From Periweissella beninensis (GTDB taxonomy: Bacteria; Bacillota; Bacilli; Lactobacillales; Lactobacillaceae), in contig NZ_JAFBDN010000003.1 in NCBI RefSeq assembly GCF_016908275.1, positions 62,001 through 126,000 of the forward strand: DNA of 64,000 nt, read 5' to 3'. The translations under genes and the position numbers were made by a program. Below, one piece after another: positions 1 through 64,000 of the stretch; positions within the stretch are counted from its first letter, which is position 1, and every line of letters starts with the position of its first letter. The notes below the pieces were generated by a model. The model did not search any database, was not told the origin of the DNA, and saw nothing but the letters and a program-made list of their open reading frames with translations.

Positions 1-1
1 T

Positions 2-640
2 CCTGATATTTTGTTTGAAGGTTGTTCTGGTGGTGGTGGACGGTTTGATGCCGGTATGCTTTACTATTTCCCACAATCATGGACATCAGATAATACAGAT
101 CCAATTGCACGATTAAAAATTCAATATGGTACATCATTAGCATATCCATTATCAAGTATGACAGCGCATGTCTCAGCATCGCCTAATCATCAAACGGGCC
201 GACAAACAAGTTTGGCTATGCGGGCGGGAGTAGCATTTGCTGGGGTTTTAGGATATGAATTAGATTTATCAAAGCTAACAGATGATGAGTTAAAAACAAT
301 TGCAATGCAAATTGCCTTTTATCAAAAGCATTGGCAATTACTTCAATATGGTGATTTTAAGCGAATTAAGAGTCCCTTTGAGGAAAATGAAGTTGCATGG
401 GAATTTGTCTCAGCAAATCAAGAAGAGGTTATGTTATTTAATTATCGAATTTTATCAGAGGCACAACCCAGTTTTTCAATTACAAAATTAACTGGTTTGA
501 AGGATAATTATTTATATCAAGAAACAACGACACATCACCAATATTATGGAGATGAATTGATGAATGTGGGCTTATATGATGCCCCAGTAGCTAAGCAAGA
601 TTTCACAGTTACAATTAAACATTTTAAAAAGATTAAATAA
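2..640 (+). CDS. Alpha-galactosidase, GH36 family (3' part)
   Basis: C-terminal part of a retaining alpha-galactosidase that removes terminal alpha-galactose from melibiose- and raffinose-type sugars. The reading frame is open from the window edge (residues PDILFEGCSGGGGRFD), so the true start lies upstream. The CSGGGGRFD segment followed by WTSDNTDP and the YPLSSMTAHVS stretch are GH36 signatures; the Asp of SDNTDP is at the usual acid/base position. After the catalytic barrel comes the C-terminal beta domain, ending at a TAA. A galactoside permease starts 56 bases downstream in the same direction, so the gene is the upstream member of a galactoside operon. Family is confident; exact substrate preference is inference. 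Confidence 0.9.
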   Translation, partial: PDILFEGCSGGGGRFDAGMLYYFPQSWTSDNTDPIARLKIQYGTSLAYPLSSMTAHVSASPNHQTGRQTSLAMRAGVAFAGVLGYELDLSKLTDDELKTIAMQIAFYQKHWQLLQYGDFKRIKSPFEENEVAWEFVSANQEEVMLFNYRILSEAQPSFSITKLTGLKDNYLYQETTTHHQYYGDELMNVGLYDAPVAKQDFTVTIKHFKKIK

Positions 641-695
641 TTAATGACAAACATAAAGAAGATTCATTTTTATGTTTAAGACTAAGGAGAATACC

Positions 696-2606
696 ATGAG
701 TAATCAAAATAATTTTGGTTTAAAATCTAAAATTGCCTATGCTTTCGGAAATCTCGGGCAATCAGCATTTTACAATGCCATGAGTACTTTTTTTATGGTT
801 TATGTTACAAGTGTCATGGTGGATGGACTTGATAAAAGTAGTGCTACTAAAACAATCGGAATGATTACGTCATTAGTTGTAATTATTCGGTTAGCAGAAA
901 TATTTTTTGATCCTATTATTGGAAATATTATTGACAATACAAAAACTAAATGGGGTAAATTTAAACCATGGCAAATTATTGGTGGGACAATTAGTAGTTT
1001 ATTATTAATCATTATTTTTACCGGTGTTTTTGGACTATCTCATGTTAGTACAGTTGGCTTTGCCATTGCATTCATCATAATTTTTGTTATCTTAGATGTC
1101 TTTTATTCATTTAGAGATATCTCTTATTGGGGAATGATTCCTGCACTAAGTGAGGATAGTAAGGAACGTGGTGTTTACACTGCTTTGGGAAGTTTTACTG
1201 GTTCAATTGGTTATAATGGGCTAACGATGATTGTGGTTCCCGTAGTAACAATGGGTACTTACTTAGCCACCGGGAAACATGAACAAGGAGCAAGTGGGTG
1301 GTTAGCTTTTGCTGTTTTTGTTGCTATTTTAGGAATTGCCACCTCATCAGCAGTTGCTTTTGGGACTAATGAGGTGAACAGTGTGATTCGCGCAAACGAA
1401 GAACATACAACGATTAAGCAAGTTTTTCAAGGAATTGCGCACAATGATCAAGTATTGTGGACAGGCTTAGCATACTTGTTATACGCAGTTGCTAATGTGG
1501 CAACTGGTGGGGTGTTATTTTACTTATTTAAGTATGTTTTAGATGCACCAAATGAATTTTGGATTGCTGGATTAGTGCCAACTATACTAGGATTATTAGC
1601 TGCACCTGCTTATCCAATTTTAAATAAGTTTATACCACGACGCTATTTATTTATCGGTGGGATGATCTCAATGATTTTAGGCTATAGTCTTTTCATTATT
1701 TCAAGTGATAGTCTAATTGCGGTAATCATTGCCTTGATTTTATTTTACCTACCAGGAACATTTATCCAAATGACGGTTATTTTATCATTAACGGATTCAA
1801 TTGAATATGGTCAATTGAAAAATGGTGTTAGAAATGAGGCGGTAACGTTATCAATTCGGCCAATGCTTGATAAGATGGCAGGGGCCTTTTCAAATGGAAT
1901 TGTTGGATTTATTGCTGTTGCTGCTGGGATGACTGGTACCGCTACTGCAAGCAGCATTACGAGTGCCAATATTCATACATTTAAAATATTTGCGTTTTAC
2001 ACACCACTTGTATTAATTGTTTTATCATTATTGGTTTTTACGTTTAAAGTTACAATTTCTGAAAAGAAACATGAAGCAATTGTAAATGAATTAGAGGCTA
2101 AACTAATCCATAATGAAATCACGGTCACTGATACACCCATATCGTCGAAAACAGTTGAAATTATGGCTCCAGTAGACGGTGAATTAGTTCCCTTAGCAGC
2201 GATTACTAACCCACAAATGGGTAAATTAAGTGAACTACAAGGATTTGCAATAAAACCAAGCGATGGAAAAATTTATGCGCCATTTACTGGAAAAATTGAA
2301 TTTACTTTTTCGACAAAACACACCATTGGTATAGTTGATGATAATGGCACTGCCGCAATCATCCACATTGGCTTAGAAACAGTTAAATTGCGTGGTGCAG
2401 GTTTTGTTACGTATTATATGGATCAACAAATTGTTAATAAGGGAGACTTATTAATTGAATTTGATCGCGAACTAATTAGAAAAAATGGGTTTGACGATGT
2501 TGTTTTAGTCATAATTCCAGATCAAAAGCATCATAAAATCAACCAACAAATTACTGCCCAACAAGTAACTAATGGGCAAAGAATCTTAACAATTACTACG
2601 ATTTAA
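696..2606 (+). CDS. lacS: Lactose/galactoside permease with C-terminal EIIA domain (LacS type)
   Basis: GPH-family sugar:cation symporter that imports lactose or melibiose, often in exchange for galactose. Residues 1 to about 465 hold twelve hydrophobic segments with the GPH-type FDPIIGNIIDNT motif in the second loop. The last ~160 residues form a PTS EIIA-Glc-like domain (MAPVDGELVPL onward). Both EIIA histidines are present: His542 in STKHTIG and His557 in IIHIG, the latter being the phosphorylation site in this family, so HPr-dependent control is likely. I choose ATG 696 because AAGGAG lies at 684-689; the upstream in-frame ATG at 672 has no ribosome site. It sits between alpha-galactosidase and lacZ in one operon. 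Confidence 0.92.
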   Translation: MSNQNNFGLKSKIAYAFGNLGQSAFYNAMSTFFMVYVTSVMVDGLDKSSATKTIGMITSLVVIIRLAEIFFDPIIGNIIDNTKTKWGKFKPWQIIGGTISSLLLIIIFTGVFGLSHVSTVGFAIAFIIIFVILDVFYSFRDISYWGMIPALSEDSKERGVYTALGSFTGSIGYNGLTMIVVPVVTMGTYLATGKHEQGASGWLAFAVFVAILGIATSSAVAFGTNEVNSVIRANEEHTTIKQVFQGIAHNDQVLWTGLAYLLYAVANVATGGVLFYLFKYVLDAPNEFWIAGLVPTILGLLAAPAYPILNKFIPRRYLFIGGMISMILGYSLFIISSDSLIAVIIALILFYLPGTFIQMTVILSLTDSIEYGQLKNGVRNEAVTLSIRPMLDKMAGAFSNGIVGFIAVAAGMTGTATASSITSANIHTFKIFAFYTPLVLIVLSLLVFTFKVTISEKKHEAIVNELEAKLIHNEITVTDTPISSKTVEIMAPVDGELVPLAAITNPQMGKLSELQGFAIKPSDGKIYAPFTGKIEFTFSTKHTIGIVDDNGTAAIIHIGLETVKLRGAGFVTYYMDQQIVNKGDLLIEFDRELIRKNGFDDVVLVIIPDQKHHKINQQITAQQVTNGQRILTITTI

Positions 2607-2615
2607 AATTTATGA

Positions 2616-5711
<3,096 letters not shown>

Positions 5712-5737
5712 GTATAAATAATTAACTAATAATAATT

Positions 5738-5786
5738 AAAAAGATGCGATAAGGTAATTTAATGAATTTTCTTACCGCATCTTTTT
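5738..5786 (+). terminator. Rho-independent terminator after lacZ
   Basis: A stem built from AAAAAGATGCG and CGCATCTTTTT, with a continuing TAAG/CTTA part, ends in a T run 27 bases after the lacZ stop codon. Confidence 0.85.
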
Positions 5787-5954
5787 GACTGTGTTAGATA
5801 ATAGTTGTTCCAAAACCTTTTAATCACAGTATTTAAATGCACAAAGGTTAAAGTTAAGATATTTAAAACTTTTTAGTAATTAATTATGGAATAATCTATA
5901 AAAATATTCTATAGTTAAAAGCAATAAATAAGAAAATGGAGGAACATTTATCCA

Positions 5955-7142
5955 ATGGATACGGCCTATCGAAAGTTGCATCAACAGACAGTTCTGTTAG
6001 TAGCTCTATCGTTTGTTTTGGGATGTAATGAATTTATGATTGTCGGGATTTTGTCAAATATTGCCAGTGATTTTAATGTTAATATGACACAAGTGGGTTT
6101 TTTAGTAACAATATTTGCCTTAATTTATGCGATTTGTACTCCAATTATAACAGCTCTCACAAGTCACTTTAATAAATATACTTGTTTAATTATATTAGTC
6201 ATTATTTTTATTTTTAGTAATATTTTAACAGGGCTAGCTACTGATTTTACAATTTTATTAGTGGCAAGAATTATCGCGGCTGTTGTGTCAGGGCCAATTG
6301 TGTCACTTGCACTAGCCTATTCAACTGTTATTGCCCCTATGGCGAAGAGATCATTTGTTGTTTCATGGATTTTTTCGGGATTTAGTATCGCCGCGGTTTT
6401 TGGGGTGCCATTAGGTACGATCATTAGTCAAGTTGTTGGTTGGCGTTATGTATTTTATGCTATTGCAGTGATAGCTTGTATACTAATTTTATTGATCGGG
6501 AAGATTTTACCCAAATGGCAGCCAGAAAGTGGCCGCATTCGCGAAAACCAATTCAAAATTATGAAGGATAAACGTGTTTTATTAGGTTCGTTTGTAATTA
6601 TGTTTAGTGCAGGTGGTATTTATGTTTTTTATACTTATTTACAACCATTTCTAACAAAAGTATTGGGCTTTGAGAGTCGTTATTTAAGCGGTTTGCTATT
6701 TATTTATGGGGTGATGTCACTATTTAGTAATCAATTATCGGGAGTAATTGCTAATCGTAACGGAATAAAAGCAATGCAGAAAATATATTTAGCTGAATTA
6801 ATGGTGTTTTTAAGTTTAGCATGGTTTATGCAAATTCAATTTTTAGCAACATTAATTGTGTTTGTGATTGGTTTATTTATGTATCTAATTAATTCACCAA
6901 TTATGATTCATTTTTTAAAAATTGCAGAATTAGAGTATCCATCATCAATTGTGCTAGCTTCATCTTTAAATTCAATATTTTTTAATTTGGGCATCTTTTT
7001 AGGATCCGGGATAGGTGGTGTAATTGTAAGTAACTATGGAATTAGGAATATACCATTAGGTAGTATGTTTTTGATATTTATAACTTTCTTATTGGTAGTA
7101 GGATTGAACTATGCAATTAAAAAACGACCATACTTAAATTAA
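5955..7142 (+). CDS. MFS transporter, DHA1 family
   Basis: A 395-aa integral membrane protein with about twelve hydrophobic segments, of the drug:H+ antiporter-1 type (AraJ/NepI-like). Family features visible are the N-terminal FVLGCNEFMIVGIL helix, an ARIIAAVVSGP segment in TM4 and SIAAVFGVPLGTIIS (motif C-like) in TM5. It should export small molecules by proton antiport; the substrate cannot be read from sequence. The start is ATG 5955 with GGAGG at 5939-5943. It is monocistronic, separated from lacZ by a terminator and 240 bases of AT-rich DNA. Confidence 0.85.
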   Translation: MDTAYRKLHQQTVLLVALSFVLGCNEFMIVGILSNIASDFNVNMTQVGFLVTIFALIYAICTPIITALTSHFNKYTCLIILVIIFIFSNILTGLATDFTILLVARIIAAVVSGPIVSLALAYSTVIAPMAKRSFVVSWIFSGFSIAAVFGVPLGTIISQVVGWRYVFYAIAVIACILILLIGKILPKWQPESGRIRENQFKIMKDKRVLLGSFVIMFSAGGIYVFYTYLQPFLTKVLGFESRYLSGLLFIYGVMSLFSNQLSGVIANRNGIKAMQKIYLAELMVFLSLAWFMQIQFLATLIVFVIGLFMYLINSPIMIHFLKIAELEYPSSIVLASSLNSIFFNLGIFLGSGIGGVIVSNYGIRNIPLGSMFLIFITFLLVVGLNYAIKKRPYLN

Positions 7143-7288
7143 AAGGATTCAAATTAAAAGTTCTCGATAGTTGATTTTGGCCCAATATCAGTGAGATATT
7201 ACCTAAATAGTCTAAACCATTAAAAATAAAATTTATTCAGAAGTATCTAACTATTAATAGCTAGGGAATATGATATTAAATGTAATCA

Positions 7289-7620
7289 TTAGTATTTGAG
7301 CCAAGAAGTGTTATAGTGTTTTTTGATAATCCATTGGTAGCCATGGCGTTTAGCTAACTTGTTTGCTGAAATAATCCAACTTAAATTGGCTGTATTAGCT
7401 ACAGTAACTCTAGTATTAGCTTTTAATTTAATTTTTTTTATAACTTTCCAAGACTTTGGATTTACTTGATATGCAGTAATTGCTTTTTTTAAATGCATTT
7501 TACGTATTGAATACCATAATTAGAATAGTAGCTAGGTAATTTGGTAGTTTTAGCATTGGCGGAGATTGATAGCGGTATTAGTAATAGTACAATAAGTAAA
7601 GTAATTAATATTTTTTTCAT
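7289..7620 (-). pseudogene. Frameshifted small secreted protein
   Basis: On the minus strand ATG 7620, behind AAAGGAA, begins MKKILITLLIVLLLIPLSISANA, a clear signal peptide with cleavage after ANA. It continues to GIQYVKC and stops at 7489. A second frame overlapping at 7498 (MHLKKAITAYQVNPKSWKVI...) runs to 7289 and ends in NTSWLKY, so joining the two needs one indel near 7490. The joined product of about 110 residues resembles the small Lys/Tyr-rich exported proteins of lactic acid bacteria, like the one at 61749. Alternatively these are two unrelated short ORFs. No function is assigned. Confidence 0.45.
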
Positions 7621-7641
7621 AGTGATCGCATTCCTTTCGAG

Positions 7642-7702
7642 TAAATGTGCTATTAAAAAAGAACTAACTACTATGGTTAGTTCTTTTTTAATAGCACATT
7701 TA
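7642..7702 (-). terminator. Perfect 27-bp inverted repeat downstream of ssrA
   Basis: Left arm 7642-7668 and right arm 7676-7702 are exact reverse complements around a 7-nt loop. Read on the minus strand it starts 4 nt after the tmRNA 3' end and contains an internal run of six T, so it should end ssrA transcription. Confidence 0.7.
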
Positions 7703-7706
7703 CTTA

Positions 7707-8069
7707 TGGAGCCGGCGGGGTTCGAACCCGCGTCCGAATATTTCGTTACTACAATATCTACGTTCATAGCAATTCTATTTAAATTTCACTAGTCTGTACG
7801 CGGAATTGGCTTCGCAAATCAGACTAGCTAATTCAGTTAATGTCATTAAGAAACTCTGAATAAAAGCTCCTTAATCAAGCTCATTAATGGTTGTCTAACA
7901 AAATGCATGAGCAACATTGTATTAGACTACGTTAACTGTTTTTTAGGCAGCTAAAGCGTAAGTGTTTTTTGAATTGTTTGCAGTTATTCTGACTGAGTGG
8001 ATTATAGGGTCACAACCCCTAAACGCAATCATAGCACGACCAATACCCGTCGAATCCAAAAACGACCCC
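7707..8069 (-). ncRNA. ssrA: tmRNA (transfer-messenger RNA)
   Basis: Rescues ribosomes stalled on broken mRNAs and tags the product for proteolysis, together with SmpB (encoded at 61074). On the minus strand it starts GGGGTCGTTTTTGGATTCGAC at 8069 and ends with the T-arm and GGCTCCA at 7707, giving the tRNA-like domain. The tag frame runs from GCA at 7981 to TAA at 7943 and encodes ANNSKNTYALAA, a typical ALAA-ending ClpXP degron. The CCA is encoded. A pseudoknot-rich middle section follows the tag. Total length 363 nt, normal for Firmicutes. Confidence 0.96.
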
Positions 8070-8210
8070 AATAACTATAATACACAGTATACCATATATT
8101 TATAAATTAGGTAGTAGTTAATAGTTTTTAGCTAGAGATATATTTTATGGTAATTTTTAGTTAAATAATATAATATAAGAATAGTACATAGTTTATTGGG
8201 GAGTCATAGC

Positions 8211-8927
8211 ATGAAATTGTTGATGATAGAGGAACGATCGGCAATCGCCGAAATGATGAAAGCGTTTTTTAAAAAAGAAAAGTGGGATGCTGATATTATT
8301 AATGATGGAAAAGTTGCGCTTGAGTTATTTGCTAACAATCCACATACGTTTAATATAATTATTTTAGATTTAGACTTACCAAGAATTAGTGGGATGGAGG
8401 TTGGTATGCAACTTAGGCAGATTTCACAACAGATACCGGTCATATTAATTTCTTCAAGATTTTCCGATGATGATCATGTTTTTGGTCTTGAAATGGGTGC
8501 AAGTGATATTATTGTTAAGCCTTTTAGTCCACTAACGCTAATTAATCGTATGAAAGCCATTTATCGGCGGGCTAATAGTGTAGAATATTTGCAGAGTCAA
8601 CGGCAAGTACAAGAAGCTGAGTTTGACATTCAAACTAATTTTTTTAAATTAAACTCAGCAACTAGAGAAGTTAGGATTAATAATCAGGCTCTATATGATT
8701 TAACACCAAAAGAATTTGATTTGTTATCAACTTTAGCTCAAAATCCCAAACGCGTTTTTTCACGTGATCAGTTATTACAAATTGTTTGGAATTATGAATA
8801 TTATGGTGACGAACGAACCGTTGATGCACATATTAAAAAATTGAGAAAAAAGATACAGCCATTTGGTAAAAATGCAATTCAAACGGTATGGGGCGTAGGC
8901 TATAAATTTGATGATAGCTTACAATAG
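8211..8927 (+). CDS. OmpR/PhoB-family response regulator, orphan
   Basis: Two-domain transcription regulator of 238 residues. Receiver: Asp53 (IIILDLDLP) is the phospho-acceptor, Ser lies in VILISSR and Lys in IIVKPF. The usual acidic pair is Glu7-Glu8 (LLMIEER) instead of Asp-Asp. The winged-helix output domain carries LTPKEFDLLSTLAQNPKRVFSRDQLL, the DERTVDAHIKKLRKK recognition region and a VWGVGYKF wing. ATG 8211 is chosen because GGGGAG lies at 8198-8203; an in-frame TTG 15 bases upstream has no ribosome site. No histidine kinase is adjacent, so it is an orphan regulator whose targets cannot be read here. Confidence 0.88.
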   Translation: MKLLMIEERSAIAEMMKAFFKKEKWDADIINDGKVALELFANNPHTFNIIILDLDLPRISGMEVGMQLRQISQQIPVILISSRFSDDDHVFGLEMGASDIIVKPFSPLTLINRMKAIYRRANSVEYLQSQRQVQEAEFDIQTNFFKLNSATREVRINNQALYDLTPKEFDLLSTLAQNPKRVFSRDQLLQIVWNYEYYGDERTVDAHIKKLRKKIQPFGKNAIQTVWGVGYKFDDSLQ

Positions 8928-8949
8928 TTTAAATGAAATAAACGCAAGT

Positions 8950-8981
8950 AAAGGAATGGTAATCGTGCCGTTCCTTTTTTA
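8950..8981 (+). terminator. Terminator after response regulator
   Basis: AAAGGAATGG pairs with CCGTTCCTTT (one G-U) and is followed by T residues, 23 bases after the stop codon. Confidence 0.75.
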
Positions 8982-9073
8982 ATTAAATACATAAAAGGAT
9001 ATTGATCTAAGAGGTAAACTGATTTGAGCGTAAATTAATGACAAACCTTTATTGGAGAAAATAAAAAAAAGAC

Positions 9074-9102
9074 TTGTGTAACCGGTTTCAATGATATAGA
9101 AT
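9074..9102 (+). promoter_or_regulatory. glcU promoter with embedded CcpA cre site
   Basis: TGTAACCGGTTTCA at 9077-9090 matches every fixed position of the cre consensus TGWAANCGNTNWCA. It lies between a -35-like TTGTGT (9074-9079) and a -10 TAGAAT (9097-9102) spaced by 17 bases. A cre in this position normally means CcpA-mediated carbon catabolite repression of the downstream gene. Confidence 0.75.
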
Positions 9103-9186
9103 AATAAAGTTGATATTTGATAGAGAGAGTTAAATATTAATTGATAAATAATACAAGAGAGATAATAGAAGAGGAATTAAGAAGAT

Positions 9187-10131
9187 ATGATGTTACAATA
9201 TTTAATTGCGTTGATTCCAGCATTGGCATGGGGTTCAACAGGTTTATTTTCAACTAAATTAGGCGGTTCAGCCGGACAACAAACATTAGGAATGACAGTC
9301 GGAGCAATGGCTTTTGGCTTACTAACATTTATTGGGTTTGTTGTTCCTAACCAGATTAATGCAGGCATGAACATTTGGATCGTTGGTCTATTATCAGGTT
9401 TGCTTTGGGCTGTCGGGCAAGCTGGTCAGTTTACAGCAATTAAAGCAATGGGTGTTTCAAATGCAATTCCTTGGTCAACAGCTGGTCAGATTGTTGGAAA
9501 TGCGGCGCTAGCAGCAACCGTGTTAGGTGAATGGTCAACTGCTAAGATGTGGATTTTTGGGACCATTGCGATTTTCTTAGTTGTGGTTGGAGCAATGTTA
9601 ACCGCTAAGCGTGATAAAGCAGCTAATGAAGATGATATGGCTGGGAAAACTGAAGCAACACGTGGTTTAATTGCTATTTTAATTTCGACGGCGGGGTATG
9701 CAGGATATTTCATTATCCCAAATTTAATGCGAAAAGTGGGCTATATTTCAAGTACGATTGCTAATCGTAATCATGGAGTTGATTACATGACAGCGACAAT
9801 TTTCCCACAGTCAATTGGGATGGTTATTGGTGCATTCTTAATTGTAATTTTCTTTATGCGTGAAGCTAGTGTAATGTTTCAAGCACCAACTTGGCGTAAT
9901 ATGCTAACTGGGGCTGCTTGGGGTGTTGGTAATCTAGCAATGTTCATTTCAGCAGCGACAATTGGTCAAGCTGTTGCAGTAACTATGTCGCAAATGGGAA
10001 TAATCGTCGGTACTTTTGGTGGTATTTTTATTTTACATGAACGCAAAACTTCAACTCAAATGAAGTTTATTGTAATTGGTTCAATTATGATTGTTGCTGG
10101 TGGCATTTTAATTAGTAATTTACCAAAATAG
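9187..10131 (+). CDS. glcU: Glucose/sugar uptake protein, GRP family (GlcU-like)
   Basis: A 314-aa membrane protein with about ten hydrophobic segments, related to GlcU and RhaT of the drug/metabolite transporter superfamily. The start LIALIPALAWGSTGLFSTKLGG and the SNAIPWSTAGQIVGNA segment are typical of the glucose/ribose porter group. It would import glucose by proton symport, without phosphorylation. A cytoplasmic loop of charged residues (AKRDKAANEDD) divides the two halves. It is monocistronic, preceded by a promoter overlapping a perfect cre site, and is ended by the strong hairpin at 10166-10217. Sugar specificity is inferred from the family. Confidence 0.85.
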   Translation: MMLQYLIALIPALAWGSTGLFSTKLGGSAGQQTLGMTVGAMAFGLLTFIGFVVPNQINAGMNIWIVGLLSGLLWAVGQAGQFTAIKAMGVSNAIPWSTAGQIVGNAALAATVLGEWSTAKMWIFGTIAIFLVVVGAMLTAKRDKAANEDDMAGKTEATRGLIAILISTAGYAGYFIIPNLMRKVGYISSTIANRNHGVDYMTATIFPQSIGMVIGAFLIVIFFMREASVMFQAPTWRNMLTGAAWGVGNLAMFISAATIGQAVAVTMSQMGIIVGTFGGIFILHERKTSTQMKFIVIGSIMIVAGGILISNLPK

Positions 10132-10165
10132 GTAAAAGTATAAATGTAAAGGTAAACTAAATGTA

Positions 10166-10217
10166 ATTACACCTAAAAAGGTTCGGGACATATGCCCCGA
10201 ACCTTTTTAGGTGTAAT
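10166..10217. terminator. Bidirectional terminator between glcU and the M29 aminopeptidase
   Basis: Two perfectly complementary 22-nt arms (10166-10187 and 10196-10217) around an 8-nt loop, with internal A5/T5 tracts, placed between convergent genes. Confidence 0.9.
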
Positions 10218-10292
10218 CTTAAGGTAAACTATGGTGAAAAAACGCCAAAATTAAGCAATTTAAAACAATTAGGTTAATTAGTAGTTTAGCAA

Positions 10293-11531
10293 TTATGCCC
10301 AATCACCATTACGAAAAACGGGAATTATTTGATTATCATAGGTTATCCCATCAATATCCATATCACTTGAGCCAATCATAAAATCAACATGGGTTTGTGA
10401 TTGATTCTGGCCAAGAGCTTCTAATTCAGCACTATTCAGATTAGTACCATCTTTGACATTAAATGGATAGGCAGCCCCCAGTGCTAAATGATCTGAAGCA
10501 TTCTCATCTATCAGTGTGTTATAAAAAATAATACCTGATTGTGAGATTGGGGAATGGAAAGGAACTAGTGAGACTTCGCCTAATGACTTTGCACCATCAT
10601 CAATATCAAGTAATTTAAGTAGGGCAGCTTCACCGTGTTTAGCTGATGCTTTAATCACCTTTCCATTTGCAAAAGTTAGCTTAATACCATCAATTAAGAC
10701 GCCAGAATATGAAAGGGGTTTTGTTGAGGTGACAGTACCGTGAATATTACGATAATCAGGTGCAGTAAAGACTTCCTCAGTAGGCATATTAGCAACAAAG
10801 AGATTTCCTTGACGATCAAGTGAATCGGCAGCTTCCCAAATATGATTAGTTGCTAAACCAACCGTTAAATCAGTTACAGCACTGTGATACTTAAGTTCTT
10901 TAAAGTTTAAACTATTAAGCCAAATGGCTTTTTGCTTTAAGAGTTTAATGTGTTGCTCCCAAGTGGCAACTGGATCATTATTTTCATTGATATGGACAAT
11001 TTTAAAAATTTGCTCCCAAAGTTGCTCAACGGCTTCGTCGGAATTGAGTTTTGGAAAGACTTTTTCAGCCCATTTTTTACCAGCTGCAGCTACAACAAGC
11101 CATGAAATATCGTTATTCATGGTTGCCTTACGAATCACTTGTAGCGCTTTACCAGTGGCTGCAGTATTATTAGCTAGCCGAGTTTGATCAACATCCCCAA
11201 AAGCATCGGGATCTTCAGAAATCAAAGAAATTCGTGTAGCATGCTTCCCCATTAATTCTTCTGCTTCAACGGTTAGGTAATTTGGAATAGTGACTAAGCG
11301 CTCCTCAGTTGTGTTTTGCAAAAAGGCTTTTGCAATAGCAATATCTTGCCATTTAACAATTACCTCAGTTGCACCAAATTTATACGCTTCGTTGGTGATT
11401 TTTCGGGCCAAGGAGGCGTTTTCAATATTAGCATATAAAATAATTGTTTGCCCTGGTTGAACATTAACCCCCGTTTTAACAATTAGATGGGCATATTTAT
11501 CAAGTTTTGCATCAAAATTAGTAATAGTCAT
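10293..11531 (-). CDS. pepS: M29-family metallo-aminopeptidase (PepS/AmpS type)
   Basis: Cytoplasmic aminopeptidase of 412 residues that trims N-terminal residues from peptides using two metal ions. Family marks include LVVAAAGKKWAEKVFP, the metal-binding MPTEEVFTAPDYRNIHGTV segment, HLALGAAY, and the C-terminal QTHVDFMIGSSDMDIDGI carrying the His and Asp ligands. Length is normal for M29. Start ATG 11531 lies behind GAGGAG. It is transcribed convergently to glcU. Part of the large peptidase set that lactic acid bacteria use for amino acid nutrition; whether it is PepS-like in specificity is inference. Confidence 0.9.
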   Translation of the reverse strand: MTITNFDAKLDKYAHLIVKTGVNVQPGQTIILYANIENASLARKITNEAYKFGATEVIVKWQDIAIAKAFLQNTTEERLVTIPNYLTVEAEELMGKHATRISLISEDPDAFGDVDQTRLANNTAATGKALQVIRKATMNNDISWLVVAAAGKKWAEKVFPKLNSDEAVEQLWEQIFKIVHINENNDPVATWEQHIKLLKQKAIWLNSLNFKELKYHSAVTDLTVGLATNHIWEAADSLDRQGNLFVANMPTEEVFTAPDYRNIHGTVTSTKPLSYSGVLIDGIKLTFANGKVIKASAKHGEAALLKLLDIDDGAKSLGEVSLVPFHSPISQSGIIFYNTLIDENASDHLALGAAYPFNVKDGTNLNSAELEALGQNQSQTHVDFMIGSSDMDIDGITYDNQIIPVFRNGDWA

Positions 11532-11775
11532 ATATTTCTCCTCATAAATAGTATACTAAATAAGTATACCATGAGAAAAAAGAGAGAAAAAGATGAGATT
11601 TTTATAAGTATTTTTAAATGATTTTTTGCAAAGGATTAAAATTATTATTTTAGGTAATAATAATAAGCCTACCCAATTATGATATTAAAAGATATCCATA
11701 CAAAAATAAAGTTGCATGATATAATAAACTAGATTGACTATATCTAAAAAATATAAAGAGTATGAAGGGACAATT

Positions 11776-12561
11776 ATGATTAGTTTAAAATCACCACGTG
11801 AAATCGAAGCAATGAAGGCATCAGGAGCTATTATTGCAGGAATGCATAAGGAATTGAAAAAGCTTATTAAACCAGGTATCGAAAGTTGGGATATTGAGAC
11901 TTTTTGCCATAAATACATTGAAGAACACGGTGGTGTCGCAGCTCAAATTGGTTTTGAAACTTATAAATATGCGACATGTGTCTCAATTAATGACTATGTT
12001 TGTCATGCTATTCCGAGAAAAGGGGTCTTTTTAAAGCAAGGTGATATTGTCAAGGTTGATACTGTTGTCGAATTAGAAGGCGCATTTTCTGATTCTTGTT
12101 GGAGTTATGCGGTAGGTGAACCGACACCAGCGGTTGCCAAATTAATGGAAATTACCAAAAAAGCGCTATATTTAGGAATTGATCAAGCAGTAATTGGTAA
12201 TCGAATTGGTGATATTGGAAATGCTATTGAAGAATATGTTACAAAAGAAGGTTATGGTGATGTCCGTGAATACATTGGTCATGGAATTGGCCCAACGATG
12301 CATGAAGATCCAGCAGTGCCTCATTACGGGGTAGCTGGCCGGGGGCTACGTTTAAAAGAAGGTATGACCATTACAATTGAACCAATGATTAATATTGGTG
12401 GATGGGAAACCAAAATTGTTGAAGAAGAGCCTGACTGGAGTGCAGCTAAAACAGCAGACGGTTCACTATCAGCACAATATGAACATACCATTGCAATTAC
12501 AAAGGATGGACCTAAAATATTAACCTCACAAGACGCAGTCTTTGATGCTAAGTATCTTTAA
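11776..12561 (+). CDS. map: Methionine aminopeptidase, type I
   Basis: Removes the initiator methionine from nascent proteins. Pita-bread fold M24 enzyme of about 261 residues with the five metal ligands visible in order: Asp in VKVDTVVE, Asp in SDSCWSY, His in IGHGIGPTMHEDP, Glu in TIEPMIN and Glu in YEHTIAI. The substrate-pocket His lies in CVSINDYVCHAIP. The start is ATG 11776 with AAGGG at 11764-11769; the longer frame from 11734 has no ribosome site. It is followed 52 bases later by the glycosyl-1-phosphate transferase gene, but I see no reason to link them functionally. Confidence 0.93.
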   Translation: MISLKSPREIEAMKASGAIIAGMHKELKKLIKPGIESWDIETFCHKYIEEHGGVAAQIGFETYKYATCVSINDYVCHAIPRKGVFLKQGDIVKVDTVVELEGAFSDSCWSYAVGEPTPAVAKLMEITKKALYLGIDQAVIGNRIGDIGNAIEEYVTKEGYGDVREYIGHGIGPTMHEDPAVPHYGVAGRGLRLKEGMTITIEPMINIGGWETKIVEEEPDWSAAKTADGSLSAQYEHTIAITKDGPKILTSQDAVFDAKYL

Positions 12562-12613
12562 GAAAAATTAGCGTCTCTATTAAATTTAATGAAAGGATAG
12601 TGCAATTGACGCA

Positions 12614-13243
12614 ATGCAAGTTCAATCAATTACATACTTATTTTTCAAGCGAATTGTAGACATTATTTTGTCGCTAATTGCGCTATTTCTTTTAAGCCCA
12701 ATTTTTATAATAATTATCGGCCTTTATAAGTTTGCCGATCCTCATCAGTCGGTTTTTTATAAGCAACGTCGGGTGGGAAAACACCATAAAATGTTTTATA
12801 TTTATAAATTTAGAACAATGATTCCTAATGCTGATGCAGTTTTACATGCTGATAAAGCATTGTATGCTAAGTTTGTAGCTAATGGTTATAAATTACCAAC
12901 GGCAGAAGATCCCCGGATCACAAAATTTGGTGCATGGTTACGTAAATCATCTGTTGATGAAATACCGCAGTTTATCAACGTCTTAAAGGGAGAAATGAGT
13001 ATTGTGGGACCACGACCAATTGTTGAAGACGAATTGGTCGAATATGGGAACAATGTTAATGTTTTCTTATCAGTTAAACCAGGTGCTATGGGATTATGGC
13101 AAGCCACTGGGCGCAGTAATATTGAATATCCGGAACGGGCTGATTTAGAGTTAAGTTATGTTCAAGATGCTTCGTTTTGGTTTGACTGTAAAATTATGTT
13201 CATGACGCTTATTTCTATTATAAAAAGTGATGGTGCTTTTTAA
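12614..13243 (+). CDS. Undecaprenyl-phosphate sugar-1-phosphate transferase (WcaJ/EpsE type)
   Basis: Priming enzyme that transfers a sugar-1-phosphate from a nucleotide sugar onto undecaprenyl phosphate to start a wall polysaccharide. The 209 residues form the short bacterial-sugar-transferase version: one N-terminal membrane helix (12-40), then VFYKQRRVGKHHKMFYIYKFRTM, SVDEIPQFINVLKGEMSIVGPRP and the PGAMGLWQATGR segment. The GAAAGGA ribosome site at 12591-12597 sits 16 bases before ATG 12614, unusually far; an ATT lies in frame at a better distance. It precedes a TagGH-like exporter, suggesting a role in cell-surface polymer synthesis. Confidence 0.88.
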   Translation: MQVQSITYLFFKRIVDIILSLIALFLLSPIFIIIIGLYKFADPHQSVFYKQRRVGKHHKMFYIYKFRTMIPNADAVLHADKALYAKFVANGYKLPTAEDPRITKFGAWLRKSSVDEIPQFINVLKGEMSIVGPRPIVEDELVEYGNNVNVFLSVKPGAMGLWQATGRSNIEYPERADLELSYVQDASFWFDCKIMFMTLISIIKSDGAF

Positions 13244-13343
13244 GAAAACCTAAAGACTTAAAAAAAAGTTAACTTATCAAAGTTCTGGTGGTATAGTATA
13301 TTTCGTTTGAAAGTAGATAAAATTTGAAAGTTGAGATAGAATT

Positions 13344-14327
13344 TTGGCGAAAGAACGTGTTGTAAAGGTTCGTGCACGATACGTCACGAAAAAATATGAT
13401 CTATTAGTAAAAAAGTCTGATAAAGTTAAGGCTATTTTTAATCCATTTAAAACCGGATTACCGAACTTTTGGTCGTTAAAAGGGATCAGTTTTGATGTTT
13501 ATGCTGGCGAAACAATTGGCCTAATTGGTGTAAATGGCTCTGGGAAGTCAACGTTATCAAATATCATAAGTGGAATTATCCCACCAACTTCTGGTGAATT
13601 GGAAGTTAATGGTGAAACCTCGATTATTGCGATTGGAGCAGGTTTACGGGGTCAATTGACCGGTCGCGAGAATATCCGTTTGAAGTCACTAATGATGGGG
13701 ATGACGAATGCTCAAATTGATCAACAAATTACAGCGATTATTAATTTTGCTGATTTGGGTGATTTTATTGATCAACCGGTAAAAAGTTATTCATCAGGGA
13801 TGAAGTCACGCTTAGGCTTTGCAATTGCGGTACATGATAATCCTGATATTTTAATTATTGATGAGGCTTTATCTGTGGGTGATGAAACATTTTATCAAAA
13901 AGCACTTGATAAAATGATGGAATTTAAACAAGCAGGGAAGACGATTTTCTTTGTTTCCCATGCGCTTTCGCAAGTTGAAATGTTTACTGATCGCGTAATG
14001 TGGATTCAGTATGGTGAATTAAAAGAATTTGGACCAACTAATGAAGTATTAGAGCATTATCGGACTTGGAATAAGTGGTTTAAAAAATTAGGTAAAAAAG
14101 AAAAACGTGAGTATCAAGAAGAGCAAAAGCAAAAGCAAAAAGCTTTCACTGTTGATATGCTACGTGAGAATGTCCTTACGGATCCGCAAACTAAGTATTC
14201 ACCAACAGATGCTAAAGTTTTAACGGCAAGTGCTCTCTCAGGTGAAAAAATGCCACTTTTATCAAAAACGTTGATGATTAGCTTAGGGATAGCTTGGCTA
14301 GTTTTAGCGTACATATCATTACATTAA
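13344..14327 (+). CDS. tagH: Teichoic acid/polysaccharide exporter ATP-binding protein (TagH-like)
   Basis: ATPase subunit of an ABC-2 polysaccharide exporter. Walker A is GVNGSGKST (residues 62-70), the signature is [12 protein letters not shown] and Walker B is [12 protein letters not shown], followed by the H-loop FVSHAL. The [26 protein letters not shown] region is diagnostic of the Wzt/TagH branch. After residue about 240 comes a Lys/Gln-rich linker and one C-terminal membrane helix ([18 protein letters not shown]), a feature of Gram-positive TagH. It starts at TTG 13344 with only weak ribosome site GAG. The permease follows 21 bases later. Confidence 0.9.
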
Positions 14328-14348
14328 AGTGTGAAAGGAATATTAGTT

Positions 14349-15176
14349 GTGAAGGAATTATTATTAATAATTAAAGAGCACTTATCGCACTTTGGCATAA
14401 TTATGCGATTAGCGCGTTATGAGGATAAGGCAACTAACCAAGGAAATTACTTGGGTATGGCGTGGCAATTTTTGAACCCAGCGTTTCAAGTGGGAACATA
14501 TTATTTGGTTTTTGGTCTTGGGCTACGAAGTCAAGGCAATCCAGAAGCACATGTTCCTTATATTGTTTGGATGTTATTTGGGTTATCAACCTGGTTTTTC
14601 ATGAACGGGACGTTTATGGCGGGCGTCTCAAGTATTACAAGTAAAGTGGCCATGGTATCCAAAATGAAATTCCCAATTAGTATTTTACCAACAGTTCGCT
14701 ACGTTAGTGACCTAACTTCTTTTTGGGCTATGTTGGGGATTTCAATCGTAGCAATGTTAGTATCAGGAGTACCAATTACTTTACACATTTTGCAATTTTT
14801 TTATTATTTTATTGCAATGACAGCGTTAATGTTTTCTTTTGGTATTTTAAATTCAACAGTTAATGTATTAATTCCGGATTATAAGATGTTAATGTCATCA
14901 GTTATGCGATTATTATTTTGGACATCTGGAGCGATTTGGAATGTTGATCGTTTAAATGGTAACCATATGCAACAAGTAATTGCAGGTATTATTAAGCTAA
15001 ATCCATTTTATTATATCGTTGATGGTATGCGAGATTCATTCTTATCACAGGCTTGGTTCTGGTCAAGTGATCGGTTACAATATACCATCATGTTTTGGCT
15101 TTTTGTGATGTTTATTGCTTTATTAGGAAGTCATTTACACATGAAATTTAGAGCGCGCTTTATTGATTTGATTTAG
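14349..15176 (+). CDS. tagG: Teichoic acid/polysaccharide exporter permease (TagG-like)
   Basis: Membrane partner of the upstream ATPase; exports undecaprenyl-linked wall polymers such as teichoic acid. An ABC-2 type permease of 275 residues with six hydrophobic segments and the family features NYLGMAWQFLNPAFQ near the N-terminus, YIVWMLFGLSTWFFM, and KLNPFYYIVDGMRDSFL near the C-terminus. I choose GTG 14349 because GAAAGGA at 14333-14339 is correctly spaced; the longer frame would start inside that ribosome site. Gene order is ATPase first, the reverse of Bacillus tagGH. Ended by the hairpin at 15197. Confidence 0.9.
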   Translation: MKELLLIIKEHLSHFGIIMRLARYEDKATNQGNYLGMAWQFLNPAFQVGTYYLVFGLGLRSQGNPEAHVPYIVWMLFGLSTWFFMNGTFMAGVSSITSKVAMVSKMKFPISILPTVRYVSDLTSFWAMLGISIVAMLVSGVPITLHILQFFYYFIAMTALMFSFGILNSTVNVLIPDYKMLMSSVMRLLFWTSGAIWNVDRLNGNHMQQVIAGIIKLNPFYYIVDGMRDSFLSQAWFWSSDRLQYTIMFWLFVMFIALLGSHLHMKFRARFIDLI

Positions 15177-15196
15177 TGTTATTAAAATAGGCATGT

Positions 15197-15229
15197 AGAG
15201 GTTGGGATACATATTCCTAACCTCTTTTT
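15197..15229 (+). terminator. Terminator after tagHG
   Basis: AGAGGTTGGGA pairs with TCCTAACCTCT and is followed by a T run, 21 bases after the permease stop. Confidence 0.85.
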
Positions 15230-15466
15230 AGTAGTTACTGCGTTCATTTTTTTATAATTGATTTAATGGATTGGTGGTTAATATAATCAACTAACAACGT
15301 AAATATGGTAATATCCATTAAGGATGGATGATAAGCGAGGCCAACTAGGATATCATACTAAAATTTAAGAATTATCACCATAATAGGTAGGTCTAGATGA
15401 TATTTTGGTACAATTAATGATGAAGGTTTTACGTGTTAAAGATTGATTTAATAAAGGAGAATTAAG

Positions 15467-16471
15467 ATGACAATACAAGTTGGTACCATTGGTACGAGTT
15501 GGATTACGCAACAATTTATCGAAGCGATTATAGCTGATAAAAACTATCAGTTGGCAGCTATTTACTCAAGAGATTTACAGAAGGCTCAGCATTTTAATGT
15601 AAAAAACCAGCAAAAGGCCCAAGTTTTTGATAACTTAGAAGAACTCATGACTAGTAATATTGATTTAGTTTATATAGCATCACCAAATGGTTTGCACTTT
15701 AAACAAATTATTATGGCAATTGAGAATGAAAAAAATGTTATTGTGGAAAAACCAGCGGTAATTACCCCGTATGAATTCAAAATAATTGAGGAAACATTGG
15801 CTAAACATCCTCATGTAAAATTATTTGAAGCTGCTAGACACATCCATCAGGTTAATTTTAAAGCGATTCAAGCACAAATAGAAAAAATGAAAGTGATTCA
15901 AGGGGCAACTTTCGTGTATAATAAGTATTCGTCACGCTTTGATGCATACTTGGCTGGTGAGAATCCAAATGTTTTAAATCCAGAATTTGCTGGTGGGGCC
16001 TTGGAAGACCTAGGGGTTTATCCAGTGTACTCGGCAATTACATGGTTTGGAATGCCACAAGATGTCATGTATTTTGCCTCTAAGTTAGCGAATGGTGCTG
16101 ATGGACGTGGAACGGCAATTTTAAGATACCAAAATTTTGATGTTACTTTAATTTTTGGAAAAAATTCAAATTCTTATTTAGCATCTGAAATTTATGGTTT
16201 GAAGGATAGTATTGTTATTGACAATATTGCTGAATTAACCAGTGCAATTTACCATACTGATCCTAAACATGCGTATATGATTAGTAGTAAAGCACCTAGT
16301 AATCCAATGAGTGCTGAGGTGGCTGAATTTGCTAGTATTTTAAATAATCCAAATAAACAGGCTAGTCGTTATGAAGCATTATTAACACTTAGTAAGCAAG
16401 TTAATAGTGTCTTGGATGCTTTGCGTAAATCAGCCAATTTAGTGTTCCCCAATGAATTAGCAGACAAATAA
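15467..16471 (+). CDS. Gfo/Idh/MocA-family oxidoreductase
   Basis: NAD(P)-dependent dehydrogenase of unknown substrate. The N-terminal Rossmann fold begins VGTIGTSWITQQFIEA (a G-x-x-G variant) and continues with DLVYIASPNGLHF and the conserved NVIVEKPAVIT, whose Lys is catalytic in the family. The C-terminal alpha/beta domain includes GGALEDLGVYPVYSAITWFG, again typical. Length 334 residues is standard. Start ATG 15467 has AAGGAG well placed. It is followed 19 bases later by a DEAD-box helicase gene, which may be co-transcribed. Substrate cannot be inferred. Confidence 0.87.
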   Translation: MTIQVGTIGTSWITQQFIEAIIADKNYQLAAIYSRDLQKAQHFNVKNQQKAQVFDNLEELMTSNIDLVYIASPNGLHFKQIIMAIENEKNVIVEKPAVITPYEFKIIEETLAKHPHVKLFEAARHIHQVNFKAIQAQIEKMKVIQGATFVYNKYSSRFDAYLAGENPNVLNPEFAGGALEDLGVYPVYSAITWFGMPQDVMYFASKLANGADGRGTAILRYQNFDVTLIFGKNSNSYLASEIYGLKDSIVIDNIAELTSAIYHTDPKHAYMISSKAPSNPMSAEVAEFASILNNPNKQASRYEALLTLSKQVNSVLDALRKSANLVFPNELADK

Positions 16472-16490
16472 AGAAAAAGAGAGAAAAATT

Positions 16491-17843
16491 ATGTTACCAA
16501 AGTTGCGTGAGCATTTTGAAAAAATTGGTTATCAAACATTAACACCGATTCAAGAAGCGGTTTGGCAGCCCTTAACACAAGGTGAATCAGTTGTAGGGTT
16601 AGCACCAACGGGCTCGGGGAAAACCATTGCGTTTACTTTGCCATTACTTAGTAAAATAATGCCTGGCGAAGGGACGCAGTTACTAATTCTTTCACCTTCA
16701 CAAGAATTGGCGATGCAGACTACTGAAGTTGTCCGGGAATGGGCACAACTGTTGCAATTAACGGTTACGGCAATTACTGGAGGGGCGAATGTTAAACGCC
16801 AAATTGAAAAATTAAAAACTAATCCAGAAATTATAATTGGTACGCCGGGAAGAGTTTTAAATTTAGTTAATGAACGTAAGTTAAAATTACATTTAATCCA
16901 AAGTTTAGTGATTGATGAAGCTGATGAATTATTAACCGATGAAACGTTAAAAGATATTAAAGATATTGAATTTCAAACCAGTAATGATGTCCAATTGGCA
17001 CTTTTTTCAGCAACTACTACTGCCACCTTGGAAAATTTGGACGAATTATTTGGCCAATCCATTAAAACAATTGATGTAAGGGCGATTGATACCACTCAAG
17101 GGCATGTTTTACATGGTAATATGCAACTAGCAAATAAGCAAAAGGTGAAAATGCTGCAAAATTTTAGTCATATAAAGGATTTTAAAGCATTGGTTTTTGT
17201 AAACCAAACCGACACTTTGAATTTTTTAAACAGTAGTTTGCGCCATGCACATGTTCCAGCTGCCGCTCTAGGTGGTAAACAACGTGGTTTAGATCGGGCG
17301 AAAGCATTAAGAATGTTTAGAAAAGGGGAAATTCAATTTCTTTTAACAACTGATGTTGCTGCTCGCGGATTGGATATTCCTGATTTACCAGCAGTTATAA
17401 ATTTTGAATTGCCAAGTGAAAAGTTAGTATATACGCATCGGGTTGGGCGAACTGGCCGAATGGGAAAAGATGGCTTAGTTATTAATTTTGGGAATGAGCA
17501 TGATTTTAGAAATTTAAAAAAACACTTAGGAACAGCATATCAGTTAGAGAAAGTGTTTTTTGCAAACAATAAAATTGTTAATACACCAGTTAAAACAACT
17601 GCTACAACAATTACCAACAAAAATACGCAACGCGGAGCACACACTGATCACGCAGCACATACTAACTTGGAACAAAAAGCAAAAATTAGTGAAAATAATA
17701 GCAAAAAACAAGTAGCTACGGTTGATGCTAAAACAGCACAACCATTGACCCGAAAGCAAAAAATAGCTAATCAAAAAAAAGCACGTAAACGGAAGGGAAA
17801 CGTTAAAAATAAGGGAATGCGCCGTTCAAAAGACAAAGTTTAA
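16491..17843 (+). CDS. DEAD-box ATP-dependent RNA helicase (CshB-like)
   Basis: RNA helicase for ribosome assembly or mRNA turnover. All core motifs are present in order: Q motif TLTPIQ, motif I APTGSGKT, GG and TPGR, motif II DEAD, motif III SAT, ARGLDIP (V) and HRVGRTGRMG (VI). The core is followed from about residue 360 by a low-complexity tail rich in Thr, Asn and then Lys/Arg (RKQKIANQKKARKRKG), as in small Gram-positive cold-shock helicases. At 450 residues it fits CshB rather than the longer CshA, which is inference. Confidence 0.9.
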   Translation: MLPKLREHFEKIGYQTLTPIQEAVWQPLTQGESVVGLAPTGSGKTIAFTLPLLSKIMPGEGTQLLILSPSQELAMQTTEVVREWAQLLQLTVTAITGGANVKRQIEKLKTNPEIIIGTPGRVLNLVNERKLKLHLIQSLVIDEADELLTDETLKDIKDIEFQTSNDVQLALFSATTTATLENLDELFGQSIKTIDVRAIDTTQGHVLHGNMQLANKQKVKMLQNFSHIKDFKALVFVNQTDTLNFLNSSLRHAHVPAAALGGKQRGLDRAKALRMFRKGEIQFLLTTDVAARGLDIPDLPAVINFELPSEKLVYTHRVGRTGRMGKDGLVINFGNEHDFRNLKKHLGTAYQLEKVFFANNKIVNTPVKTTATTITNKNTQRGAHTDHAAHTNLEQKAKISENNSKKQVATVDAKTAQPLTRKQKIANQKKARKRKGNVKNKGMRRSKDKV

Positions 17844-17913
17844 CGAAACTTAGATGTTTTTTAAAAATAGTTTATGGTAAAATAAATAGGTTAGTTATGA
17901 CTAAGCTATTTAG

Positions 17914-17986
17914 GGCCTTATAGTTTAACTGGATAAAACACCTGCCTCCTAAGCGGATGCTCCCAGTTCGAGTCTGGGTAGGGCCA
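17914..17986 (+). tRNA. tRNA-Arg (anticodon CCT)
   Basis: The acceptor GGCCTTA pairs with TAGGGCC (one G-U), discriminator A. The D-stem GTTT/AAAC and T-arm CCCAG-TTCGAGT-CTGGG are intact. The anticodon loop CTCCTAA gives CCU, reading AGG. CCA is not encoded. Pair 27-43 is C-A, the only irregularity. Confidence 0.9.
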
Positions 17987-18012
17987 TTAATATATAGTGA
18001 GAGGAAATAGCA

Positions 18013-18429
18013 ATGCAAAAAGTAAAATTATACGTTAATCAATATCAATCACAACTTTTATATCTGATTTTTGGTGGATTAACAACAGTTATTAATGTGG
18101 GTTCCTTTGCCATCATGTATGATATGTGGCTGGTGAACCTAAGCCTTGCTACAGCTATTGCCTGGGTACTATCTGTTTTATTTGCTTATCTAACTAACCG
18201 AGTATGGGTTTTTGGATCTAAAGCTCGTGGGTTTAAAGCGATATTTTTAGAAACCTGTTCTTTTTTCTTTTTTAGAGGGCTTACATTCATCTTAGATTTG
18301 GGAATCATGCAAGTTGGTGTAGGACTTTTACATGGAAATGCAATTGGTTGGAAAATTATTGACAATATAATTGTAGTGCTAATTAATTATGTCCTTAGTA
18401 AAGTATTAATTTTTCGTGAAAAAAAATGA
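18013..18429 (+). CDS. GtrA-family membrane protein
   Basis: A 138-aa protein with four hydrophobic segments. YLIFGGLTTVINVGSFAIMYD at the N-terminus, the short basic AYLTNRVWVFGSKARGF loop and the closing NYVLSKVLIFREKK are typical of GtrA proteins, which help move lipid-linked sugars across the membrane for decorating wall polymers. GAGAGG precedes ATG 18013. It lies between two tRNA genes and may be transcribed with them. The wall-polymer exporter at 13.3-15.2 kb is a plausible functional neighbour, but that is inference. Confidence 0.85.
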   Translation: MQKVKLYVNQYQSQLLYLIFGGLTTVINVGSFAIMYDMWLVNLSLATAIAWVLSVLFAYLTNRVWVFGSKARGFKAIFLETCSFFFFRGLTFILDLGIMQVGVGLLHGNAIGWKIIDNIIVVLINYVLSKVLIFREKK

Positions 18430-18482
18430 TAATAAGGCTTGCAACTTGCTAGAGAGCGCGCTAGAATAATTAGTGTTGTTAT

Positions 18483-18555
18483 TGCGCATTCGCCAAGGTG
18501 GTAAGGCAGTGGACTCTGAATCCATAATGCACTGGTTCGAATCCAGTATGCGCAA
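18483..18555 (+). tRNA. tRNA-Gln (anticodon CTG)
   Basis: The acceptor TGCGCAT pairs with ATGCGCA, giving the U1-A72 pair typical of bacterial tRNA-Gln. The anticodon stem GTGGA/TCCAT encloses CTCTGAA, anticodon CUG. T-arm CTGG-TTCGAAT-CCAG is present. Because the window also encodes GatCAB, glutaminylation probably goes through Glu-tRNA-Gln amidation. Confidence 0.92.
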
Positions 18556-18608
18556 TTAGTATAAAAGGATATTGTTTAATGCTGTGTTGAAGTATATTTA
18601 TTTTTAAG

Positions 18609-18647
18609 AACTTGTGGTGAAATAGAACTTTTGCCACAAGTTTTTTG
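18609..18647 (+). terminator. Terminator after tRNA-Gln
   Basis: AACTTGTGG pairs with CCACAAGTT and is followed by six T. Apart from this hairpin, the 350-base stretch between the tRNA and the next small gene (18556-18905) is AT-rich with no feature I can support. Confidence 0.85.
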
Positions 18648-18905
18648 TTGTTGAGGAAAAATAATTATAGTATAAGTCATTTATATTTTAAAAAAAGTGA
18701 AATTGCGGTAAAATTATGGTATGCGTTGATTGTATATAACGAAACTTTAAGAGTTGAATCCAAAAAAAGTTGTAATTTAATTTTTATATTCGCTTAACTT
18801 TCAATTAGTATGATGACTTATAGCTTACTTAAATATTTTTTATACTAATTAATGAGTTGAGGAAATTGTAAATGGTTAAATGTATTGTAAATAGGGGGGC
18901 AAAAA

Positions 18906-19082
18906 ATGGTTGATACAGGTGTTAAAATTTTTAATGGTAAATATTTGGAAGAATTGGTTGTTGAAATGGATGAATGGTTGGAACTAAACCATGCATCTTT
19001 GTACGGACAAGGGGCAATTCGACAAAGAAAATTAGCAGATGAAACTTATGAAGTAACTGTTAAGTATGTTTTCAATAAATAA
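18906..19082 (+). CDS. Small protein, 58 aa, possibly Cse60-like
   Basis: A short ORF with a strong G-rich ribosome site (AGGGGGG, about 6 bases before ATG 18906). It begins MVDTGVKIFNGKYLEELVV and continues EMDEWLELNHASLYGQG before ending in YEVTVKYVFNK. The layout of VKIF, then a long acidic helix containing EWL, then a beta hairpin with TYEVTVKY recalls the ~60-aa Cse60 family of Bacillus, which is also found in non-sporulating Firmicutes. That match is from memory of the pattern and not certain. It lies alone upstream of the HU gene. Function unknown. Confidence 0.6.
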   Translation: MVDTGVKIFNGKYLEELVVEMDEWLELNHASLYGQGAIRQRKLADETYEVTVKYVFNK

Positions 19083-19244
19083 TAATTATTAATAAATTCA
19101 TAAAATTACCAAAAACGATATTTGAATTTAAATAAAAAAGAATGTTAACGATTGGTATTTTCACATTTAAGGGGCTAATTTAAAAAAAATTAGAATAATG
19201 TGGGGTAAAAGTGGCATAATATCAACGTTTGTGCTAACATTTTA

Positions 19245-19264
19245 TATACTGATAGTTCAGTATA
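19245..19264. repeat. Palindrome upstream of hup
   Basis: TATACTGA-TAGT-TCAGTATA, perfect 8-bp arms, 30 bases before the HU start codon. It overlaps TATACT, a likely -10 hexamer, so it could be an operator or simply part of the promoter. Confidence 0.5.
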
Positions 19265-19294
19265 AATAAATCAATTTTATTAAGGAGTCTTTAC

Positions 19295-19570
19295 ATGGCT
19301 AACAAACAAGATTTAATTGACCAAGTCGCATTATCAACTGGTTTGACGAAAAAGGATTCTTCAGCAGCTGTTGAAGCTGTTTTCAGTTCAATTCAAGACT
19401 TATTGGCAAAGGGTGAAAAAGTACAATTAATTGGCTTTGGTAACTTTGAAGTACGTGAACGTGCTGCTCGTAAGGGTCGTAATCCACAAACTGGTGCCGA
19501 AATTGAAATTCCAGCATCTGTTGTGCCAGCATTTAAACCTGGTAAAGCATTGAAGGACGCTGTTAAGTAA
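19295..19570 (+). CDS. hup: Nucleoid protein HU
   Basis: Histone-like DNA-binding protein of 91 residues that bends and compacts DNA as a dimer. It begins [20 protein letters not shown] and shows the canonical [21 protein letters not shown] beta-arm region with the Pro at the arm tip, and ends [18 protein letters not shown] precedes ATG 19295. Monocistronic, with a palindrome in the promoter area and a terminator immediately after. Confidence 0.97.
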
Positions 19571-19589
19571 CCTCAATAAAGGATAAGCT

Positions 19590-19624
19590 AAAAAAGACTG
19601 ATTCGATAAGAATTAGTCTTTTTT
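19590..19624 (+). terminator. Terminator after hup
   Basis: AAAAAAGACTGATT pairs with AATTAGTCTTTTTT (one G-U) around CGATAAG, 20 bases after the HU stop. Confidence 0.88.
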
Positions 19625-19741
19625 GTCTAAATAAGTAAAAAAGCTGGTAAAAATTGGTTATTTATTCTGATAGCTGCCTATCTTTCAAATAACTGTGATA
19701 AAATTAAGCAATGTAAAATAATTAAGAATAGGTGGGGCATT

Positions 19742-20053
19742 ATGGCAGAAACAGAATTGACACAAGATGATGTCAAACACGTTGCACAACTTGCAATGCT
19801 GACGTTTGAAGAACAGAAATTGGAACATTTCACAACGCAGTTAGACGATATTTTGAACTTAGTTGAAACACTTAATGAAGTTGATACGACTGATGTACCA
19901 GCAACTTTTACGGTTACTGAAAATGTAAATGTTTTAAGAACGGATACAGCTAATAATACTCATCAAGGTAGTGAATTATTAGCTAATGCACCAGAAGCAG
20001 AGAATGGTTTGATTAAAGTTCCAGCAATTATTGATGAAAGTGAGGAAGCGTAA
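19742..20053 (+). CDS. gatC: Glutamyl/aspartyl-tRNA amidotransferase subunit C
   Basis: Small subunit of the GatCAB complex that converts Glu-tRNA-Gln to Gln-tRNA-Gln. 103 residues; the opening [24 protein letters not shown] and the [23 protein letters not shown] segment are characteristic and wrap GatA and GatB. GTGGGG-type ribosome site precedes ATG 19742. First gene of the gatCAB operon; gatA starts four bases after its stop. Confidence 0.95.
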
Positions 20054-20057
20054 ATTT

Positions 20058-21521
20058 ATGAATTACTTTGAAACTGATTTAACCCAGTTACATGACCAGT
20101 TAGTTAATAAAGAGATTAGTTCTGTTGAACTTACCCAAGCAACGCTAGCTAATATCAAAAAAACAGAAACAAATGTTAACGCTTTTATTACTGTAAATGA
20201 TGATGCAGCATTGGCACAAGCAAAAGCGGTTGATGACAAAGGTATTGATGCTACTAATTTATTTAGTGGTATTCCCATTGCAATAAAGGATAATATTCTC
20301 ACTAAAGATATTTTAACAACTGCTGGTTCAAAGATGTTGAGTAATTTTAAACCAGTCTTTGATGCCACTGCTACCGAAAAACTTTATGGTCAAGATGCCA
20401 TCATGATTGGTAAAACTAACATGGATGAATTTGCCATGGGTTCAACGACTGAAACATCTTACTTTAATGCAACTAAAAATGCTTGGGACTACACGAAGGT
20501 TCCAGGGGGGTCTTCAGGGGGATCAGCATCAGCTGTCGCTTCAGGAGAGGTTCTAGCTGCTTTGGGAACTGATACAGGTGGCTCAATTCGGCAGCCAGCT
20601 GCTTTTAATGGAATTGTCGGCTTAAAGCCAACCTATGGGCGTGTATCACGATGGGGGTTAATTGCGTTTGGCTCATCATTGGATCAAATTGGTCAATTTA
20701 CACGGACTGTTCGCGATAACGCAGCTGTTTTAAATATCATTGCGGGCCATGATCAACGTGATCAAACTTCATCACAGCGTGAAGTTCCCGATTATACAGC
20801 AAATTTAACCGGTGATATTAAAGGGATGAAGATTGCGCTACCAAAAGAATATCTTGGTGAAGGGATTTCAAAAGAAGTTAAAGAAACCATTTTGAATGCT
20901 GCTAAGCAATTCGAGGCAATGGGAGCTACGGTTGAAGAAGTAAGTTTACCGCACTCAAAATATGGGGTTGCTGCATATTATATTATTGCTTCTTCTGAAG
21001 CATCATCAAACTTACAAAGATTTGATGGTATTCGTTATGGCTATCGAGCTAAAGATGCTAAAAATTTAAACGATTTATACGTTAAATCACGAACAGAAGG
21101 TTTTGGTGATGAAGTTAAACGACGGATTATGTTAGGAACTTTTTCTTTATCAGCTGGTTCGTACGATGCCTTTTTCAAAAAAGCTGCCCAAGTAAGAACG
21201 CTGATTGTTCAAGATTTTCAACGTGTGTTTGAAAAATATGATTTAATTATGGGACCTACTACACCAACAGTTGCCTTTAACCTAGGTGCCAAAGTTGAAG
21301 ATCCAGCTGAAATGTATATGAATGATGTCTTAACTATTCCCGTAAACTTTGCTGGTTTACCAGGAATGTCAATTAATGCTGGTTTCTCAGAAGGCTTACC
21401 AGTCGGGATGCATTTGATTGCTAAACATTTTGATGAAGCATCTATTTATAAAGCAGCTTATGCCTTTGAGCAAGCAACACAATTATTTAAACAAATACCA
21501 CAAGTGGGAGGCCAAAAATAA
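20058..21521 (+). CDS. gatA: Glutamyl/aspartyl-tRNA amidotransferase subunit A
   Basis: Amidase subunit that releases ammonia from glutamine for transamidation. The Ser-cisSer-Lys triad is visible: Lys in IPIAIKDNI, and the serines in [15 protein letters not shown] and [11 protein letters not shown]. The length of 487 residues is normal. I choose ATG 20058 ([12 protein letters not shown]), with GAGGAAG inside the end of gatC as ribosome site, over the longer frame at 20031. It overlaps gatB by one base. Confidence 0.96.
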
Positions 21522-22948
21522 TGAATTTTGAAACAACGATTGGACTTGAAGTTCACGTAGAAATGAAGACAAATTCTAAAGCCTTTTCACCATCTCCAGT
21601 CGAGTATGGGGCTGCACCAAATGCAAATACGAATGTAATTGATTGGGGGTATCCTGGGGTTTTACCACAAGCTAATAAAGGAGCCATTGAATTTGGGATG
21701 CGCGCAGCGTTAGCTTTACATGCAACAGTGGCACCAAGTACACATTGGGATCGGAAAAACTACTTTTATCCAGATAATCCTAAAGCATATCAAATTACTG
21801 AAAATCAACAACCAATTGGTCAAAATGGTTATCTAGAAATCGAGGTTGATGGACAAACCAAACGGATTGGAATTCGCGAATTACACGTGGAAGAAGATGC
21901 TGGTAAAAACACGCATAATCCTAATGGCTATTCGTATGTTGATTTAAATCGGCAAGGAACCCCATTGATTGAAATTGTTTCCGAAGCAGATATTACATCG
22001 CCTGATGAAGCGTATGCTTATTTGGAAGCCTTACGCCAAACAATTCAATTTACAGGTATTTCAGATGTGAAAATGGAAGAAGGTTCAATGCGGGTAGATG
22101 CTAACTTATCAGTACGCCCAATTGGTCAAAAAGAATTTGGTGTCAAAACTGAATTAAAAAACTTAAACTCATTTAATTATGTGCGTAAAGGACTTGAGTT
22201 TGAAGCAAAACGACAGGTTCAAGTATTAATGGCAGGTGGTGCAATTCAACAAGAAACGCGGCGTTATGATGAAGCAACGGGGACGACCATTTTAATGCGT
22301 GTAAAAGAAGGCGCGGAGGATTATCGCTATTTCCCAGAACCTGATTTAGCACCATTAGTCATTTCAGATGAATGGGTTAAGGAAGTTCAAGCAACGTTAC
22401 CCGAAGGTGCGCCCGCACGTCGTAAGCGATATGTTAATGAACTAGGAATCGAAGAATATGATGCGAAAGTTATTACCCAAACGTTAGAAATGTCGGACTT
22501 CTTTGATGCAACTGTTAAAGAAGGGGCGGATGCTAAGCGGACCGCTAACTATTTAATGGGTGATGTTAATGCATACATGAATGATAAAAAGCTTGAGTTA
22601 TTGGAAACAAAATTAACACCAGCCCACTTAGCTGGGATGATTAAATTAATTGAAGATGGTACTATTTCAACTAAACAAGCTAAAAAAGTATTTAAAGCAA
22701 TTATGGAAGGTCAAGAACCTGTTGCTTATGTTGAAGCCAATGGCTTAAAACAATTATCTGATCCTGCTGTCTTGCAACCAATTATTAATGAAATTTTGGA
22801 TAATAATCCACAATCGATTGAAGATTTTAAAAATGGTAAAGATCGAGCAGTAGGCTTCTTAATAGGTGCAATTATGAAACAAACCAAAGGCCAAGCAAAC
22901 CCAATAGTTGTAAATCAGCTATTGATGACTAGCTTAAATGCACGATAA
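21521..22948 (+). CDS. gatB: Glutamyl/aspartyl-tRNA amidotransferase subunit B
   Basis: Kinase subunit that activates the Glu or Asp of mischarged tRNA. It begins [24 protein letters not shown] and shows the conserved [31 protein letters not shown] and [10 protein letters not shown] segments. The C-terminal helical tRNA-binding tail ends [16 protein letters not shown]. 475 residues, full length. The ATG overlaps the gatA stop (TAATG), so the subunits are translationally coupled. Last gene of gatCAB. Confidence 0.96.
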
Positions 22949-22964
22949 TTGATATGATATTACT

Positions 22965-23126
22965 TGGACTTTAAACATAGTAGATATAGTACAAAGATGT
23001 TAGGCTTTTAAAGCTAGCTCTTGTCACTGTTGCTTGGTAGAAAAGACTAATATTACAGTAATTGAGTCGCTAGCATGCTTAATACTAAGTACGCTTCAAA
23101 GGGCTAGGGTATCTCCTAGCCTTTTG
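22965..23126 (+). ncRNA. Candidate structured RNA between gatB and dagK
   Basis: A possible promoter (TTGGAC near 22967 and TATAGT about 15 bases on) precedes a stretch in which TTAGGC pairs with GCTTAA, one GCTAGC with a second GCTAGC, and CACTGT with ACAGT, nested in that order. It ends with a clear intrinsic terminator at 23098-23125 (GGGCTAGG / CCTAGCC, then TTTT). It could equally be a gatB 3' end or a dagK leader. I do not recognise a named family. Confidence 0.35.
23098..23125 (+). terminator. Terminator between gatB and dagK
   Basis: AAAGGGCTAGG pairs with CCTAGCCTTT around GTATCT. Confidence 0.8.
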
Positions 23127-23169
23127 ATACATAATTAGAAATAATATTGGACAATCGAGGTATACTGAA

Positions 23170-24165
23170 ATGAAACGGGCGCGAATTATTTATAATCCAA
23201 CAGCAGGCCGTGAACTAGTTAAAAGAGAATTAGTTGATATTTTACAAGTTTATGAAAAAGCGGGCTATGAAACAAGTGCATTTGCCACAACACCAGAGTT
23301 AAATTCGGCACAAAATGAAGCTAAACGAGCCGCGTTAGCTGGCTTTGATTTAATTGTTGCCGCAGGTGGTGATGGGACAATTAACGAGGTTGTGAATGGT
23401 TTAGCGCCCTTAAAAAGGCGCCCTAAATTAGCAATTATTCCGGCGGGGACTACAAATGATTACGCGCGAGCTCTTCGTATTCCACGAGAAGATCCACTCG
23501 AAGCTGCTGAAGTTATTTTAAAGCACAAGACTATCAAAATGGATATTGGTAAAGCAGGAAATACTTATTTTGCTAATATTGCTGCGGGGGGCTTGCTTAC
23601 AGAATTAACTTATTCAGTACCATCAAAACTAAAAACACTGTATGGGTACTTTGCCTATTTGGCAAAGGGGGCGGAATTAATTCCGCAAATTCGCCCAATT
23701 GATATGAGCATTGAGTATGATGGTGGTAAATATGAAGGAAAGGCGTCGATGTTTTTTCTAGCATTAACTAATTCAGTTGGGGGCTTTGAACAAATTGTCC
23801 CTGATGCACGGCTAGATGATGGAAAATTTACCTTATTAATTGTAAAAGCAGCTGGCATTGCTGACTTGTTACAAATTGGTGCTGAAATTTTAAATGGTGG
23901 TAAGCATGTTGATGATCCACGGGTTATTTACAAGAAGACTAAAAAGGTTATTGCTAAACCATTAACTGATGGACGTCTCATGATTAATCTGGATGGTGAG
24001 TATGGTGGGGATGCACCAATGGAATTTATTAATTTAAAGCAACATATTGAAGTTGTTGCTAATGTTGATGATATTCCAGATGATGCCCTAACAAGCCATC
24101 AAGAAAAGAAAATTCGGGAATATGAAGAAAAATTTATTGCCGAGTCAGAAAATATTGATAAATAG
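23170..24165 (+). CDS. dagK: Diacylglycerol kinase, DagK family
   Basis: Soluble lipid kinase that phosphorylates diacylglycerol released during lipoteichoic acid synthesis so it can re-enter phospholipid metabolism. The NAD-kinase-like fold shows IIYNPTAG at the N-terminus, AAGGDGTINEVVNGL (nucleotide-binding GGDGT) and IPAGTTNDYARAL. The C-terminal domain includes FANIAAGG and DGRLMINLDGEYGGDAP. 331 residues. Start ATG 23170 has GAGG nearby. It forms a pair with the rRNA methyltransferase gene 26 bases downstream, an arrangement common in Lactobacillales. Confidence 0.93.
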   Translation: MKRARIIYNPTAGRELVKRELVDILQVYEKAGYETSAFATTPELNSAQNEAKRAALAGFDLIVAAGGDGTINEVVNGLAPLKRRPKLAIIPAGTTNDYARALRIPREDPLEAAEVILKHKTIKMDIGKAGNTYFANIAAGGLLTELTYSVPSKLKTLYGYFAYLAKGAELIPQIRPIDMSIEYDGGKYEGKASMFFLALTNSVGGFEQIVPDARLDDGKFTLLIVKAAGIADLLQIGAEILNGGKHVDDPRVIYKKTKKVIAKPLTDGRLMINLDGEYGGDAPMEFINLKQHIEVVANVDDIPDDALTSHQEKKIREYEEKFIAESENIDK

Positions 24166-24191
24166 TTGTCATAGATATAAAGGAAATTTTA

Positions 24192-25565
24192 ATGAGTAAA
24201 AAAATTGCACCAGTAAAAAAGAATGATCAGTTCGAAGCGGATATTATTGATTTAACTTATCAAGGAATGGGCGTTGCTAAATTAGGCGATTTTCCAGTGT
24301 TTGTTGCTAATTCAATTCCAGGTGAACGCGTAGTAGTTGGTATTACTAAAGTTGCTAGTTCATATGCTTTTGGACGAGTAGTGAAGGTATTACAAGAATC
24401 AGAAGATCGTAACCACGATATTGATAACGCGCTTGTAACTACAGGAATTGCCCCATTAGCTAATTTGAAATATCCAGCGCAATTAACGTTTAAGCAAAAG
24501 CAAATTCAAGAGTTACTTAAAAAGCAACACATTGAAGCTGAAGTTGCAGCAACGCTTGGTATGGAAAATCCATTTGGCTACCGAAATAAAGCCCAAATTC
24601 CAGTCCGTGAAATTAAAGGTCAAATTGAAACAGGTTTTTATCGGCGCAATTCACATAACTTAGTGCCAATTGAAGATTACTTTATTCAAGATCCAAAAAT
24701 TGATGAAGCTGTATTAATTGTGCGTGATTTATTACGTAAATATCACTTATCAGCTTATGATGAAGTAAATCACCGTGGTGTGGTTAGAACTGTAATGGTA
24801 CGTCGTGGTTACTACTCACATGAAATGATGATTGTTATTGTAACTAAGTCTAAGAAGTTACCAATGCAAGAAGTGCTTGTTGATGAAATTCGCCAAGCCT
24901 TGCCAGAAGTAACTTCAATTATGCAAAATGTAAATCCTGATAAAACCAATGTTATTATGGGTGAAAAGAATAATTTATTGTGGGGTAACAAAGTTATCTT
25001 TGATAATTTACTGGGTTTGAAGTTTGCAATTGGCCCAAATTCTTTCTACCAAGTTAATCCACAAACAACTGAAAAGTTGTACACATTGGCGGCAGAAAAG
25101 GCTGAATTGACAGGTACTGAAACGGTTATTGATGCTTATTCAGGTATCGGAACAATTTCACTTACAATCGCTAAGCATGTGGCCCAAGTATATGGGGTTG
25201 AAATCGTCCCTGGGGCAGTTGATGATGCTAAGCGTAATGCTGACATCAATGGTATTAAGAATGCTAAATTTGTTTTAGGTAAGGCTGAAGAACAAATGAT
25301 CAAATGGGCAGCAGAAGGCTTAAAGCCAGATGTAATCTTCCTTGATCCACCACGTAAGGGCCTAACACCTGAATTAATTGAAGCAGTAGGGATTATGAAA
25401 CCAAAGAAAATTGTGTACGTAAGTTGTAACCCAGCAACTTTAGTTCGCGATTTAGATGAATTTATTAACACTGGCTACCAAATTGATGGAGCTATCCAAC
25501 CGGTTGATCAATTCCCACAAACAACGCATGTTGAGAGCGTAACGGTCCTTGAGCGCCAAAAGTAG
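24192..25565 (+). CDS. rlmCD: 23S rRNA (uracil-5-)-methyltransferase, RlmCD type
   Basis: Methylates 23S rRNA uridines with S-adenosylmethionine. N-terminal TRAM domain (FEADIIDLTYQGMGVAK...IPGERV), central domain, then the Rossmann methyltransferase with DAYSGIGTISL (SAM site), FLDPPRKGL and VSCNPATLVRDL, whose Cys is the nucleophile. The position where RumA-type enzymes carry the Cys ligands of a 4Fe-4S cluster reads GIAPLANLKYPAQLTFKQ without cysteine, so this copy should lack the cluster. 457 residues. It is the last chromosomal gene before the accessory island. Confidence 0.92.
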   Translation: MSKKIAPVKKNDQFEADIIDLTYQGMGVAKLGDFPVFVANSIPGERVVVGITKVASSYAFGRVVKVLQESEDRNHDIDNALVTTGIAPLANLKYPAQLTFKQKQIQELLKKQHIEAEVAATLGMENPFGYRNKAQIPVREIKGQIETGFYRRNSHNLVPIEDYFIQDPKIDEAVLIVRDLLRKYHLSAYDEVNHRGVVRTVMVRRGYYSHEMMIVIVTKSKKLPMQEVLVDEIRQALPEVTSIMQNVNPDKTNVIMGEKNNLLWGNKVIFDNLLGLKFAIGPNSFYQVNPQTTEKLYTLAAEKAELTGTETVIDAYSGIGTISLTIAKHVAQVYGVEIVPGAVDDAKRNADINGIKNAKFVLGKAEEQMIKWAAEGLKPDVIFLDPPRKGLTPELIEAVGIMKPKKIVYVSCNPATLVRDLDEFINTGYQIDGAIQPVDQFPQTTHVESVTVLERQK

Positions 25566-25610
25566 GGTGCCAGAAACAGCGCTGTTAAGGCATTTATAAA
25601 ATCAAAAAAT

Positions 25611-25655
25611 GTGTATCTTTTTGTGACCAGTTCCCACAGATAGATACACTTTTTT
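25611..25655 (+). terminator. Terminator after rlmCD, with a repeat copy in its loop
   Basis: GTGTATCT (25611-25618) pairs with AGATACAC (25642-25649), followed by six T. The loop holds the first copy of the direct repeat described for 25623-25835. Confidence 0.65.
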
Positions 25656-25835
25656 GTTGCTCAATCAGAAACGTTGATTTAATAGGCTTTGTCCTTAGTG
25701 GTGATCAGTTTCCACAGACTACCTGCAAAATTGGCTTAATTTCGGGGCGACCAATTCCCGCAGTTAGTGTTGATATGTTCCCGCAGATTGAGTTGATCAA
25801 TTTCCACAAAGGAAGTGACAGTTTCCTACAGTTAG
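25623..25835 (+). repeat. Array of six degenerate ~21-nt direct repeats upstream of the defence-like operon
   Basis: Copies start at about 25623, 25701, 25747, 25770, 25793 and 25815; the last four are spaced 22-23 bases. The core reads GTGACCAGTTCCCACAG, with variants GTGATCAGTTTCCACAG, GCGACCAATTCCCGCAG, TTGATATGTTCCCGCAG, TTGATCAATTTCCACAA and GTGACAGTTTCCTACAG. All run in the same direction. Apart from the rlmCD terminator, these repeats and the promoter fill the 314-base gap between rlmCD and the operon. Confidence 0.8.
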
Positions 25836-25844
25836 ATGTATAAT
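25815..25844 (+). promoter_or_regulatory. Predicted promoter of the defence-like operon, overlapping repeat copy 6
   Basis: GTGACA (25815-25820) is one mismatch from the -35 consensus and TATAAT (25839-25844) is a perfect -10, spaced 18 bases. The -35 is the first six bases of the sixth direct repeat, so a protein bound to the array would compete with RNA polymerase. Confidence 0.6.
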
Positions 25845-25879
25845 TGCCTATCAACTTATTACTAAAGGGGCAGAGTGAT

Positions 25880-26314
25880 ATGAGCGATATTTTAAATTGT
25901 CTGTTAGAGAAGGGAAACTACCCTGAACATCATGTCGCAACTTTTGGTCAAACTTCATTTGATATTATGATTAACGGTAATAAGAAAAAGGTTAGTCATG
26001 GTAAAGGTTTCAGATCATATTTGAATTCTGTTACAGTTATGGCCTTGAGCGAATATATAAATAAGAATGCTCTATATAAGCCGGAGTTTTTAATTATCGA
26101 TACGCCACTTGAAGGGCTATCAGAGAAGTATACTGATAATCCTGATGAAAGCATGAGACATGGCATCTTTGAGCTTTTCATGGATAGATGCAAGAGTTAC
26201 CAGACGATTGTTGTTGAAAATCCGGATCATTTACCAAGTGATATAGATTTTAAACACGAAGATATCAATGTGATTAGCTACGAAAATGAAGAAGGATTTT
26301 TAAAGGAAATCTAG
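25880..26314 (+). CDS. C-terminal fragment of a Rad50/SMC-like AAA ATPase
   Basis: 144 residues from ATG 25880 with an AAGGGG ribosome site. The piece HGKGFRSYLNSVTVMALSEY followed by KPEFLIIDTPLEGLSE looks like the signature helix plus Walker B (LIIDTPLEGL) of AAA ATPases with long coiled coils. Then come SMRHGIFELFMDRC and QTIVVENPDHLP, also found at the C-terminus of such proteins. Walker A and the coiled coil are absent, so it is either a truncated remnant with a secondary start or a stand-alone half that needs a partner. It is the first gene of the operon; XRE follows 9 bases later. Base composition is AT-rich, unlike the helicase downstream. Confidence 0.6.
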   Translation: MSDILNCLLEKGNYPEHHVATFGQTSFDIMINGNKKKVSHGKGFRSYLNSVTVMALSEYINKNALYKPEFLIIDTPLEGLSEKYTDNPDESMRHGIFELFMDRCKSYQTIVVENPDHLPSDIDFKHEDINVISYENEEGFLKEI

Positions 26315-26323
26315 GAGGTTCAA

Positions 26324-26525
26324 ATGCAAATTAGCTATAACAAGTTATGGAAGCTATTAATTGACCGTGGCATGAAGAAAAAAACTGCAAGAAGCCAGTG
26401 GTGTTAGTGCTGCTTCAATTGCTAAATTAGGTCGCAATGTCAATATTACGACTGAGGTATTATTGAAAATCTGTATCGCACTTGATTGCGATATCAGTGA
26501 TATTTGTGAAGTAGAAAGAAAGTAA
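26324..26525 (+). pseudogene. XRE-family HTH regulator with a +1 frameshift at an A7 tract
   Basis: AGGAGG at 26312-26317 precedes ATG 26324. The first frame reads MQISYNKLWKLLIDRGMKKK and then stops early. From the A7 tract (26378-26384) the next frame reads LQEASGVSAASIAKLGRN and then NITTEVLLKICIALDCDISD, a classical Cro/CI-type helix-turn-helix of about 67 residues. Removing one A restores the whole protein. Either the gene is inactive, the tract is a sequencing error, or slippage on A7 yields some full-length product. As the only DNA-binding regulator here, it is the natural candidate to bind the upstream repeat array. Confidence 0.75.
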
Positions 26526-26562
26526 GGGGTGAATTCTCATAGCAGAAGAAAATGAAATCTCA

Positions 26563-27300
26563 TTGTTTGATGAGCAAGAATTCACGGTAGCAGCAAAACC
26601 ATTTGAATTACAAGAAACAATCGAATCGGCTGAACTGATTAAATCAAAAGAACGAGTCCAAAATCATGGTGAGGTCTTTACCCCCAAATGGATGGTGCAA
26701 AAAATGCTATCCGAACCGGCGATTCAAGAGAAAATTAAAGATATTCACGCGACCTTTCTGGAACCCAGCGCGGGGGAAGGGGCGTTCTTGGTCGAGATTT
26801 TGCATCAGCGGTTAACTTATCTTGATCAGCAGGTTAGTAAGGCTAACTGGCCAAAGCAGGCAATCTGGGCGTTGATGAGTATTTATGGTATTGAACTTTT
26901 GCAAGACAACCTTCTTAAAGCTAGGGATGCAATGCTAGAAGTGGTGATTAATCACTACCAAGCAAAGCTGCAAAAGCACCTGAGCGTCAAGACGGAATTC
27001 TATAAGGCAGCTAAGTTTGTGATTGCAACTAATATAGTCCAAGGAAATACGCTTGAGTACACTACAAACGAGGGCCAGCTGATTGAGTTTAGCCATTGGT
27101 GGCCAAGTGATGGAAAGGTTCAACGTGAAGTTTTTACCTACAAGTCGTTATTTAACAATAGTGATATTAATGATATGGGAGCTACGGAAGGACAACTTAG
27201 TTTGTTTGGTGAGTTAGATACAGAAATCAAAAAAGAATACGAAATGTGTGATGTGTTGAAAGTTTACAAGGAGGAACGGAAGAATGAGCGGAGAAGATAA
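26563..27300 (+). CDS. DNA N6-adenine methyltransferase, motif-I half
   Basis: N-terminal part of an Eco57I/N6-Mtase-type DNA methyltransferase. GEVFTPKWMVQKML is the conserved lead-in and FLEPSAGEGAFLVEIL (residues ~65-80) is the SAM-binding motif I; IYGIELLQDNLLKARDAM is motif II. There is no NPPY; that motif lies in the next ORF, which overlaps by 17 bases. The start is uncertain. TTG 26563 is the first standard codon, but the good ribosome site AAGGGGTGA (26524-26532) is spaced for an ATA at 26539, which would add IAEENEIS. An ATG-to-ATA change may have reduced expression. Base composition is richer in GC than the chromosomal flanks. Confidence 0.8.
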   Translation: MFDEQEFTVAAKPFELQETIESAELIKSKERVQNHGEVFTPKWMVQKMLSEPAIQEKIKDIHATFLEPSAGEGAFLVEILHQRLTYLDQQVSKANWPKQAIWALMSIYGIELLQDNLLKARDAMLEVVINHYQAKLQKHLSVKTEFYKAAKFVIATNIVQGNTLEYTTNEGQLIEFSHWWPSDGKVQREVFTYKSLFNNSDINDMGATEGQLSLFGELDTEIKKEYEMCDVLKVYKEERKNERRR

Positions 27301-28312
27301 GAAATTCAAGTTTGATGTGGTGATTGGAAATCCGCCGTATCAGGAAGAAGCGGGAGGTACGAGTTCTAGTGACAAACCTATTTATAATTATTTTATGGAT
27401 GAAGCATATAAAATAGGGGATACTGTCGAACTGATAACTCCAGGACGCTTTCTGTTTAATGCGGGTGCCACACCTAAAGCCTGGAATAGAAAAATGCTAT
27501 CTAATAAAAATGTTAAGGTTCTATATTATGAAACAGATAGCAGTAAAGTCTTTCAAAACACAGATATTAAGGGTGGAGTAGCAGTAACTATTTTTGATAG
27601 AAATCAAGATTTTGGAGAAATAGGAACGTTTACTATATTTTCTGAGTTGAATTCAATTCTAAAAAAGGCGATGCCTAGTATTAAGAAAAATGGCTCATTA
27701 ACGGACATAATTTTCTCTCAAAATAAATTCAATCTTGATAAGTTGAATGCTCATTATCCTGAGTTGAAAAGAACAGATAAGAGGCTAGAGAGCAATATCT
27801 TTAATTTGGATATTTTCACCAATGAGAAAAAGAGTTCTGATGACTTGAAAATATTGGGGGTTATTAAAAATAAGCGTGTTTACAAATTTGTAGATAAATC
27901 ATATATAGATATTGATAAAGCAAATCTATACGACTATAAAGTGCTTCTCCCAAAGTCAAACGGTAGTGGGACTTTGGGAGAAGCAGTGAGCACGCCGCTC
28001 ATCGGCACGCCGCTCATCGGCTACACAAGAACATTTATAGGTGTTGGATCTTTTAAAACCAAGTTTGAGGCAAATGCCGCCCTGAAGTATGTAAAAAGTA
28101 AGTTTGCCAGAGTTATGTTAGGAGTACTAAAGGTTACGCAAGATAATAATCCAGGAAAATGGAAATATGTCCCTCTCCAAGATTTCACCGCAAACTCCGA
28201 TATTGACTGGACTAAATCCATCCCAGAAATCGATCAACAACTATACAAGAAGTACAACCTTTCTCCGGAGGAGATTGACTTCATTGAAACACATGTAAAG
28301 GAGATGGGCTAA
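27284..28312 (+). CDS. DNA N6-adenine methyltransferase, NPPY and target-recognition half
   Basis: 342 residues starting at ATG 27284, behind AAGGAGGAAC and overlapping the previous gene by 17 bases. FDVVIGNPPYQEEAGG (NPPY at 16-19) is catalytic motif IV, which positions the flipped adenine. VELITPGRFLFNAGATPKAWN and KVLYYETDSSKVFQNTDIKGGVAVTIF follow Eco57I-like methylases. The C-terminal half is the probable target-recognition domain and contains a 15-base exact tandem duplication (27991-28020) giving TPLIG twice. With the upstream ORF it makes one complete methyltransferase; together they should modify self DNA. The split with its own ribosome site looks evolved rather than a sequencing error. 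Confidence 0.8.
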   Translation: MSGEDKKFKFDVVIGNPPYQEEAGGTSSSDKPIYNYFMDEAYKIGDTVELITPGRFLFNAGATPKAWNRKMLSNKNVKVLYYETDSSKVFQNTDIKGGVAVTIFDRNQDFGEIGTFTIFSELNSILKKAMPSIKKNGSLTDIIFSQNKFNLDKLNAHYPELKRTDKRLESNIFNLDIFTNEKKSSDDLKILGVIKNKRVYKFVDKSYIDIDKANLYDYKVLLPKSNGSGTLGEAVSTPLIGTPLIGYTRTFIGVGSFKTKFEANAALKYVKSKFARVMLGVLKVTQDNNPGKWKYVPLQDFTANSDIDWTKSIPEIDQQLYKKYNLSPEEIDFIETHVKEMG

Positions 28313-28313
28313 T

Positions 28314-31300
28314 ATGAATGCACCAACAATTAAATCATTCAAAAAGATCATCCCCATGATTTATGCCTATAACACGCCTAATGATATTTCTCATCTGGGT
28401 TGGACGAAGATTGGCTATACCGACCACCAATCTGTCGAAGACCGAATTAGGCAACAAACCCATACTGCGGATGTCAAAGCTGAAATTCTCTGGAAAGGTA
28501 ACGCCCGCTATCAAGATGGCTCAGATGAGACTTTTACCGATCATGATTTTCACTATTACTTAACCAGTAAACGCCATGTTGAACGCAAACCAAAGACGGA
28601 GTGGTTCCACGTCGACGGCTATACTTCCCACCAGTATTTTTATAAATTTACGGAACGGGACTTTAGTGATGTTCAAGGCACCGATGGCACCCAGTATGAA
28701 TTGCGTAAGGAACAGCAACGAGCGGTAGATCAAACCATCGATTACTTCCTTAATCACGGCAATGAGTTCTTGTGGAATGCCAAGCCCCGCTTTGGGAAGA
28801 CCTTAACCACTTATGATTTAGTTCGTCAGATGAACATGCAAAATGTCTTGGTAGTAACTAACCGACCAAGCATTGCTAATTCTTGGTTCGATGACTTTGA
28901 TAAGTTTATTGCATGGCAGACTAACTTCAAGTTTGTGAGTGAAACTGATGCCCTCAAGAATCGACCTGTACTTTCCAGAGATGAATTCATCGACACGATC
29001 TCTGAGGGCAAAGAATATGGACAAATTTCCTTTGAGAGTTTGCAAGGCCTAAAAGGCTCGGTTTACTTTGGCGGTAATTACGATAAGTTGAAATGGATTA
29101 GTGACCTTGAGTGGGATTTGTTGGTAATCGACGAAGCCCATGAAGGGGTTGATACTTATAAGACGGATAAGGCTTTCGACAAAATTAAGCGGAAGTATAC
29201 CTTACACTTAACAGGGACACCATTTAAAGCTTTGGCAAAGGGTAAGTTTGCCTCAGATCAAATCTATAACTGGTCGTATGCGGATGAACAGCAAGCTAAA
29301 CTGGACTGGGATGAAAATCAAGAAGGTAGTAGCAATCCTTACGAAGTGATGCCCCAATTGAACATGTACACCTACCAGGTATCAGCAATGATGGCTGACG
29401 AGTTAAAGGGCAAGGTTAAACTTGATGATGGTGATCAGGTCGACCCAGCCTTTGATCTTAACGAGTTCTTCAAAACAAAGGAAAATGGTAAATTTGTTTA
29501 CGATGAAGCCGTCGACCGTTTCTTGGATGCTCTGACCAAGCAAGAGAAGTATCCCTTCTCAACACCAGAGTTACGACAAGAGCTGGCGCATACTTTCTGG
29601 CTGTTAAATCGGGTCGATAGTGCCAAGGCCCTAGCTAAAAAGCTAAAGGATCACGATGTTTTTGGTGAATATGAAATTGTCTTAGCTGCCGGCGATGGCA
29701 AGCTCGATGATGATCAGTTGAATGAAGATCAGTTGGAACAGGCTAATGAAAAGTCCTTTGATAAGGTCCAGCGTGCGATTGCAACTCACGACAAGACGAT
29801 TACGCTCAGTGTGAGGCAACTAACAACTGGGGTGACTATCAAGCCTTGGTCAGGGGTACTAATGCTTTCCAGCATGAAGAGTCCTTCGGAATACATGCAG
29901 GCAGCTTTCCGGGCGCAAAATCCTTATATTTTCGATCGAGATGGTGAGCTGGTTCAAAAGCAAAATGCTTATGTTTTCGACTTTGACCCAACTAGAACCT
30001 TGACTATTTTTGATGAATTTGCCAACAATTTACTAGAAAAGACGGCTAATGGTAAGGGCACTGCAGAAGAGCATGAGGCCAACATTCGGCAATTATTGAA
30101 TTTCTTCCCGGTAATTGGTGAAGATGAAGATGGTAAGATGGTGGAATTAGATGCCAAACAAGTTATGTCAATTCCACGCCATCTAAAGTCTCAAGAAGTT
30201 GTTAAGCGTGGTTTCATGAGTAACTTCCTCTTTACTAATATCAGCCGAATCTTTAGTGCTCCAACTGAAGTGCGTGAGATTCTGGATGGCTTAGTGACTG
30301 CTAAGGAAGAAAAAAGCAAAAAGAGTCAGTCAGCAATTGAAGGTGCAGAAGACGTTGCTGTTAATGATCAAGGCGAAGTTGAGATTCCTAAGGAACGTGT
30401 GATTGGCAAGTCTAAGGATCTTTTTGGCGATAAGGTTTATAGTGATATGGGACAGCAGGTTGCTGATGCCGTTACTAATACAGATCAAACAGATTTTAAG
30501 TCTGCAGCTAAGGAGATTGCTAAGCAGTTGAATGATTCTGTTGGTAAAGAAGTCGTTAATCGGGTTAGTGACGATTATGGTTTGAGCAAGTCTGAAGCTA
30601 AACGTTATCAAAAGCAAGTAGAAAAGGATACCGAGCAAGCCTTCCATCAACTTGCTGACGAACTAAATGATAAGAAGAAGTTAGCTGAAGTTGACTACAA
30701 GCAGAAACAAGCGGCTGCACGGAGCGAAGATGAACTGCATGAGGCAGATCAGGAATATGAAGCAAGGTCGGAAGCTATCTTACAAGAGTTTACTGAGAAA
30801 GCTCGCCAGCAAGTTCAAAAGACTGTTGCTGATACGCCTGCTAATGTAATCGAACGAGTGGAAAAGCATCAAGAAGAGCAAAAGATGAAGAATGTCGAAG
30901 AGGATACGCGGGCTCACTTACGTGGCTTTTCACGGACCATTCCAAGCTTCATTATGGCTTATGGTGATGAAAACTTAACCTTGCAGAACTTTGATGATTA
31001 CACGGAAGACGATGTCTTTAAAGAAGTAACAGGGATTAGTGAAGATCAATTTCGTTTCCTTCGTGATGGTGGCGACTATGTTGACGAAGCTAGTGGTGAG
31101 AAGAAGCACTTTGATGGGCACCTCTTTGATGAAGTAGTCTTCAACGATTCCATTCAACAATTCTTGGAATTAAAGGAAAAGCTAAGCGACTACTTTAATG
31201 AAGATAACGATGAAGATATTTTTGATTATATTCCGCCGCAAAAGACCAATCAGATTTATACACCAAAAGCGGTAGTTAAGCACATGGTCGATGATTTAGA

Positions 31301-31652
31301 AGCTAATAACCCGGGAATTTTTGCTGATCCTAATAAGACTTTTGCGGACCTTTACATGAAGTCTGGGCTCTACATTACAGAAATCGTCAAGCGCCTCTTC
31401 CAAAACGAGAAGATGAAGGAATTATTCCCGGATGACCAGGAACGCATCGAGCATATTATGAAGCATCAAGTTTATGGTCTGGCTCCAACTCGGATCATTT
31501 ACTTGATTGCAACTAATTATATTTTTGGTTTTGACGAAAGCTTAAAGAATTCAGTGCTTGGTAAATATTTCAAGCAAATTGATGCTGCCGAATATGCGAA
31601 GAATGGAACGCTAGAAGAGGTAATTCAAAAAGAATTTGGAGGTGAGAAATAG
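28314..31652 (+). CDS. GIY-YIG-like nuclease / DEAH helicase / degenerate methyltransferase fusion, 1112 aa
   Basis: Probable restriction motor. Residues ~14-95 (MIYAYNTPN, GWTKIGYTD, FTDHDFHYYL, TEWFHVDG) look like a T5orf172/GIY-YIG nuclease. Helicase core: Walker A variant KPRFGKT (157-163), DEAH (273-276), LTGTPF, RQLTTGVTIKPW and AAFRAQNPY, as in ResIII-type restriction translocases. Residues ~690-880 are charged and helical, likely coiled coil. From ~980, IYTPKAVVKHMV then FADLYMKSGLYITEI mimics the start of an N6 methyltransferase, but motif I has lost its glycines (DLYMKSG 1012-1018). It begins one base after the methyltransferase stop. Richer in GC than the chromosome. Domain assignments come from motifs; the combination is not one I can name. 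Confidence 0.8.
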   Translation: MNAPTIKSFKKIIPMIYAYNTPNDISHLGWTKIGYTDHQSVEDRIRQQTHTADVKAEILWKGNARYQDGSDETFTDHDFHYYLTSKRHVERKPKTEWFHVDGYTSHQYFYKFTERDFSDVQGTDGTQYELRKEQQRAVDQTIDYFLNHGNEFLWNAKPRFGKTLTTYDLVRQMNMQNVLVVTNRPSIANSWFDDFDKFIAWQTNFKFVSETDALKNRPVLSRDEFIDTISEGKEYGQISFESLQGLKGSVYFGGNYDKLKWISDLEWDLLVIDEAHEGVDTYKTDKAFDKIKRKYTLHLTGTPFKALAKGKFASDQIYNWSYADEQQAKLDWDENQEGSSNPYEVMPQLNMYTYQVSAMMADELKGKVKLDDGDQVDPAFDLNEFFKTKENGKFVYDEAVDRFLDALTKQEKYPFSTPELRQELAHTFWLLNRVDSAKALAKKLKDHDVFGEYEIVLAAGDGKLDDDQLNEDQLEQANEKSFDKVQRAIATHDKTITLSVRQLTTGVTIKPWSGVLMLSSMKSPSEYMQAAFRAQNPYIFDRDGELVQKQNAYVFDFDPTRTLTIFDEFANNLLEKTANGKGTAEEHEANIRQLLNFFPVIGEDEDGKMVELDAKQVMSIPRHLKSQEVVKRGFMSNFLFTNISRIFSAPTEVREILDGLVTAKEEKSKKSQSAIEGAEDVAVNDQGEVEIPKERVIGKSKDLFGDKVYSDMGQQVADAVTNTDQTDFKSAAKEIAKQLNDSVGKEVVNRVSDDYGLSKSEAKRYQKQVEKDTEQAFHQLADELNDKKKLAEVDYKQKQAAARSEDELHEADQEYEARSEAILQEFTEKARQQVQKTVADTPANVIERVEKHQEEQKMKNVEEDTRAHLRGFSRTIPSFIMAYGDENLTLQNFDDYTEDDVFKEVTGISEDQFRFLRDGGDYVDEASGEKKHFDGHLFDEVVFNDSIQQFLELKEKLSDYFNEDNDEDIFDYIPPQKTNQIYTPKAVVKHMVDDLEANNPGIFADPNKTFADLYMKSGLYITEIVKRLFQNEKMKELFPDDQERIEHIMKHQVYGLAPTRIIYLIATNYIFGFDESLKNSVLGKYFKQIDAAEYAKNGTLEEVIQKEFGGEK

Positions 31653-31653
31653 G

Positions 31654-33624
31654 GTGAAAGCAGACAGTATTCATTTGTTTGACTTCCTTGAAAATGGAAA
31701 GACCATCTTTGAAATTCCTGTTTTTCAACGAAACTACGAATGGGATGAGCAGCAATGTAGCCAGCTGTTTAAGGATCTGACCATTGCCGCTGAGGATGAT
31801 CAAGATCATTTTATTGGGGCAATTGTCTATGTTGCCGAAACGGGTCGGAAGCTGAGTCATATTTACCGAATCATTGATGGTCAACAACGGTTAATGAGTT
31901 TAATGCTTCTTTTGAAGTCCTTAGCTGATGTAAATGACCAAGTGCGGGCAGAGATTCAAGAGCAGTATTTGACCAACAAATATCTGGAAGAAAATAATCA
32001 TCTCAAGTTGAAACCCGTTGCTCATGATATGGAAGCCTTTGAGGCCGTGATGAATGACCGACTCGATCAGTATAATGATCCTTCTAAGGTAGTCAAAAAC
32101 TATCAATATTTCAAAAAGCGGATCCAACAATCCGAATTCTCAAGTACGGAACTCTATGAGGCCTTGAACCATTTCAATATGGTTTATATAGAGCTGACCA
32201 ATGATGTGCAAGATGAGAATCCGCAGGTGATTTTTGAAAGTTTGAACTCGACAGGTGTATCCTTGTCTGCATCCGACTTGGTGCGTAACTTTCTATTAAT
32301 GAAGCTAGATTCAGATAAACAATCTCGCCTATACCAAGAATACTGGGTTAAAATGGAGAGAATTTTCACAACCAATACCTTTGCAGATTTCATCAGATTT
32401 TACTTAACGATGAAGATGCACAAGATGATTAATAAAGCTAAAATCTATCCGCTTTATAAAGAGTTTTACTATGGACAGGGGTTGGACTCTGAAGAAGCCC
32501 TAGCTGATCTGTATCGGTTTGCCATTTTTTATGATCAATTGATCCATGCTGAGACCGGAATTCAGGAGTTAAATTCAATTTTGCGTCATATTAATGCCAT
32601 GGACAGTCGAGTGGTTTATCCTTACTTTTTCATGATGCTGGAGATGGCTTCAACGGGTGAAGTTAGTCAGGATGATGTGGTTGAAGTTGCTCGGATCATG
32701 GAAAGCTATCTTTTCCGACTGAAGGCATGTCAACTCCCTACTAATGGGTTAAATCGCATGGTAATTGCCTTATGTGATAAGACAAAGGCAGCTGGCGATT
32801 ATCGGACAAGGTTAGTTTCATTACTGAATACTTCCTTCCCGGATGATAAAAAATTTGCAGACAGCTTGATGAATGTTAACTTGTACAGTCTACGAAATAA
32901 TCTAGCTAAATTGGCATTAGTGGTTCTAGAAGAATCGCGGACTAAGGAAACCATCGACTTTGATGATGCTCAGGTTGAACACATTATGCCACAACGGCTA
33001 AACAATGACTGGCGAATTGAACTCCCTAATGCTAACCGGATTAATGAAGAATTAGGTGGGGTAATTGGGAACCTAACGTTAACTAAATATAATCAGGAAA
33101 TGGGAAATAAGGTATTCAGTGAGAAACGAGAGGTTTATCAAACATCCAATGTCAGCCTAACCAGAGAAATTGCCACTGATTATTCAGTTTGGAATAAGGA
33201 TAGCATTGTTAAACGGACGGAACAGCTTACCCAAGAATTGATTGCAATCTTCCCAAAACCAGTTGATACACTTCAAGTTGAAAGTATGACTGGCGAACAT
33301 GCAATCACGGAATCGATTGATATTACTGGTAAAAAGCCAACTAGATTAACCATTAACGATGAAGATATTCCGTTAGACTCTTGGCGTAAGATGTTGATTA
33401 GTTTCATGGAGTATATTTGGCGATTAGATAGTCGTAACTATGAGAAGATTAAAGGTGACAGTTCTTTGAATAAGATGCTGTTTGCTAGTCAACGGTCGCC
33501 AGAAATATTGGATAATGGAACCAGTATTGAAACCAACTTCTCAGCTAATGTGGTTTTAGCTTTGATTTCTAAGATAGCTGAAATCTGTGATATCGCCGAT
33601 AAAGTATCATATACGATTAAGTGA
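31654..33624 (+). CDS. DUF262-DUF1524 (GmrSD-like) nuclease with extra C-terminal domain
   Basis: 656 residues. GTG 31654 is chosen because GGAGGTG lies at 31639-31645, inside the end of the helicase gene. DUF262: FEIPVFQRNYEWDEQQ, IIDGQQRLMSLMLL (Asp75, ParB/Srx-like NTP site) and ENPQVIFESLNSTG. DUF1524: VEHIMPQRLNNDW (His443) and IGNLTLTKYNQEMGNK, forming an HNH-type His-Me nuclease site. The final ~110 residues (ITGKKPTRLTINDE onward) are an additional domain without a family I recognise. GmrSD-type proteins are type IV restriction enzymes cutting modified phage DNA, so this likely adds a second nuclease activity to the operon. Confidence 0.82.
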   Translation: MKADSIHLFDFLENGKTIFEIPVFQRNYEWDEQQCSQLFKDLTIAAEDDQDHFIGAIVYVAETGRKLSHIYRIIDGQQRLMSLMLLLKSLADVNDQVRAEIQEQYLTNKYLEENNHLKLKPVAHDMEAFEAVMNDRLDQYNDPSKVVKNYQYFKKRIQQSEFSSTELYEALNHFNMVYIELTNDVQDENPQVIFESLNSTGVSLSASDLVRNFLLMKLDSDKQSRLYQEYWVKMERIFTTNTFADFIRFYLTMKMHKMINKAKIYPLYKEFYYGQGLDSEEALADLYRFAIFYDQLIHAETGIQELNSILRHINAMDSRVVYPYFFMMLEMASTGEVSQDDVVEVARIMESYLFRLKACQLPTNGLNRMVIALCDKTKAAGDYRTRLVSLLNTSFPDDKKFADSLMNVNLYSLRNNLAKLALVVLEESRTKETIDFDDAQVEHIMPQRLNNDWRIELPNANRINEELGGVIGNLTLTKYNQEMGNKVFSEKREVYQTSNVSLTREIATDYSVWNKDSIVKRTEQLTQELIAIFPKPVDTLQVESMTGEHAITESIDITGKKPTRLTINDEDIPLDSWRKMLISFMEYIWRLDSRNYEKIKGDSSLNKMLFASQRSPEILDNGTSIETNFSANVVLALISKIAEICDIADKVSYTIK

Positions 33625-33637
33625 GGTGCTTAGGTAT

Positions 33638-34240
33638 ATGGCTGAGATTATTGAAAAAATGACACCAGAAAAATTTGCTGATAGATTTAGTGAGTTGATG
33701 ATGGATCAAAGAGTCCATAATATTTTGGTGAGGGGATACTTTGATGATGATAAAGTATTATTAACTTTCGGAATTTTAAATGATTTGCCACATTATAAAA
33801 ATGGAACATTAGTAATAGGCAATACGCGAGTTCAAGATGAAAAAATTTTTTTGGAACGTGGACTTCGTAAGACATTACCTCGTTTTAATTTAAGAGATAT
33901 TTTTAAAATTTACGGATTGAATATTCAATTTACACAATGGGAAAAGAATAGGGACTTTCGATTTAATGACAATAAGGATTTTGCAATCTTTCATCCAGTC
34001 CAAACAGCGATAAGTGATATTTCAGAACGAGATAAATTTAGAAAAGTATTGGCAAACTCAAAGGCTAGAAAGAACATTTTGATAACCACCAATGATTTCA
34101 ATAATGATCCGGAAAAAATATATGATATTGTTAACGCAGTGCTAATTTTGGATACAACAGCTGTAAATGAAAAGAATAAACAAACCTATGCTACTATAAA
34201 AGCTAATTTAGCAGCTGATGGTAAAGAAGAGCCATATTGA
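33638..34240 (+). CDS. Unknown 200-aa protein closing the defence-like operon
   Basis: ATG 33638 follows the DUF262 gene by 13 bases, with GAGGTG at 33622-33627 as ribosome site. It begins MAEIIEKMTPEKFADRFSEL and contains VHNILVRGYFDDDKVLLTFGI, LVIGNTRVQDEKIFLERGLR and FHPVQTAISDISERDKFRKVL. It has no membrane segment, signal peptide or catalytic motif I recognise. The alternation of predicted strands and helices suggests a compact alpha/beta protein. It is more AT-rich than the four genes before it. Position at the end of the operon suggests an accessory or regulatory role, but that is inference only. Confidence 0.75.
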   Translation: MAEIIEKMTPEKFADRFSELMMDQRVHNILVRGYFDDDKVLLTFGILNDLPHYKNGTLVIGNTRVQDEKIFLERGLRKTLPRFNLRDIFKIYGLNIQFTQWEKNRDFRFNDNKDFAIFHPVQTAISDISERDKFRKVLANSKARKNILITTNDFNNDPEKIYDIVNAVLILDTTAVNEKNKQTYATIKANLAADGKEEPY

Positions 34241-34344
34241 GTGTGTAGTAATTTTTGCTGATTGTTTTTAGATTACGTAGCAAAAATCAAGGTAGGTTAC
34301 TTGTATTTGGCACTGATGGTTAGAATATCAATGTTCAAAGAAAA

Positions 34345-34433
34345 CTAAGCAGCCTTAAAGATAGCTGCTTAGCTACTTAGGCTACTAAAAGATCGTCCGC
34401 AACTGGCCAAAGTTAACGGGACGGTCTTTTAGT
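34345..34433. terminator. Two successive hairpins after the defence-like operon
   Basis: CTAAGCAGC/GCTGCTTAG (34345-34372) is followed by a longer stem, ACTAAAAGAtCGTCC with GGACGgTCTTTTAGT (34384-34433, one G-U). The second has A/T-rich ends in both directions and can terminate both the operon and the minus-strand small gene at 34469. Confidence 0.7.
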
Positions 34434-34468
34434 ATGTGCAGAATGTGGACAATAGGGTGGCATTTCCG

Positions 34469-34639
34469 CTACTTTTGGGGCGCCTTTTTAGCTAACTCTT
34501 CTTGACGCTTCTTGATGACTTCCTCAATTTTGACTAAATCTTCCTCTTTAGCAAAGTTAGAAATAAAGTATTCAGTGCGAAAGAGTTCGGAAGATCTGTT
34601 TCATTTGCTGATGAGGTTGATTGGATTGTACTTACCCAT
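34469..34639 (-). pseudogene. Small gene with an in-frame TGA stop
   Basis: On the minus strand ATG 34639 follows a good ribosome site (AAGGAGTG). It reads MGKYNPINLISK, then TGA at 34603-34601, then continues in the same frame as NRSSELFRTEYFISNFAKEE and on to AKKAPQK, stopping at 34469. The downstream part is a well-formed charged helix, so this was a ~56-aa protein inactivated by one nonsense change. Readthrough is possible but nothing supports it. Function unknown. Confidence 0.5.
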
Positions 34640-34659
34640 TGCTATTTCACTCCTTGTAG

Positions 34660-35160
34660 TATTTACTAGCTAAATTATAACATTGATTTTTTGAATCATT
34701 GTTATAGCGCACTCAACAGGCACTAAGTACGCTATAACATAGTAGCGTTCATTGAGTTCCTGTTAGTTAATGAAATACTAAAATAGTGAGACTGGGTACG
34801 ATAAGCAAGCACTCAGCTTAGTTAAATTGCTGTAGAAATTAATCCCTAGAATACTGCAACAAACTGCACGACCACAACGTTTGAGGTGATGTGTGATTAG
34901 GATAAGGCGGACGCCACATGTGGAGACGGTTTGTTTAATATCAAGGGTGAACCCTAAATAGAATAAAGAGTATTGAATTATAAGGCTTATTCAGGGACTA
35001 TCGTTAAACGGTAGTTTTGGCTCTGGATAAGCCTTTATTTTTATGCTGTAAAATGTCTTGGTGGGAACAGGTCCACTGATTAAGGTTGACACTAATGTTT
35101 TGATAACGGCAAAAAGGAACCCTCTGAACCCTACTATAGCACAATAATTTTGATTGAAAC
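34660..35160. other. Non-coding stretch with multiple hairpins
   Basis: No convincing gene. Visible structure: GTTATAGCG/CGCTATAAC around 34703-34738; AGGGT-GA-ACCCT near 34944; and a compound hairpin at 34982-35035 (AAGGCTTATTCAGGG with CTCTGGATAAGCCTT) that encloses a second stem ACTATCG/CGGTAGT and ends in TTTATTTTT. The piece 34780-35040 could be a structured RNA with a Y-shaped terminator. Its right end carries an inverted, imperfect copy of the repeat found upstream of the operon (35058-35080). Confidence 0.4.
34982..35041 (+). terminator. Y-shaped hairpin with T run
   Basis: The outer stem 34982-34996 with 35021-35035 encloses an inner stem 34997-35003 with 35009-35015, and T-rich sequence follows. 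It looks like the 3' end of a transcript from the non-coding stretch. Confidence 0.55.
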
Positions 35161-35264
35161 ATCATTCTGGTATGAGCGTACCAAAAAGTATTGACAAGAA
35201 ATAAAGTCGGTGATCTACTATAGTTAGAAAGTACATGAGTCTATCTTTTAAGGAGGTGTATTGC

Positions 35265-35714
35265 ATGAAGAGGGACAAAGATAGAATTGATAGATTATAT
35301 TCCTTTTTTAACGCTATCAGAGGGGCCAATACCCCAAACGAATATGAAGGCACATTAGCTGTTTTAAAAAAAGTAATAGATATACATGAGCAATCCGTCG
35401 ATGAGCTTAGCGAAAATGATTTGTACCATATTATGAGACGGGTTGCAGCTGATTTTGGCGTAATCAACCCATTCCCTGACGAAAAGAAATTTTTTGATGT
35501 TTATAGAACGCTTAGAGGATTTGAGACTGTTACTTGGGCTGACATTATTGAATATGGTGATAGACGAGCTAAGTTCAGGGTTCCAGAGGCGCTGGTTGAT
35601 GAAATGGAAAAGAATTTTATTGATGGCTTCCAGGAAGTTCTTATTCCAGAAGCGGAAAAATTCTCGTTTTGTTTGGAACGCCTGGTGAATGCACATAGCG
35701 ACTTTCATTTTACC
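35265..35714 (+). CDS. Hypothetical protein, 150 aa
   Basis: ATG 35265 follows a near-perfect AAGGAGGTG. The protein begins MKRDKDRIDRLYSFFNAIRG, is acidic and helical, and contains YEGTLAVLKKVIDIHEQ and VTWADIIEYGDRRAKFRV. A TTGACA at 35190 with TACTAT 19 bases later is a possible promoter. No family recognised and no membrane or signal segment. It lies at the junction between the defence-like operon and the phage-like remnants; its style (balanced GC, strong ribosome site) fits the latter. Confidence 0.6.
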
Positions 35715-35723
35715 TAGACTTCT

Positions 35724-35828
35724 ATGGATCCGTTTTATTATAAGGTTCTTTCAGAAATGTTCAGCGACAATGATATGGTCGATGTAAAACAGACAAGTAT
35801 CTATGAATATGAGTTTTCATCAGAGTAG
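35724..35828 (+). CDS. Possible 34-aa ORF
   Basis: ATG 35724 opens MDPFYYKVLSEMFSDNDMVD and ends EYEFSSE at 35828, overlapping the 3' end of the minus-strand DUF2800 remnant by 28 bases. No clear ribosome site. It may be the start of a gene cut off at the recombination junction, or chance. Confidence 0.25.
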   Translation: MDPFYYKVLSEMFSDNDMVDVKQTSIYEYEFSSE

Positions 35829-36624
35829 TTTGATTTAATACTTGCTGTTCCGGTGTTTGGTGTTAGAGATAAGGTAGCAGGCATCTCGAAATCGTACTTT
35901 GCAAGCTCAAGATTTGTCTCAGTGCGTTTTCTACAAGTGGCTTTTACCTTGCAGAACTGGCAGTGGTCGCCGGCTTTGAATTCACCTTTGCCTTCATAGG
36001 CAAGTGCAGCAGTTGGCATTAAAACTTCTGTAGCCCAGGTGAGAAGCTCGTCCTTACTGATAGTGCTAGTGGAGACGTTCTCACGATGCAGCTGAAAGAT
36101 TGTCATTTCAATACCGTTGATGTCATATAAATCTTCGAAGGCTTCTAAGGCGCCGAGGGCATAACACATCATTTGTGTATTGCCTTCACTTTCTACCAGG
36201 ACACCAAGGCAATGCTTGTAATCGATAATGTGAAGTACTTCATCAGCGATAATGACGCAGTCACCGGTTCCAAAGCCATTCTCTACCCAGCGGGAGAAAT
36301 CCAAATACTGCTCAATGAATATCATTGGATCGCTGCAGTATTCTTTAGCCTTTTCATATTGCTCAAGTACGAAGCTACAGTATTCTTCAGCACAGTTTTG
36401 CATTTCACCTTTGTAGTAGGTAAGGTTTTCAGTTGGATCAGTGACTTCTTTTCCTAAGGACTTTTCTACAAGGTAAGCACATAACTCGTGACAGTCGGTG
36501 CCTTTCTGCGCGTAATGCGCGTAAGGTGAAGATTCATCTCTGATACTTTCGCAGAGCTTTGCGGAAGGTGACAGTTAATCCAGCGGTGCGAAGCAGATGC
36601 AGAAAGGAATGCATGCTTAGCCAT
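35801..36624 (-). pseudogene. DUF2800 phage protein, frameshifted and C-terminally truncated
   Basis: Minus-strand ATG 36624 follows GAGGTGAT and overlaps the stop of the previous gene. It reads MAKHAFLSASASHRWINC, then a one-base deletion near 36568-36572 shifts the frame; the correct continuation is PPSAKLCESIRDESSPYAHY, then GTDCHELCAYLVEKS. The middle has the DUF2800 marks GDCVIIADEVLHIIDYKHC and CQFCKVKATCRKR (Cys cluster), typical of Cas4/PD-(D/E)XK-like phage nucleases. The end NYSDENSYS differs from the long C-terminus I expect for the family, so the gene was also truncated. Phages of Clostridia usually carry it beside DNA polymerase genes. Confidence 0.75.
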
Positions 36625-36955
36625 TGAGTATCACCTCGGCCTCAGTCACCAAAGCAGCATAGTCAGCTTCCTTTACTTCACTTAAACGTGAAGCACCATA
36701 TTTGGTTAAGAGAGCTTTTGCTTCAGCCTTTTTGCCTTTACCGGAGATGCTGGCCATAATGCCGCGTACCTCTTGGAAGGTGTACTTTTTAACTTCAGGT
36801 TCTGGCGCTACTTCTTTTGTAGGGGCCTCTGTCACTTTTTCTGGTGTAGCGGTTTCCGAGAACATTTCTCTTAAAGCAGTAACAGCTTCAATCATTTTTT
36901 GACCAGCAGTGATCATTTCATCTAATACCAGGTCCAGGTTTGACAGCTTACTCAT
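36617..36955 (-). CDS. Phage-type hypothetical protein, 112 aa
   Basis: ATG 36955 with GGAGGTG. It begins MSKLSNLDLVLDEMITAGQK, has an acidic Pro/Thr/Glu linker (residues ~35-60) and ends with a conserved-looking YTFQEVRGIMASISGKGKK then ALLTKYGASRLSEVKEADY. In phages and integrated elements of Clostridia a protein of this layout lies directly before DUF2800 and is often auto-annotated with ribosome-biogenesis names; the real function is unknown. The C-terminal domain resembles a small helical DNA- or protein-binding fold. Stop overlaps the DUF2800 start by 8 bases. Confidence 0.65.
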   Translation of the reverse strand: MSKLSNLDLVLDEMITAGQKMIEAVTALREMFSETATPEKVTEAPTKEVAPEPEVKKYTFQEVRGIMASISGKGKKAEAKALLTKYGASRLSEVKEADYAALVTEAEVILNG

Positions 36956-37115
36956 GCTGAGCACCTCCGTTCTTATCAAGAAGGGCTTTAAGACCGGTAG
37001 CTGCAACAAGTAGAATTTCTACAGCAGCAATAAAGTCTTTTGCTTTACCAAGGAAGTCGTCTCTCTTTGTGATTACGTTATCTAACGCTTCACTTACTTC
37101 ATTCTTCTTTGTCAT
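36948..37115 (-). CDS. Small hypothetical protein, 55 aa
   Basis: ATG 37115 follows GAGGATG. It begins MTKKNEVSEALDNVITKRDD and continues FLGKAKDFIAAVEILLVAATG to KNGGAQHE: an amphipathic helical protein with one fairly hydrophobic helix. It overlaps both neighbours (start inside the 53-aa gene, end 8 bases into the 112-aa gene), the tight packing typical of phage modules. No function known. Confidence 0.55.
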   Translation of the reverse strand: MTKKNEVSEALDNVITKRDDFLGKAKDFIAAVEILLVAATGLKALLDKNGGAQHE

Positions 37116-37260
37116 TTGACACATCCTCACTTTCTTTTGTCGAATTTTGTCTTAGATTGGCAGCCAGTCTTTTTGCTACGACGCTGATGGCGATGAGCGT
37201 ATCAATAAGCTCTTCATCAGTGGCATCAACAGGACTGGCTTTTTCTCTTGTGGTTACCAT
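37099..37260 (-). CDS. Small hypothetical protein, 53 aa
   Basis: ATG 37260 with a GAGGTTGAG ribosome site. It begins MVTTREKASPVDATDEELID and continues TLIAISVVAKRLAANLRQ to SNDKEE. Helical, no catalytic residues visible. It overlaps the following 55-aa gene by 17 bases and is the first gene of the minus-strand phage-like set. Confidence 0.55.
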   Translation of the reverse strand: MVTTREKASPVDATDEELIDTLIAISVVAKRLAANLRQNSTKESEDVSNDKEE

Positions 37261-37298
37261 AGTCTCAACCTCGCTTTCCGATTGGCTTTTGTCTTTCT

Positions 37299-37315
37299 AA
37301 CTTCCTAAGGGGATT
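37299..37315 (+). repeat. 17-nt inverted repeat, left copy
   Basis: AACTTCCTAAGGGGATT, the exact reverse complement of 39290-39306. A shorter direct copy (AACTTCCTAAGGG) lies at 37383-37395. The two outer copies bound 2.0 kb holding the DUF1413 gene, the 189-aa gene and a broken gene. Confidence 0.75.
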
Positions 37316-37442
37316 CCAAGAAGTGAACTCCGAGTTTTCTAAAAAGTTTTTTATTTTGCTTTTGAACCCTTCGTTCCTTCCTAACTTCCTAAGGGAAAAG
37401 CAGAGGTGTAATTCCGGTTCTAAAAAAGTGAACGGAGGGTAT

Positions 37443-37482
37443 TGCACTCATGATTAATATATGATATATTAATCATGAGTGA
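37443..37482. promoter_or_regulatory. 37-bp perfect palindrome, probable promoter/operator of the DUF1413 gene
   Basis: Bases 37445-37481 form a perfect palindrome centred on G37463 (CACTCATGATTAATATAT and its complement). It contains TTGCAC and TATATT spaced 16 bases, so it is probably a promoter overlapped by an operator. A second small hairpin GAGCG/CGCTC follows at 37481-37500. Confidence 0.6.
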
Positions 37483-37524
37483 GCGAAGTAGTTACCGCTC
37501 ACAATAAAGAAAGGGGATTTTATT

Positions 37525-37962
37525 ATGAGGATTCAGTTTTATCCAGGAACAGAACTTGAAGCAAAATTAAATGCTGAAGCCACCAAGCAAGGAGTCAATG
37601 TTAGTATTTTAGTTGTAGATGCACTTAATAAGTACTACGGATTGGTTGGCCCTAATACTAAAACGGAGGCCCAGCTTGAAACAGAAGTATTAAATGAGGT
37701 GGCAGCGTATGTTGCAGCCCCATTCAATACTGGAACCGAGTTCGATCTTAATGCGGCGTCAACTACGTATTCTCAAATTGATATGACCTATGTAGGTAAA
37801 CCCAGTATTGTTAAAGCACGAATTGGCAGAAGATTTGCTAAAGAAATTGGTGAAGGAAAATTTGCAAATGTAGAACAAGTTTTTATTGAAAACGGACGTC
37901 CGAAAAAATCTTTAGGGAATAGAGCTTCGCTCTATCGCATCTTATCTAGTAAAGCAGACTAA
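37525..37962 (+). CDS. DUF1413 protein with ribbon-helix-helix-like N-terminus
   Basis: 145 residues from ATG 37525, behind GAAAGGGG. The first ~45 residues (MRIQFYPGTELEAKLNAEAT, then VNVSILVVDALNKYYG) have the strand-helix-helix layout of RHH DNA-binding proteins. The second half (YVGKPSIVKARIGRRFAKEI, then VEQVFIENGRPKKSLGNRAS) is DUF1413. Such genes are common on mobile elements of Clostridia. The large palindrome immediately upstream suggests autoregulation by the RHH domain. The family is recognised; its role is not known. Confidence 0.7.
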   Translation: MRIQFYPGTELEAKLNAEATKQGVNVSILVVDALNKYYGLVGPNTKTEAQLETEVLNEVAAYVAAPFNTGTEFDLNAASTTYSQIDMTYVGKPSIVKARIGRRFAKEIGEGKFANVEQVFIENGRPKKSLGNRASLYRILSSKAD

Positions 37963-38017
37963 ATACACGCTGAGCTATTACAACGGATATAAGCAACCCA
38001 TGAAATAGGAGGTTTAT

Positions 38018-38587
38018 ATGAATAAGCATGCTGCAAAACGTAAATTTTTGTATTATCTTAAGGAAAAAAATGTTCACTATTTTGAGCATTTGCACAGTGG
38101 AGAAAGCAGTATAGTAATGGTTCTTACAGGATATACAACTTGCCCAGACAGTGTATTGGAATGTAGTATTAAATTTTTTGATACATGCATGGAAAATCGC
38201 GTCTATTATACAGAGAACGGATCTGGCTGGATCAAAGCGAGAGCCGGTGATTTATCTGATATTTATAGATTGTTAAATTTCATAAATGCAAGAGTCTGGC
38301 CTTTTTCACAAGATGGCCTTGGCGGTGAATTATATAAGGCACACCATTTACAGACACCACGTATCTATATAACAGAAGATGAAAATTATGATATTACAGC
38401 AACTACTGTTATTGATTACGACCACTATGATATGACGCCACTGGAAATAGAAGATTACTGTACCGCCACGATCCCGGAGCTCATGTCAAAGTTATCACCT
38501 ATCTTTTTCTTTTTACTGATGAAGGAAATAACTGTTGATGAGGCCGTTTATTTAATTAAAAGAGATATGTTATTAGAATTTTCTTAA
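38018..38587 (+). CDS. Hypothetical protein, 189 aa
   Basis: ATG 38018 follows AGGAGG. The protein begins MNKHAAKRKFLYYLKEKNVH and contains YYTENGSGWIKARAGDLSDI, INARVWPFSQDGLGGELYKA and DYDHYDMTPLEIEDYCTATI. It is rich in Tyr and acidic residues, with no signal peptide and one moderately hydrophobic patch (LSPIFFFLLM). I do not recognise the family. It follows the DUF1413 gene in the same direction and shares its base composition, so both probably came from the same foreign element. Confidence 0.6.
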   Translation: MNKHAAKRKFLYYLKEKNVHYFEHLHSGESSIVMVLTGYTTCPDSVLECSIKFFDTCMENRVYYTENGSGWIKARAGDLSDIYRLLNFINARVWPFSQDGLGGELYKAHHLQTPRIYITEDENYDITATTVIDYDHYDMTPLEIEDYCTATIPELMSKLSPIFFFLLMKEITVDEAVYLIKRDMLLEFS

Positions 38588-38602
38588 TGAAAGGATGAAT
38601 AT

Positions 38603-39198
38603 TTGAAGAAGAAATTAGACGAGAAGCTGCAGAATGCTTTTCCTTGGTTGAAGCAACCTGAGCTTCATAAGGAAAAGCCATATGAGTTTGTTGAGGGATA
38701 CAACCATTACGAAAACTATGTTTCGATGAAGTCAGTGATGGCTGGTACCAGTTAATTTATGAGCTTTGCACTGAGATTGAAGAAATATATAAGGAATATG
38801 ACCAGCCAGTTACAATGAAACTGGATCAGGTGAAATCAAAATTCGGTAAGCTCAGGTGGTATTATGATCTTCCAGGAAAAGAGCTTGGAATTCATGCTTT
38901 TGATTTCTTGGGCTCAAGAAGCATTAGAATGTTCCCTGAGGGTGAGAAGGATTCGTTAGAAAGCATGATAGCAGAATGTGTCAAAAAATATGAAGCAAAG
39001 TCCCGTACCATTTGTGAACACTGTGGCGCTGATAATGCAGAATTATGCAACGAGCCCCCGGTTTTCAGATGGATTAGTACGTTATGCCCATCCTGCAAGG
39101 AAGAAAGAATTGTTCTTTATAATAAAAAGGTGGAAGAACATGAACGTTACAAAGAGAAAATACTGAACCTGAAGAAAAAAGCAGATAGTTCAGATTAG
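38603..39198 (+). pseudogene. Hypothetical Zn-ribbon-like protein, frameshifted
   Basis: TTG 38603 with GAAAGGA reads LKKKLDEKLQNAFPWLKQ to NYV and then leaves frame. Restoring one T at the TTT of 38721-38723 gives FDEVSDGWYQLIYELCTEIE, joining the open frame that runs to 39198. The C-terminal part has four cysteines in CEHCGADNAELC and LCPSCKEER spacing, a probable zinc ribbon, and a final charged helix. The ORF from ATG 38815 alone would be only the second half. Likely inactive. Ended by a hairpin at 39215. Confidence 0.6.
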
Positions 39199-39214
39199 TA
39201 TTAAAAAAAGACTC

Positions 39215-39252
39215 ATAACAGTTACTTCGAAAGAGGTGACTGTTATTTTTTA
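39215..39252 (+). terminator. Terminator after the frameshifted gene
   Basis: ATAACAGTTAC pairs with GTGACTGTTAT (G-U/C-A tolerated) followed by a T run, 17 bases after the stop. Confidence 0.7.
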
Positions 39253-39289
39253 TTCTTTTTTTCAGAATCTCCCGGAATTCGCCATCACA

Positions 39290-39306
39290 AATCCCCTTAG
39301 GAAGTT
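39290..39306 (-). repeat. 17-nt inverted repeat, right copy
   Basis: AATCCCCTTAGGAAGTT, the exact reverse complement of 37299-37315. No transposase lies between the two copies. Confidence 0.75.
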
Positions 39307-39352
39307 GAAGAAGAAAAATCTTCTATCTTTTAACGAAAGGAGTGCGAGGGCG

Positions 39353-39397
39353 ATGAACGTATACGGTTTGAATAAGGTTATCATTGATTTAAATTAG
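39353..39397 (+). pseudogene. 14-codon stub of a gene cut at the island edge
   Basis: GAAAGGAG lies upstream, followed by ATG 39353 and MNVYGLNKVIIDLN, then TAG. The stop falls inside a terminator hairpin (39374-39412), so the rest of the gene was probably replaced by chromosomal sequence at this point. Confidence 0.4.
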
Positions 39398-39412
39398 TGA
39401 TAATCTTTTTTA
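39374..39412 (+). terminator. Terminator at the right island boundary
   Basis: AGGTTATCAT pairs with GTGATAATCT (G-U pairs) followed by six T. It may be the original downstream terminator of the chromosomal region before the island was inserted. Confidence 0.65.
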
Positions 39413-39456
39413 TATATCATCAATACTGAATAGTTCGCTAAAGGAGATGAGTAAAT

Positions 39457-39831
39457 ATGCTTAAAGAACAGCAATTAAGATGGGCTTATCAAAAATATTG
39501 GGTAATGGCTCATTCCCAACAAAGCTATAATGAAATTAGACAATTATTCAAAAATAATACTTGGTCTTTAGCTAAGGAACAAGAATTAGCACGAATTTTA
39601 GCAGATACCCAAAATAAAGTGCCGACCGTAAAAACTTTAACTACAGCTTATCAACATGTCTGGGGTTATTTTAAAAAAAAGTGCACACCAGCAGAAAAAC
39701 AACATTATTTAACATTACTAGCTAATTTAACTGAAGATAATGATGAACTAGGACCGTATTTAAAGCAGCTCACAATTAAATATCAAATTGCATACTTATT
39801 AGATTCAAGACTAATTCAAGAAATTAGTTAG
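39457..39831 (+). CDS. DUF1722 (YbgA-like) protein
   Basis: 124 residues, the YbgA/DUF1722 domain on its own: the opening QLRWAYQKYWVMAHSQQSYN, TVKTLTTAYQHVWGYFKKKC and KQLTIKYQIAYLLDSRLI are typical. All-helical; the family is often fused to or near photolyase and 2-thiouracil desulfidase (DUF523) genes. Molecular function is not established to my knowledge. AAGGAGATG precedes ATG 39457. It is the first chromosomal gene right of the island. Confidence 0.8.
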   Translation: MLKEQQLRWAYQKYWVMAHSQQSYNEIRQLFKNNTWSLAKEQELARILADTQNKVPTVKTLTTAYQHVWGYFKKKCTPAEKQHYLTLLANLTEDNDELGPYLKQLTIKYQIAYLLDSRLIQEIS

Positions 39832-39985
39832 CAATAATCTTTAATTTACTATCTAAAATATTAATTGACTTAGTTGCAAAACTTGCAATCGATGTGTGCT
39901 TTTGCTATTGTTATTTAGTTATAGCTCTTCACAAGTGAGCGAAAAAGGCTTATTATTAGTTAGTGAAAAATAAAAGAAAGTGAAA

Positions 39986-41146
39986 ATGATCATGATTTAT
40001 TTTGATAATTCAGCAACAACGCAAGCAGATCCGACCGTTGTTGACACATATAGTAAAGTCTCAAATAATATTTGGGGCAATCCCAGTTCATTACACAACT
40101 TTGGTGAACAAGCATTTAGTCTTTTAAATCAATCACGGAAGCAAATCGCTGATATTTTTGAGATAAAACCACATGAAGTTTTTTTTACATCAGGTGGGAC
40201 AGAAGGTGATAACTGGATTATTAAAGGAACCGCAATTGAAAAACGTGCCTTTGGTAAACATTTAATTACAACCCAAATTGAGCATCCAGCTGTTATTAAT
40301 ACGATGCAACAACTTGAAAGCCTAGGGTTTGAAGTGACCTACTTACCGGTAGATAAACGTGGCCGGGTAAGTGCTAATGATGTTGCGGCAGCAATTCGAC
40401 CAGATACAATCTTAGTATCAGTGATGGTAGTTAATAATGAAGTCGGTGCAATCCAACCAATTGCAGAAATTGCGGAGGTTTTAGCTGATTATCCCAAAAT
40501 TCATTTTCATGTTGATGCTGTTCAAGCAGTCGGCAAAGGTTTACAAGAATTAGTATTTAATTCACGTGTTGACTTTGCAACTTTCTCGGGACATAAATTT
40601 CATGCTCCCCGTGGGGTCGGCTTTATCTATATGAAAGAGGGTCGGCGGATTGCACCACTAATGAGTGGTGGTGGACAAGAAAAAAACTTACGATCAGGAA
40701 CAGAAAACTTACCTGCGATTGCAGCGATGGCAAAAGCGCTACGATTAGTTCATGAAGATGAACAAGCTAAAATTGCACAAGAACAAGTTGTTCGCCAAAC
40801 GATTATTGAACATATTAGTAATCAGCCCAACATTACGGTTTTTTCTGAAACGACCAGTGATTTTGCACCACATATTTTAACTTTTGCGATTGAAGGCGTT
40901 CGTGGTGAAACAATTGTTCATGCGTTCGAAGAGCAAGGAATTTATATTTCAACGACTTCAGCTTGTTCTTCAAAAAAAGAGCAAGTATCTGGAACATTAG
41001 TTGCAATGAAAGTCCCTGAACATATTGCAACATCAGCCGTGCGCGTGTCTTTAGATGCCACGAATACTATCGCTGAAGCCCAACAGTTTAACCAAGTTTT
41101 TGATAAACTCTATGTTGGTTTTGAAAAAATATTTGTAAAAAATTAA
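39986..41146 (+). CDS. nifS: Cysteine desulfurase (NifS/IscS family)
   Basis: PLP enzyme that takes sulfur from cysteine; here it supplies ThiI for 4-thiouridine in tRNA. It begins MIYFDNSATTQADP; HVDAVQAVGK and the PLP-lysine segment SGHKFHAPRGVGF are present, and the catalytic Cys lies in STTSACSSKKE. Length 387. The start is ambiguous between ATG 39986 (GAAAG spaced 6) and ATG 39992, which matches most homologues. It is paired with thiI 15 bases downstream, the standard Firmicutes arrangement. Confidence 0.93.
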   Translation: MIMIYFDNSATTQADPTVVDTYSKVSNNIWGNPSSLHNFGEQAFSLLNQSRKQIADIFEIKPHEVFFTSGGTEGDNWIIKGTAIEKRAFGKHLITTQIEHPAVINTMQQLESLGFEVTYLPVDKRGRVSANDVAAAIRPDTILVSVMVVNNEVGAIQPIAEIAEVLADYPKIHFHVDAVQAVGKGLQELVFNSRVDFATFSGHKFHAPRGVGFIYMKEGRRIAPLMSGGGQEKNLRSGTENLPAIAAMAKALRLVHEDEQAKIAQEQVVRQTIIEHISNQPNITVFSETTSDFAPHILTFAIEGVRGETIVHAFEEQGIYISTTSACSSKKEQVSGTLVAMKVPEHIATSAVRVSLDATNTIAEAQQFNQVFDKLYVGFEKIFVKN

Positions 41147-41160
41147 AAAAGAGGTAACCC

Positions 41161-42378
41161 ATGCAATATACAGAAATTATGGTACGCTATGGTGAGCTTT
41201 CAACAAAAGGAAAAAATATTAAAGATTTTATTAACCAATTAGGTGGTAATACAACTAAAGCTTTACATGATTTTCCAGATGTTCGAGTTCATCCTAAGCG
41301 TGATCGGATGCATATTACATTAAATGGTACAGAACCAAAGCCAGTTTTAGAACGTTTAAAATTAGTTTTTGGAATTCAATCATTTTCACCAGTTGTTCAA
41401 TTACCAAAAGATATCGAAGCGGTTTATGCAGCTGCAGTTGAAATGATGCAAGAAATTTATCAAGCGGGCATGACTTTTAAAGTTCAAACTAAGCGGGCTG
41501 ATAAAGAATTTCCAATGGACACTAATGCGATAAATCGTGAAGTTGGGGGAGCTGTTATTACGGCTTTACCTGATATTAAAGTTGATGTTAAAAATCCAGA
41601 TATTGAATTATTAGTTGATGTTCGTAATAATGGAATTTTCTTATCATCACTAACGATTAAAGGCGCAGGTGGCTTTCCAGTTGGAACAGCTGGTAAAGGA
41701 ATAATGATGTTGTCGGGTGGGATTGACTCACCAGTTGCAGCCTATCTTGGAATGAAGCGTGGGGTAGATATGGAGATGATTCATTTCTTCAGTCCACCAT
41801 ACACAACGCAACAGGCTTTAGCGAAAGCTAAACAATTAACTGCTGTATTAGCCCAATCAGTTGGAGCAATTAAGTTCATCCAAATTCCATTTACAGAAAT
41901 CCAAGAAACGATTAAAGAAAAAGTCCCTGAAGGCTATTTAATGACTATTCAACGCCGGATGATGTTACGGCTAAGTGTTTTAATGGCACAAAAACGAAAT
42001 GGCTTAGCAATTTTTAATGGTGAAGCGCTTGGTCAAGTGGCCTCGCAGACTATGGAATCGATGATGGCAATTAATGATGTGACAACCATGCCAATTATTC
42101 GACCGGTGGTTTCAATGGATAAAACTGAAATTATCAAAGTTGCTGAAGAAATTGGGACTTTTGATTTATCAATCATGCCCTTTGAAGATTGTTGTACAAT
42201 TTTTGCACCACCATCACCAAAAACGCGGCCTAATTTAGAAAAAACCCGTCAATTTGAAAAATTAATTGATGTTGATGGCTTAATTGAGCGTGCTTTGGCT
42301 GCTGTTGAAATTAGTACAATTCGCCCAGGGGAAGATTATATGAACCCTGAAGAAGCGGTTTTTGCTGAATTACTATAA
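41161..42378 (+). CDS. thiI: tRNA 4-thiouridine synthetase ThiI
   Basis: Adenylates tRNA uridine 8 and transfers sulfur to it. Ferredoxin-like and THUMP domains ([23 protein letters not shown]) are followed by the PP-loop [19 protein letters not shown]. The C-terminal [21 protein letters not shown] is typical. 405 residues; the rhodanese domain of the enterobacterial protein is absent, as usual in Firmicutes, where the dedicated NifS supplies sulfur directly. AAAGAGGT precedes ATG 41161. Confidence 0.95.
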
Positions 42379-42424
42379 AAAATCTTGCATAGTTGTTAAT
42401 AATTTGGTAATATTATCTTATGCG

Positions 42425-42682
42425 ATGAGTCGAGAACGACCAACCATATTTATATGGTGCAAGTAATTGCCTAGTGGTTTTCGAAGGTAGGGGCACATTA
42501 CCACCGGATGTGGGTGCTTGTTAAGTGAATTGTGGAATTTTACTTAACTATTTATGACTAACATTAATGCTATGGTATTAATGAAATACTACCGTGACGG
42601 AATTAGAAATAATTCCCCGGAGCTTGAGCCGGTCAATTCAAGCATGCCAAACTGAGCCATAGCTTTTGCTATGGCTCTTTTA
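42425..42682 (+). ncRNA. Multi-helix structured RNA of unassigned class
   Basis: About 255 bases with many strong helices: CGA.AAC.ACCA with TGGTTTTCG enclosing ACCATA-TTTA-TATGGT and GCAA-GTAA-TTGC; GTTAAGT/ACTTAAC; CATTAAT-GCTATGGT-ATTAATG; GGAATTA-GAAA-TAATTCC (a GNRA tetraloop); GCTTGA/TCAAGC; then a clean terminator. It lacks the sequence marks of RNase P, SRP RNA, 6S or a T-box that I could check by eye. The size and compact fold recall raiA-type RNAs, but I cannot confirm that. It could also be a leader of the gene at 42708. Confidence 0.65.
42654..42682 (+). terminator. Terminator of the structured RNA
   Basis: GAGCCATAGC pairs perfectly with GCTATGGCTC around TTTT and is followed by TTTTA. 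It ends 26 bases before the next start codon. Confidence 0.88.
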
Positions 42683-42707
42683 TTTTAAATAAAAAGAAGG
42701 TGGCGTT

Positions 42708-43643
42708 ATGCGAGTTGGCAGTGTTGGTAGCGTAAAACAAACAATTAAACAAAAACAACGGTTAGGTAAAGTTAAGCAACATACTAGCAAGAGTAAATTT
42801 ATACCTAGTGAATTTAGTGATTTTATGCGAGTTAGGTGGTATTTAACACAACAAGCAAAATTATCAGGGATAGCATGGGCAGTCGGTGAGCATTACTTAA
42901 TGCATGTAATCCAAGTTCTATTAAAAAAGCAACAAACAGCTCAAACACCAATTAAGCTGATCGATATTTTCACTGCAGCTATGCCAATAAATGGTCAGTT
43001 AACTTGGCAGTATTACCAATGCTTATTAAAAATATTACCGCAACTCCAAAAATTTCTAGCTAAAGAGTTGCAAGCTAATAAACAATTTATAGTGACTCAG
43101 TTACCAACACTTGATGAGCATAACAAATTAATTGCACACGGAGTGGCTAATAATTTAAGTACAGCACAAGGGAAATCTGGTGCTCTAGGTCAGCAATACT
43201 ATGATTTAATATGGACAGAAAAGCACATTAATTGGCAATTAGTTAATGAACTATACCGGGGAATTGAAGTGCTTGGCCAAATTAAAGGACTAAAAGATAT
43301 TACGCCAAAGATACTAACGGACGAAACTACTAGGAAAATTAAGGCAGTTAATTCAGTACAAGGGCAACAAATACTGTTGGCATTATTACCATTTGTGGAC
43401 AAAACCACTAGCAATTGGGATTTAGCTATGTTTGTGGAGGTATTAAAAACAGAATCATTTAGTGCTACTTGGACAGCAGATGTGCGCCAATTAATGGGTT
43501 TGAGTAACGAAATAAGAATATTTATTGAAAACAATCAAGCTAAGCAACTAAGGTTTGCGGCAACTGATTGGCAACTCTTAGAAGAAGTAATTGAACAAGT
43601 TGGCTTAAATAAATTTTTATTGACTAGTGTAAAACATGATTGA
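42708..43643 (+). CDS. Hypothetical protein, 311 aa
   Basis: ATG 42708 with AAGAAGGTGG. It opens with a basic, low-complexity segment (SVKQTIKQKQRLGKVKQHTS) and is then mostly helical, with many Gln and Leu (LLKKQQTAQTPIKLIDIF, LPQLQKFLAKELQANKQF). No membrane segment, signal peptide or catalytic motif visible. I do not recognise a family; it is probably a genus-level protein. It follows the structured RNA and is closed by a strong hairpin at 43696. Confidence 0.75.
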   Translation: MRVGSVGSVKQTIKQKQRLGKVKQHTSKSKFIPSEFSDFMRVRWYLTQQAKLSGIAWAVGEHYLMHVIQVLLKKQQTAQTPIKLIDIFTAAMPINGQLTWQYYQCLLKILPQLQKFLAKELQANKQFIVTQLPTLDEHNKLIAHGVANNLSTAQGKSGALGQQYYDLIWTEKHINWQLVNELYRGIEVLGQIKGLKDITPKILTDETTRKIKAVNSVQGQQILLALLPFVDKTTSNWDLAMFVEVLKTESFSATWTADVRQLMGLSNEIRIFIENNQAKQLRFAATDWQLLEEVIEQVGLNKFLLTSVKHD

Positions 43644-43695
43644 AAATAAGTTCCAGTTAGGGGGCATATTTTTAATGGCAATTGATTAACTACAC

Positions 43696-43732
43696 AAAAA
43701 CGCATGCTAATTGACAATTAGCATGCGTTTTT
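43696..43732. terminator. Bidirectional terminator before cutC
   Basis: AAAAACGCATGCTAATTG pairs perfectly with CAATTAGCATGCGTTTTT, between convergent genes. Confidence 0.9.
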
Positions 43733-43823
43733 TAGTGGATTAACAGAATAATTTGACTATTACGTCTTTATATAATTCAACCTAATATCTGTTTATTAAT
43801 CAATTTAATAGGACTGTATTTGA

Positions 43824-44459
43824 TTAATGGGTAGCAACATGCACTTGCTTAATTGATAACTTAGTAAGTACTTCATCAACTTCATTAGGTAAAACATTAG
43901 CTGGAATGATATCAATTTGTTGCTTAGCATGCTTAATTAGTTCTAAAAGCCAATCAACGTTAGTAAGGACAGATTGTGTAGCATCTGCTGAACCATGAAC
44001 TAAAACTCGATCAACGTTATGCTCAATTAACCAGTCAAGAGCTGCCTGTTGCTTTGCTTGAGGAAGTAGATCAAAAGCGGTACCAAAAGTAACCATCATG
44101 CCACCTGCAGCCGCAATTAGATTTTCAAGAGCTTCAAAATCTAATTGCTGAGCATCATCAGTTAAAGCATCAATAATGATGCCGTCAAGACCTAATTGCT
44201 GGGCATCAAAGATATCAGCTTCCATGATTTTTATTTCAGCATCATTATAAGTATGGTCTTGAAGATGGGGCCGAATAATCGTTGATAAACTTACTGGTTG
44301 ATCGGCTAAATATTTTTTTGCTTCGGCCATAAAACCGCGCGAAGGGGTCAAACCGCCGTTCTCAAAATTTGTACCAATAGCAATGCGTTGTGTATGTTCT
44401 TTTTCAAGCGTTACTAAATGTTGATAATCAGTAACAGCCACCTCGCGAATGATTTGCAT
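43824..44459 (-). CDS. cutC: CutC family protein
   Basis: TIM-barrel protein of the CutC family, once linked to copper homeostasis; its true activity is unclear. 211 residues. It begins MQIIREVAVTDYQHLVTLEK; NGGLTPSRGFMAEA, IIRPHLQDHTYNDAEIKIMEAD, LDGIIIDALTDD and VDRVLVHGSADA match the family. I choose ATG 44459 because GGAG sits eight bases upstream; the longer frame to 44489 has no ribosome site. The neighbouring minus-strand phosphogluconolactonase lies 97 bases upstream, so co-transcription is possible. Confidence 0.88.
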   Translation of the reverse strand: MQIIREVAVTDYQHLVTLEKEHTQRIAIGTNFENGGLTPSRGFMAEAKKYLADQPVSLSTIIRPHLQDHTYNDAEIKIMEADIFDAQQLGLDGIIIDALTDDAQQLDFEALENLIAAAGGMMVTFGTAFDLLPQAKQQAALDWLIEHNVDRVLVHGSADATQSVLTNVDWLLELIKHAKQQIDIIPANVLPNEVDEVLTKLSIKQVHVATH

Positions 44460-44555
44460 AAGTGTGCTCCTATTCTTTATTCGATGCATTTAATTGTAAC
44501 AAAAAATAAGACTGATGCAAAATAAAAGCCTAAATGAATTAAATTAAGGTTTAAA

Positions 44556-45575
44556 CTATTCAAAGTGAACGCGCACACCTTCAGGAATTAGGAAATCTTT
44601 TTGAATTAAGCTTAGGGTTCCAGCTTGAGCATCACGCTTAAATAATGAAACATTATCAGTATTTTGATTAGCAACCACAACAAATGTTTCATCACTATTT
44701 AAAGCAAAATCCCGTGGGAAATCACCTTCTGAAGCAATTAATTGAATTAATTCAATATGGGCACCGGCATCACTAGTTTTAAAAACAGCAATTGAGTTAT
44801 TACCACGATTAGAAGTATAGATATATTGACCATCATTAGTAACGCGGATAGCAGCTGCTCCATTGTGTTCAGTCCAATTATTTGGAATAGTAGTAGTAGT
44901 TTGAAGATGTGTTAAGCTTCCAGTAGTTGCATCGTATTTAAGAACTGAAAGTTGTGAAGAAAGTTCACCGAGAAGATATGCGTATTGGCCATCGGGACTA
45001 AAGCGAATATGCCGAGGACCAAAACCAGCTTCAGCTTGATAAGTTGAAACTAATGATAGTTTGCCAGCCGCACTAACATCATAAATATCAACTTTATCTG
45101 TCCCTAAATCAACGACAACTAGTCGTTGATCAGGAGTTAAACCGGTAAAGTGAACATGTGCGCTACCTTGTTCAGGGCGTGGACCACTACCTTCATTTTT
45201 AACTTGATCAGTTAATACTAAGTTAACACCATCAATTTTAAGAACTTCAGTTAAACCGGCATGGTAGTAGCCAGCGTAAACTAACTGCCGTTGTTCATCC
45301 ACGGCAACATAAGCTGGGGATGAATCGATTAGATGTTCAGCAACTTTTTTAGCTGGTCGTTGCGTATTATCAAAAACGAAAAGGCCGCCTTGACCATCAT
45401 GTTTATCAACGGCATAAAGGCGGTTAGCCTTTGAAGTTGTTAAATAAGTTGGATTGCCTACTGTAGCAATCAATTGAGCATCAACTAATTTTTCTTGTGT
45501 AGTATCTAAAATAGCTTCATATACACCTTCAGATACACGTTTAGTATAAGTTCCAAAAAGAATCTTTTCTTGCAT
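44556..45575 (-). CDS. pgl: 6-phosphogluconolactonase, seven-bladed propeller type
   Basis: Hydrolyses 6-phosphogluconolactone in the oxidative pentose phosphate route, central to heterofermentative sugar use. 339 residues of lactonase/YkgB type. Marks include LFGTYTKRVSEGVY, GNPTYLTTSKANRLYAVD, EQGSAHVHFTGLTPDQRLVVVDLGTD, GFGPRHIRFSPDGQYAYLLGEL and FPRDFALNSDETFVVVANQNTDNV, the repeating propeller blades. Start ATG 45575 follows GGAGG. Divergent from the permease at 45738, with a 160-base shared promoter region. Confidence 0.92.
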   Translation of the reverse strand: MQEKILFGTYTKRVSEGVYEAILDTTQEKLVDAQLIATVGNPTYLTTSKANRLYAVDKHDGQGGLFVFDNTQRPAKKVAEHLIDSSPAYVAVDEQRQLVYAGYYHAGLTEVLKIDGVNLVLTDQVKNEGSGPRPEQGSAHVHFTGLTPDQRLVVVDLGTDKVDIYDVSAAGKLSLVSTYQAEAGFGPRHIRFSPDGQYAYLLGELSSQLSVLKYDATTGSLTHLQTTTTIPNNWTEHNGAAAIRVTNDGQYIYTSNRGNNSIAVFKTSDAGAHIELIQLIASEGDFPRDFALNSDETFVVVANQNTDNVSLFKRDAQAGTLSLIQKDFLIPEGVRVHFE

Positions 45576-45737
45576 GATATAACACGCCTCCGCATAATAA
45601 TTTGTTACCGCTTTCAGTATAGCAGAATTAAGTATCGTTGTATTAAATAAATAAAAAATTATATCAAGTAAAGCTCAAACAATAAATGTAATAACATGCT
45701 AAAATAAATTAATAGGATTTTTAAAGGAGGGGATTTA

Positions 45738-46994
45738 ATGGAAGAGCAAACAACTAAAAGAAAAACTTGGTTATATCATTGGTTAATCGACAACCGCTTT
45801 ATCAATTTTCTATTAGGATTACTATTGATATTAATTGTTATTTACATGGTAAATAAAGTTCAATTTATTTTTGATCCGGTAGTTAAATTATTTAGTGCCG
45901 TAGGGGCACCAATTATTGTTGGTGGAATTTTTTATTACTTATTAAATCCGCTTGTTGATCGTGCTCAAAAAAGATGGCATTGGCCACGATGGATTATGAT
46001 TACAGTTTTATTTGTTCTTTTATTAAGCATTGTAGCTGGTGGCTTAGCAATATTAATTCCAATTTTAACAAAACAATTATCAGAATTAATAGATAATTGG
46101 CCTACATATTGGCACAATATTAATCAAATTGTTGACAAAATTTTAAATGATCCTAATATTCGACCAGTTCAAAGTTGGATTGATGATCAAAGCCAAGCTT
46201 TAGCTAATAACTTGAAAGATTTTTCAAAAAATCATCTAAGTGGAGCTGTTGGTTCGGTTTCAGGTGTATTTAGTCATATTAGTTCATTTTTTATTACCTT
46301 AATTACATTTCCATTTGTTTTGTTTTATCTACTAAAAGACGGTGAAAAATTACCTCACTATCTGGCCCAATTTGTTCCTAATAGCAAAAAGAAACCATTT
46401 GTGTTTGTTTTGCGTGAAATTAATGGCCAAGTCTCAAATTATGTGCGTGGTCAATTGATTGTGGCATTTGCGGTTGCAGTAATGTTTTCTGTTGGATACA
46501 TGATTATTGGCATGCCTTACGGAATTGGAATTGGAGTTGCCGCTGGCTTTTTGAACTTAATTCCATTTTTAGGTTCATTTTTAGCTATGGTACCAGCTGT
46601 TGTGGTCGCAATATTTATTTCGCCAATTATGCTATTAAAAGTATTAATTGTCTTTATGATTGAACAAACATTAGAAGGCAAGGTGATTTCGCCGAAAGTT
46701 TTAGGCGATAGTCTAAAAATTCATCCATTAACAGTTATTGTTGTATTACTATCAGCTGGCAATATTTTTGGCTTAGCCGGGGTTATTTTTGGGATTCCGG
46801 GTTACGCAGTGCTAAAAGTATTAATTGTGCATATATATGATTATTGGAAAAGCAATTCCATGTTATTTTCAAAAGAAGAACGCCAAGCAGTAAGATTAAA
46901 GCAATTAGCTAAAATTGATACTGCATCAAGTGAATTTGCTCAAAATAATGGGGTAATTGAGCCAGAAAAAAATAGTGACGAGTCAGCGGAATAA
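45738..46994 (+). CDS. AI-2E family transporter (YdbI/PerM-like permease)
   Basis: Integral membrane protein of 418 residues with about eight hydrophobic segments. It shows the family pattern: an N-terminal pair of helices, YYLLNPLVDRAQKR, a long periplasmic segment with WIDDQSQALANNLKDF, then FPFVLFYLLKDGEKLP, GIGIGVAAGFLNLIPFLGSFLAMVPA and a C-terminal acidic tail. The family includes autoinducer-2 exporters and Na+/H+ antiporters, so substrate is open. AAAGGAGGGG precedes ATG 45738. Confidence 0.85.
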   Translation: MEEQTTKRKTWLYHWLIDNRFINFLLGLLLILIVIYMVNKVQFIFDPVVKLFSAVGAPIIVGGIFYYLLNPLVDRAQKRWHWPRWIMITVLFVLLLSIVAGGLAILIPILTKQLSELIDNWPTYWHNINQIVDKILNDPNIRPVQSWIDDQSQALANNLKDFSKNHLSGAVGSVSGVFSHISSFFITLITFPFVLFYLLKDGEKLPHYLAQFVPNSKKKPFVFVLREINGQVSNYVRGQLIVAFAVAVMFSVGYMIIGMPYGIGIGVAAGFLNLIPFLGSFLAMVPAVVVAIFISPIMLLKVLIVFMIEQTLEGKVISPKVLGDSLKIHPLTVIVVLLSAGNIFGLAGVIFGIPGYAVLKVLIVHIYDYWKSNSMLFSKEERQAVRLKQLAKIDTASSEFAQNNGVIEPEKNSDESAE

Positions 46995-47041
46995 TTAGGT
47001 ATACTTAATGAAGTGCTGATATTTAAAAAGTAGGAAAGAAA

Positions 47042-47890
47042 ATGAAAAAAATTGATAAAAGTCGTATTTTTTTAACGAAAAATAATAATTTATTCAGCTG
47101 TAATATTTGTCAAAACCAAAATTTGGTATTGCATAATAATAGCTTGGTTTGTGAAAATGGGCATAGTTTAGATTTATCGAAAAAAGGAACCTTGTATTTT
47201 ATCAAGCATGGAGTAAACACAGAATATGATGATCAAATGCTATCAGCACGTCGGCGTATTTTACAAGCAGGTCTTTTTGATGGCATTATTGATGCAGTAG
47301 GTGCTCAATTACCAGACACGGCACAAACAATTCTCGATGTTGGAACTGGTGAAGGGACCCCGTTAGTGAAATTGTTGGCTAATCGATCAGCAAAAGACAT
47401 TGCGGTAGGTTTTGACATAAGTAAAGCAGGTATCAATCTAGCAACGCAATTAGAAAGTGATGTGTTTTTTGCAGTAGCTGATTTAGCTGAATTACCCTTT
47501 GCCGATAAGAGTTTTTCCAGTATAATTGAATTTTTCTCACCAAGCGCTTATGAAGAATTTAATCGTGTGTTAAAACCAAATGGAATTTTAATTAAAGTTG
47601 TGCCTGCTAGTGAATATCTTAAAGAGTTAAGAGAAATCCTTTATCCAGTAGATTCACCAAAACGCACATATAGTAATGAAAAAGTTGTTGATTTGTTTAT
47701 GGAACATTATCCAAATGCTAAAAGGGTACCAGTAAAATATGAATGGAAAATTCCCCAAGAAAATTATCAAGATTTATTACATATGACGCCACTACATTGG
47801 GGGGCACGCCCAGAAGCACAAGCAGCCGCAATTAAACAGTCGTTCCAAACAATCACTGTCGCCGTTGAACTACTAATTGTTCAGGGTTAG
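47042..47890 (+). CDS. rlmA: 23S rRNA (guanine-N1)-methyltransferase, RlmA type
   Basis: Methylates a guanine of 23S rRNA helix 35. 282 residues. The N-terminal zinc finger has CNICQNQN and CENGHSLDLSKKG; the SAM site is ILDVGTGEGTPL and the catalytic region includes FSSIIEFFSPSAYEEFNRVLKPNG. The C-terminus ends with HMTPLHWGARPEA, typical for RlmA. It starts at ATG 47042 behind GGAAAG. Methyltransferases of this type can affect macrolide susceptibility; no resistance is claimed here. Confidence 0.9.
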   Translation: MKKIDKSRIFLTKNNNLFSCNICQNQNLVLHNNSLVCENGHSLDLSKKGTLYFIKHGVNTEYDDQMLSARRRILQAGLFDGIIDAVGAQLPDTAQTILDVGTGEGTPLVKLLANRSAKDIAVGFDISKAGINLATQLESDVFFAVADLAELPFADKSFSSIIEFFSPSAYEEFNRVLKPNGILIKVVPASEYLKELREILYPVDSPKRTYSNEKVVDLFMEHYPNAKRVPVKYEWKIPQENYQDLLHMTPLHWGARPEAQAAAIKQSFQTITVAVELLIVQG

Positions 47891-47963
47891 GACTAAAAAA
47901 GCTAGGATAAGTATGATATGCTATAAGTATTGATTAAGCTTAAATGATTGAGGAATTGAATTA

Positions 47964-48479
47964 ATGAAAAATCATATTGTGTTATTTGAACCGCTAATGC
48001 CAGCAAATACTGGTAATATCGCACGGACCGCAGCTGGAACGGATACCGTTTTACATTTAATTGAACCACTAGGTTTTTCAACTGATGATAAAATGATGAA
48101 AAGAGCTGGCTTAGATTATTGGGATAAAGTTGAAATTGTTTATCACCCAAATCTTGTTGCCTTTATGGAGACATTAGGTGCAACAGATCGATTATATTTA
48201 GTCTCAAAATTTGCTGAAAAAAGTTACCATGAACTCGATTATACAGATCAAGATTTAGACTACTATTTCTTATTTGGTAAGGAAACAACAGGATTACCGG
48301 AACCATTTATGCGTGCCAATCAGGAAAAAGCAATTCGGATTCCCCAAGATGATCAACATATTCGGAGTTTAAATTTGGCTAATTCAGCAGCAATTGTTAT
48401 TTATGAGGCATTGCGCCAACAAAGTTTCCCTAATCTCGAAACAACTCATTTATATGCAGATGATAAATTAAAGGATTAG
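47964..48479 (+). CDS. trmL: tRNA (cytidine(34)-2'-O)-methyltransferase TrmL
   Basis: SPOUT-fold enzyme that 2'-O-methylates the wobble base of tRNA-Leu isoacceptors. 171 residues: HIVLFEPLMPANTGNIARTA at the N-terminus, RAGLDYWDKVEI, LFGKETTGLPEPFM and the knot motif IRSLNLANSAAIVIYEALRQ are all present. GAGGAATTGAATTA gives a usable ribosome site. It sits between rlmA and ftsK and is followed by a small hairpin at 48501. Confidence 0.93.
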   Translation: MKNHIVLFEPLMPANTGNIARTAAGTDTVLHLIEPLGFSTDDKMMKRAGLDYWDKVEIVYHPNLVAFMETLGATDRLYLVSKFAEKSYHELDYTDQDLDYYFLFGKETTGLPEPFMRANQEKAIRIPQDDQHIRSLNLANSAAIVIYEALRQQSFPNLETTHLYADDKLKD

Positions 48480-48500
48480 GACCAATCTAATTACCAGGAG

Positions 48501-48528
48501 CGTCCGTAAAGTACTTGCGGACGTTTTT
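48501..48528 (+). terminator. Terminator after trmL
   Basis: CGTCCG pairs with CGGACG around an AGTACTT-containing loop, followed by TTTTT. Confidence 0.75.
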
Positions 48529-48564
48529 AATTAGTGAAATAAAATATAAATAAAGGAATGATTA

Positions 48565-51099
48565 ATGGCAGGAACAAAGCAAAAAACGGCACGCCGCTCG
48601 ACAACTGCACGGCCAACAAAAAGGAAAACAACTAGAAGACCCCAAAATAGTAAAAAGAATAAAGATTATACAGGCAATATTGCGGCATTAGTCTTGGTAT
48701 TTGCTTTATTGTTAGCTATTTTTAAAGCTGGTTTTGTAGGGGTTTTTTTGGCAAATGGCTTACGTTACTTTTTTGGTGATTTATATCAAATCGCTGCAAG
48801 TTTTATCGTAGTAATTACGTTATATGGAGCTGTCTATAGTAAATTGCCAAGGTTAAAAAAGCGGGTATATTTGGGATTAGGATTAACCTATATGGGGTGC
48901 CTTTTATGGACGACAATGAATTTATTTAATCATTTAGGAAACCATACTAATATAATAACGACGTTTAAGAATTTAAGCCGCTCTGATTTTATCAACCAAG
49001 CAACAACAACCCAATTAGGTGGCGGTATTATTGGAAGTGGTATATATGCTGCGTCATATGCCTTATTCGCTAATTGGGGGACCGTTATCATTGCGGTAAT
49101 CACAATTATATGTGGAATTATTATTTTATTTAATTTACCATTTCAAAATGTGATGGGCATTATTTTTAATAGTTTAGGAATTTTTGGACATAAAACGGCC
49201 CAATCTGCTCAAAAGGTAACTGAAGTTATGCAAGAGAAGTCTGAAAAAATGCGAAGTGAATTAGCACAAGCACGTGAAGCAGAACGTCAAGCTCGTATGA
49301 ATAATGTCTTAAACAGCGATCCCTTTAAGCAAGATGTTCAACCTACAGTTGACCAGGCAAAAGAAATTCCAGAAGTTGAAATTGATGAATTACAAAAAAT
49401 AACTGATTTACAACCACAAACGAAAGCAATGACTAGCCAAGCATCAGAACAAGCTAGTAGTGTGCCAGTGACACCTAAAATTATGTGGTCTGGTAAAGAA
49501 ACAGTTACAGCAAATACTGAAAAAAACAAAACGACAAGCGCAGAGAAGCGGATAACCCCAGTAGTAAAAGTGTCGCAAGATGACACTAAAATAGTGCCTG
49601 AAGTTAGCGTGAGTGATAATATTCCAACCATGACTGACACAGTTAAATTTGATGATCAAAATTATCAAATACCAACTACTGATTTACTTAATCAGGTTGA
49701 TAAAACAGATCAATCAAAAGACTATGAAATGATTAAAGAAAAATCGGTAATTTTACAACAGACCTTGAAATCATTTAATATCGATGTGACTGTTGAATCA
49801 GTTGCGCTTGGACCGACCGTTACACAATATGAAATTAAACCGGCAATTGGGACACGCCTATCTAAAATTACAGGGTTAGCTCCCGATTTAGCATTAGCAT
49901 TAGCAGCAACAAGTGTGCGTATTGAAGCGCCAATTCCAGGGAAATCTCTTGTAGGAATTGAGGTACCAAATCAACAACAGGCCGTCGTTGGCTTTCGTGA
50001 TATTATGGAAAACATGCCACAAGAAGCTACAAATAATTTAGCAGTACCAATTGGTCGTGGTATTACGGGCCAAGTGGTGGTAGCTGACATTGGTAAAATG
50101 CCACATCTATTAATTGCCGGTCAAACGGGTTCGGGTAAATCTGTGTCAATCAATGGTATTATCGCCGGGTTATTAATGAAAAATAAACCTAGTGAATTAA
50201 AAATGGTGATGGTTGATCCCAAACAAGTTGAACTATCAGTATATAACGATATTCCGCATTTATTAACACCGGTGGTATCTGAACCTAAAAAAGCAGCGCG
50301 GGCTTTACAAAAAGTTGCTAAAATCATGGATGATCGGTATAAACTATTAGCAACAGTTGGCGTTCGAAAAATTGCAGAATATAATAAAATGATTGATGGC
50401 TACAATCAGCAGAATGGTACTAATTACGTTAAAATGCCATTTATTGTGGTAATTGTTGACGAAATGGCTGATTTAATGATTCAAGTTAAAAATGAAGTAG
50501 AACAGCCAATTATTAGAATTGCGCAACTAGGACGAGCAGCTGGTATTCATATGATTTTAGCAACGCAACGACCAACAGTTGACGTTATTACTGGCTTAAT
50601 TAAAGCGAATGTCCCTTCACGAATTGCTTTTGCGGTTGCTTCAGGGATGGATTCAAGAACTATTTTGGATAAAAATGGTGCTGAACAGCTTCTGGGGCAT
50701 GGTGATATGCTGTTTGAGCCAAGTGGTAAACCATCAGAACGGGTACAAGGAGCGTTTATTTCCGATCAAGATGTCACTAGTTTAGTTGATTTTATTAAAA
50801 AACAAGCTACCGCAGAATATGATGCGCAACTGACAGAAGAAATTGAAACTGAAGTTGATGAAAATGTAGAAGAGGTAAATAATCAAAGTCATGATGCACA
50901 GTGGGATGAGGTGATTCAATTTATCATTAGAGAACAAAAAGCATCCACCTCATTATTACAAAGACGATTTGGATTTGGTTATAATCGAGCTGCACGAATT
51001 ATTGATCAGTTAGAAGAACAAGGATTTATTGGACCAAACAATGGTTCTAAGCCACGTGAAGTCTATGTGACTGATAATAGTTCAGGGGTAGAACATTAG
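48565..51099 (+). CDS. ftsK: DNA translocase FtsK/SpoIIIE
   Basis: Septum-located ATP-driven DNA pump that clears chromosomes from the division site. 844 residues: a basic N-terminus, four membrane helices to about residue 200, a low-complexity linker (to ~390), then alpha/beta motor domains. Walker A is GQTGSGKS (519-526); Walker B is FIVVIVDEMADLMI; RIAQLGRAAGIHMILATQRP follows. The C-terminal gamma winged helix (SLLQRRFGFGYNRAARIIDQLE) reads KOPS-type sites. AAAGGAATGATT precedes ATG 48565. Confidence 0.96.
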   Translation: MAGTKQKTARRSTTARPTKRKTTRRPQNSKKNKDYTGNIAALVLVFALLLAIFKAGFVGVFLANGLRYFFGDLYQIAASFIVVITLYGAVYSKLPRLKKRVYLGLGLTYMGCLLWTTMNLFNHLGNHTNIITTFKNLSRSDFINQATTTQLGGGIIGSGIYAASYALFANWGTVIIAVITIICGIIILFNLPFQNVMGIIFNSLGIFGHKTAQSAQKVTEVMQEKSEKMRSELAQAREAERQARMNNVLNSDPFKQDVQPTVDQAKEIPEVEIDELQKITDLQPQTKAMTSQASEQASSVPVTPKIMWSGKETVTANTEKNKTTSAEKRITPVVKVSQDDTKIVPEVSVSDNIPTMTDTVKFDDQNYQIPTTDLLNQVDKTDQSKDYEMIKEKSVILQQTLKSFNIDVTVESVALGPTVTQYEIKPAIGTRLSKITGLAPDLALALAATSVRIEAPIPGKSLVGIEVPNQQQAVVGFRDIMENMPQEATNNLAVPIGRGITGQVVVADIGKMPHLLIAGQTGSGKSVSINGIIAGLLMKNKPSELKMVMVDPKQVELSVYNDIPHLLTPVVSEPKKAARALQKVAKIMDDRYKLLATVGVRKIAEYNKMIDGYNQQNGTNYVKMPFIVVIVDEMADLMIQVKNEVEQPIIRIAQLGRAAGIHMILATQRPTVDVITGLIKANVPSRIAFAVASGMDSRTILDKNGAEQLLGHGDMLFEPSGKPSERVQGAFISDQDVTSLVDFIKKQATAEYDAQLTEEIETEVDENVEEVNNQSHDAQWDEVIQFIIREQKASTSLLQRRFGFGYNRAARIIDQLEEQGFIGPNNGSKPREVYVTDNSSGVEH

Positions 51100-51142
51100 T
51101 TATATACTAAACAAAGTTGTTAACTTAAAAAATATTCAATAA

Positions 51143-51182
51143 AGCTAGTTCTTGCTGTTACAGGTAAGGCTAGCATTTTTTT
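51143..51182 (+). terminator. Terminator after ftsK
   Basis: AAGCTAG pairs with the CTAGC just before the T run; a second partial pairing CTTG/CAGG extends the stem. Seven T follow. Confidence 0.7.
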
Positions 51183-51192
51183 AGCAATAAAA

Positions 51193-51229
51193 AATACCAA
51201 TCATCATGTTAAAAATAACGATTGGTATT
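51193..51229 (-). terminator. Terminator for the minus-strand PH-protein operon
   Basis: AATACCAATC pairs with GATTGGTATT; on the minus strand it is followed by a T run (complement of AATAAAAAA). It lies just downstream of the YdbT-like gene. Confidence 0.75.
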
Positions 51230-51249
51230 AAGGAGGGATCCAACAGTGG

Positions 51250-52698
51250 TTATTCAGTTTGTGTGGTTGCTTTAAATTGTTGATAAATTTTGGCTACAGT
51301 TGATCGCTGAAGATAGCGTAAATTAATGCGGGTAAAATTAGCTTGGTTACGCACATCAAGCCAAAGATTACCATATAAACTATTTAATAGGAAAATCGAC
51401 TCAGATTGACCTAATTCTTGAATATGGCGATAGGGAATTAAATAAATATGCTTAGTGAGCAGTTTGGTTGTGCGAATATGCAATTGCTGCGGCTTAATTG
51501 CAACAGCAAGATCTTTATTTGAAAGATAAGCATGAATTAAAATAAAAATAACATCAAGTAAGATAATGAAAATAGTTAGTTTATGCAAACCAAACTGCCA
51601 TAACAATAATAAACTTGGTAACCATACTAAAAACCATAAAGATAACGTTAAGTAGCGCCAATAAACTTGATTTTTTTGGTGCTTTAGTGCTTGATAATCA
51701 AATTCTGGCAAAACATCAGCAAAAAATTTTGCTAGTTTATACTCACTAATTATTGGCATTAGGACTAAATTATCAGCGTTATTAACATCATCATTAGTAT
51801 TAGTTGCTAAGAGAATATTGATGGTGTATAAATGAAAAAAACGGCGTAATAGAGATTGTTCGAGGTTAATGGCTTGAACATTTTTCAAATTAAAATGGGT
51901 AATATTACGATTAAATAACCCTTGTTCAATTGTAATTACGTGCTTTTGTCGCTTGATTGTAAAGTGATAATAACGGCTAAAGGTTTTGAAAAGAAATAAA
52001 CCACTAGCAAAGAAAAGAATGAATAAAAGCGTAGCAATTATCCCTAAAAGAGATAGTTTCGCTGAGGGCGTTTTAAACAGTTGGTTTGGTAAAAAGGAAC
52101 TAATATGATTATAAAAGGAGCCAACTACTCCTAATAATGGGAAAATCCCTAATGAGGTCAAGCCATAAATTAATAATTCATTATTTGAAATTTGATAATG
52201 AAATCTAAAAGGAGTTGAATCATGATGAATGGTATTAGGATATAAAACAATGGGTTTTAGGACTTGATTGGACAACTCTTGGTGTCGAGCAGCATCAATT
52301 TGCAAGGCATATTTTTGTTTAATAAGAGGTAAGATAACGTTATTGGCATGTTGGGTATTATTTTCAATTGATAGCGTTACGAGTTGGAATGGTTTCAAAT
52401 ACCAAGCCTGTGATTTTTGGATTGCTTGAATATTTTTAAAGGGAATCTTAGTAATTTTTTTAGAAATAATACCACTATAAAAAACTAATTGTTCATCTTC
52501 AATTATGAAATATTCAAAATAGTACTGTAAGCAATAAAAGCTAAAAATTAATATGCAAATACTAGCGATGATAACTAGGTTAGATAGCCAGTTTATTTTA
52601 AATAAAAAACTAGGTAAAACAATTAAAAAAAGGGCCGTTGAAAAGATGGTTGATATTGTTTGTTTAAAAATGTTAAGTGGATGTTGACGAATATACAT
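51250..52698 (-). CDS. Bacterial PH-domain membrane protein, YdbT-like
   Basis: 482 residues with several hydrophobic pairs alternating with bPH2 domains. FEYFIIEDEQLVFYSGIISK then ITKIPFKNIQAIQKSQAWYL is the first PH2 module. The second is YHFTIKRQKHVITIEQGLFN with HFNLKNVQAINLEQSLLRR, and a third weaker copy lies near the end (KHIYLIPYRHIQELGQSESI). Proteins of this layout work with a YdbS partner; in Bacillus, ydbST confers resistance to certain bacteriocins, which is knowledge of the family and not shown here. It overlaps the ydbS-like gene by 26 bases. Confidence 0.85.
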   Translation of the reverse strand: MYIRQHPLNIFKQTISTIFSTALFLIVLPSFLFKINWLSNLVIIASICILIFSFYCLQYYFEYFIIEDEQLVFYSGIISKKITKIPFKNIQAIQKSQAWYLKPFQLVTLSIENNTQHANNVILPLIKQKYALQIDAARHQELSNQVLKPIVLYPNTIHHDSTPFRFHYQISNNELLIYGLTSLGIFPLLGVVGSFYNHISSFLPNQLFKTPSAKLSLLGIIATLLFILFFASGLFLFKTFSRYYHFTIKRQKHVITIEQGLFNRNITHFNLKNVQAINLEQSLLRRFFHLYTINILLATNTNDDVNNADNLVLMPIISEYKLAKFFADVLPEFDYQALKHQKNQVYWRYLTLSLWFLVWLPSLLLLWQFGLHKLTIFIILLDVIFILIHAYLSNKDLAVAIKPQQLHIRTTKLLTKHIYLIPYRHIQELGQSESIFLLNSLYGNLWLDVRNQANFTRINLRYLQRSTVAKIYQQFKATTQTE

Positions 52699-53167
52699 TT
52701 TCTTCCCTAGCCTTTCTAGCAGTTGTAATAATTTGTTGACTCAATGCATTAGCTTCTACTTCGGTAATGCCATCAATGGTAAAATCAGTGGCGGCTGTCA
52801 CGATTGCGACTGCTTGTAATTTAAAAATACGTAAAATAGGTCCTTGATTTAAATTAACATTTTGCACACGATTAATTGGAATTGTCGTATGTTTACGAAA
52901 AAAGAAACCAGATTGTAAATATACATAGTTAGCAGTAATCTGATAGCGCCAAAATTTGTAATGATAGGGAATTAAAAGAATGGTTAGGCTCTCATAAAGG
53001 AAACCTAGCCCAAAAACAAGCCAAGTAAGCCATAAATAAGTAGGGATAAATTTACTAACGAGAAGGGAACTAATAAGCATTAATAGTAAGGTAATCAGGA
53101 TATTAAAACATCGATCTAATAGCCAAGCTTTTTTTATACTAATGGGAAGTTGTTGTGCATTGTTCAT
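52673..53167 (-). CDS. Bacterial PH-domain membrane protein, YdbS-like
   Basis: 164 residues: two membrane helices (LITLLLMLISSLLVSKF and TYLWLTWLVFGLGFLYESL) followed by a bPH2 domain (WRYQITANYVYLQSGFFFRK and TTIPINRVQNVNLNQGPILR). First gene of a two-gene minus-strand operon with the YdbT-like protein. Start ATG 53167 follows GGAGGATG. The upstream region is shared with the divergent thiol peroxidase gene. Confidence 0.87.
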   Translation of the reverse strand: MNNAQQLPISIKKAWLLDRCFNILITLLLMLISSLLVSKFIPTYLWLTWLVFGLGFLYESLTILLIPYHYKFWRYQITANYVYLQSGFFFRKHTTIPINRVQNVNLNQGPILRIFKLQAVAIVTAATDFTIDGITEVEANALSQQIITTARKAREENVYSSTST

Positions 53168-53330
53168 TGATGGGCATCCTCCTTAAGTTAAAATTATAAT
53201 ACCATATAATAATTTTTAAAAAAACCAGTGGCGAAAGATAATCAAGAATTATTAGTTCTTTTATTGTTAGTTTTATGAGGAGCATGGTAGAATAAAATAA
53301 ACATTCATGTAAAGATGAGGTATAGAAAAT

Positions 53331-53831
53331 ATGGAAATTCAAGTTGATCAAGAAAAATTTGAAACAGTTGGCGAACCAGTAAGTGTTGGGATGGAGTTAC
53401 CCCACTTTAAAGTTTTTGATCAAAATAATAATAAAGTTAAAACAGCTGATTTATTAGGTAAAGTAACCTTAATTAGTGTTGTTCCAAATATCAATACGGA
53501 TATTTGTTCATTGCAAACTAAGCACTTTAATGAAATTGTTGATAAATATACAGATATTAATTTTGTTACGATATCAACTAATACAGTGGTAGAACAAAGT
53601 GATTGGTGTGCCGCTGAGGGTGTTGAAAATATGCAAATGCTATCTGATGAAGAAGAATCATTTGGCTACGCAATGAATTTATATGTGCCAGGGACTGCTT
53701 TTGATGCACGTTCAATTTATATTGTTGATGCACAAGGTGTGGTGGTTTATCAACAAATTGTTACAATTACTGGTACTGAACCCGACTATGCTGATGCGCA
53801 AGCTAAATTAGACGAAATTTTAGCAAAATAA
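53331..53831 (+). CDS. tpx: Thiol peroxidase
   Basis: Atypical two-cysteine peroxiredoxin that reduces hydroperoxides with thioredoxin. 166 residues. The peroxidatic Cys59 lies in NINTDICSLQTKHF and the resolving Cys93 in SDWCAAEGVENM, the Tpx spacing. The SLQT tetrad distinguishes Tpx from AhpC and Bcp. GATGAGG precedes ATG 53331. Divergent from the PH-protein pair. Typical oxidative stress defence for a catalase-negative lactic acid bacterium. Confidence 0.95.
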   Translation: MEIQVDQEKFETVGEPVSVGMELPHFKVFDQNNNKVKTADLLGKVTLISVVPNINTDICSLQTKHFNEIVDKYTDINFVTISTNTVVEQSDWCAAEGVENMQMLSDEEESFGYAMNLYVPGTAFDARSIYIVDAQGVVVYQQIVTITGTEPDYADAQAKLDEILAK

Positions 53832-53864
53832 GACTAGGCAAATAGTGCTTAAGGTTGTAATATA

Positions 53865-54109
53865 GAAAAAGTTCATGTGAGAGGATTAGATATATTTTTT
53901 TTAAGCGAGAAGATGGTTGGTGCAAATCTTTAAAAAAATATATGCGAAGGTAGCTCACATTATTTCCTTTCCTGAAAGCAGTAAGGATTGGCGGGATAAC
54001 TTAACGTTATTTAAGTTATGAGTGAGTTAGTAAGACTAACTAATTCAGGTGGTACCACGACTATTGTTTAGCCGTCCTGATTGAAGAATCAATCAAGACG
54101 GCTTTTTTT
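53865..54109 (+). promoter_or_regulatory. T-box leader controlling valS (specifier GTA)
   Basis: Stem I is closed by CATGTGAG with CTCACAT. Immediately 5' of the closing strand lies GTA (53950-53952) followed by a purine, the position of a specifier codon, giving valine. The 14-base T-box AGGTGGTACCACG is at 54047-54059, and the competing terminator GCCGTCCTGATTGA/TCAATCAAGACGGC with seven T is at 54071-54109. Uncharged tRNA-Val should favour the antiterminator and allow valS transcription. This accounts for the 304-base gap between tpx and valS. Confidence 0.93.
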
Positions 54110-54135
54110 ATTTTACTAAGAAAGCGAGTATACGG

Positions 54136-56796
54136 ATGACGAAAGAAATAAATATGTCCACAAAATATGATCCAACAGCGGTTGAAGCTGGTCGATATGA
54201 AACATGGAAAGAACAAGGGGTTTTTAAACCCTCTGGTAATGAAGAAGCACATCCTTATTCAGTTGTGCTCCCGCCACCAAATGTAACTGGTAAATTGCAC
54301 CTAGGTCATGCTTGGGATACAACTTTACAAGATATTTTAATTCGTCAAAAACGAATGCAAGGTTTTGATACTCTATGGGTTCCTGGAATGGATCATGCTG
54401 GGATTGCTACGCAAGCTAAAGTTGAAGCTCGTTTGAGAGAAAATAATGTAACGCGTTATGATTTAGGCCGTGAAAAATTTATTGAGCAGGTTTGGGATTG
54501 GAAAGACGAATATGCATCGATAATCAAGCAACAATGGGGCAAATTAGGTTTATCACTTGATTATTCACGAGAACGTTTTACTTTAGACGAAGGTCTTTCA
54601 AAAGCAGTGCGTAAAGTGTTTGTTGATTTATATAAAAAAGGTTTAATTTATCGTGGCGAATATATCATTAACTGGGATCCACAAGCCCGAACAGCGCTTT
54701 CTGATATCGAAGTTATTCACCAAGATGACGAAGGGGCGTTCTACCATGTTAGCTATCCATTTGTTGATGAAGGGGTAACCTACGATGGTAAAAATTATAT
54801 TGAAATTGCAACAACCCGCCCAGAAACAATGATGGGGGATGTTGCAGTTGCGGTACATCCATCTGATGAACGCTATAAAGCTTTAATCGGTAAGCAAGTC
54901 CGCGTACCGCTAATTAATCGTGATATCCCAATTATTGCCGACGAATATGTTGATCCAGAATTTGGAACAGGGATGGTAAAAATTACACCCGCGCACGATC
55001 CTAATGATTTCTTAGTAGGAAATCGACATAACTTGGAACGCATCAACACTATGAATGATGATGCAACCATGAATGAAAAAGCTGGTAAGTATGTTGGCAT
55101 GGATCGCTTTGAAGCGCGTAAAGCAATTGTTGCTGATTTAAAAGAACTTGGCGTGATGTTAAATGTGGAACCAATTGTTCATTCAGTGGGCCATTCGGAA
55201 AGAACTGGCGTACAAGTTGAATCACGGTTATCAACTCAATGGTTTGTTAAAATGCAACCTCTTGCTGCAGAAGCTTTAGCTATGCAAAAAGGTGATGATC
55301 GTGTTGATTTTTGGCCACCACGTTTTGAAAACACTTTTTCAAGTTGGATGGAAGATATTCATGATTGGGTGATTTCACGCCAACTATGGTGGGGACATCA
55401 AATTCCTGCATGGTATCATAAAGAAACTGGTGAAATTTATGTGGGTGAAACAGCACCGAGTGATTTAGAAAACTGGGAACAAGATAATGATGTCTTAGAT
55501 ACATGGTTCTCAAGTGCACTATGGCCTTTCTCAACCATGGGATGGCCGGATACTGATAGTGCCGATTTTAACCGTTATTTCCCAACATCTACCTTAGTAA
55601 CTGGTTATGATATTATTTTCTTCTGGGTTGCAAGAATGATGTTCCAATCAAAAGAATTTACAGGCCGACAACCATTTAAGAATGTTTTAATTCATGGCTT
55701 AATTCGGGATGAACAAGGTCGTAAAATGTCAAAATCATTGGGTAATGGAATTGATCCAATGGATGTTATTGAAAAATATGGAGCTGATGCTTTAAGATGG
55801 TTCTTATCAACAGGATCTACTCCAGGGCAAGATGTGCGTTTTTCATATACTAAAATGGATGCTGCTTGGAACTTTATCAATAAAATTTGGAATGCTTCCC
55901 GTTATGTAATTATGAACTTAGATGACACAACTGAAGCCAAGTTACCAAGTCAAGCTGAGCTGTCATTAGCTGATAAGTGGATTGTGTCAAGATTGAACAA
56001 AACAATTAAACATGTAACTGAGATGCTTGATAAATTTGAATTTAGTGAAGCTAATCGAGCTCTGTATAATTTCATTTGGAACGATTTTGCAGATTGGTAT
56101 ATTGAAATGACTAAAGAAACACTTAATGGCGATAATAGCCAAGCTAAAGTAAATGTTCAAAATACCTTAGCTTATGTTTTAGATCAAACATTGCGACTAC
56201 TTCACCCAATTATGCCATTTGTAACAGAAAAAATTTGGTTAAGCATGCCACACGAAGGTTCGTCATTAGTGATTGCTGACTACCCAGAGTATGATGCTAA
56301 TCTTGATAATCCAATTGCTGAAAGTCAATTCCAAAGCTTAGTTGATTTAATAACAGCTGTGCGGAATATTCGTAGTGAGGCCAATGCACCAATGTCAACG
56401 CCAATTGATTTACTAATTAAAACTAGTGATGTAACGTTGGCAAATATTTTTGCTGAAAATGGTGATTACATTAGTCGTTTTGCACATCCTAAAGAATTAC
56501 AAATTAGTGCAGATGTGGTAGCACCTAAGTTAGCGATGACGCAAGTAATTACGAATGCCGAAATTTATGTTCCATTAGCTGAGTTAATCAATATTGAAGA
56601 TGAAATAAAACGCTTAGCAGATGAAGTTAAACGGTTAGCCGGCGAGGTTAAACGTGGTCAAGGTAAGTTAAATAATGAACGCTTTGTAAGTAATGCTCCA
56701 GAAGCAGTGGTGGTTAGTGAACGTGAAAAATTAGCTGATTGGGAACAAAAATTAGCTGCAACTGAAGCGCGTTTAAATGAATTAAAGAATGCTTAA
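54136..56796 (+). CDS. valS: Valyl-tRNA synthetase
   Basis: Charges tRNA-Val and edits mischarged threonine. 886 residues, class I. HIGH appears as [16 protein letters not shown] and KMSKS as [16 protein letters not shown]. The CP1 editing domain includes [17 protein letters not shown] and [16 protein letters not shown]. The anticodon-binding domain and the C-terminal coiled coil ([19 protein letters not shown]) are present. Either ATG 54136 or the in-frame ATG 54154 ([13 protein letters not shown]) may be used. Controlled by the upstream T-box. Confidence 0.97.
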
Positions 56797-56852
56797 GAAA
56801 ATGCTAGCTGACAAAATATGACACTAATTATTGGATTTAATGGAGGGTATTA

Positions 56853-57380
56853 ATGGAAAGATGCGCTTGGGCGACCAATAGTAATCAATTAATGCAGGAA
56901 TATCATGACCATGAGTGGGGTGTTTGGCCAGATAATGATCAACAATTATTTGAAATGTTGTCGTTGGAAACCTATCAAGCCGGTTTGAATTGGCAAATTA
57001 TTTTAAATAAGCGAGTGGCCTTTCGACAACAATTCAAGAACTACGAGCTTAAATGGGTTGCCCAGCAAGATTCTAAATTTATTGAACAGGCATTGACTAA
57101 TGAGCAAATTGTTCGGCATCGTGGTAAAATTAATGCAACTATTAATAATGCAAAGTGCATTTTAGCAGTTCAAAAGCAGTATGGCTCATTTGCTGAATTC
57201 CTTAAAATAAATGTTAGTGCCAATTCTCAATTAGATCTGACGCAAGTTAGCTTAACACTGGCGAAGAATTTAAAAAAAAGAGGTTTTAAATTTATGGGCC
57301 CAGTCACAACTGAAGCATTTATTTTAGCAGTTGGACTAATTAACGGCCATGAAAAACAATGTTTTAAACATCCTAACTAA
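56853..57380 (+). CDS. tag: DNA-3-methyladenine glycosylase I
   Basis: Removes 3-methyladenine from alkylated DNA. 175 residues. The start MERCAWATNSNQLMQEYHDHEWG includes the zinc ligands Cys4 and His18; the other ligands are expected in the C-terminal HEKQCFKH. LSLETYQAGLNWQIILNKR is the substrate-pocket segment and GFKFMGPVTTEAFILAVG the hallmark HhH region. GGAGGG precedes ATG 56853. It follows valS, probably read from the same transcript. Confidence 0.93.
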   Translation: MERCAWATNSNQLMQEYHDHEWGVWPDNDQQLFEMLSLETYQAGLNWQIILNKRVAFRQQFKNYELKWVAQQDSKFIEQALTNEQIVRHRGKINATINNAKCILAVQKQYGSFAEFLKINVSANSQLDLTQVSLTLAKNLKKRGFKFMGPVTTEAFILAVGLINGHEKQCFKHPN

Positions 57381-57465
57381 ATTTAATGATAGCAAGTTAT
57401 CTTAAATTATGATAAAGTAATAAATGAATTGTCATTTAAAGATGAGTAGAACGGAGGCCACACGA

Positions 57466-57705
57466 GTGTATAATTTTTTAATAGCAGTGTTGTTAGTAAT
57501 TAGTGTTTTGATTATTATTGCTGTTATGATGCAACCATCAAAGCAACAAGATGCGATGAATGCACTTACGGGTGGTGCTGGTGATTTATTTGCAGAGAAA
57601 AAAGCGCGCGGATTTGAAGCGGTGATGCAACGTGCAACAGCTATATTAGGAGTTTTATTCTTTATAGTCGCGTTAATCTTAGCATACTTAACAGCCCACA
57701 AATAA
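57466..57705 (+). CDS. secG: Preprotein translocase subunit SecG
   Basis: Small membrane subunit that stimulates SecYEG-mediated protein export. 79 residues from GTG 57466, chosen because GGAGG lies at 57452-57456; the longer frame from 57424 has no ribosome site. Two hydrophobic helices (FLIAVLLVISVLIIIAVMMQ and ATAILGVLFFIVALILAYLT) flank the conserved loop MNALTGGAGDLFAEKKARG. It starts the secG-est-rnr-smpB cluster found across Lactobacillales. Confidence 0.92.
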   Translation: MYNFLIAVLLVISVLIIIAVMMQPSKQQDAMNALTGGAGDLFAEKKARGFEAVMQRATAILGVLFFIVALILAYLTAHK

Positions 57706-57716
57706 TTGTAATCAAG

Positions 57717-57745
57717 CTCCCAGTGTTCAAATGCTGGGAGTTTTT
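57717..57745 (+). terminator. Terminator after secG
   Basis: CTCCCAG pairs with CTGGGAG and TTTTT follows. The next gene is 165 bases on; that gap also holds a 17-codon ATG frame behind AAGGGA, not supported as a gene. Confidence 0.85.
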
Positions 57746-57910
57746 CTATATAATAAGAAGGGATAGTTTTTATGACGACCTTGATGCTTTTTATCAGCAT
57801 TGTTCCAATTATCGAACCATGTTGATAAAAGGTATTAAGTTACATAAAAACTATGCATAAATTAATTAGAATTACATTTATAAAGTAGCCAATAGTAAAG
57901 GAGTTTGACG

Positions 57911-58666
57911 ATGTATCAAAAACCAAAACCATTTTTTTTCAAAAATGAAAATGCTACGCAAGCAATTGTTCTGTTACATGGATATGCAGGATCAACGATC
58001 GACATGCGGCTATTAGGGCGTTTTTTGCAACGGCAAGGTTATGCAGTATATTGTAATAATTTTCGCGGTCATGGAACTGGTGAACCAAAAGACATACTAG
58101 TCTTTGGTGGGATTGATTATTGGTTACAAGACGCACGAGATGCTGTTAGCTATGTACGGGATCATGGTTATAAAGATGTGGCAATGTTTGGCCTTTCACT
58201 AGGCGGTATTATTGCAACTAAAACAATGGAAGAATGTCAAGATATTAAATGTGGTGGTGCAATTAGTGCCCCATTTATCTTTAAAGTTAGCGACTATTTT
58301 CATGAACAGTTTATTGGGTATGCCAATTATACGTACCATGCGCAAGCAAGAAGTGCAGTTGAAATTGAAAAAAACGATGCGTATTTAAGAGCTAATGTCG
58401 ATCAACAAGTTAAACAAATTTCAACTTTGGTTCGCAAGACCAATGAGGGGGCGAGCGCTTTAAAACAGCCATTTTTTCTGGCACAAGGAACTGCCGATGA
58501 AATGTTGCAACAAGCAAGTGCGCAGAGTTTTCAAGAGCGATTATCAAATGTTGCGGTAACTTATCATACGTATCCAAACGCTGGGCATGTCTTGACTGTA
58601 AATGAGGCACATCATGCTTTAGAAAATGATATTCTAGCATTTTTAAATGATAATTTTAAAAAATAA
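57911..58666 (+). CDS. est: Carboxylesterase, alpha/beta hydrolase
   Basis: 251 residues with the alpha/beta hydrolase fold: AIVLLHGYAGSTIDMRLLGR (oxyanion HGY), the nucleophile elbow MFGLSLGGIIATK (Ser), an Asp in GTADEMLQQASAQ and the catalytic His in YPNAGHVLTVNEAHH. Similar to Est30-type carboxylesterases that act on short-chain esters. ATG 57911 has AAGGAG at 57899-57904. It is placed between secG and rnr, as in most Lactobacillales; the reason for this linkage is not known. Confidence 0.92.
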   Translation: MYQKPKPFFFKNENATQAIVLLHGYAGSTIDMRLLGRFLQRQGYAVYCNNFRGHGTGEPKDILVFGGIDYWLQDARDAVSYVRDHGYKDVAMFGLSLGGIIATKTMEECQDIKCGGAISAPFIFKVSDYFHEQFIGYANYTYHAQARSAVEIEKNDAYLRANVDQQVKQISTLVRKTNEGASALKQPFFLAQGTADEMLQQASAQSFQERLSNVAVTYHTYPNAGHVLTVNEAHHALENDILAFLNDNFKK

Positions 58667-58683
58667 ATTAAATGAGGATTTTT

Positions 58684-61044
58684 ATGAACGAACAAAATAT
58701 ACAAACGCAACTAGCTAGTTTTTTAAAAGCTAATCACACACAAAGCTTTTCAGCACAAATTTTAACAGATGGGTTACGCTTAGATGATGCCCATGCATTT
58801 ACTAAAGTAGTTCAAGCGCTTGCTCAATTGGAACGTGAAGGGCAGGTAGTTGTTGATGAAACAGGGGCCTTTAGTTATGCACCTGAAAATGTTAAAATCG
58901 GTGTTTTTCATGGTAATGATAAAGGCTTTGGTTTTGTAAATTATGCTGAAGATGCTTTAGATGTCTTTGTTAGCCCAAATAACACGTTACATGCGTTAAA
59001 CGGCGATCAAGTCCAAGTTGAAATAACTCGTAAGTCTAACGATCCAAGCCGTGGGCCAGAAGGCAAAGTAACTGAAATTATTACACATCATTACGAAAAA
59101 GTTGTTGGTCAATTTAGTTTAGGGGCGGTTAAGTCGGGCTTCATCGGTTCAATTAAGCTTACTGATAAGAAACTTTTAAACTATGAATTTTTAGTAACTG
59201 ATAGCGGGCTTACACCACAAGATGGTGAAGTGGTTACCGCAGATATTGTAAGTTACCCAACTGATGAAATGCCAAAAGCATTAGTTGGTCTAGTAACTGA
59301 AGTGATTGGTTTTAAAGACGAACCGGGGATTGATATTCTACAAATTGTTTATAATCATGATGTACCACATGAATTTCCAAAAGAAGTTTTAGAACAAGCT
59401 CAAATGATTCCAGATCATGTTACGCAAGCAGATCGAGTGGGGCGTGAAGATATTACCGATCAACCTTTGGTTACCATTGATAGTATTGAATCAAAAGATT
59501 TAGATGATGCCGTAGTGGTTTGGAAAATGGATAACGGTAACTATCACTTAGGTGTGCACATTGCTGATGTATCACATTATGCGGTTGAGGGAACACCACT
59601 TGATATAGAAGCATATAATCGTGGAACTTCAGTTTATTTAACTGATCGAGTTATCCCAATGCTTCCTAGAAACATTTCTAATGGGATTGCTTCATTGAAT
59701 CCAGGCGTTGAACGATTAGCAATGTCAGCTGAAATGGAGATTGATATGCAAGGGAACGTGGTTAATCACCGTTTGCATACTTCAGTCATGAAATCGCATG
59801 CTCGCATGACTTATGTGGCAGTTAATGAAATTTTAGAAGACCATAATGCAGCTACTCGGGCTGAATATCAAACGTTAGTTCCAATGTTTGAAACAATGGA
59901 AGAGTTACACAACATTCTATTAGCTAAACGTAAACGCCGAGGGGCAATTGAGTTTGATGCACCTGAAGCTAAAATTATTGTTGATCCTAATGGAAAACCA
60001 ACTGATATTGTTTTAAGAAATCGTGGTTTATCAGAACGCATGATCGAATCATTTATGTTGGCTGCCAATGAGACTGTTGCTGAACATTTTGATCGCTTAC
60101 ACGTACCATTTTTATACCGGATTCACGAATTGCCAGATGAACAAAGAGCACAGAGTTTCTTTGAATTTGTCCAAGCGCTAGGCCATCCGGTTAAAGGGGA
60201 TGCTAAAAAATTGGCACCTAAACTATTCCAAAATGTCTTAAAAGATTTAGCAGGCAAACCAGAAGAACAAATGGTTTCAACGATGATGCTCCGTTCAATG
60301 AAGCAAGCAAAGTATTCTAATGAACCGGTTGGACACTTTGGTTTGGGAGCAGAATATTATTCGCACTTTACATCACCGATTAGACGATATCCTGATTTAA
60401 CAGTGCACCGTTTAATCAAATGGTATGCTGAAAATGGCCTTGATGAAAAAGCGACTGCTAAGTATCGTGACAAACTAGCCACAATTGGTGAAGAAACTTC
60501 ACAAAAAGAACGTCGCGCAATTGATACAGAACGTGACACTGATGCAATGAAAAAAGCAGAGTTTATGGAAGAACACGTTGGAGAAACCTTTGATGCTGTT
60601 GTAAATTCAGTCTTAAAATTTGGAATGTTTGTTTCATTAGATAATACAGTTGAAGGTTTAATTCATATTTCAAATATGACTGATGACTACTATCAATTTA
60701 TTGACTCACATATGGCACTAGTTGGCCGCCGAAGTCATCGAATTTTTCAAATTGGACAAAAAATTAAGGTTCGCTTAGTTCGGGTTGATAAGGCACAAAG
60801 TGCACTTGATTTTGTTCTAGTTGATCCTAAAGCCGCACCAACGACCACATTACGTGCTCCGCAAGTGGATAATGGTTCATTTGGTAATAAAGATGGTGGC
60901 AGCGACCGGAATAATAATCATCGGCGAACAGATGGCAAATTTGGTTCTAATAATGGTAAAGGTAAAAGTAATTTTACTAAAAATCAAGCCAAAAATGGTG
61001 CTAAATTTGGTAAAAAACCACACCATCATCAAGGAAAACGTTAA
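58684..61044 (+). CDS. rnr: Ribonuclease R
   Basis: 3'-5' exoribonuclease that degrades structured RNA and works with tmRNA-SmpB on damaged mRNAs. 787 residues: N-terminal winged helix, two cold-shock domains (IGVFHGNDKGFGFV), the RNB catalytic domain with DSIESKDLDDAVVVWKMDNG and LGVHIADVSHYA, and an S1 domain near 615-695 (GETFDAVVNSVLKFGMFV). The tail is rich in Gly, Asn, Lys and His. ATG 58684 follows GAGGA at 58674-58678. smpB lies 29 bases downstream. Confidence 0.96.
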   Translation: MNEQNIQTQLASFLKANHTQSFSAQILTDGLRLDDAHAFTKVVQALAQLEREGQVVVDETGAFSYAPENVKIGVFHGNDKGFGFVNYAEDALDVFVSPNNTLHALNGDQVQVEITRKSNDPSRGPEGKVTEIITHHYEKVVGQFSLGAVKSGFIGSIKLTDKKLLNYEFLVTDSGLTPQDGEVVTADIVSYPTDEMPKALVGLVTEVIGFKDEPGIDILQIVYNHDVPHEFPKEVLEQAQMIPDHVTQADRVGREDITDQPLVTIDSIESKDLDDAVVVWKMDNGNYHLGVHIADVSHYAVEGTPLDIEAYNRGTSVYLTDRVIPMLPRNISNGIASLNPGVERLAMSAEMEIDMQGNVVNHRLHTSVMKSHARMTYVAVNEILEDHNAATRAEYQTLVPMFETMEELHNILLAKRKRRGAIEFDAPEAKIIVDPNGKPTDIVLRNRGLSERMIESFMLAANETVAEHFDRLHVPFLYRIHELPDEQRAQSFFEFVQALGHPVKGDAKKLAPKLFQNVLKDLAGKPEEQMVSTMMLRSMKQAKYSNEPVGHFGLGAEYYSHFTSPIRRYPDLTVHRLIKWYAENGLDEKATAKYRDKLATIGEETSQKERRAIDTERDTDAMKKAEFMEEHVGETFDAVVNSVLKFGMFVSLDNTVEGLIHISNMTDDYYQFIDSHMALVGRRSHRIFQIGQKIKVRLVRVDKAQSALDFVLVDPKAAPTTTLRAPQVDNGSFGNKDGGSDRNNNHRRTDGKFGSNNGKGKSNFTKNQAKNGAKFGKKPHHHQGKR

Positions 61045-61073
61045 TTTAAAAGAAGTGGAGTGAGTATTAATAT

Positions 61074-61532
61074 ATGAAAAAACCACTGAATGACACATTA
61101 GCCAATAACCGAAAAGCGGGTTATGAATATGAAATTCTGACGACTTATGAAGCTGGTTTAGCACTAACTGGGACTGAAATTAAATCAGTTAGAGCAGGGC
61201 AAATTCAAATTGCTGATGGTTATATTCAGGTTAGACCCAACCGAGCGATGCTCTTAAATGTGCATATTGCCCCATTTGCGCAAGGTAATCAGTTTAATGT
61301 TGATCCACTAAGAACGCGCCAGTTATTGTTGCACAAGCAAGAAATAAAGCAACTTTTAAAGGCAGTTAGCGATAATGGGATGACAGTTGTACCGCTGAAG
61401 GTATATATAAAACATGGTTATGCAAAGGTTTTAATTGGTGTAGCACGCGGGAAACGGCAATATGATAAACGCAATGATTTGAAAAAGAAAGATCAAAATC
61501 GTGAAATTCAACGAGCGTTAAAAAGAATTTAA
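61074..61532 (+). CDS. smpB: SsrA-binding protein SmpB
   Basis: Binds tmRNA (encoded at 7707-8069) and takes the place of the codon-anticodon pair during trans-translation. 152 residues: NRKAGYEYEILTTYEAGLALTGTEIKSVRAGQ, GYIQVRPNRAMLLNVHIAPF, and the C-terminal RGKRQYDKRNDLKKKDQNREIQRAL tail that enters the decoding centre. AAGTGGAG precedes ATG 61074. Last gene of the cluster, ended by the hairpin at 61537. Confidence 0.97.
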   Translation: MKKPLNDTLANNRKAGYEYEILTTYEAGLALTGTEIKSVRAGQIQIADGYIQVRPNRAMLLNVHIAPFAQGNQFNVDPLRTRQLLLHKQEIKQLLKAVSDNGMTVVPLKVYIKHGYAKVLIGVARGKRQYDKRNDLKKKDQNREIQRALKRI

Positions 61533-61536
61533 AATG

Positions 61537-61587
61537 AAAAAAGTATTTTAATGTAACATTATCGTTATATGTAAAATACTTTTTTTG
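61537..61587 (+). terminator. Terminator after smpB
   Basis: AAGTATTTTA pairs with GTAAAATACTT through a stem that also pairs GTAAC with GTTAT, ending in seven T. Confidence 0.85.
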
Positions 61588-61748
61588 TTAATTTATAGTT
61601 TCTATTAGTGATTTTAGAACTAATTAGTACGCTAAACGCGTCAAATAAAACTTTTTTGAAAAAAGTATTTCATTTATATTACTTTTAGGTTACAATATAG
61701 ACAAGGAGTTGGATAACAACTGGTTATTAAATTTAGAGGTATAAGAAG

Positions 61749-62207
61749 ATGAAAACATTTAAAAATATTAAAATCGTAGTTTTAACATTATTCGCAATTT
61801 TTGGTTTAACAGTTGTGTCAACAACTCCAGTTCAAGCTGCAACCAAAACAAATTCACAAGTGATTAGCAAAACGCTACGTGGTAACTGGCATTTTTATGA
61901 CCAAAAAGGAAATGTACATACCATGAAGATTACCAAGACAACTTTAAAAATTGATCAAAAAAAGACTTACAAACTAGGAAAAGGTAACTTTGCTTATTAT
62001 CCTGCAAAATATAATGACTTTAATATTTACCAATTAGGAGTTAATTATTCTGATAATGGCTATTCATTTAGAAAAACAACTGTTGTGCGGCATGGTCGTA
62101 AGGGAACAGGTTTAATGATGATTAGTTCAAAGTATAACGGAACAAGATTAATGACTAAGGGAACACCAATTAAATTGAGTTTTAGCAATGATGCCTTTTT
62201 TAAATAA
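61749..62207 (+). CDS. Small secreted protein, 152 aa
   Basis: A signal peptide (KNIKIVVLTLFAIFGLTVVS, cleavage probably after VQA) is followed by about 120 residues: TLRGNWHFYDQKGNVHTMKI, then YKLGKGNFAYYPAKYNDFN and FRKTTVVRHGRKGTGLMMIS. Rich in Lys, Tyr and Thr, with predicted beta strands; no cell-wall anchor, so released or loosely bound. The LRGNWHFYD start recalls the repeated surface-exposed modules of lactobacillar exported proteins. GAGGTATAAGAAG precedes ATG 61749. Function unknown. Confidence 0.75.
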   Translation: MKTFKNIKIVVLTLFAIFGLTVVSTTPVQAATKTNSQVISKTLRGNWHFYDQKGNVHTMKITKTTLKIDQKKTYKLGKGNFAYYPAKYNDFNIYQLGVNYSDNGYSFRKTTVVRHGRKGTGLMMISSKYNGTRLMTKGTPIKLSFSNDAFFK

Positions 62208-62318
62208 AATAGTATCTATTGTAAGCTAGTAAGTTATTCTTGCTCAGTAGCCTTCCTAGCTAAAAAATTAAGGTTACTGTGGTAGCACTTGAGAGTGACC
62301 ATAGGATATTAAATAAGT

Positions 62319-62355
62319 AAAAAAGATTGAATTTATCAAAATTCGATCTTTTTTT
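62319..62355 (+). terminator. Terminator between the secreted protein and mreB
   Basis: AAAAAAGATTGAATTT pairs with AAATTCGATCTTTTTTT around ATC (one G-U). Confidence 0.85.
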
Positions 62356-62613
62356 GGTTAGCGTTGCTCGTAGTAATAGGCTAGTTCCTCAAAATCAAGA
62401 TGCTCTAAAAAAACAATGAAGCGCTCATTATGGACAATAAGTAAAAAATTTTTAACTGTTTTAAAGTAAAGGTATATACGGATAGTGAATTCACCGATAT
62501 AATAAAGAAGTACATCAAATTATTGATATTAAAAAAGTTATCAATCGATATAATACAAAAAATGTTTTATTTTTTTAAAAGATTAGCAGTTAAGCTGTTA
62601 AGCATTTTTTACT

Positions 62614-62623
62614 ATGGTATAAT
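62614..62623 (+). promoter_or_regulatory. Extended -10 promoter of mreB
   Basis: TGGTATAAT is a perfect extended -10. It places the transcript start near 62630, so the ATG at 62634 would be almost leaderless and the GTG at 62664 is the better start. Confidence 0.6.
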
Positions 62624-62663
62624 ATCTTGAGTTATGAACGCAGGAACGAAAGGAAGTAGCAAC

Positions 62664-63671
62664 GTGTTATCATTTGGACAACGAAACATTGGAATTGACT
62701 TGGGTACGGCAAATACCCTTGTTTATATTGATGGAAAAGGAATCGTGTTGCGTGAACCTTCAGTGGTAGCACGTAATACACAAACAAACGAGGTTGTAGC
62801 AGTCGGTGAAGATGCACGCGACATGATTGGCCGTACGCCCGGTAGTATTAAGGCTATTCGCCCAATGCGTGATGGCGTAATTGCTGATTATGATACAACA
62901 GTTGCCATGTTAAAGTATTACTTAGAAAAAGCCACCGGTGGTCGCGGACAAAAACCGTACGTGACAATTGGGGTACCATCAGGTGTTACTGCAGTAGAAA
63001 AACGTGCTGTCATTGATGCAGCACGCATTGCCGGCGCACGTGATGCATACGTGATTGAAGAACCATTTGCTGCTGCAGTCGGTGCGGGATTACCAGTGAT
63101 GGAACCAACCGGCTCAATGGTTGTTGATATGGGTGGTGGTACTACAGATGTAGCAACAATTTCATTGGGTGGAATTGTGTCTAGTCGCTCAATTCGTAAA
63201 GCGGGAAATGCATTAGATGATGCGATTTCAACTTATATTCGCAAGAAATACAATATTACGATTGGTGAACGCACAGCAGAGCGTTTAAAAATTGAAATTG
63301 GCTCAGCAGATGTAGACGCATCTTTAGAAATGAAGGGCGCCCAAGCACGAGGTCGTGATTTGGTATCAGGCCTACCAAAGACGATTGATGTTAGTGCTGA
63401 AGACATTGCTTTAGCGATTAAAGATGTTATCGCAGAAATAATTGTGGCCATTAAAGAAACACTTGAAGAAACATCACCTGAAATTGCCGCTGATGTGATT
63501 GATCATGGAATTGTTCTGACTGGTGGCGGAGCGATGTTAAAACATTTGGATGATATCATTTCAGAAGCAACAAAAGTACCAGTGTTTATTGCACCTGAGC
63601 CACTCGATGCAGTTGCTATTGGAACTGGTGAAGCGTTGAAATCAATTGATGCATTGCGTAAAACCAAATAG
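62664..63671 (+). CDS. mreB: Rod shape-determining protein MreB
   Basis: Actin-like filament protein that guides lateral wall synthesis. 335 residues from GTG 62664 ([21 protein letters not shown]), with AAAGGAAG at 62648-62655. Phosphate-1 motif is GIDLGTANT, phosphate-2 [12 protein letters not shown] and adenosine motif [18 protein letters not shown]. Its presence argues for a rod-shaped or at least elongating cell, against the coccoid Leuconostoc lineage, which I recall lacking mreB. mreC follows. Confidence 0.95.
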
Positions 63672-63763
63672 TTAGGTAAAAGTGGCGTACGGTCTTTTCT
63701 GTGCGCCATTTATTATGTAAAAACTTATTAAGTTTGTTTTAAGAAGGGAAGGGGCCCAGTTGG

Positions 63764-64000
63764 ATGAAATTTTTTTCTAGTCGGCGCTTAGTTTATTTTA
63801 TTATTGCCATGATAGTTACGATTGCGTTGTTAACTGGATCTGTTTTAGTGCGTAATCGGCGTGCGACACCACCAGCAATTCAGCAATTTGGTAATGACGT
63901 GGCTGGAATATTTGCCCGTGTTGTTGATTGGCCTGTGAGTCAAGCGCATCAAGGATATGACTCCATTTCACAATTATTATCAACCTATCAAGAAAATACA
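63764..64000 (+). CDS. mreC: Rod shape-determining protein MreC (5' part)
   Basis: Begins at ATG 63764 behind AAGGGAAGGGG and runs open to the window edge (79 codons). A short basic N-terminus (MKFFSSRRL) is followed by one membrane helix (VYFIIAMIVTIALLTGSVL), then RNRRATPPAIQQFGNDVAGI with the coiled-coil region starting after it. The layout and position after mreB match MreC, the extracellular scaffold linking MreB to peptidoglycan synthases. Only the N-terminus is visible. Confidence 0.88.
   Translation, partial: MKFFSSRRLVYFIIAMIVTIALLTGSVLVRNRRATPPAIQQFGNDVAGIFARVVDWPVSQAHQGYDSISQLLSTYQENT

Follow-up and report, generated by a model that had tools for sequence, protein, structure and literature searches.

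The Type ISP restriction enzymes LlaGI and LlaBIII carry their functions on one polypeptide, in which an N-terminal nuclease of the Mrr family is followed by an SF2 translocase, a coupler, a complete methylase and a recognition domain; they translocate at the expense of ATP and need a head-to-head pair of sites to cleave. Type IIG enzymes hold endonuclease and methylase in one chain, with no ATP motor. Methylation-based operons can also include, internally or at their end, a protein with DUF262 and mostly DUF1524, as described in the reports on BrxU in BREX (PMC8565348) and on TgvAB (PMC11411939) and RloF (PMC4619093) in type I operons; with BrxU and TgvAB, a modification-dependent defence is paired with a modification-blocked one. 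Within the 64,000-nt window, the whole stretch of DNA analysed here, we confirm a genuine operon centred on two methylase genes, M1 and M2, and a nuclease-helicase gene, HEL (Table 1). All seven genes lie on the plus strand where the preliminary description had placed them, but only M1, M2 and HEL form the core of the system, with the LmuB fragment, the XRE gene and the 200-aa ORF outside it. M1 overlaps M2 by 17 nt, a single nucleotide separates M2 from HEL, and the DUF262 gene overlaps HEL by 17 nt when counted from its TTG start, the GTG at 31654 being the more likely start as judged from the sequence. M1 has no clear ATG; its start reads as the TTG at 26563 or else as a non-standard codon some 24 nt before it.

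Table 1. Features of the M1-M2-HEL locus and its neighbours (window coordinates).
Feature	Coordinates	Strand	Assignment and evidence
LmuB C-terminal fragment, 156-aa ORF	25844..26314	+	PADLOC LmuB 4.8e-55
XRE/Cro-like regulator (label by eye), reading frame disrupted	26324..26525	+	sequence, three-frame translation
M1	26563..27300	+	probable N6-adenine methyltransferase, SAM-binding half; motifs GEVFTP, LEPSAGEGAF (motif I)
M2	27284..28312	+	catalytic half (NPPY) and target-recognition domain; Pfam Eco57I 2.2e-18
Tandem repeat in M2 recognition domain	27992..28021	+	two identical 15-bp units, TPLIG twice
HEL, 1112 aa	28314..31652	+	GIY-YIG-type nuclease - SF2 helicase - coiled coupler - pseudo-methylase N-half
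HEL GIY-YIG-type nuclease domain, about residues 9-100	28338..28613	+	family matches, invariant residues, modelled fold order
HEL SF2 helicase core, about residues 128-587	28695..30074	+	Pfam ResIII 6.1e-16; VIA: RadD Z 20.3, LlaGI Z 17.9
HEL-C, methylase N-half	31206..31649	+	pseudo motif I DLYMKSG, residues 1012-1018
DUF262-DUF1524 (GmrSD-family) nuclease, 656 aa	31654..33624 (TTG alternative start 31636)	+	Pfam GmrSD_N 9.2e-39, GmrSD_C 5.5e-23
200-aa protein	33638..34240 (longer ORF from 33587)	+	no Pfam/PADLOC/PHROGs match

The locus had been described as a restriction operon of non-canonical make-up, in which a split methylase is accompanied by a GIY-YIG-helicase ending in a dead methylase and by a GmrSD-like nuclease, a view that stands and that was made to depend on the genes occurring together elsewhere. 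The core trio does recur. All 37 of the other Lactobacillales HEL loci have M2, and 36 of them have M1, the only locus without M1 (L072) having a HEL that matches only from residue 201; of the 66 named-genome loci whose upstream sequence exceeds 2.3 kb, 64 have M1 and 64 have M2. Since the set recurs in other genomes, the core is not a product of chance. Its genes mostly abut or overlap, and natural fusions join them in more than one way: M1 is fused to M2 in 15 of the 37 Lactobacillales loci (and in one more where M2 is in two pieces) and HEL to M2 in eight, the fusion point lying just before FDVVIGNPPY in both cases. In a second helicase family, represented by 7 loci drawn from 16 places, all seven have a pseudo motif I reading K-T-G, with M2 as part of a fusion and M1 as a gene of its own next to it, and in a Variovorax locus (L005) HEL-C is joined to M2 and the nuclease-helicase is a separate protein. 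In both helicase families, as well as in L005, HEL-C thus runs on into M2 just as the two halves would follow each other in a complete methylase. Other defence genes also adjoin the trio or sit inside it at some loci. Six neighbours of about 300 aa were scanned, yielding four members of defence families, namely AbiH at L108, Abi_2 at L044 and L147 and Mrr at L053, as well as DUF4357 at L157, with no match in the profile scan for the one at L175; shuffling of the recognition domain by a recombinase was rejected, since none was found among these six. The titles and abstract openings of the open-access literature searched name no M1-M2-HEL system.

The claim that the gene order matches none of the type I, II, III, ISP, BREX, DISARM or Druantia systems needs tempering for the cluster, since it comes close to Type ISP and PADLOC has profiles for its parts. 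Taken together, HEL and M2 reproduce the Type ISP order of nuclease, SF2 translocase, coupler, methylase and recognition domain, and the HEL chain by itself has the translocase followed by the coupler and a methylase, of which it holds only the N-half. LlaBIII is the best Foldseek match of the HEL model (5.9e-13; TM-score 0.24, rmsd 29) and covers residues 124-1112 of HEL by VIA (Z 16.9, 526 residues aligned, rmsd 17.9), and the predicted structure of the M1-M2 fusion from locus L172 resembles CamA (2.8e-12, TM 0.46), PglX, M.BseCI and LlaBIII (9e-8), all of these matches holding domain by domain. No PDB sequence relative of HEL was found below E 0.37. The differences from Type ISP lie in the nuclease, which is of the GIY-YIG type rather than Mrr, and in the division of the methylase over M1, M2 and HEL-C, with a pseudo motif I in the motor chain and with three chains in the window (two or three across loci) in place of one polypeptide. 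M1 has the canonical motif I and lacks the NPPY found in M2, and at locus L129 there is an extra, inverted copy of M2. PADLOC REase_MTase_IIG (PDLC03626) matches M2 at 1.2e-26 and HEL at 2.6e-14, and MTase_II (PDLC03375) matches M2 at 7.1e-36; these profiles are filed as type IIG and as a lone methylase, and neither describes M1 + HEL + M2. The helicase core and the split chains set the locus apart from type IIG, and neither PglZ nor BrxC of BREX is present among the six operon ORFs scanned.

The profile searches proposed for the locus bear out most of its domains (Table 1), with one qualification for the nuclease of HEL. T5orf172, which belongs to the GIY-YIG superfamily, does not match the HEL of the window, whose GIY-YIG domain has no Pfam match, but it does match 29 of the 42 aligned HEL members at E <= 0.1 (best 5.7e-8), and MUG113 matches 11; Mrr is not among the families listed in the profile search of these 42 members, a listing that covers 25 of 26. 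Y17, Y19, K32, G34, T36, R44, D76 and E96 of the nuclease domain are invariant in all 42, and its model runs strand-strand-helix-strand-helix; D76 may stand where the GIY-YIG family usually has its catalytic Glu. No GIY-YIG fold appears among the 50 Foldseek or the 50 VIA matches listed for HEL, the helicase filling both lists.

On balance, we favor a scenario in which M1, M2 and HEL make up a restriction-modification system that runs on ATP and is built like a Type ISP enzyme dismantled into separate chains, with M2 common to methylation and restriction and the DUF262 gene acquired separately. M2 would contribute the NPPY strand for catalysis as well as the domain that recognizes DNA. Paired with M1 and its intact SAM-binding half, it would methylate adenine at N6 and so shield the site in the host's own DNA; paired with HEL-C and its conserved K-[S/T]-G, it would be the target-reading part of a restriction complex, in which M2 would locate a site left unmethylated, the SF2 motor would drive translocation and cleavage would fall to the GIY-YIG domain. 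If one M2 serves in both complexes, both activities must therefore be aimed at the same target. M1 and HEL-C need not alternate, as both could reside within one complex. Perhaps, and here we are more tentative, the locus represents a widespread class built on partner exchange, in which M2 is a methylase with M1 and a sensor with HEL-C, so that the two specificities cannot diverge and repeat slippage switches both.

It is also conceivable, if rather unlikely in our view, that the three proteins form one obligate complex in which M1:M2 is the sole methylase and HEL-C a relict half-fold that docks HEL, as HsdR docks on a type I methylase, so that no partners are swapped and restriction needs M1. 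Such a complex would accord with genes that remain together across loci and with M1~M2 HEL as the order seen most often (in 31 of 80 loci, and more if variants are counted), beside which HEL-C is retained; a mere dock, however, would not need the continuity of HEL-C with M2 that the two helicase families and L005 display. As for the "dead" methylase end, motif I is indeed altered, but its K1016 S1017 G1018 are unchanged in 42 of 42 aligned HELs and M2 is fused to HEL-C as well as to M1. HEL-C and M2 might be the true methylase, with K-[S/T]-G as a working motif I and M1 as an activator or second SAM site. That the motif is not decaying (it is kept in 7 of 7 loci of the second family as well) and that at L189 the complete Eco57I profile aligns across HEL-C and M2 speak for this possibility, which we nevertheless consider improbable, given that M1 bears the canonical motif, is fused to M2 at many loci and has a methylase fold with it by model. 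Mere chance clustering of defence-island neighbours, to which the remains of LmuB, a 200-aa gene with no link to the others and the assorted defence genes around the trio elsewhere might point, is hardly credible in view of the conservation and fusions of the trio and the repeated adjacency of DUF262 genes described below.

Returning to the favored scenario of a shared M2, the tandem 15-bp repeat in its recognition domain could retune methylation and restriction jointly. The repeat was seen in 32 of 105 M2 ORFs and not in the other 73, with units identical at the DNA level in 27 of the 32 (0.27 expected); near-identical M2s differ by one unit, and natural M2s with two and with three units exist (L041/L047 versus L040). 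It is a probable VNTR, and its copy number possibly acts as a switch of target specificity, by analogy with the TAEL repeats of Type IC HsdS (EcoR124I/II), likewise in-frame tandem repeats of varying copy number in a specificity protein (PMC3874165). The M2 unit differs in being 15 bp (5 aa) long and lying inside a single recognition domain, whereas TAEL units are 12 bp and lie between two. An apparent inverted repeat within each unit, which had seemed to covary, was dropped after a permutation test of third-position pairing (16 and 13 of 42 versus 10.3 and 10.3 permuted; P 0.03 and 0.20).

The DUF262-DUF1524 protein carries DGQQR and EHIMP motifs and so combines DUF262 and DUF1524 with the DGQQR and His-Me/HNH motifs that mark the GmrSD family, type IV enzymes that cut modified DNA only; its weak sequence relatives of solved structure are 9jfl (4e-10) and SspE (0.009). 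Such a gene adjoins the trio in nine distinct other loci, overlapping it or within 65 bp, and more than one DUF262 lineage has been recruited there. These loci are a minority, which rules the gene out as an invariant part of the system: it is optional cargo, like BrxU in BREX. The operon had been said to join modification-dependent and modification-protected logic, and a GmrSD-like gene is present, but as an option, and the pairing is already known. Where BrxU, TgvAB and RloF sit in BREX or type I operons, the gene here has joined the split M1-M2-HEL system. The cargo would be a nuclease of type IV character, aimed at phages that evade the core through DNA modification.

The remaining genes do not belong to the system, and the idea that all seven act as one had to be given up: a tblastn search of 42 further HEL loci gave no match to the LmuB fragment or to the 200-aa protein, and the frame of the XRE-like gene, whose tie to the operon is uncertain, breaks near a run of A. 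What was first read as an ATPase C-terminal fragment is indeed the last quarter of LmuB (profile positions 453-602 of 605); the complete LmuB and partner gene of Lamassu are not there, and it is a Lamassu remnant separate from M1-M2-HEL. The ORF of 217 aa at the end of the operon more likely encodes 200 aa, to judge by its sequence, and apart from one sub-cut-off NCBIfam match the protein matched nothing in the profile collections; a search of 395 genomes placed its relatives in 6 others, with the core genes absent near them in the stretches viewed. Upstream, 18-nt repeats at 25623-25832, with one inverse near-copy at 35059, looked like transposase sites at transposon ends. A similar stretch lies in the 3' end of rumA (25506), the 261-bp stretch examined here occurs once in its own genome, and no such repeat was found at one mismatch in L036, L055 or L069, where HEL also follows rumA.

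In a restriction system, cleavage and methylation have to stay directed at one site. A common half with two partners, if such is the role of M2, would solve this simply, while a repeat within that half would permit a one-step change of target without self-attack. With the DUF262 add-on, the locus would provide another instance of joint defence against unmodified and modified DNA.

We read M1 as providing SAM binding, HEL-C as a pseudo-half, and M2 as common to both. M1 has methylase motifs X and I and lacks NPPY, M2 contains NPPY and matches Pfam Eco57I (2.2e-18), and the 1112-aa nuclease-helicase HEL matches ResIII (6.1e-16); the motif names and catalytic assignments for methylase, helicase and GIY-YIG parts follow general usage. 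HEL-C, the half-methylase at the C-terminal end of HEL, retains motif X, while its motif I is K-S-G, with K1016, S1017 and G1018 invariant in 42 of 42 aligned HELs. The trio is arranged as M1, M2, HEL (unfused in 3 of the 37 Lactobacillales loci), as M1, HEL, M2 (10 loci), with M1 and M2 fused before HEL (15 loci, and one more with M2 in two pieces), or with M1 before a HEL-M2 fusion (8 loci). Both kinds of fusion are seen, and in a Variovorax plasmid locus (L005) HEL-C and M2 form one chain and the nuclease-helicase another, so that M2 joins either M1 or HEL-C. The fusion junction lies directly before FDVVIGNPPY, and the resulting order is that of a canonical methylase. The HEL search of Lactobacillales genomes also returned a second helicase family (16 places at 275-328 bits; 1455-1491 aa), whose N-terminus differs from that of HEL and is reminiscent of DUF4145; that of L189 has no Pfam match. 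In all seven loci fetched from these places (L185-L191), the counterpart of motif I is K-T-G, the helicase carries a fused M2, and M1 is a gene of its own next to it.

The trio recurs widely. The HEL query found 83 plasmid records, in 31 of which a single place covers 80% or more of it, and relatives in 51 of 395 Lactobacillales genomes (E <= 1e-50); among these matches the best place reaches at least 851 bits in 37 genomes, 36 without the window's own. M2 accompanies HEL in 37/37 and M1 in 36/37 non-self Lactobacillales loci fetched (L072 being the exception), as counted with HMMs trained on those same 37 loci. When named genomes were scanned with the alignment of HELs, at least 155 relatives were confirmed, of which 80 were kept, in records titled Bacillota, Bacteroidota, Actinomycetota, Alpha- and Gammaproteobacteria, as well as Treponema, Riflebacteria, Opitutales, Chloroflexi and the archaeon Methanocorpusculum. 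Since many records are metagenome bins, an isolated odd placement may reflect contamination. Where more than 2.3 kb upstream was available, M1 and M2 were each present in 64/66 loci (L106 is without M1, L168 without M2, L181 without both). No title or abstract opening found in the open-access literature names the trio.

Predicted folds are consistent with this reading. A natural M1-M2 fusion (L172, 586 aa; mean pLDDT 77.5, pTM 0.71) resembles adenine methylases with a recognition domain in the PDB, among them CamA (2.8e-12, TM 0.46), LlaBIII (9e-8), PglX/BrxX, M.BseCI, DrdV and MmeI. The window HEL model (mean pLDDT 81.9, pTM 0.69) best matches LlaBIII (5.9e-13, yet TM 0.24), which in a second structure comparison spans HEL residues 124-1112 (Z 16.9, 526 aligned, rmsd 17.9); its motor matches RadD (Z 20.3) and LlaGI (Z 17.9), and by sequence HEL has no relative among PDB chains (best E 0.37). 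The GIY-YIG-helicase proposed in the preliminary description holds for the helicase in the window protein and for the nuclease in its relatives: T5orf172 is found in 29/42 aligned HELs (best 5.7e-8) and MUG113 in 11/42 (best 5.7e-6; both E <= 0.1), which is why we place the N-terminus in the GIY-YIG superfamily, but the window HEL by itself matches neither.

Beyond sequence, predicted fold and recurrence, we infer that M1:M2 would most likely methylate adenine at the M2 target, that HEL:M2 would recognise the same target unmethylated, translocate and cut, and that the DUF262-DUF1524 enzyme would cut phage DNA that is shielded from the core by its modifications. In the main rival explanation M1, M2 and HEL form one obligate complex, with HEL-C serving as a dock. 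The system probably works like Type ISP, but differs from it in nuclease type and chain number, both of which were tested; PADLOC files parts of it under type II/IIG.

Coordinates of the cluster and of associated features
Sequence	Position	Feature
Window	24192-25565	rumA, defence genes downstream
Window	25506	rumA 3' end stretch resembled by the 18-nt repeats
Window	25623-25832	six degenerate 18-nt repeats, last four spaced 22-23 nt
Window	25844-34240	seven features, all on one strand
Window	26533-26570	no M1 ATG where the ribosome site points; ATA codon instead
Window	27992-28021	15-bp unit in two identical copies, M2 recognition domain
Window	35059	one inverse near-copy of the 18-nt repeat
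L129 (trio locus)	1946-2979	second M2 copy, two pieces, opposite strand, upstream of trio
L159 (trio locus)	14209-14427	part of HEL C-terminus duplicated after DUF262 gene

The preliminary description had read all seven genes as one defence operon. Its ATPase fragment proved to be the C-terminal quarter of LmuB, a Lamassu gene (PADLOC), its frameshifted XRE regulator indeed breaks frame near an A-run (the XRE label is by eye), and its GmrSD-like nuclease is confirmed (GmrSD_N 9.2e-39, GmrSD_C 5.5e-23), while the 200-aa protein has no match in Pfam, PADLOC or PHROGs. The M1, M2, HEL and DUF262 genes abut or overlap. The sister locus L036 has ATA at the same place in M1, and 9 nt upstream of that a GTG in frame; a non-ATG start is perhaps a weak one that limits the methylase. 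Defence genes also follow rumA in other genomes: HEL loci in L036, L055 and L069, a lone DUF262 gene in L100 and, in L203, a gene related to that of the 200-aa protein, downstream of a rumA-like gene. Of the relatives of this protein in L200-L204, that in L202 adjoins an apparent phage terminase region and that in L204 an apparent type I restriction operon (labels in L202-L204 by eye). In streptococci, rumA is a known ICE target (excerpt of PMC4701971).

Of the proposed gene set the trio recurs elsewhere, whereas the DUF262 gene is directly adjacent on the same strand in a minority: 5/37 Lactobacillales loci (L036, L038, L045, L048, L054; gaps -17 to +18) and 5/80 named loci (L110, L124, L138, L150, L159; gaps -16 to +65). 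These are nine distinct loci, since L150 and L048 are one genome, and L045 and L048 are closely related. The gene lies 1.4-2.5 kb away in L144 and L146, near but not adjacent in L039 and L056, and between M1 and M2 in L124; Pfam finds GmrSD_N in L110, L124 and L159 and GmrSD_C in L110 and L124. When neighbours were clustered with seeds from the named set, DUF262 formed the largest non-core cluster. Its 12 ORFs count that of the window, three that lie nearby without being adjacent, and the duplicate L048/L150; the clusters next in size hold 8. The window's DUF262 protein matches 23/395 genomes (E <= 1e-60), 8 at 565 bits or more and the others at 281 or less, and in 6 of these 8, its own included, the gene is beside the trio; in L099 the copy is truncated and the next gene encodes a relative of the 200-aa protein, and L100 has a lone copy near gatB-dagK-rumA. 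Because trio-adjacent genes do not form one group in the DUF262 tree (where L110, L124 and L159 sit on long branches and are placed with little certainty) and adjacency changes 8 times on the HEL tree (11 marked of 118 leaves), DUF262 was probably recruited more than once, as judged from sequence trees. Since AbiH (L108), Mrr (L053) and Abi_2 (L147, and L044 between the M1-M2 fusion and HEL) also occur there, the trio-adjacent site is a cargo position, with DUF262 the commonest gene seen. The duplication in L159 looks as if cargo entry had copied the HEL end. Excerpted precedents for an embedded DUF262 enzyme are BrxU within BREX (PMC8565348) and TgvAB (PMC11411939) and RloF (PMC4619093) within type I operons.

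Among 105 distinct ORFs that contain M2, some of them partial, 32 carry two or three tandem 5-aa units. These lie 105-112 residues from the C-terminus in 31/32; in the remaining ORF, L170, a shifted frame is used to read the repeat. Copies of the 12-nt core within one gene are identical in 27/32, against 0.27 expected from independent codon choice with the same gene's usage, although these are not 27 independent events, since some rows are close relatives. As units differ between genomes, they are homogenised within each genome. The M2 of L040 is 96.8-97.7% identical to that of L041 and of L047/L155 (both from one genome), yet has 3 units where these have 2, a difference of exactly one; the window has 2 and L036 has 3. 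In the repeat-less L172 model the site maps within or next to a loop of low confidence (residues 466-478). By analogy, the variation may be compared with the TAEL repeat of Type IC HsdS, where in-frame copy-number change alters target spacing (excerpt of PMC3874165). The interest of the system lies in its proposed shared-half design and the M2 repeat, more than in the seven-gene mixture originally described.
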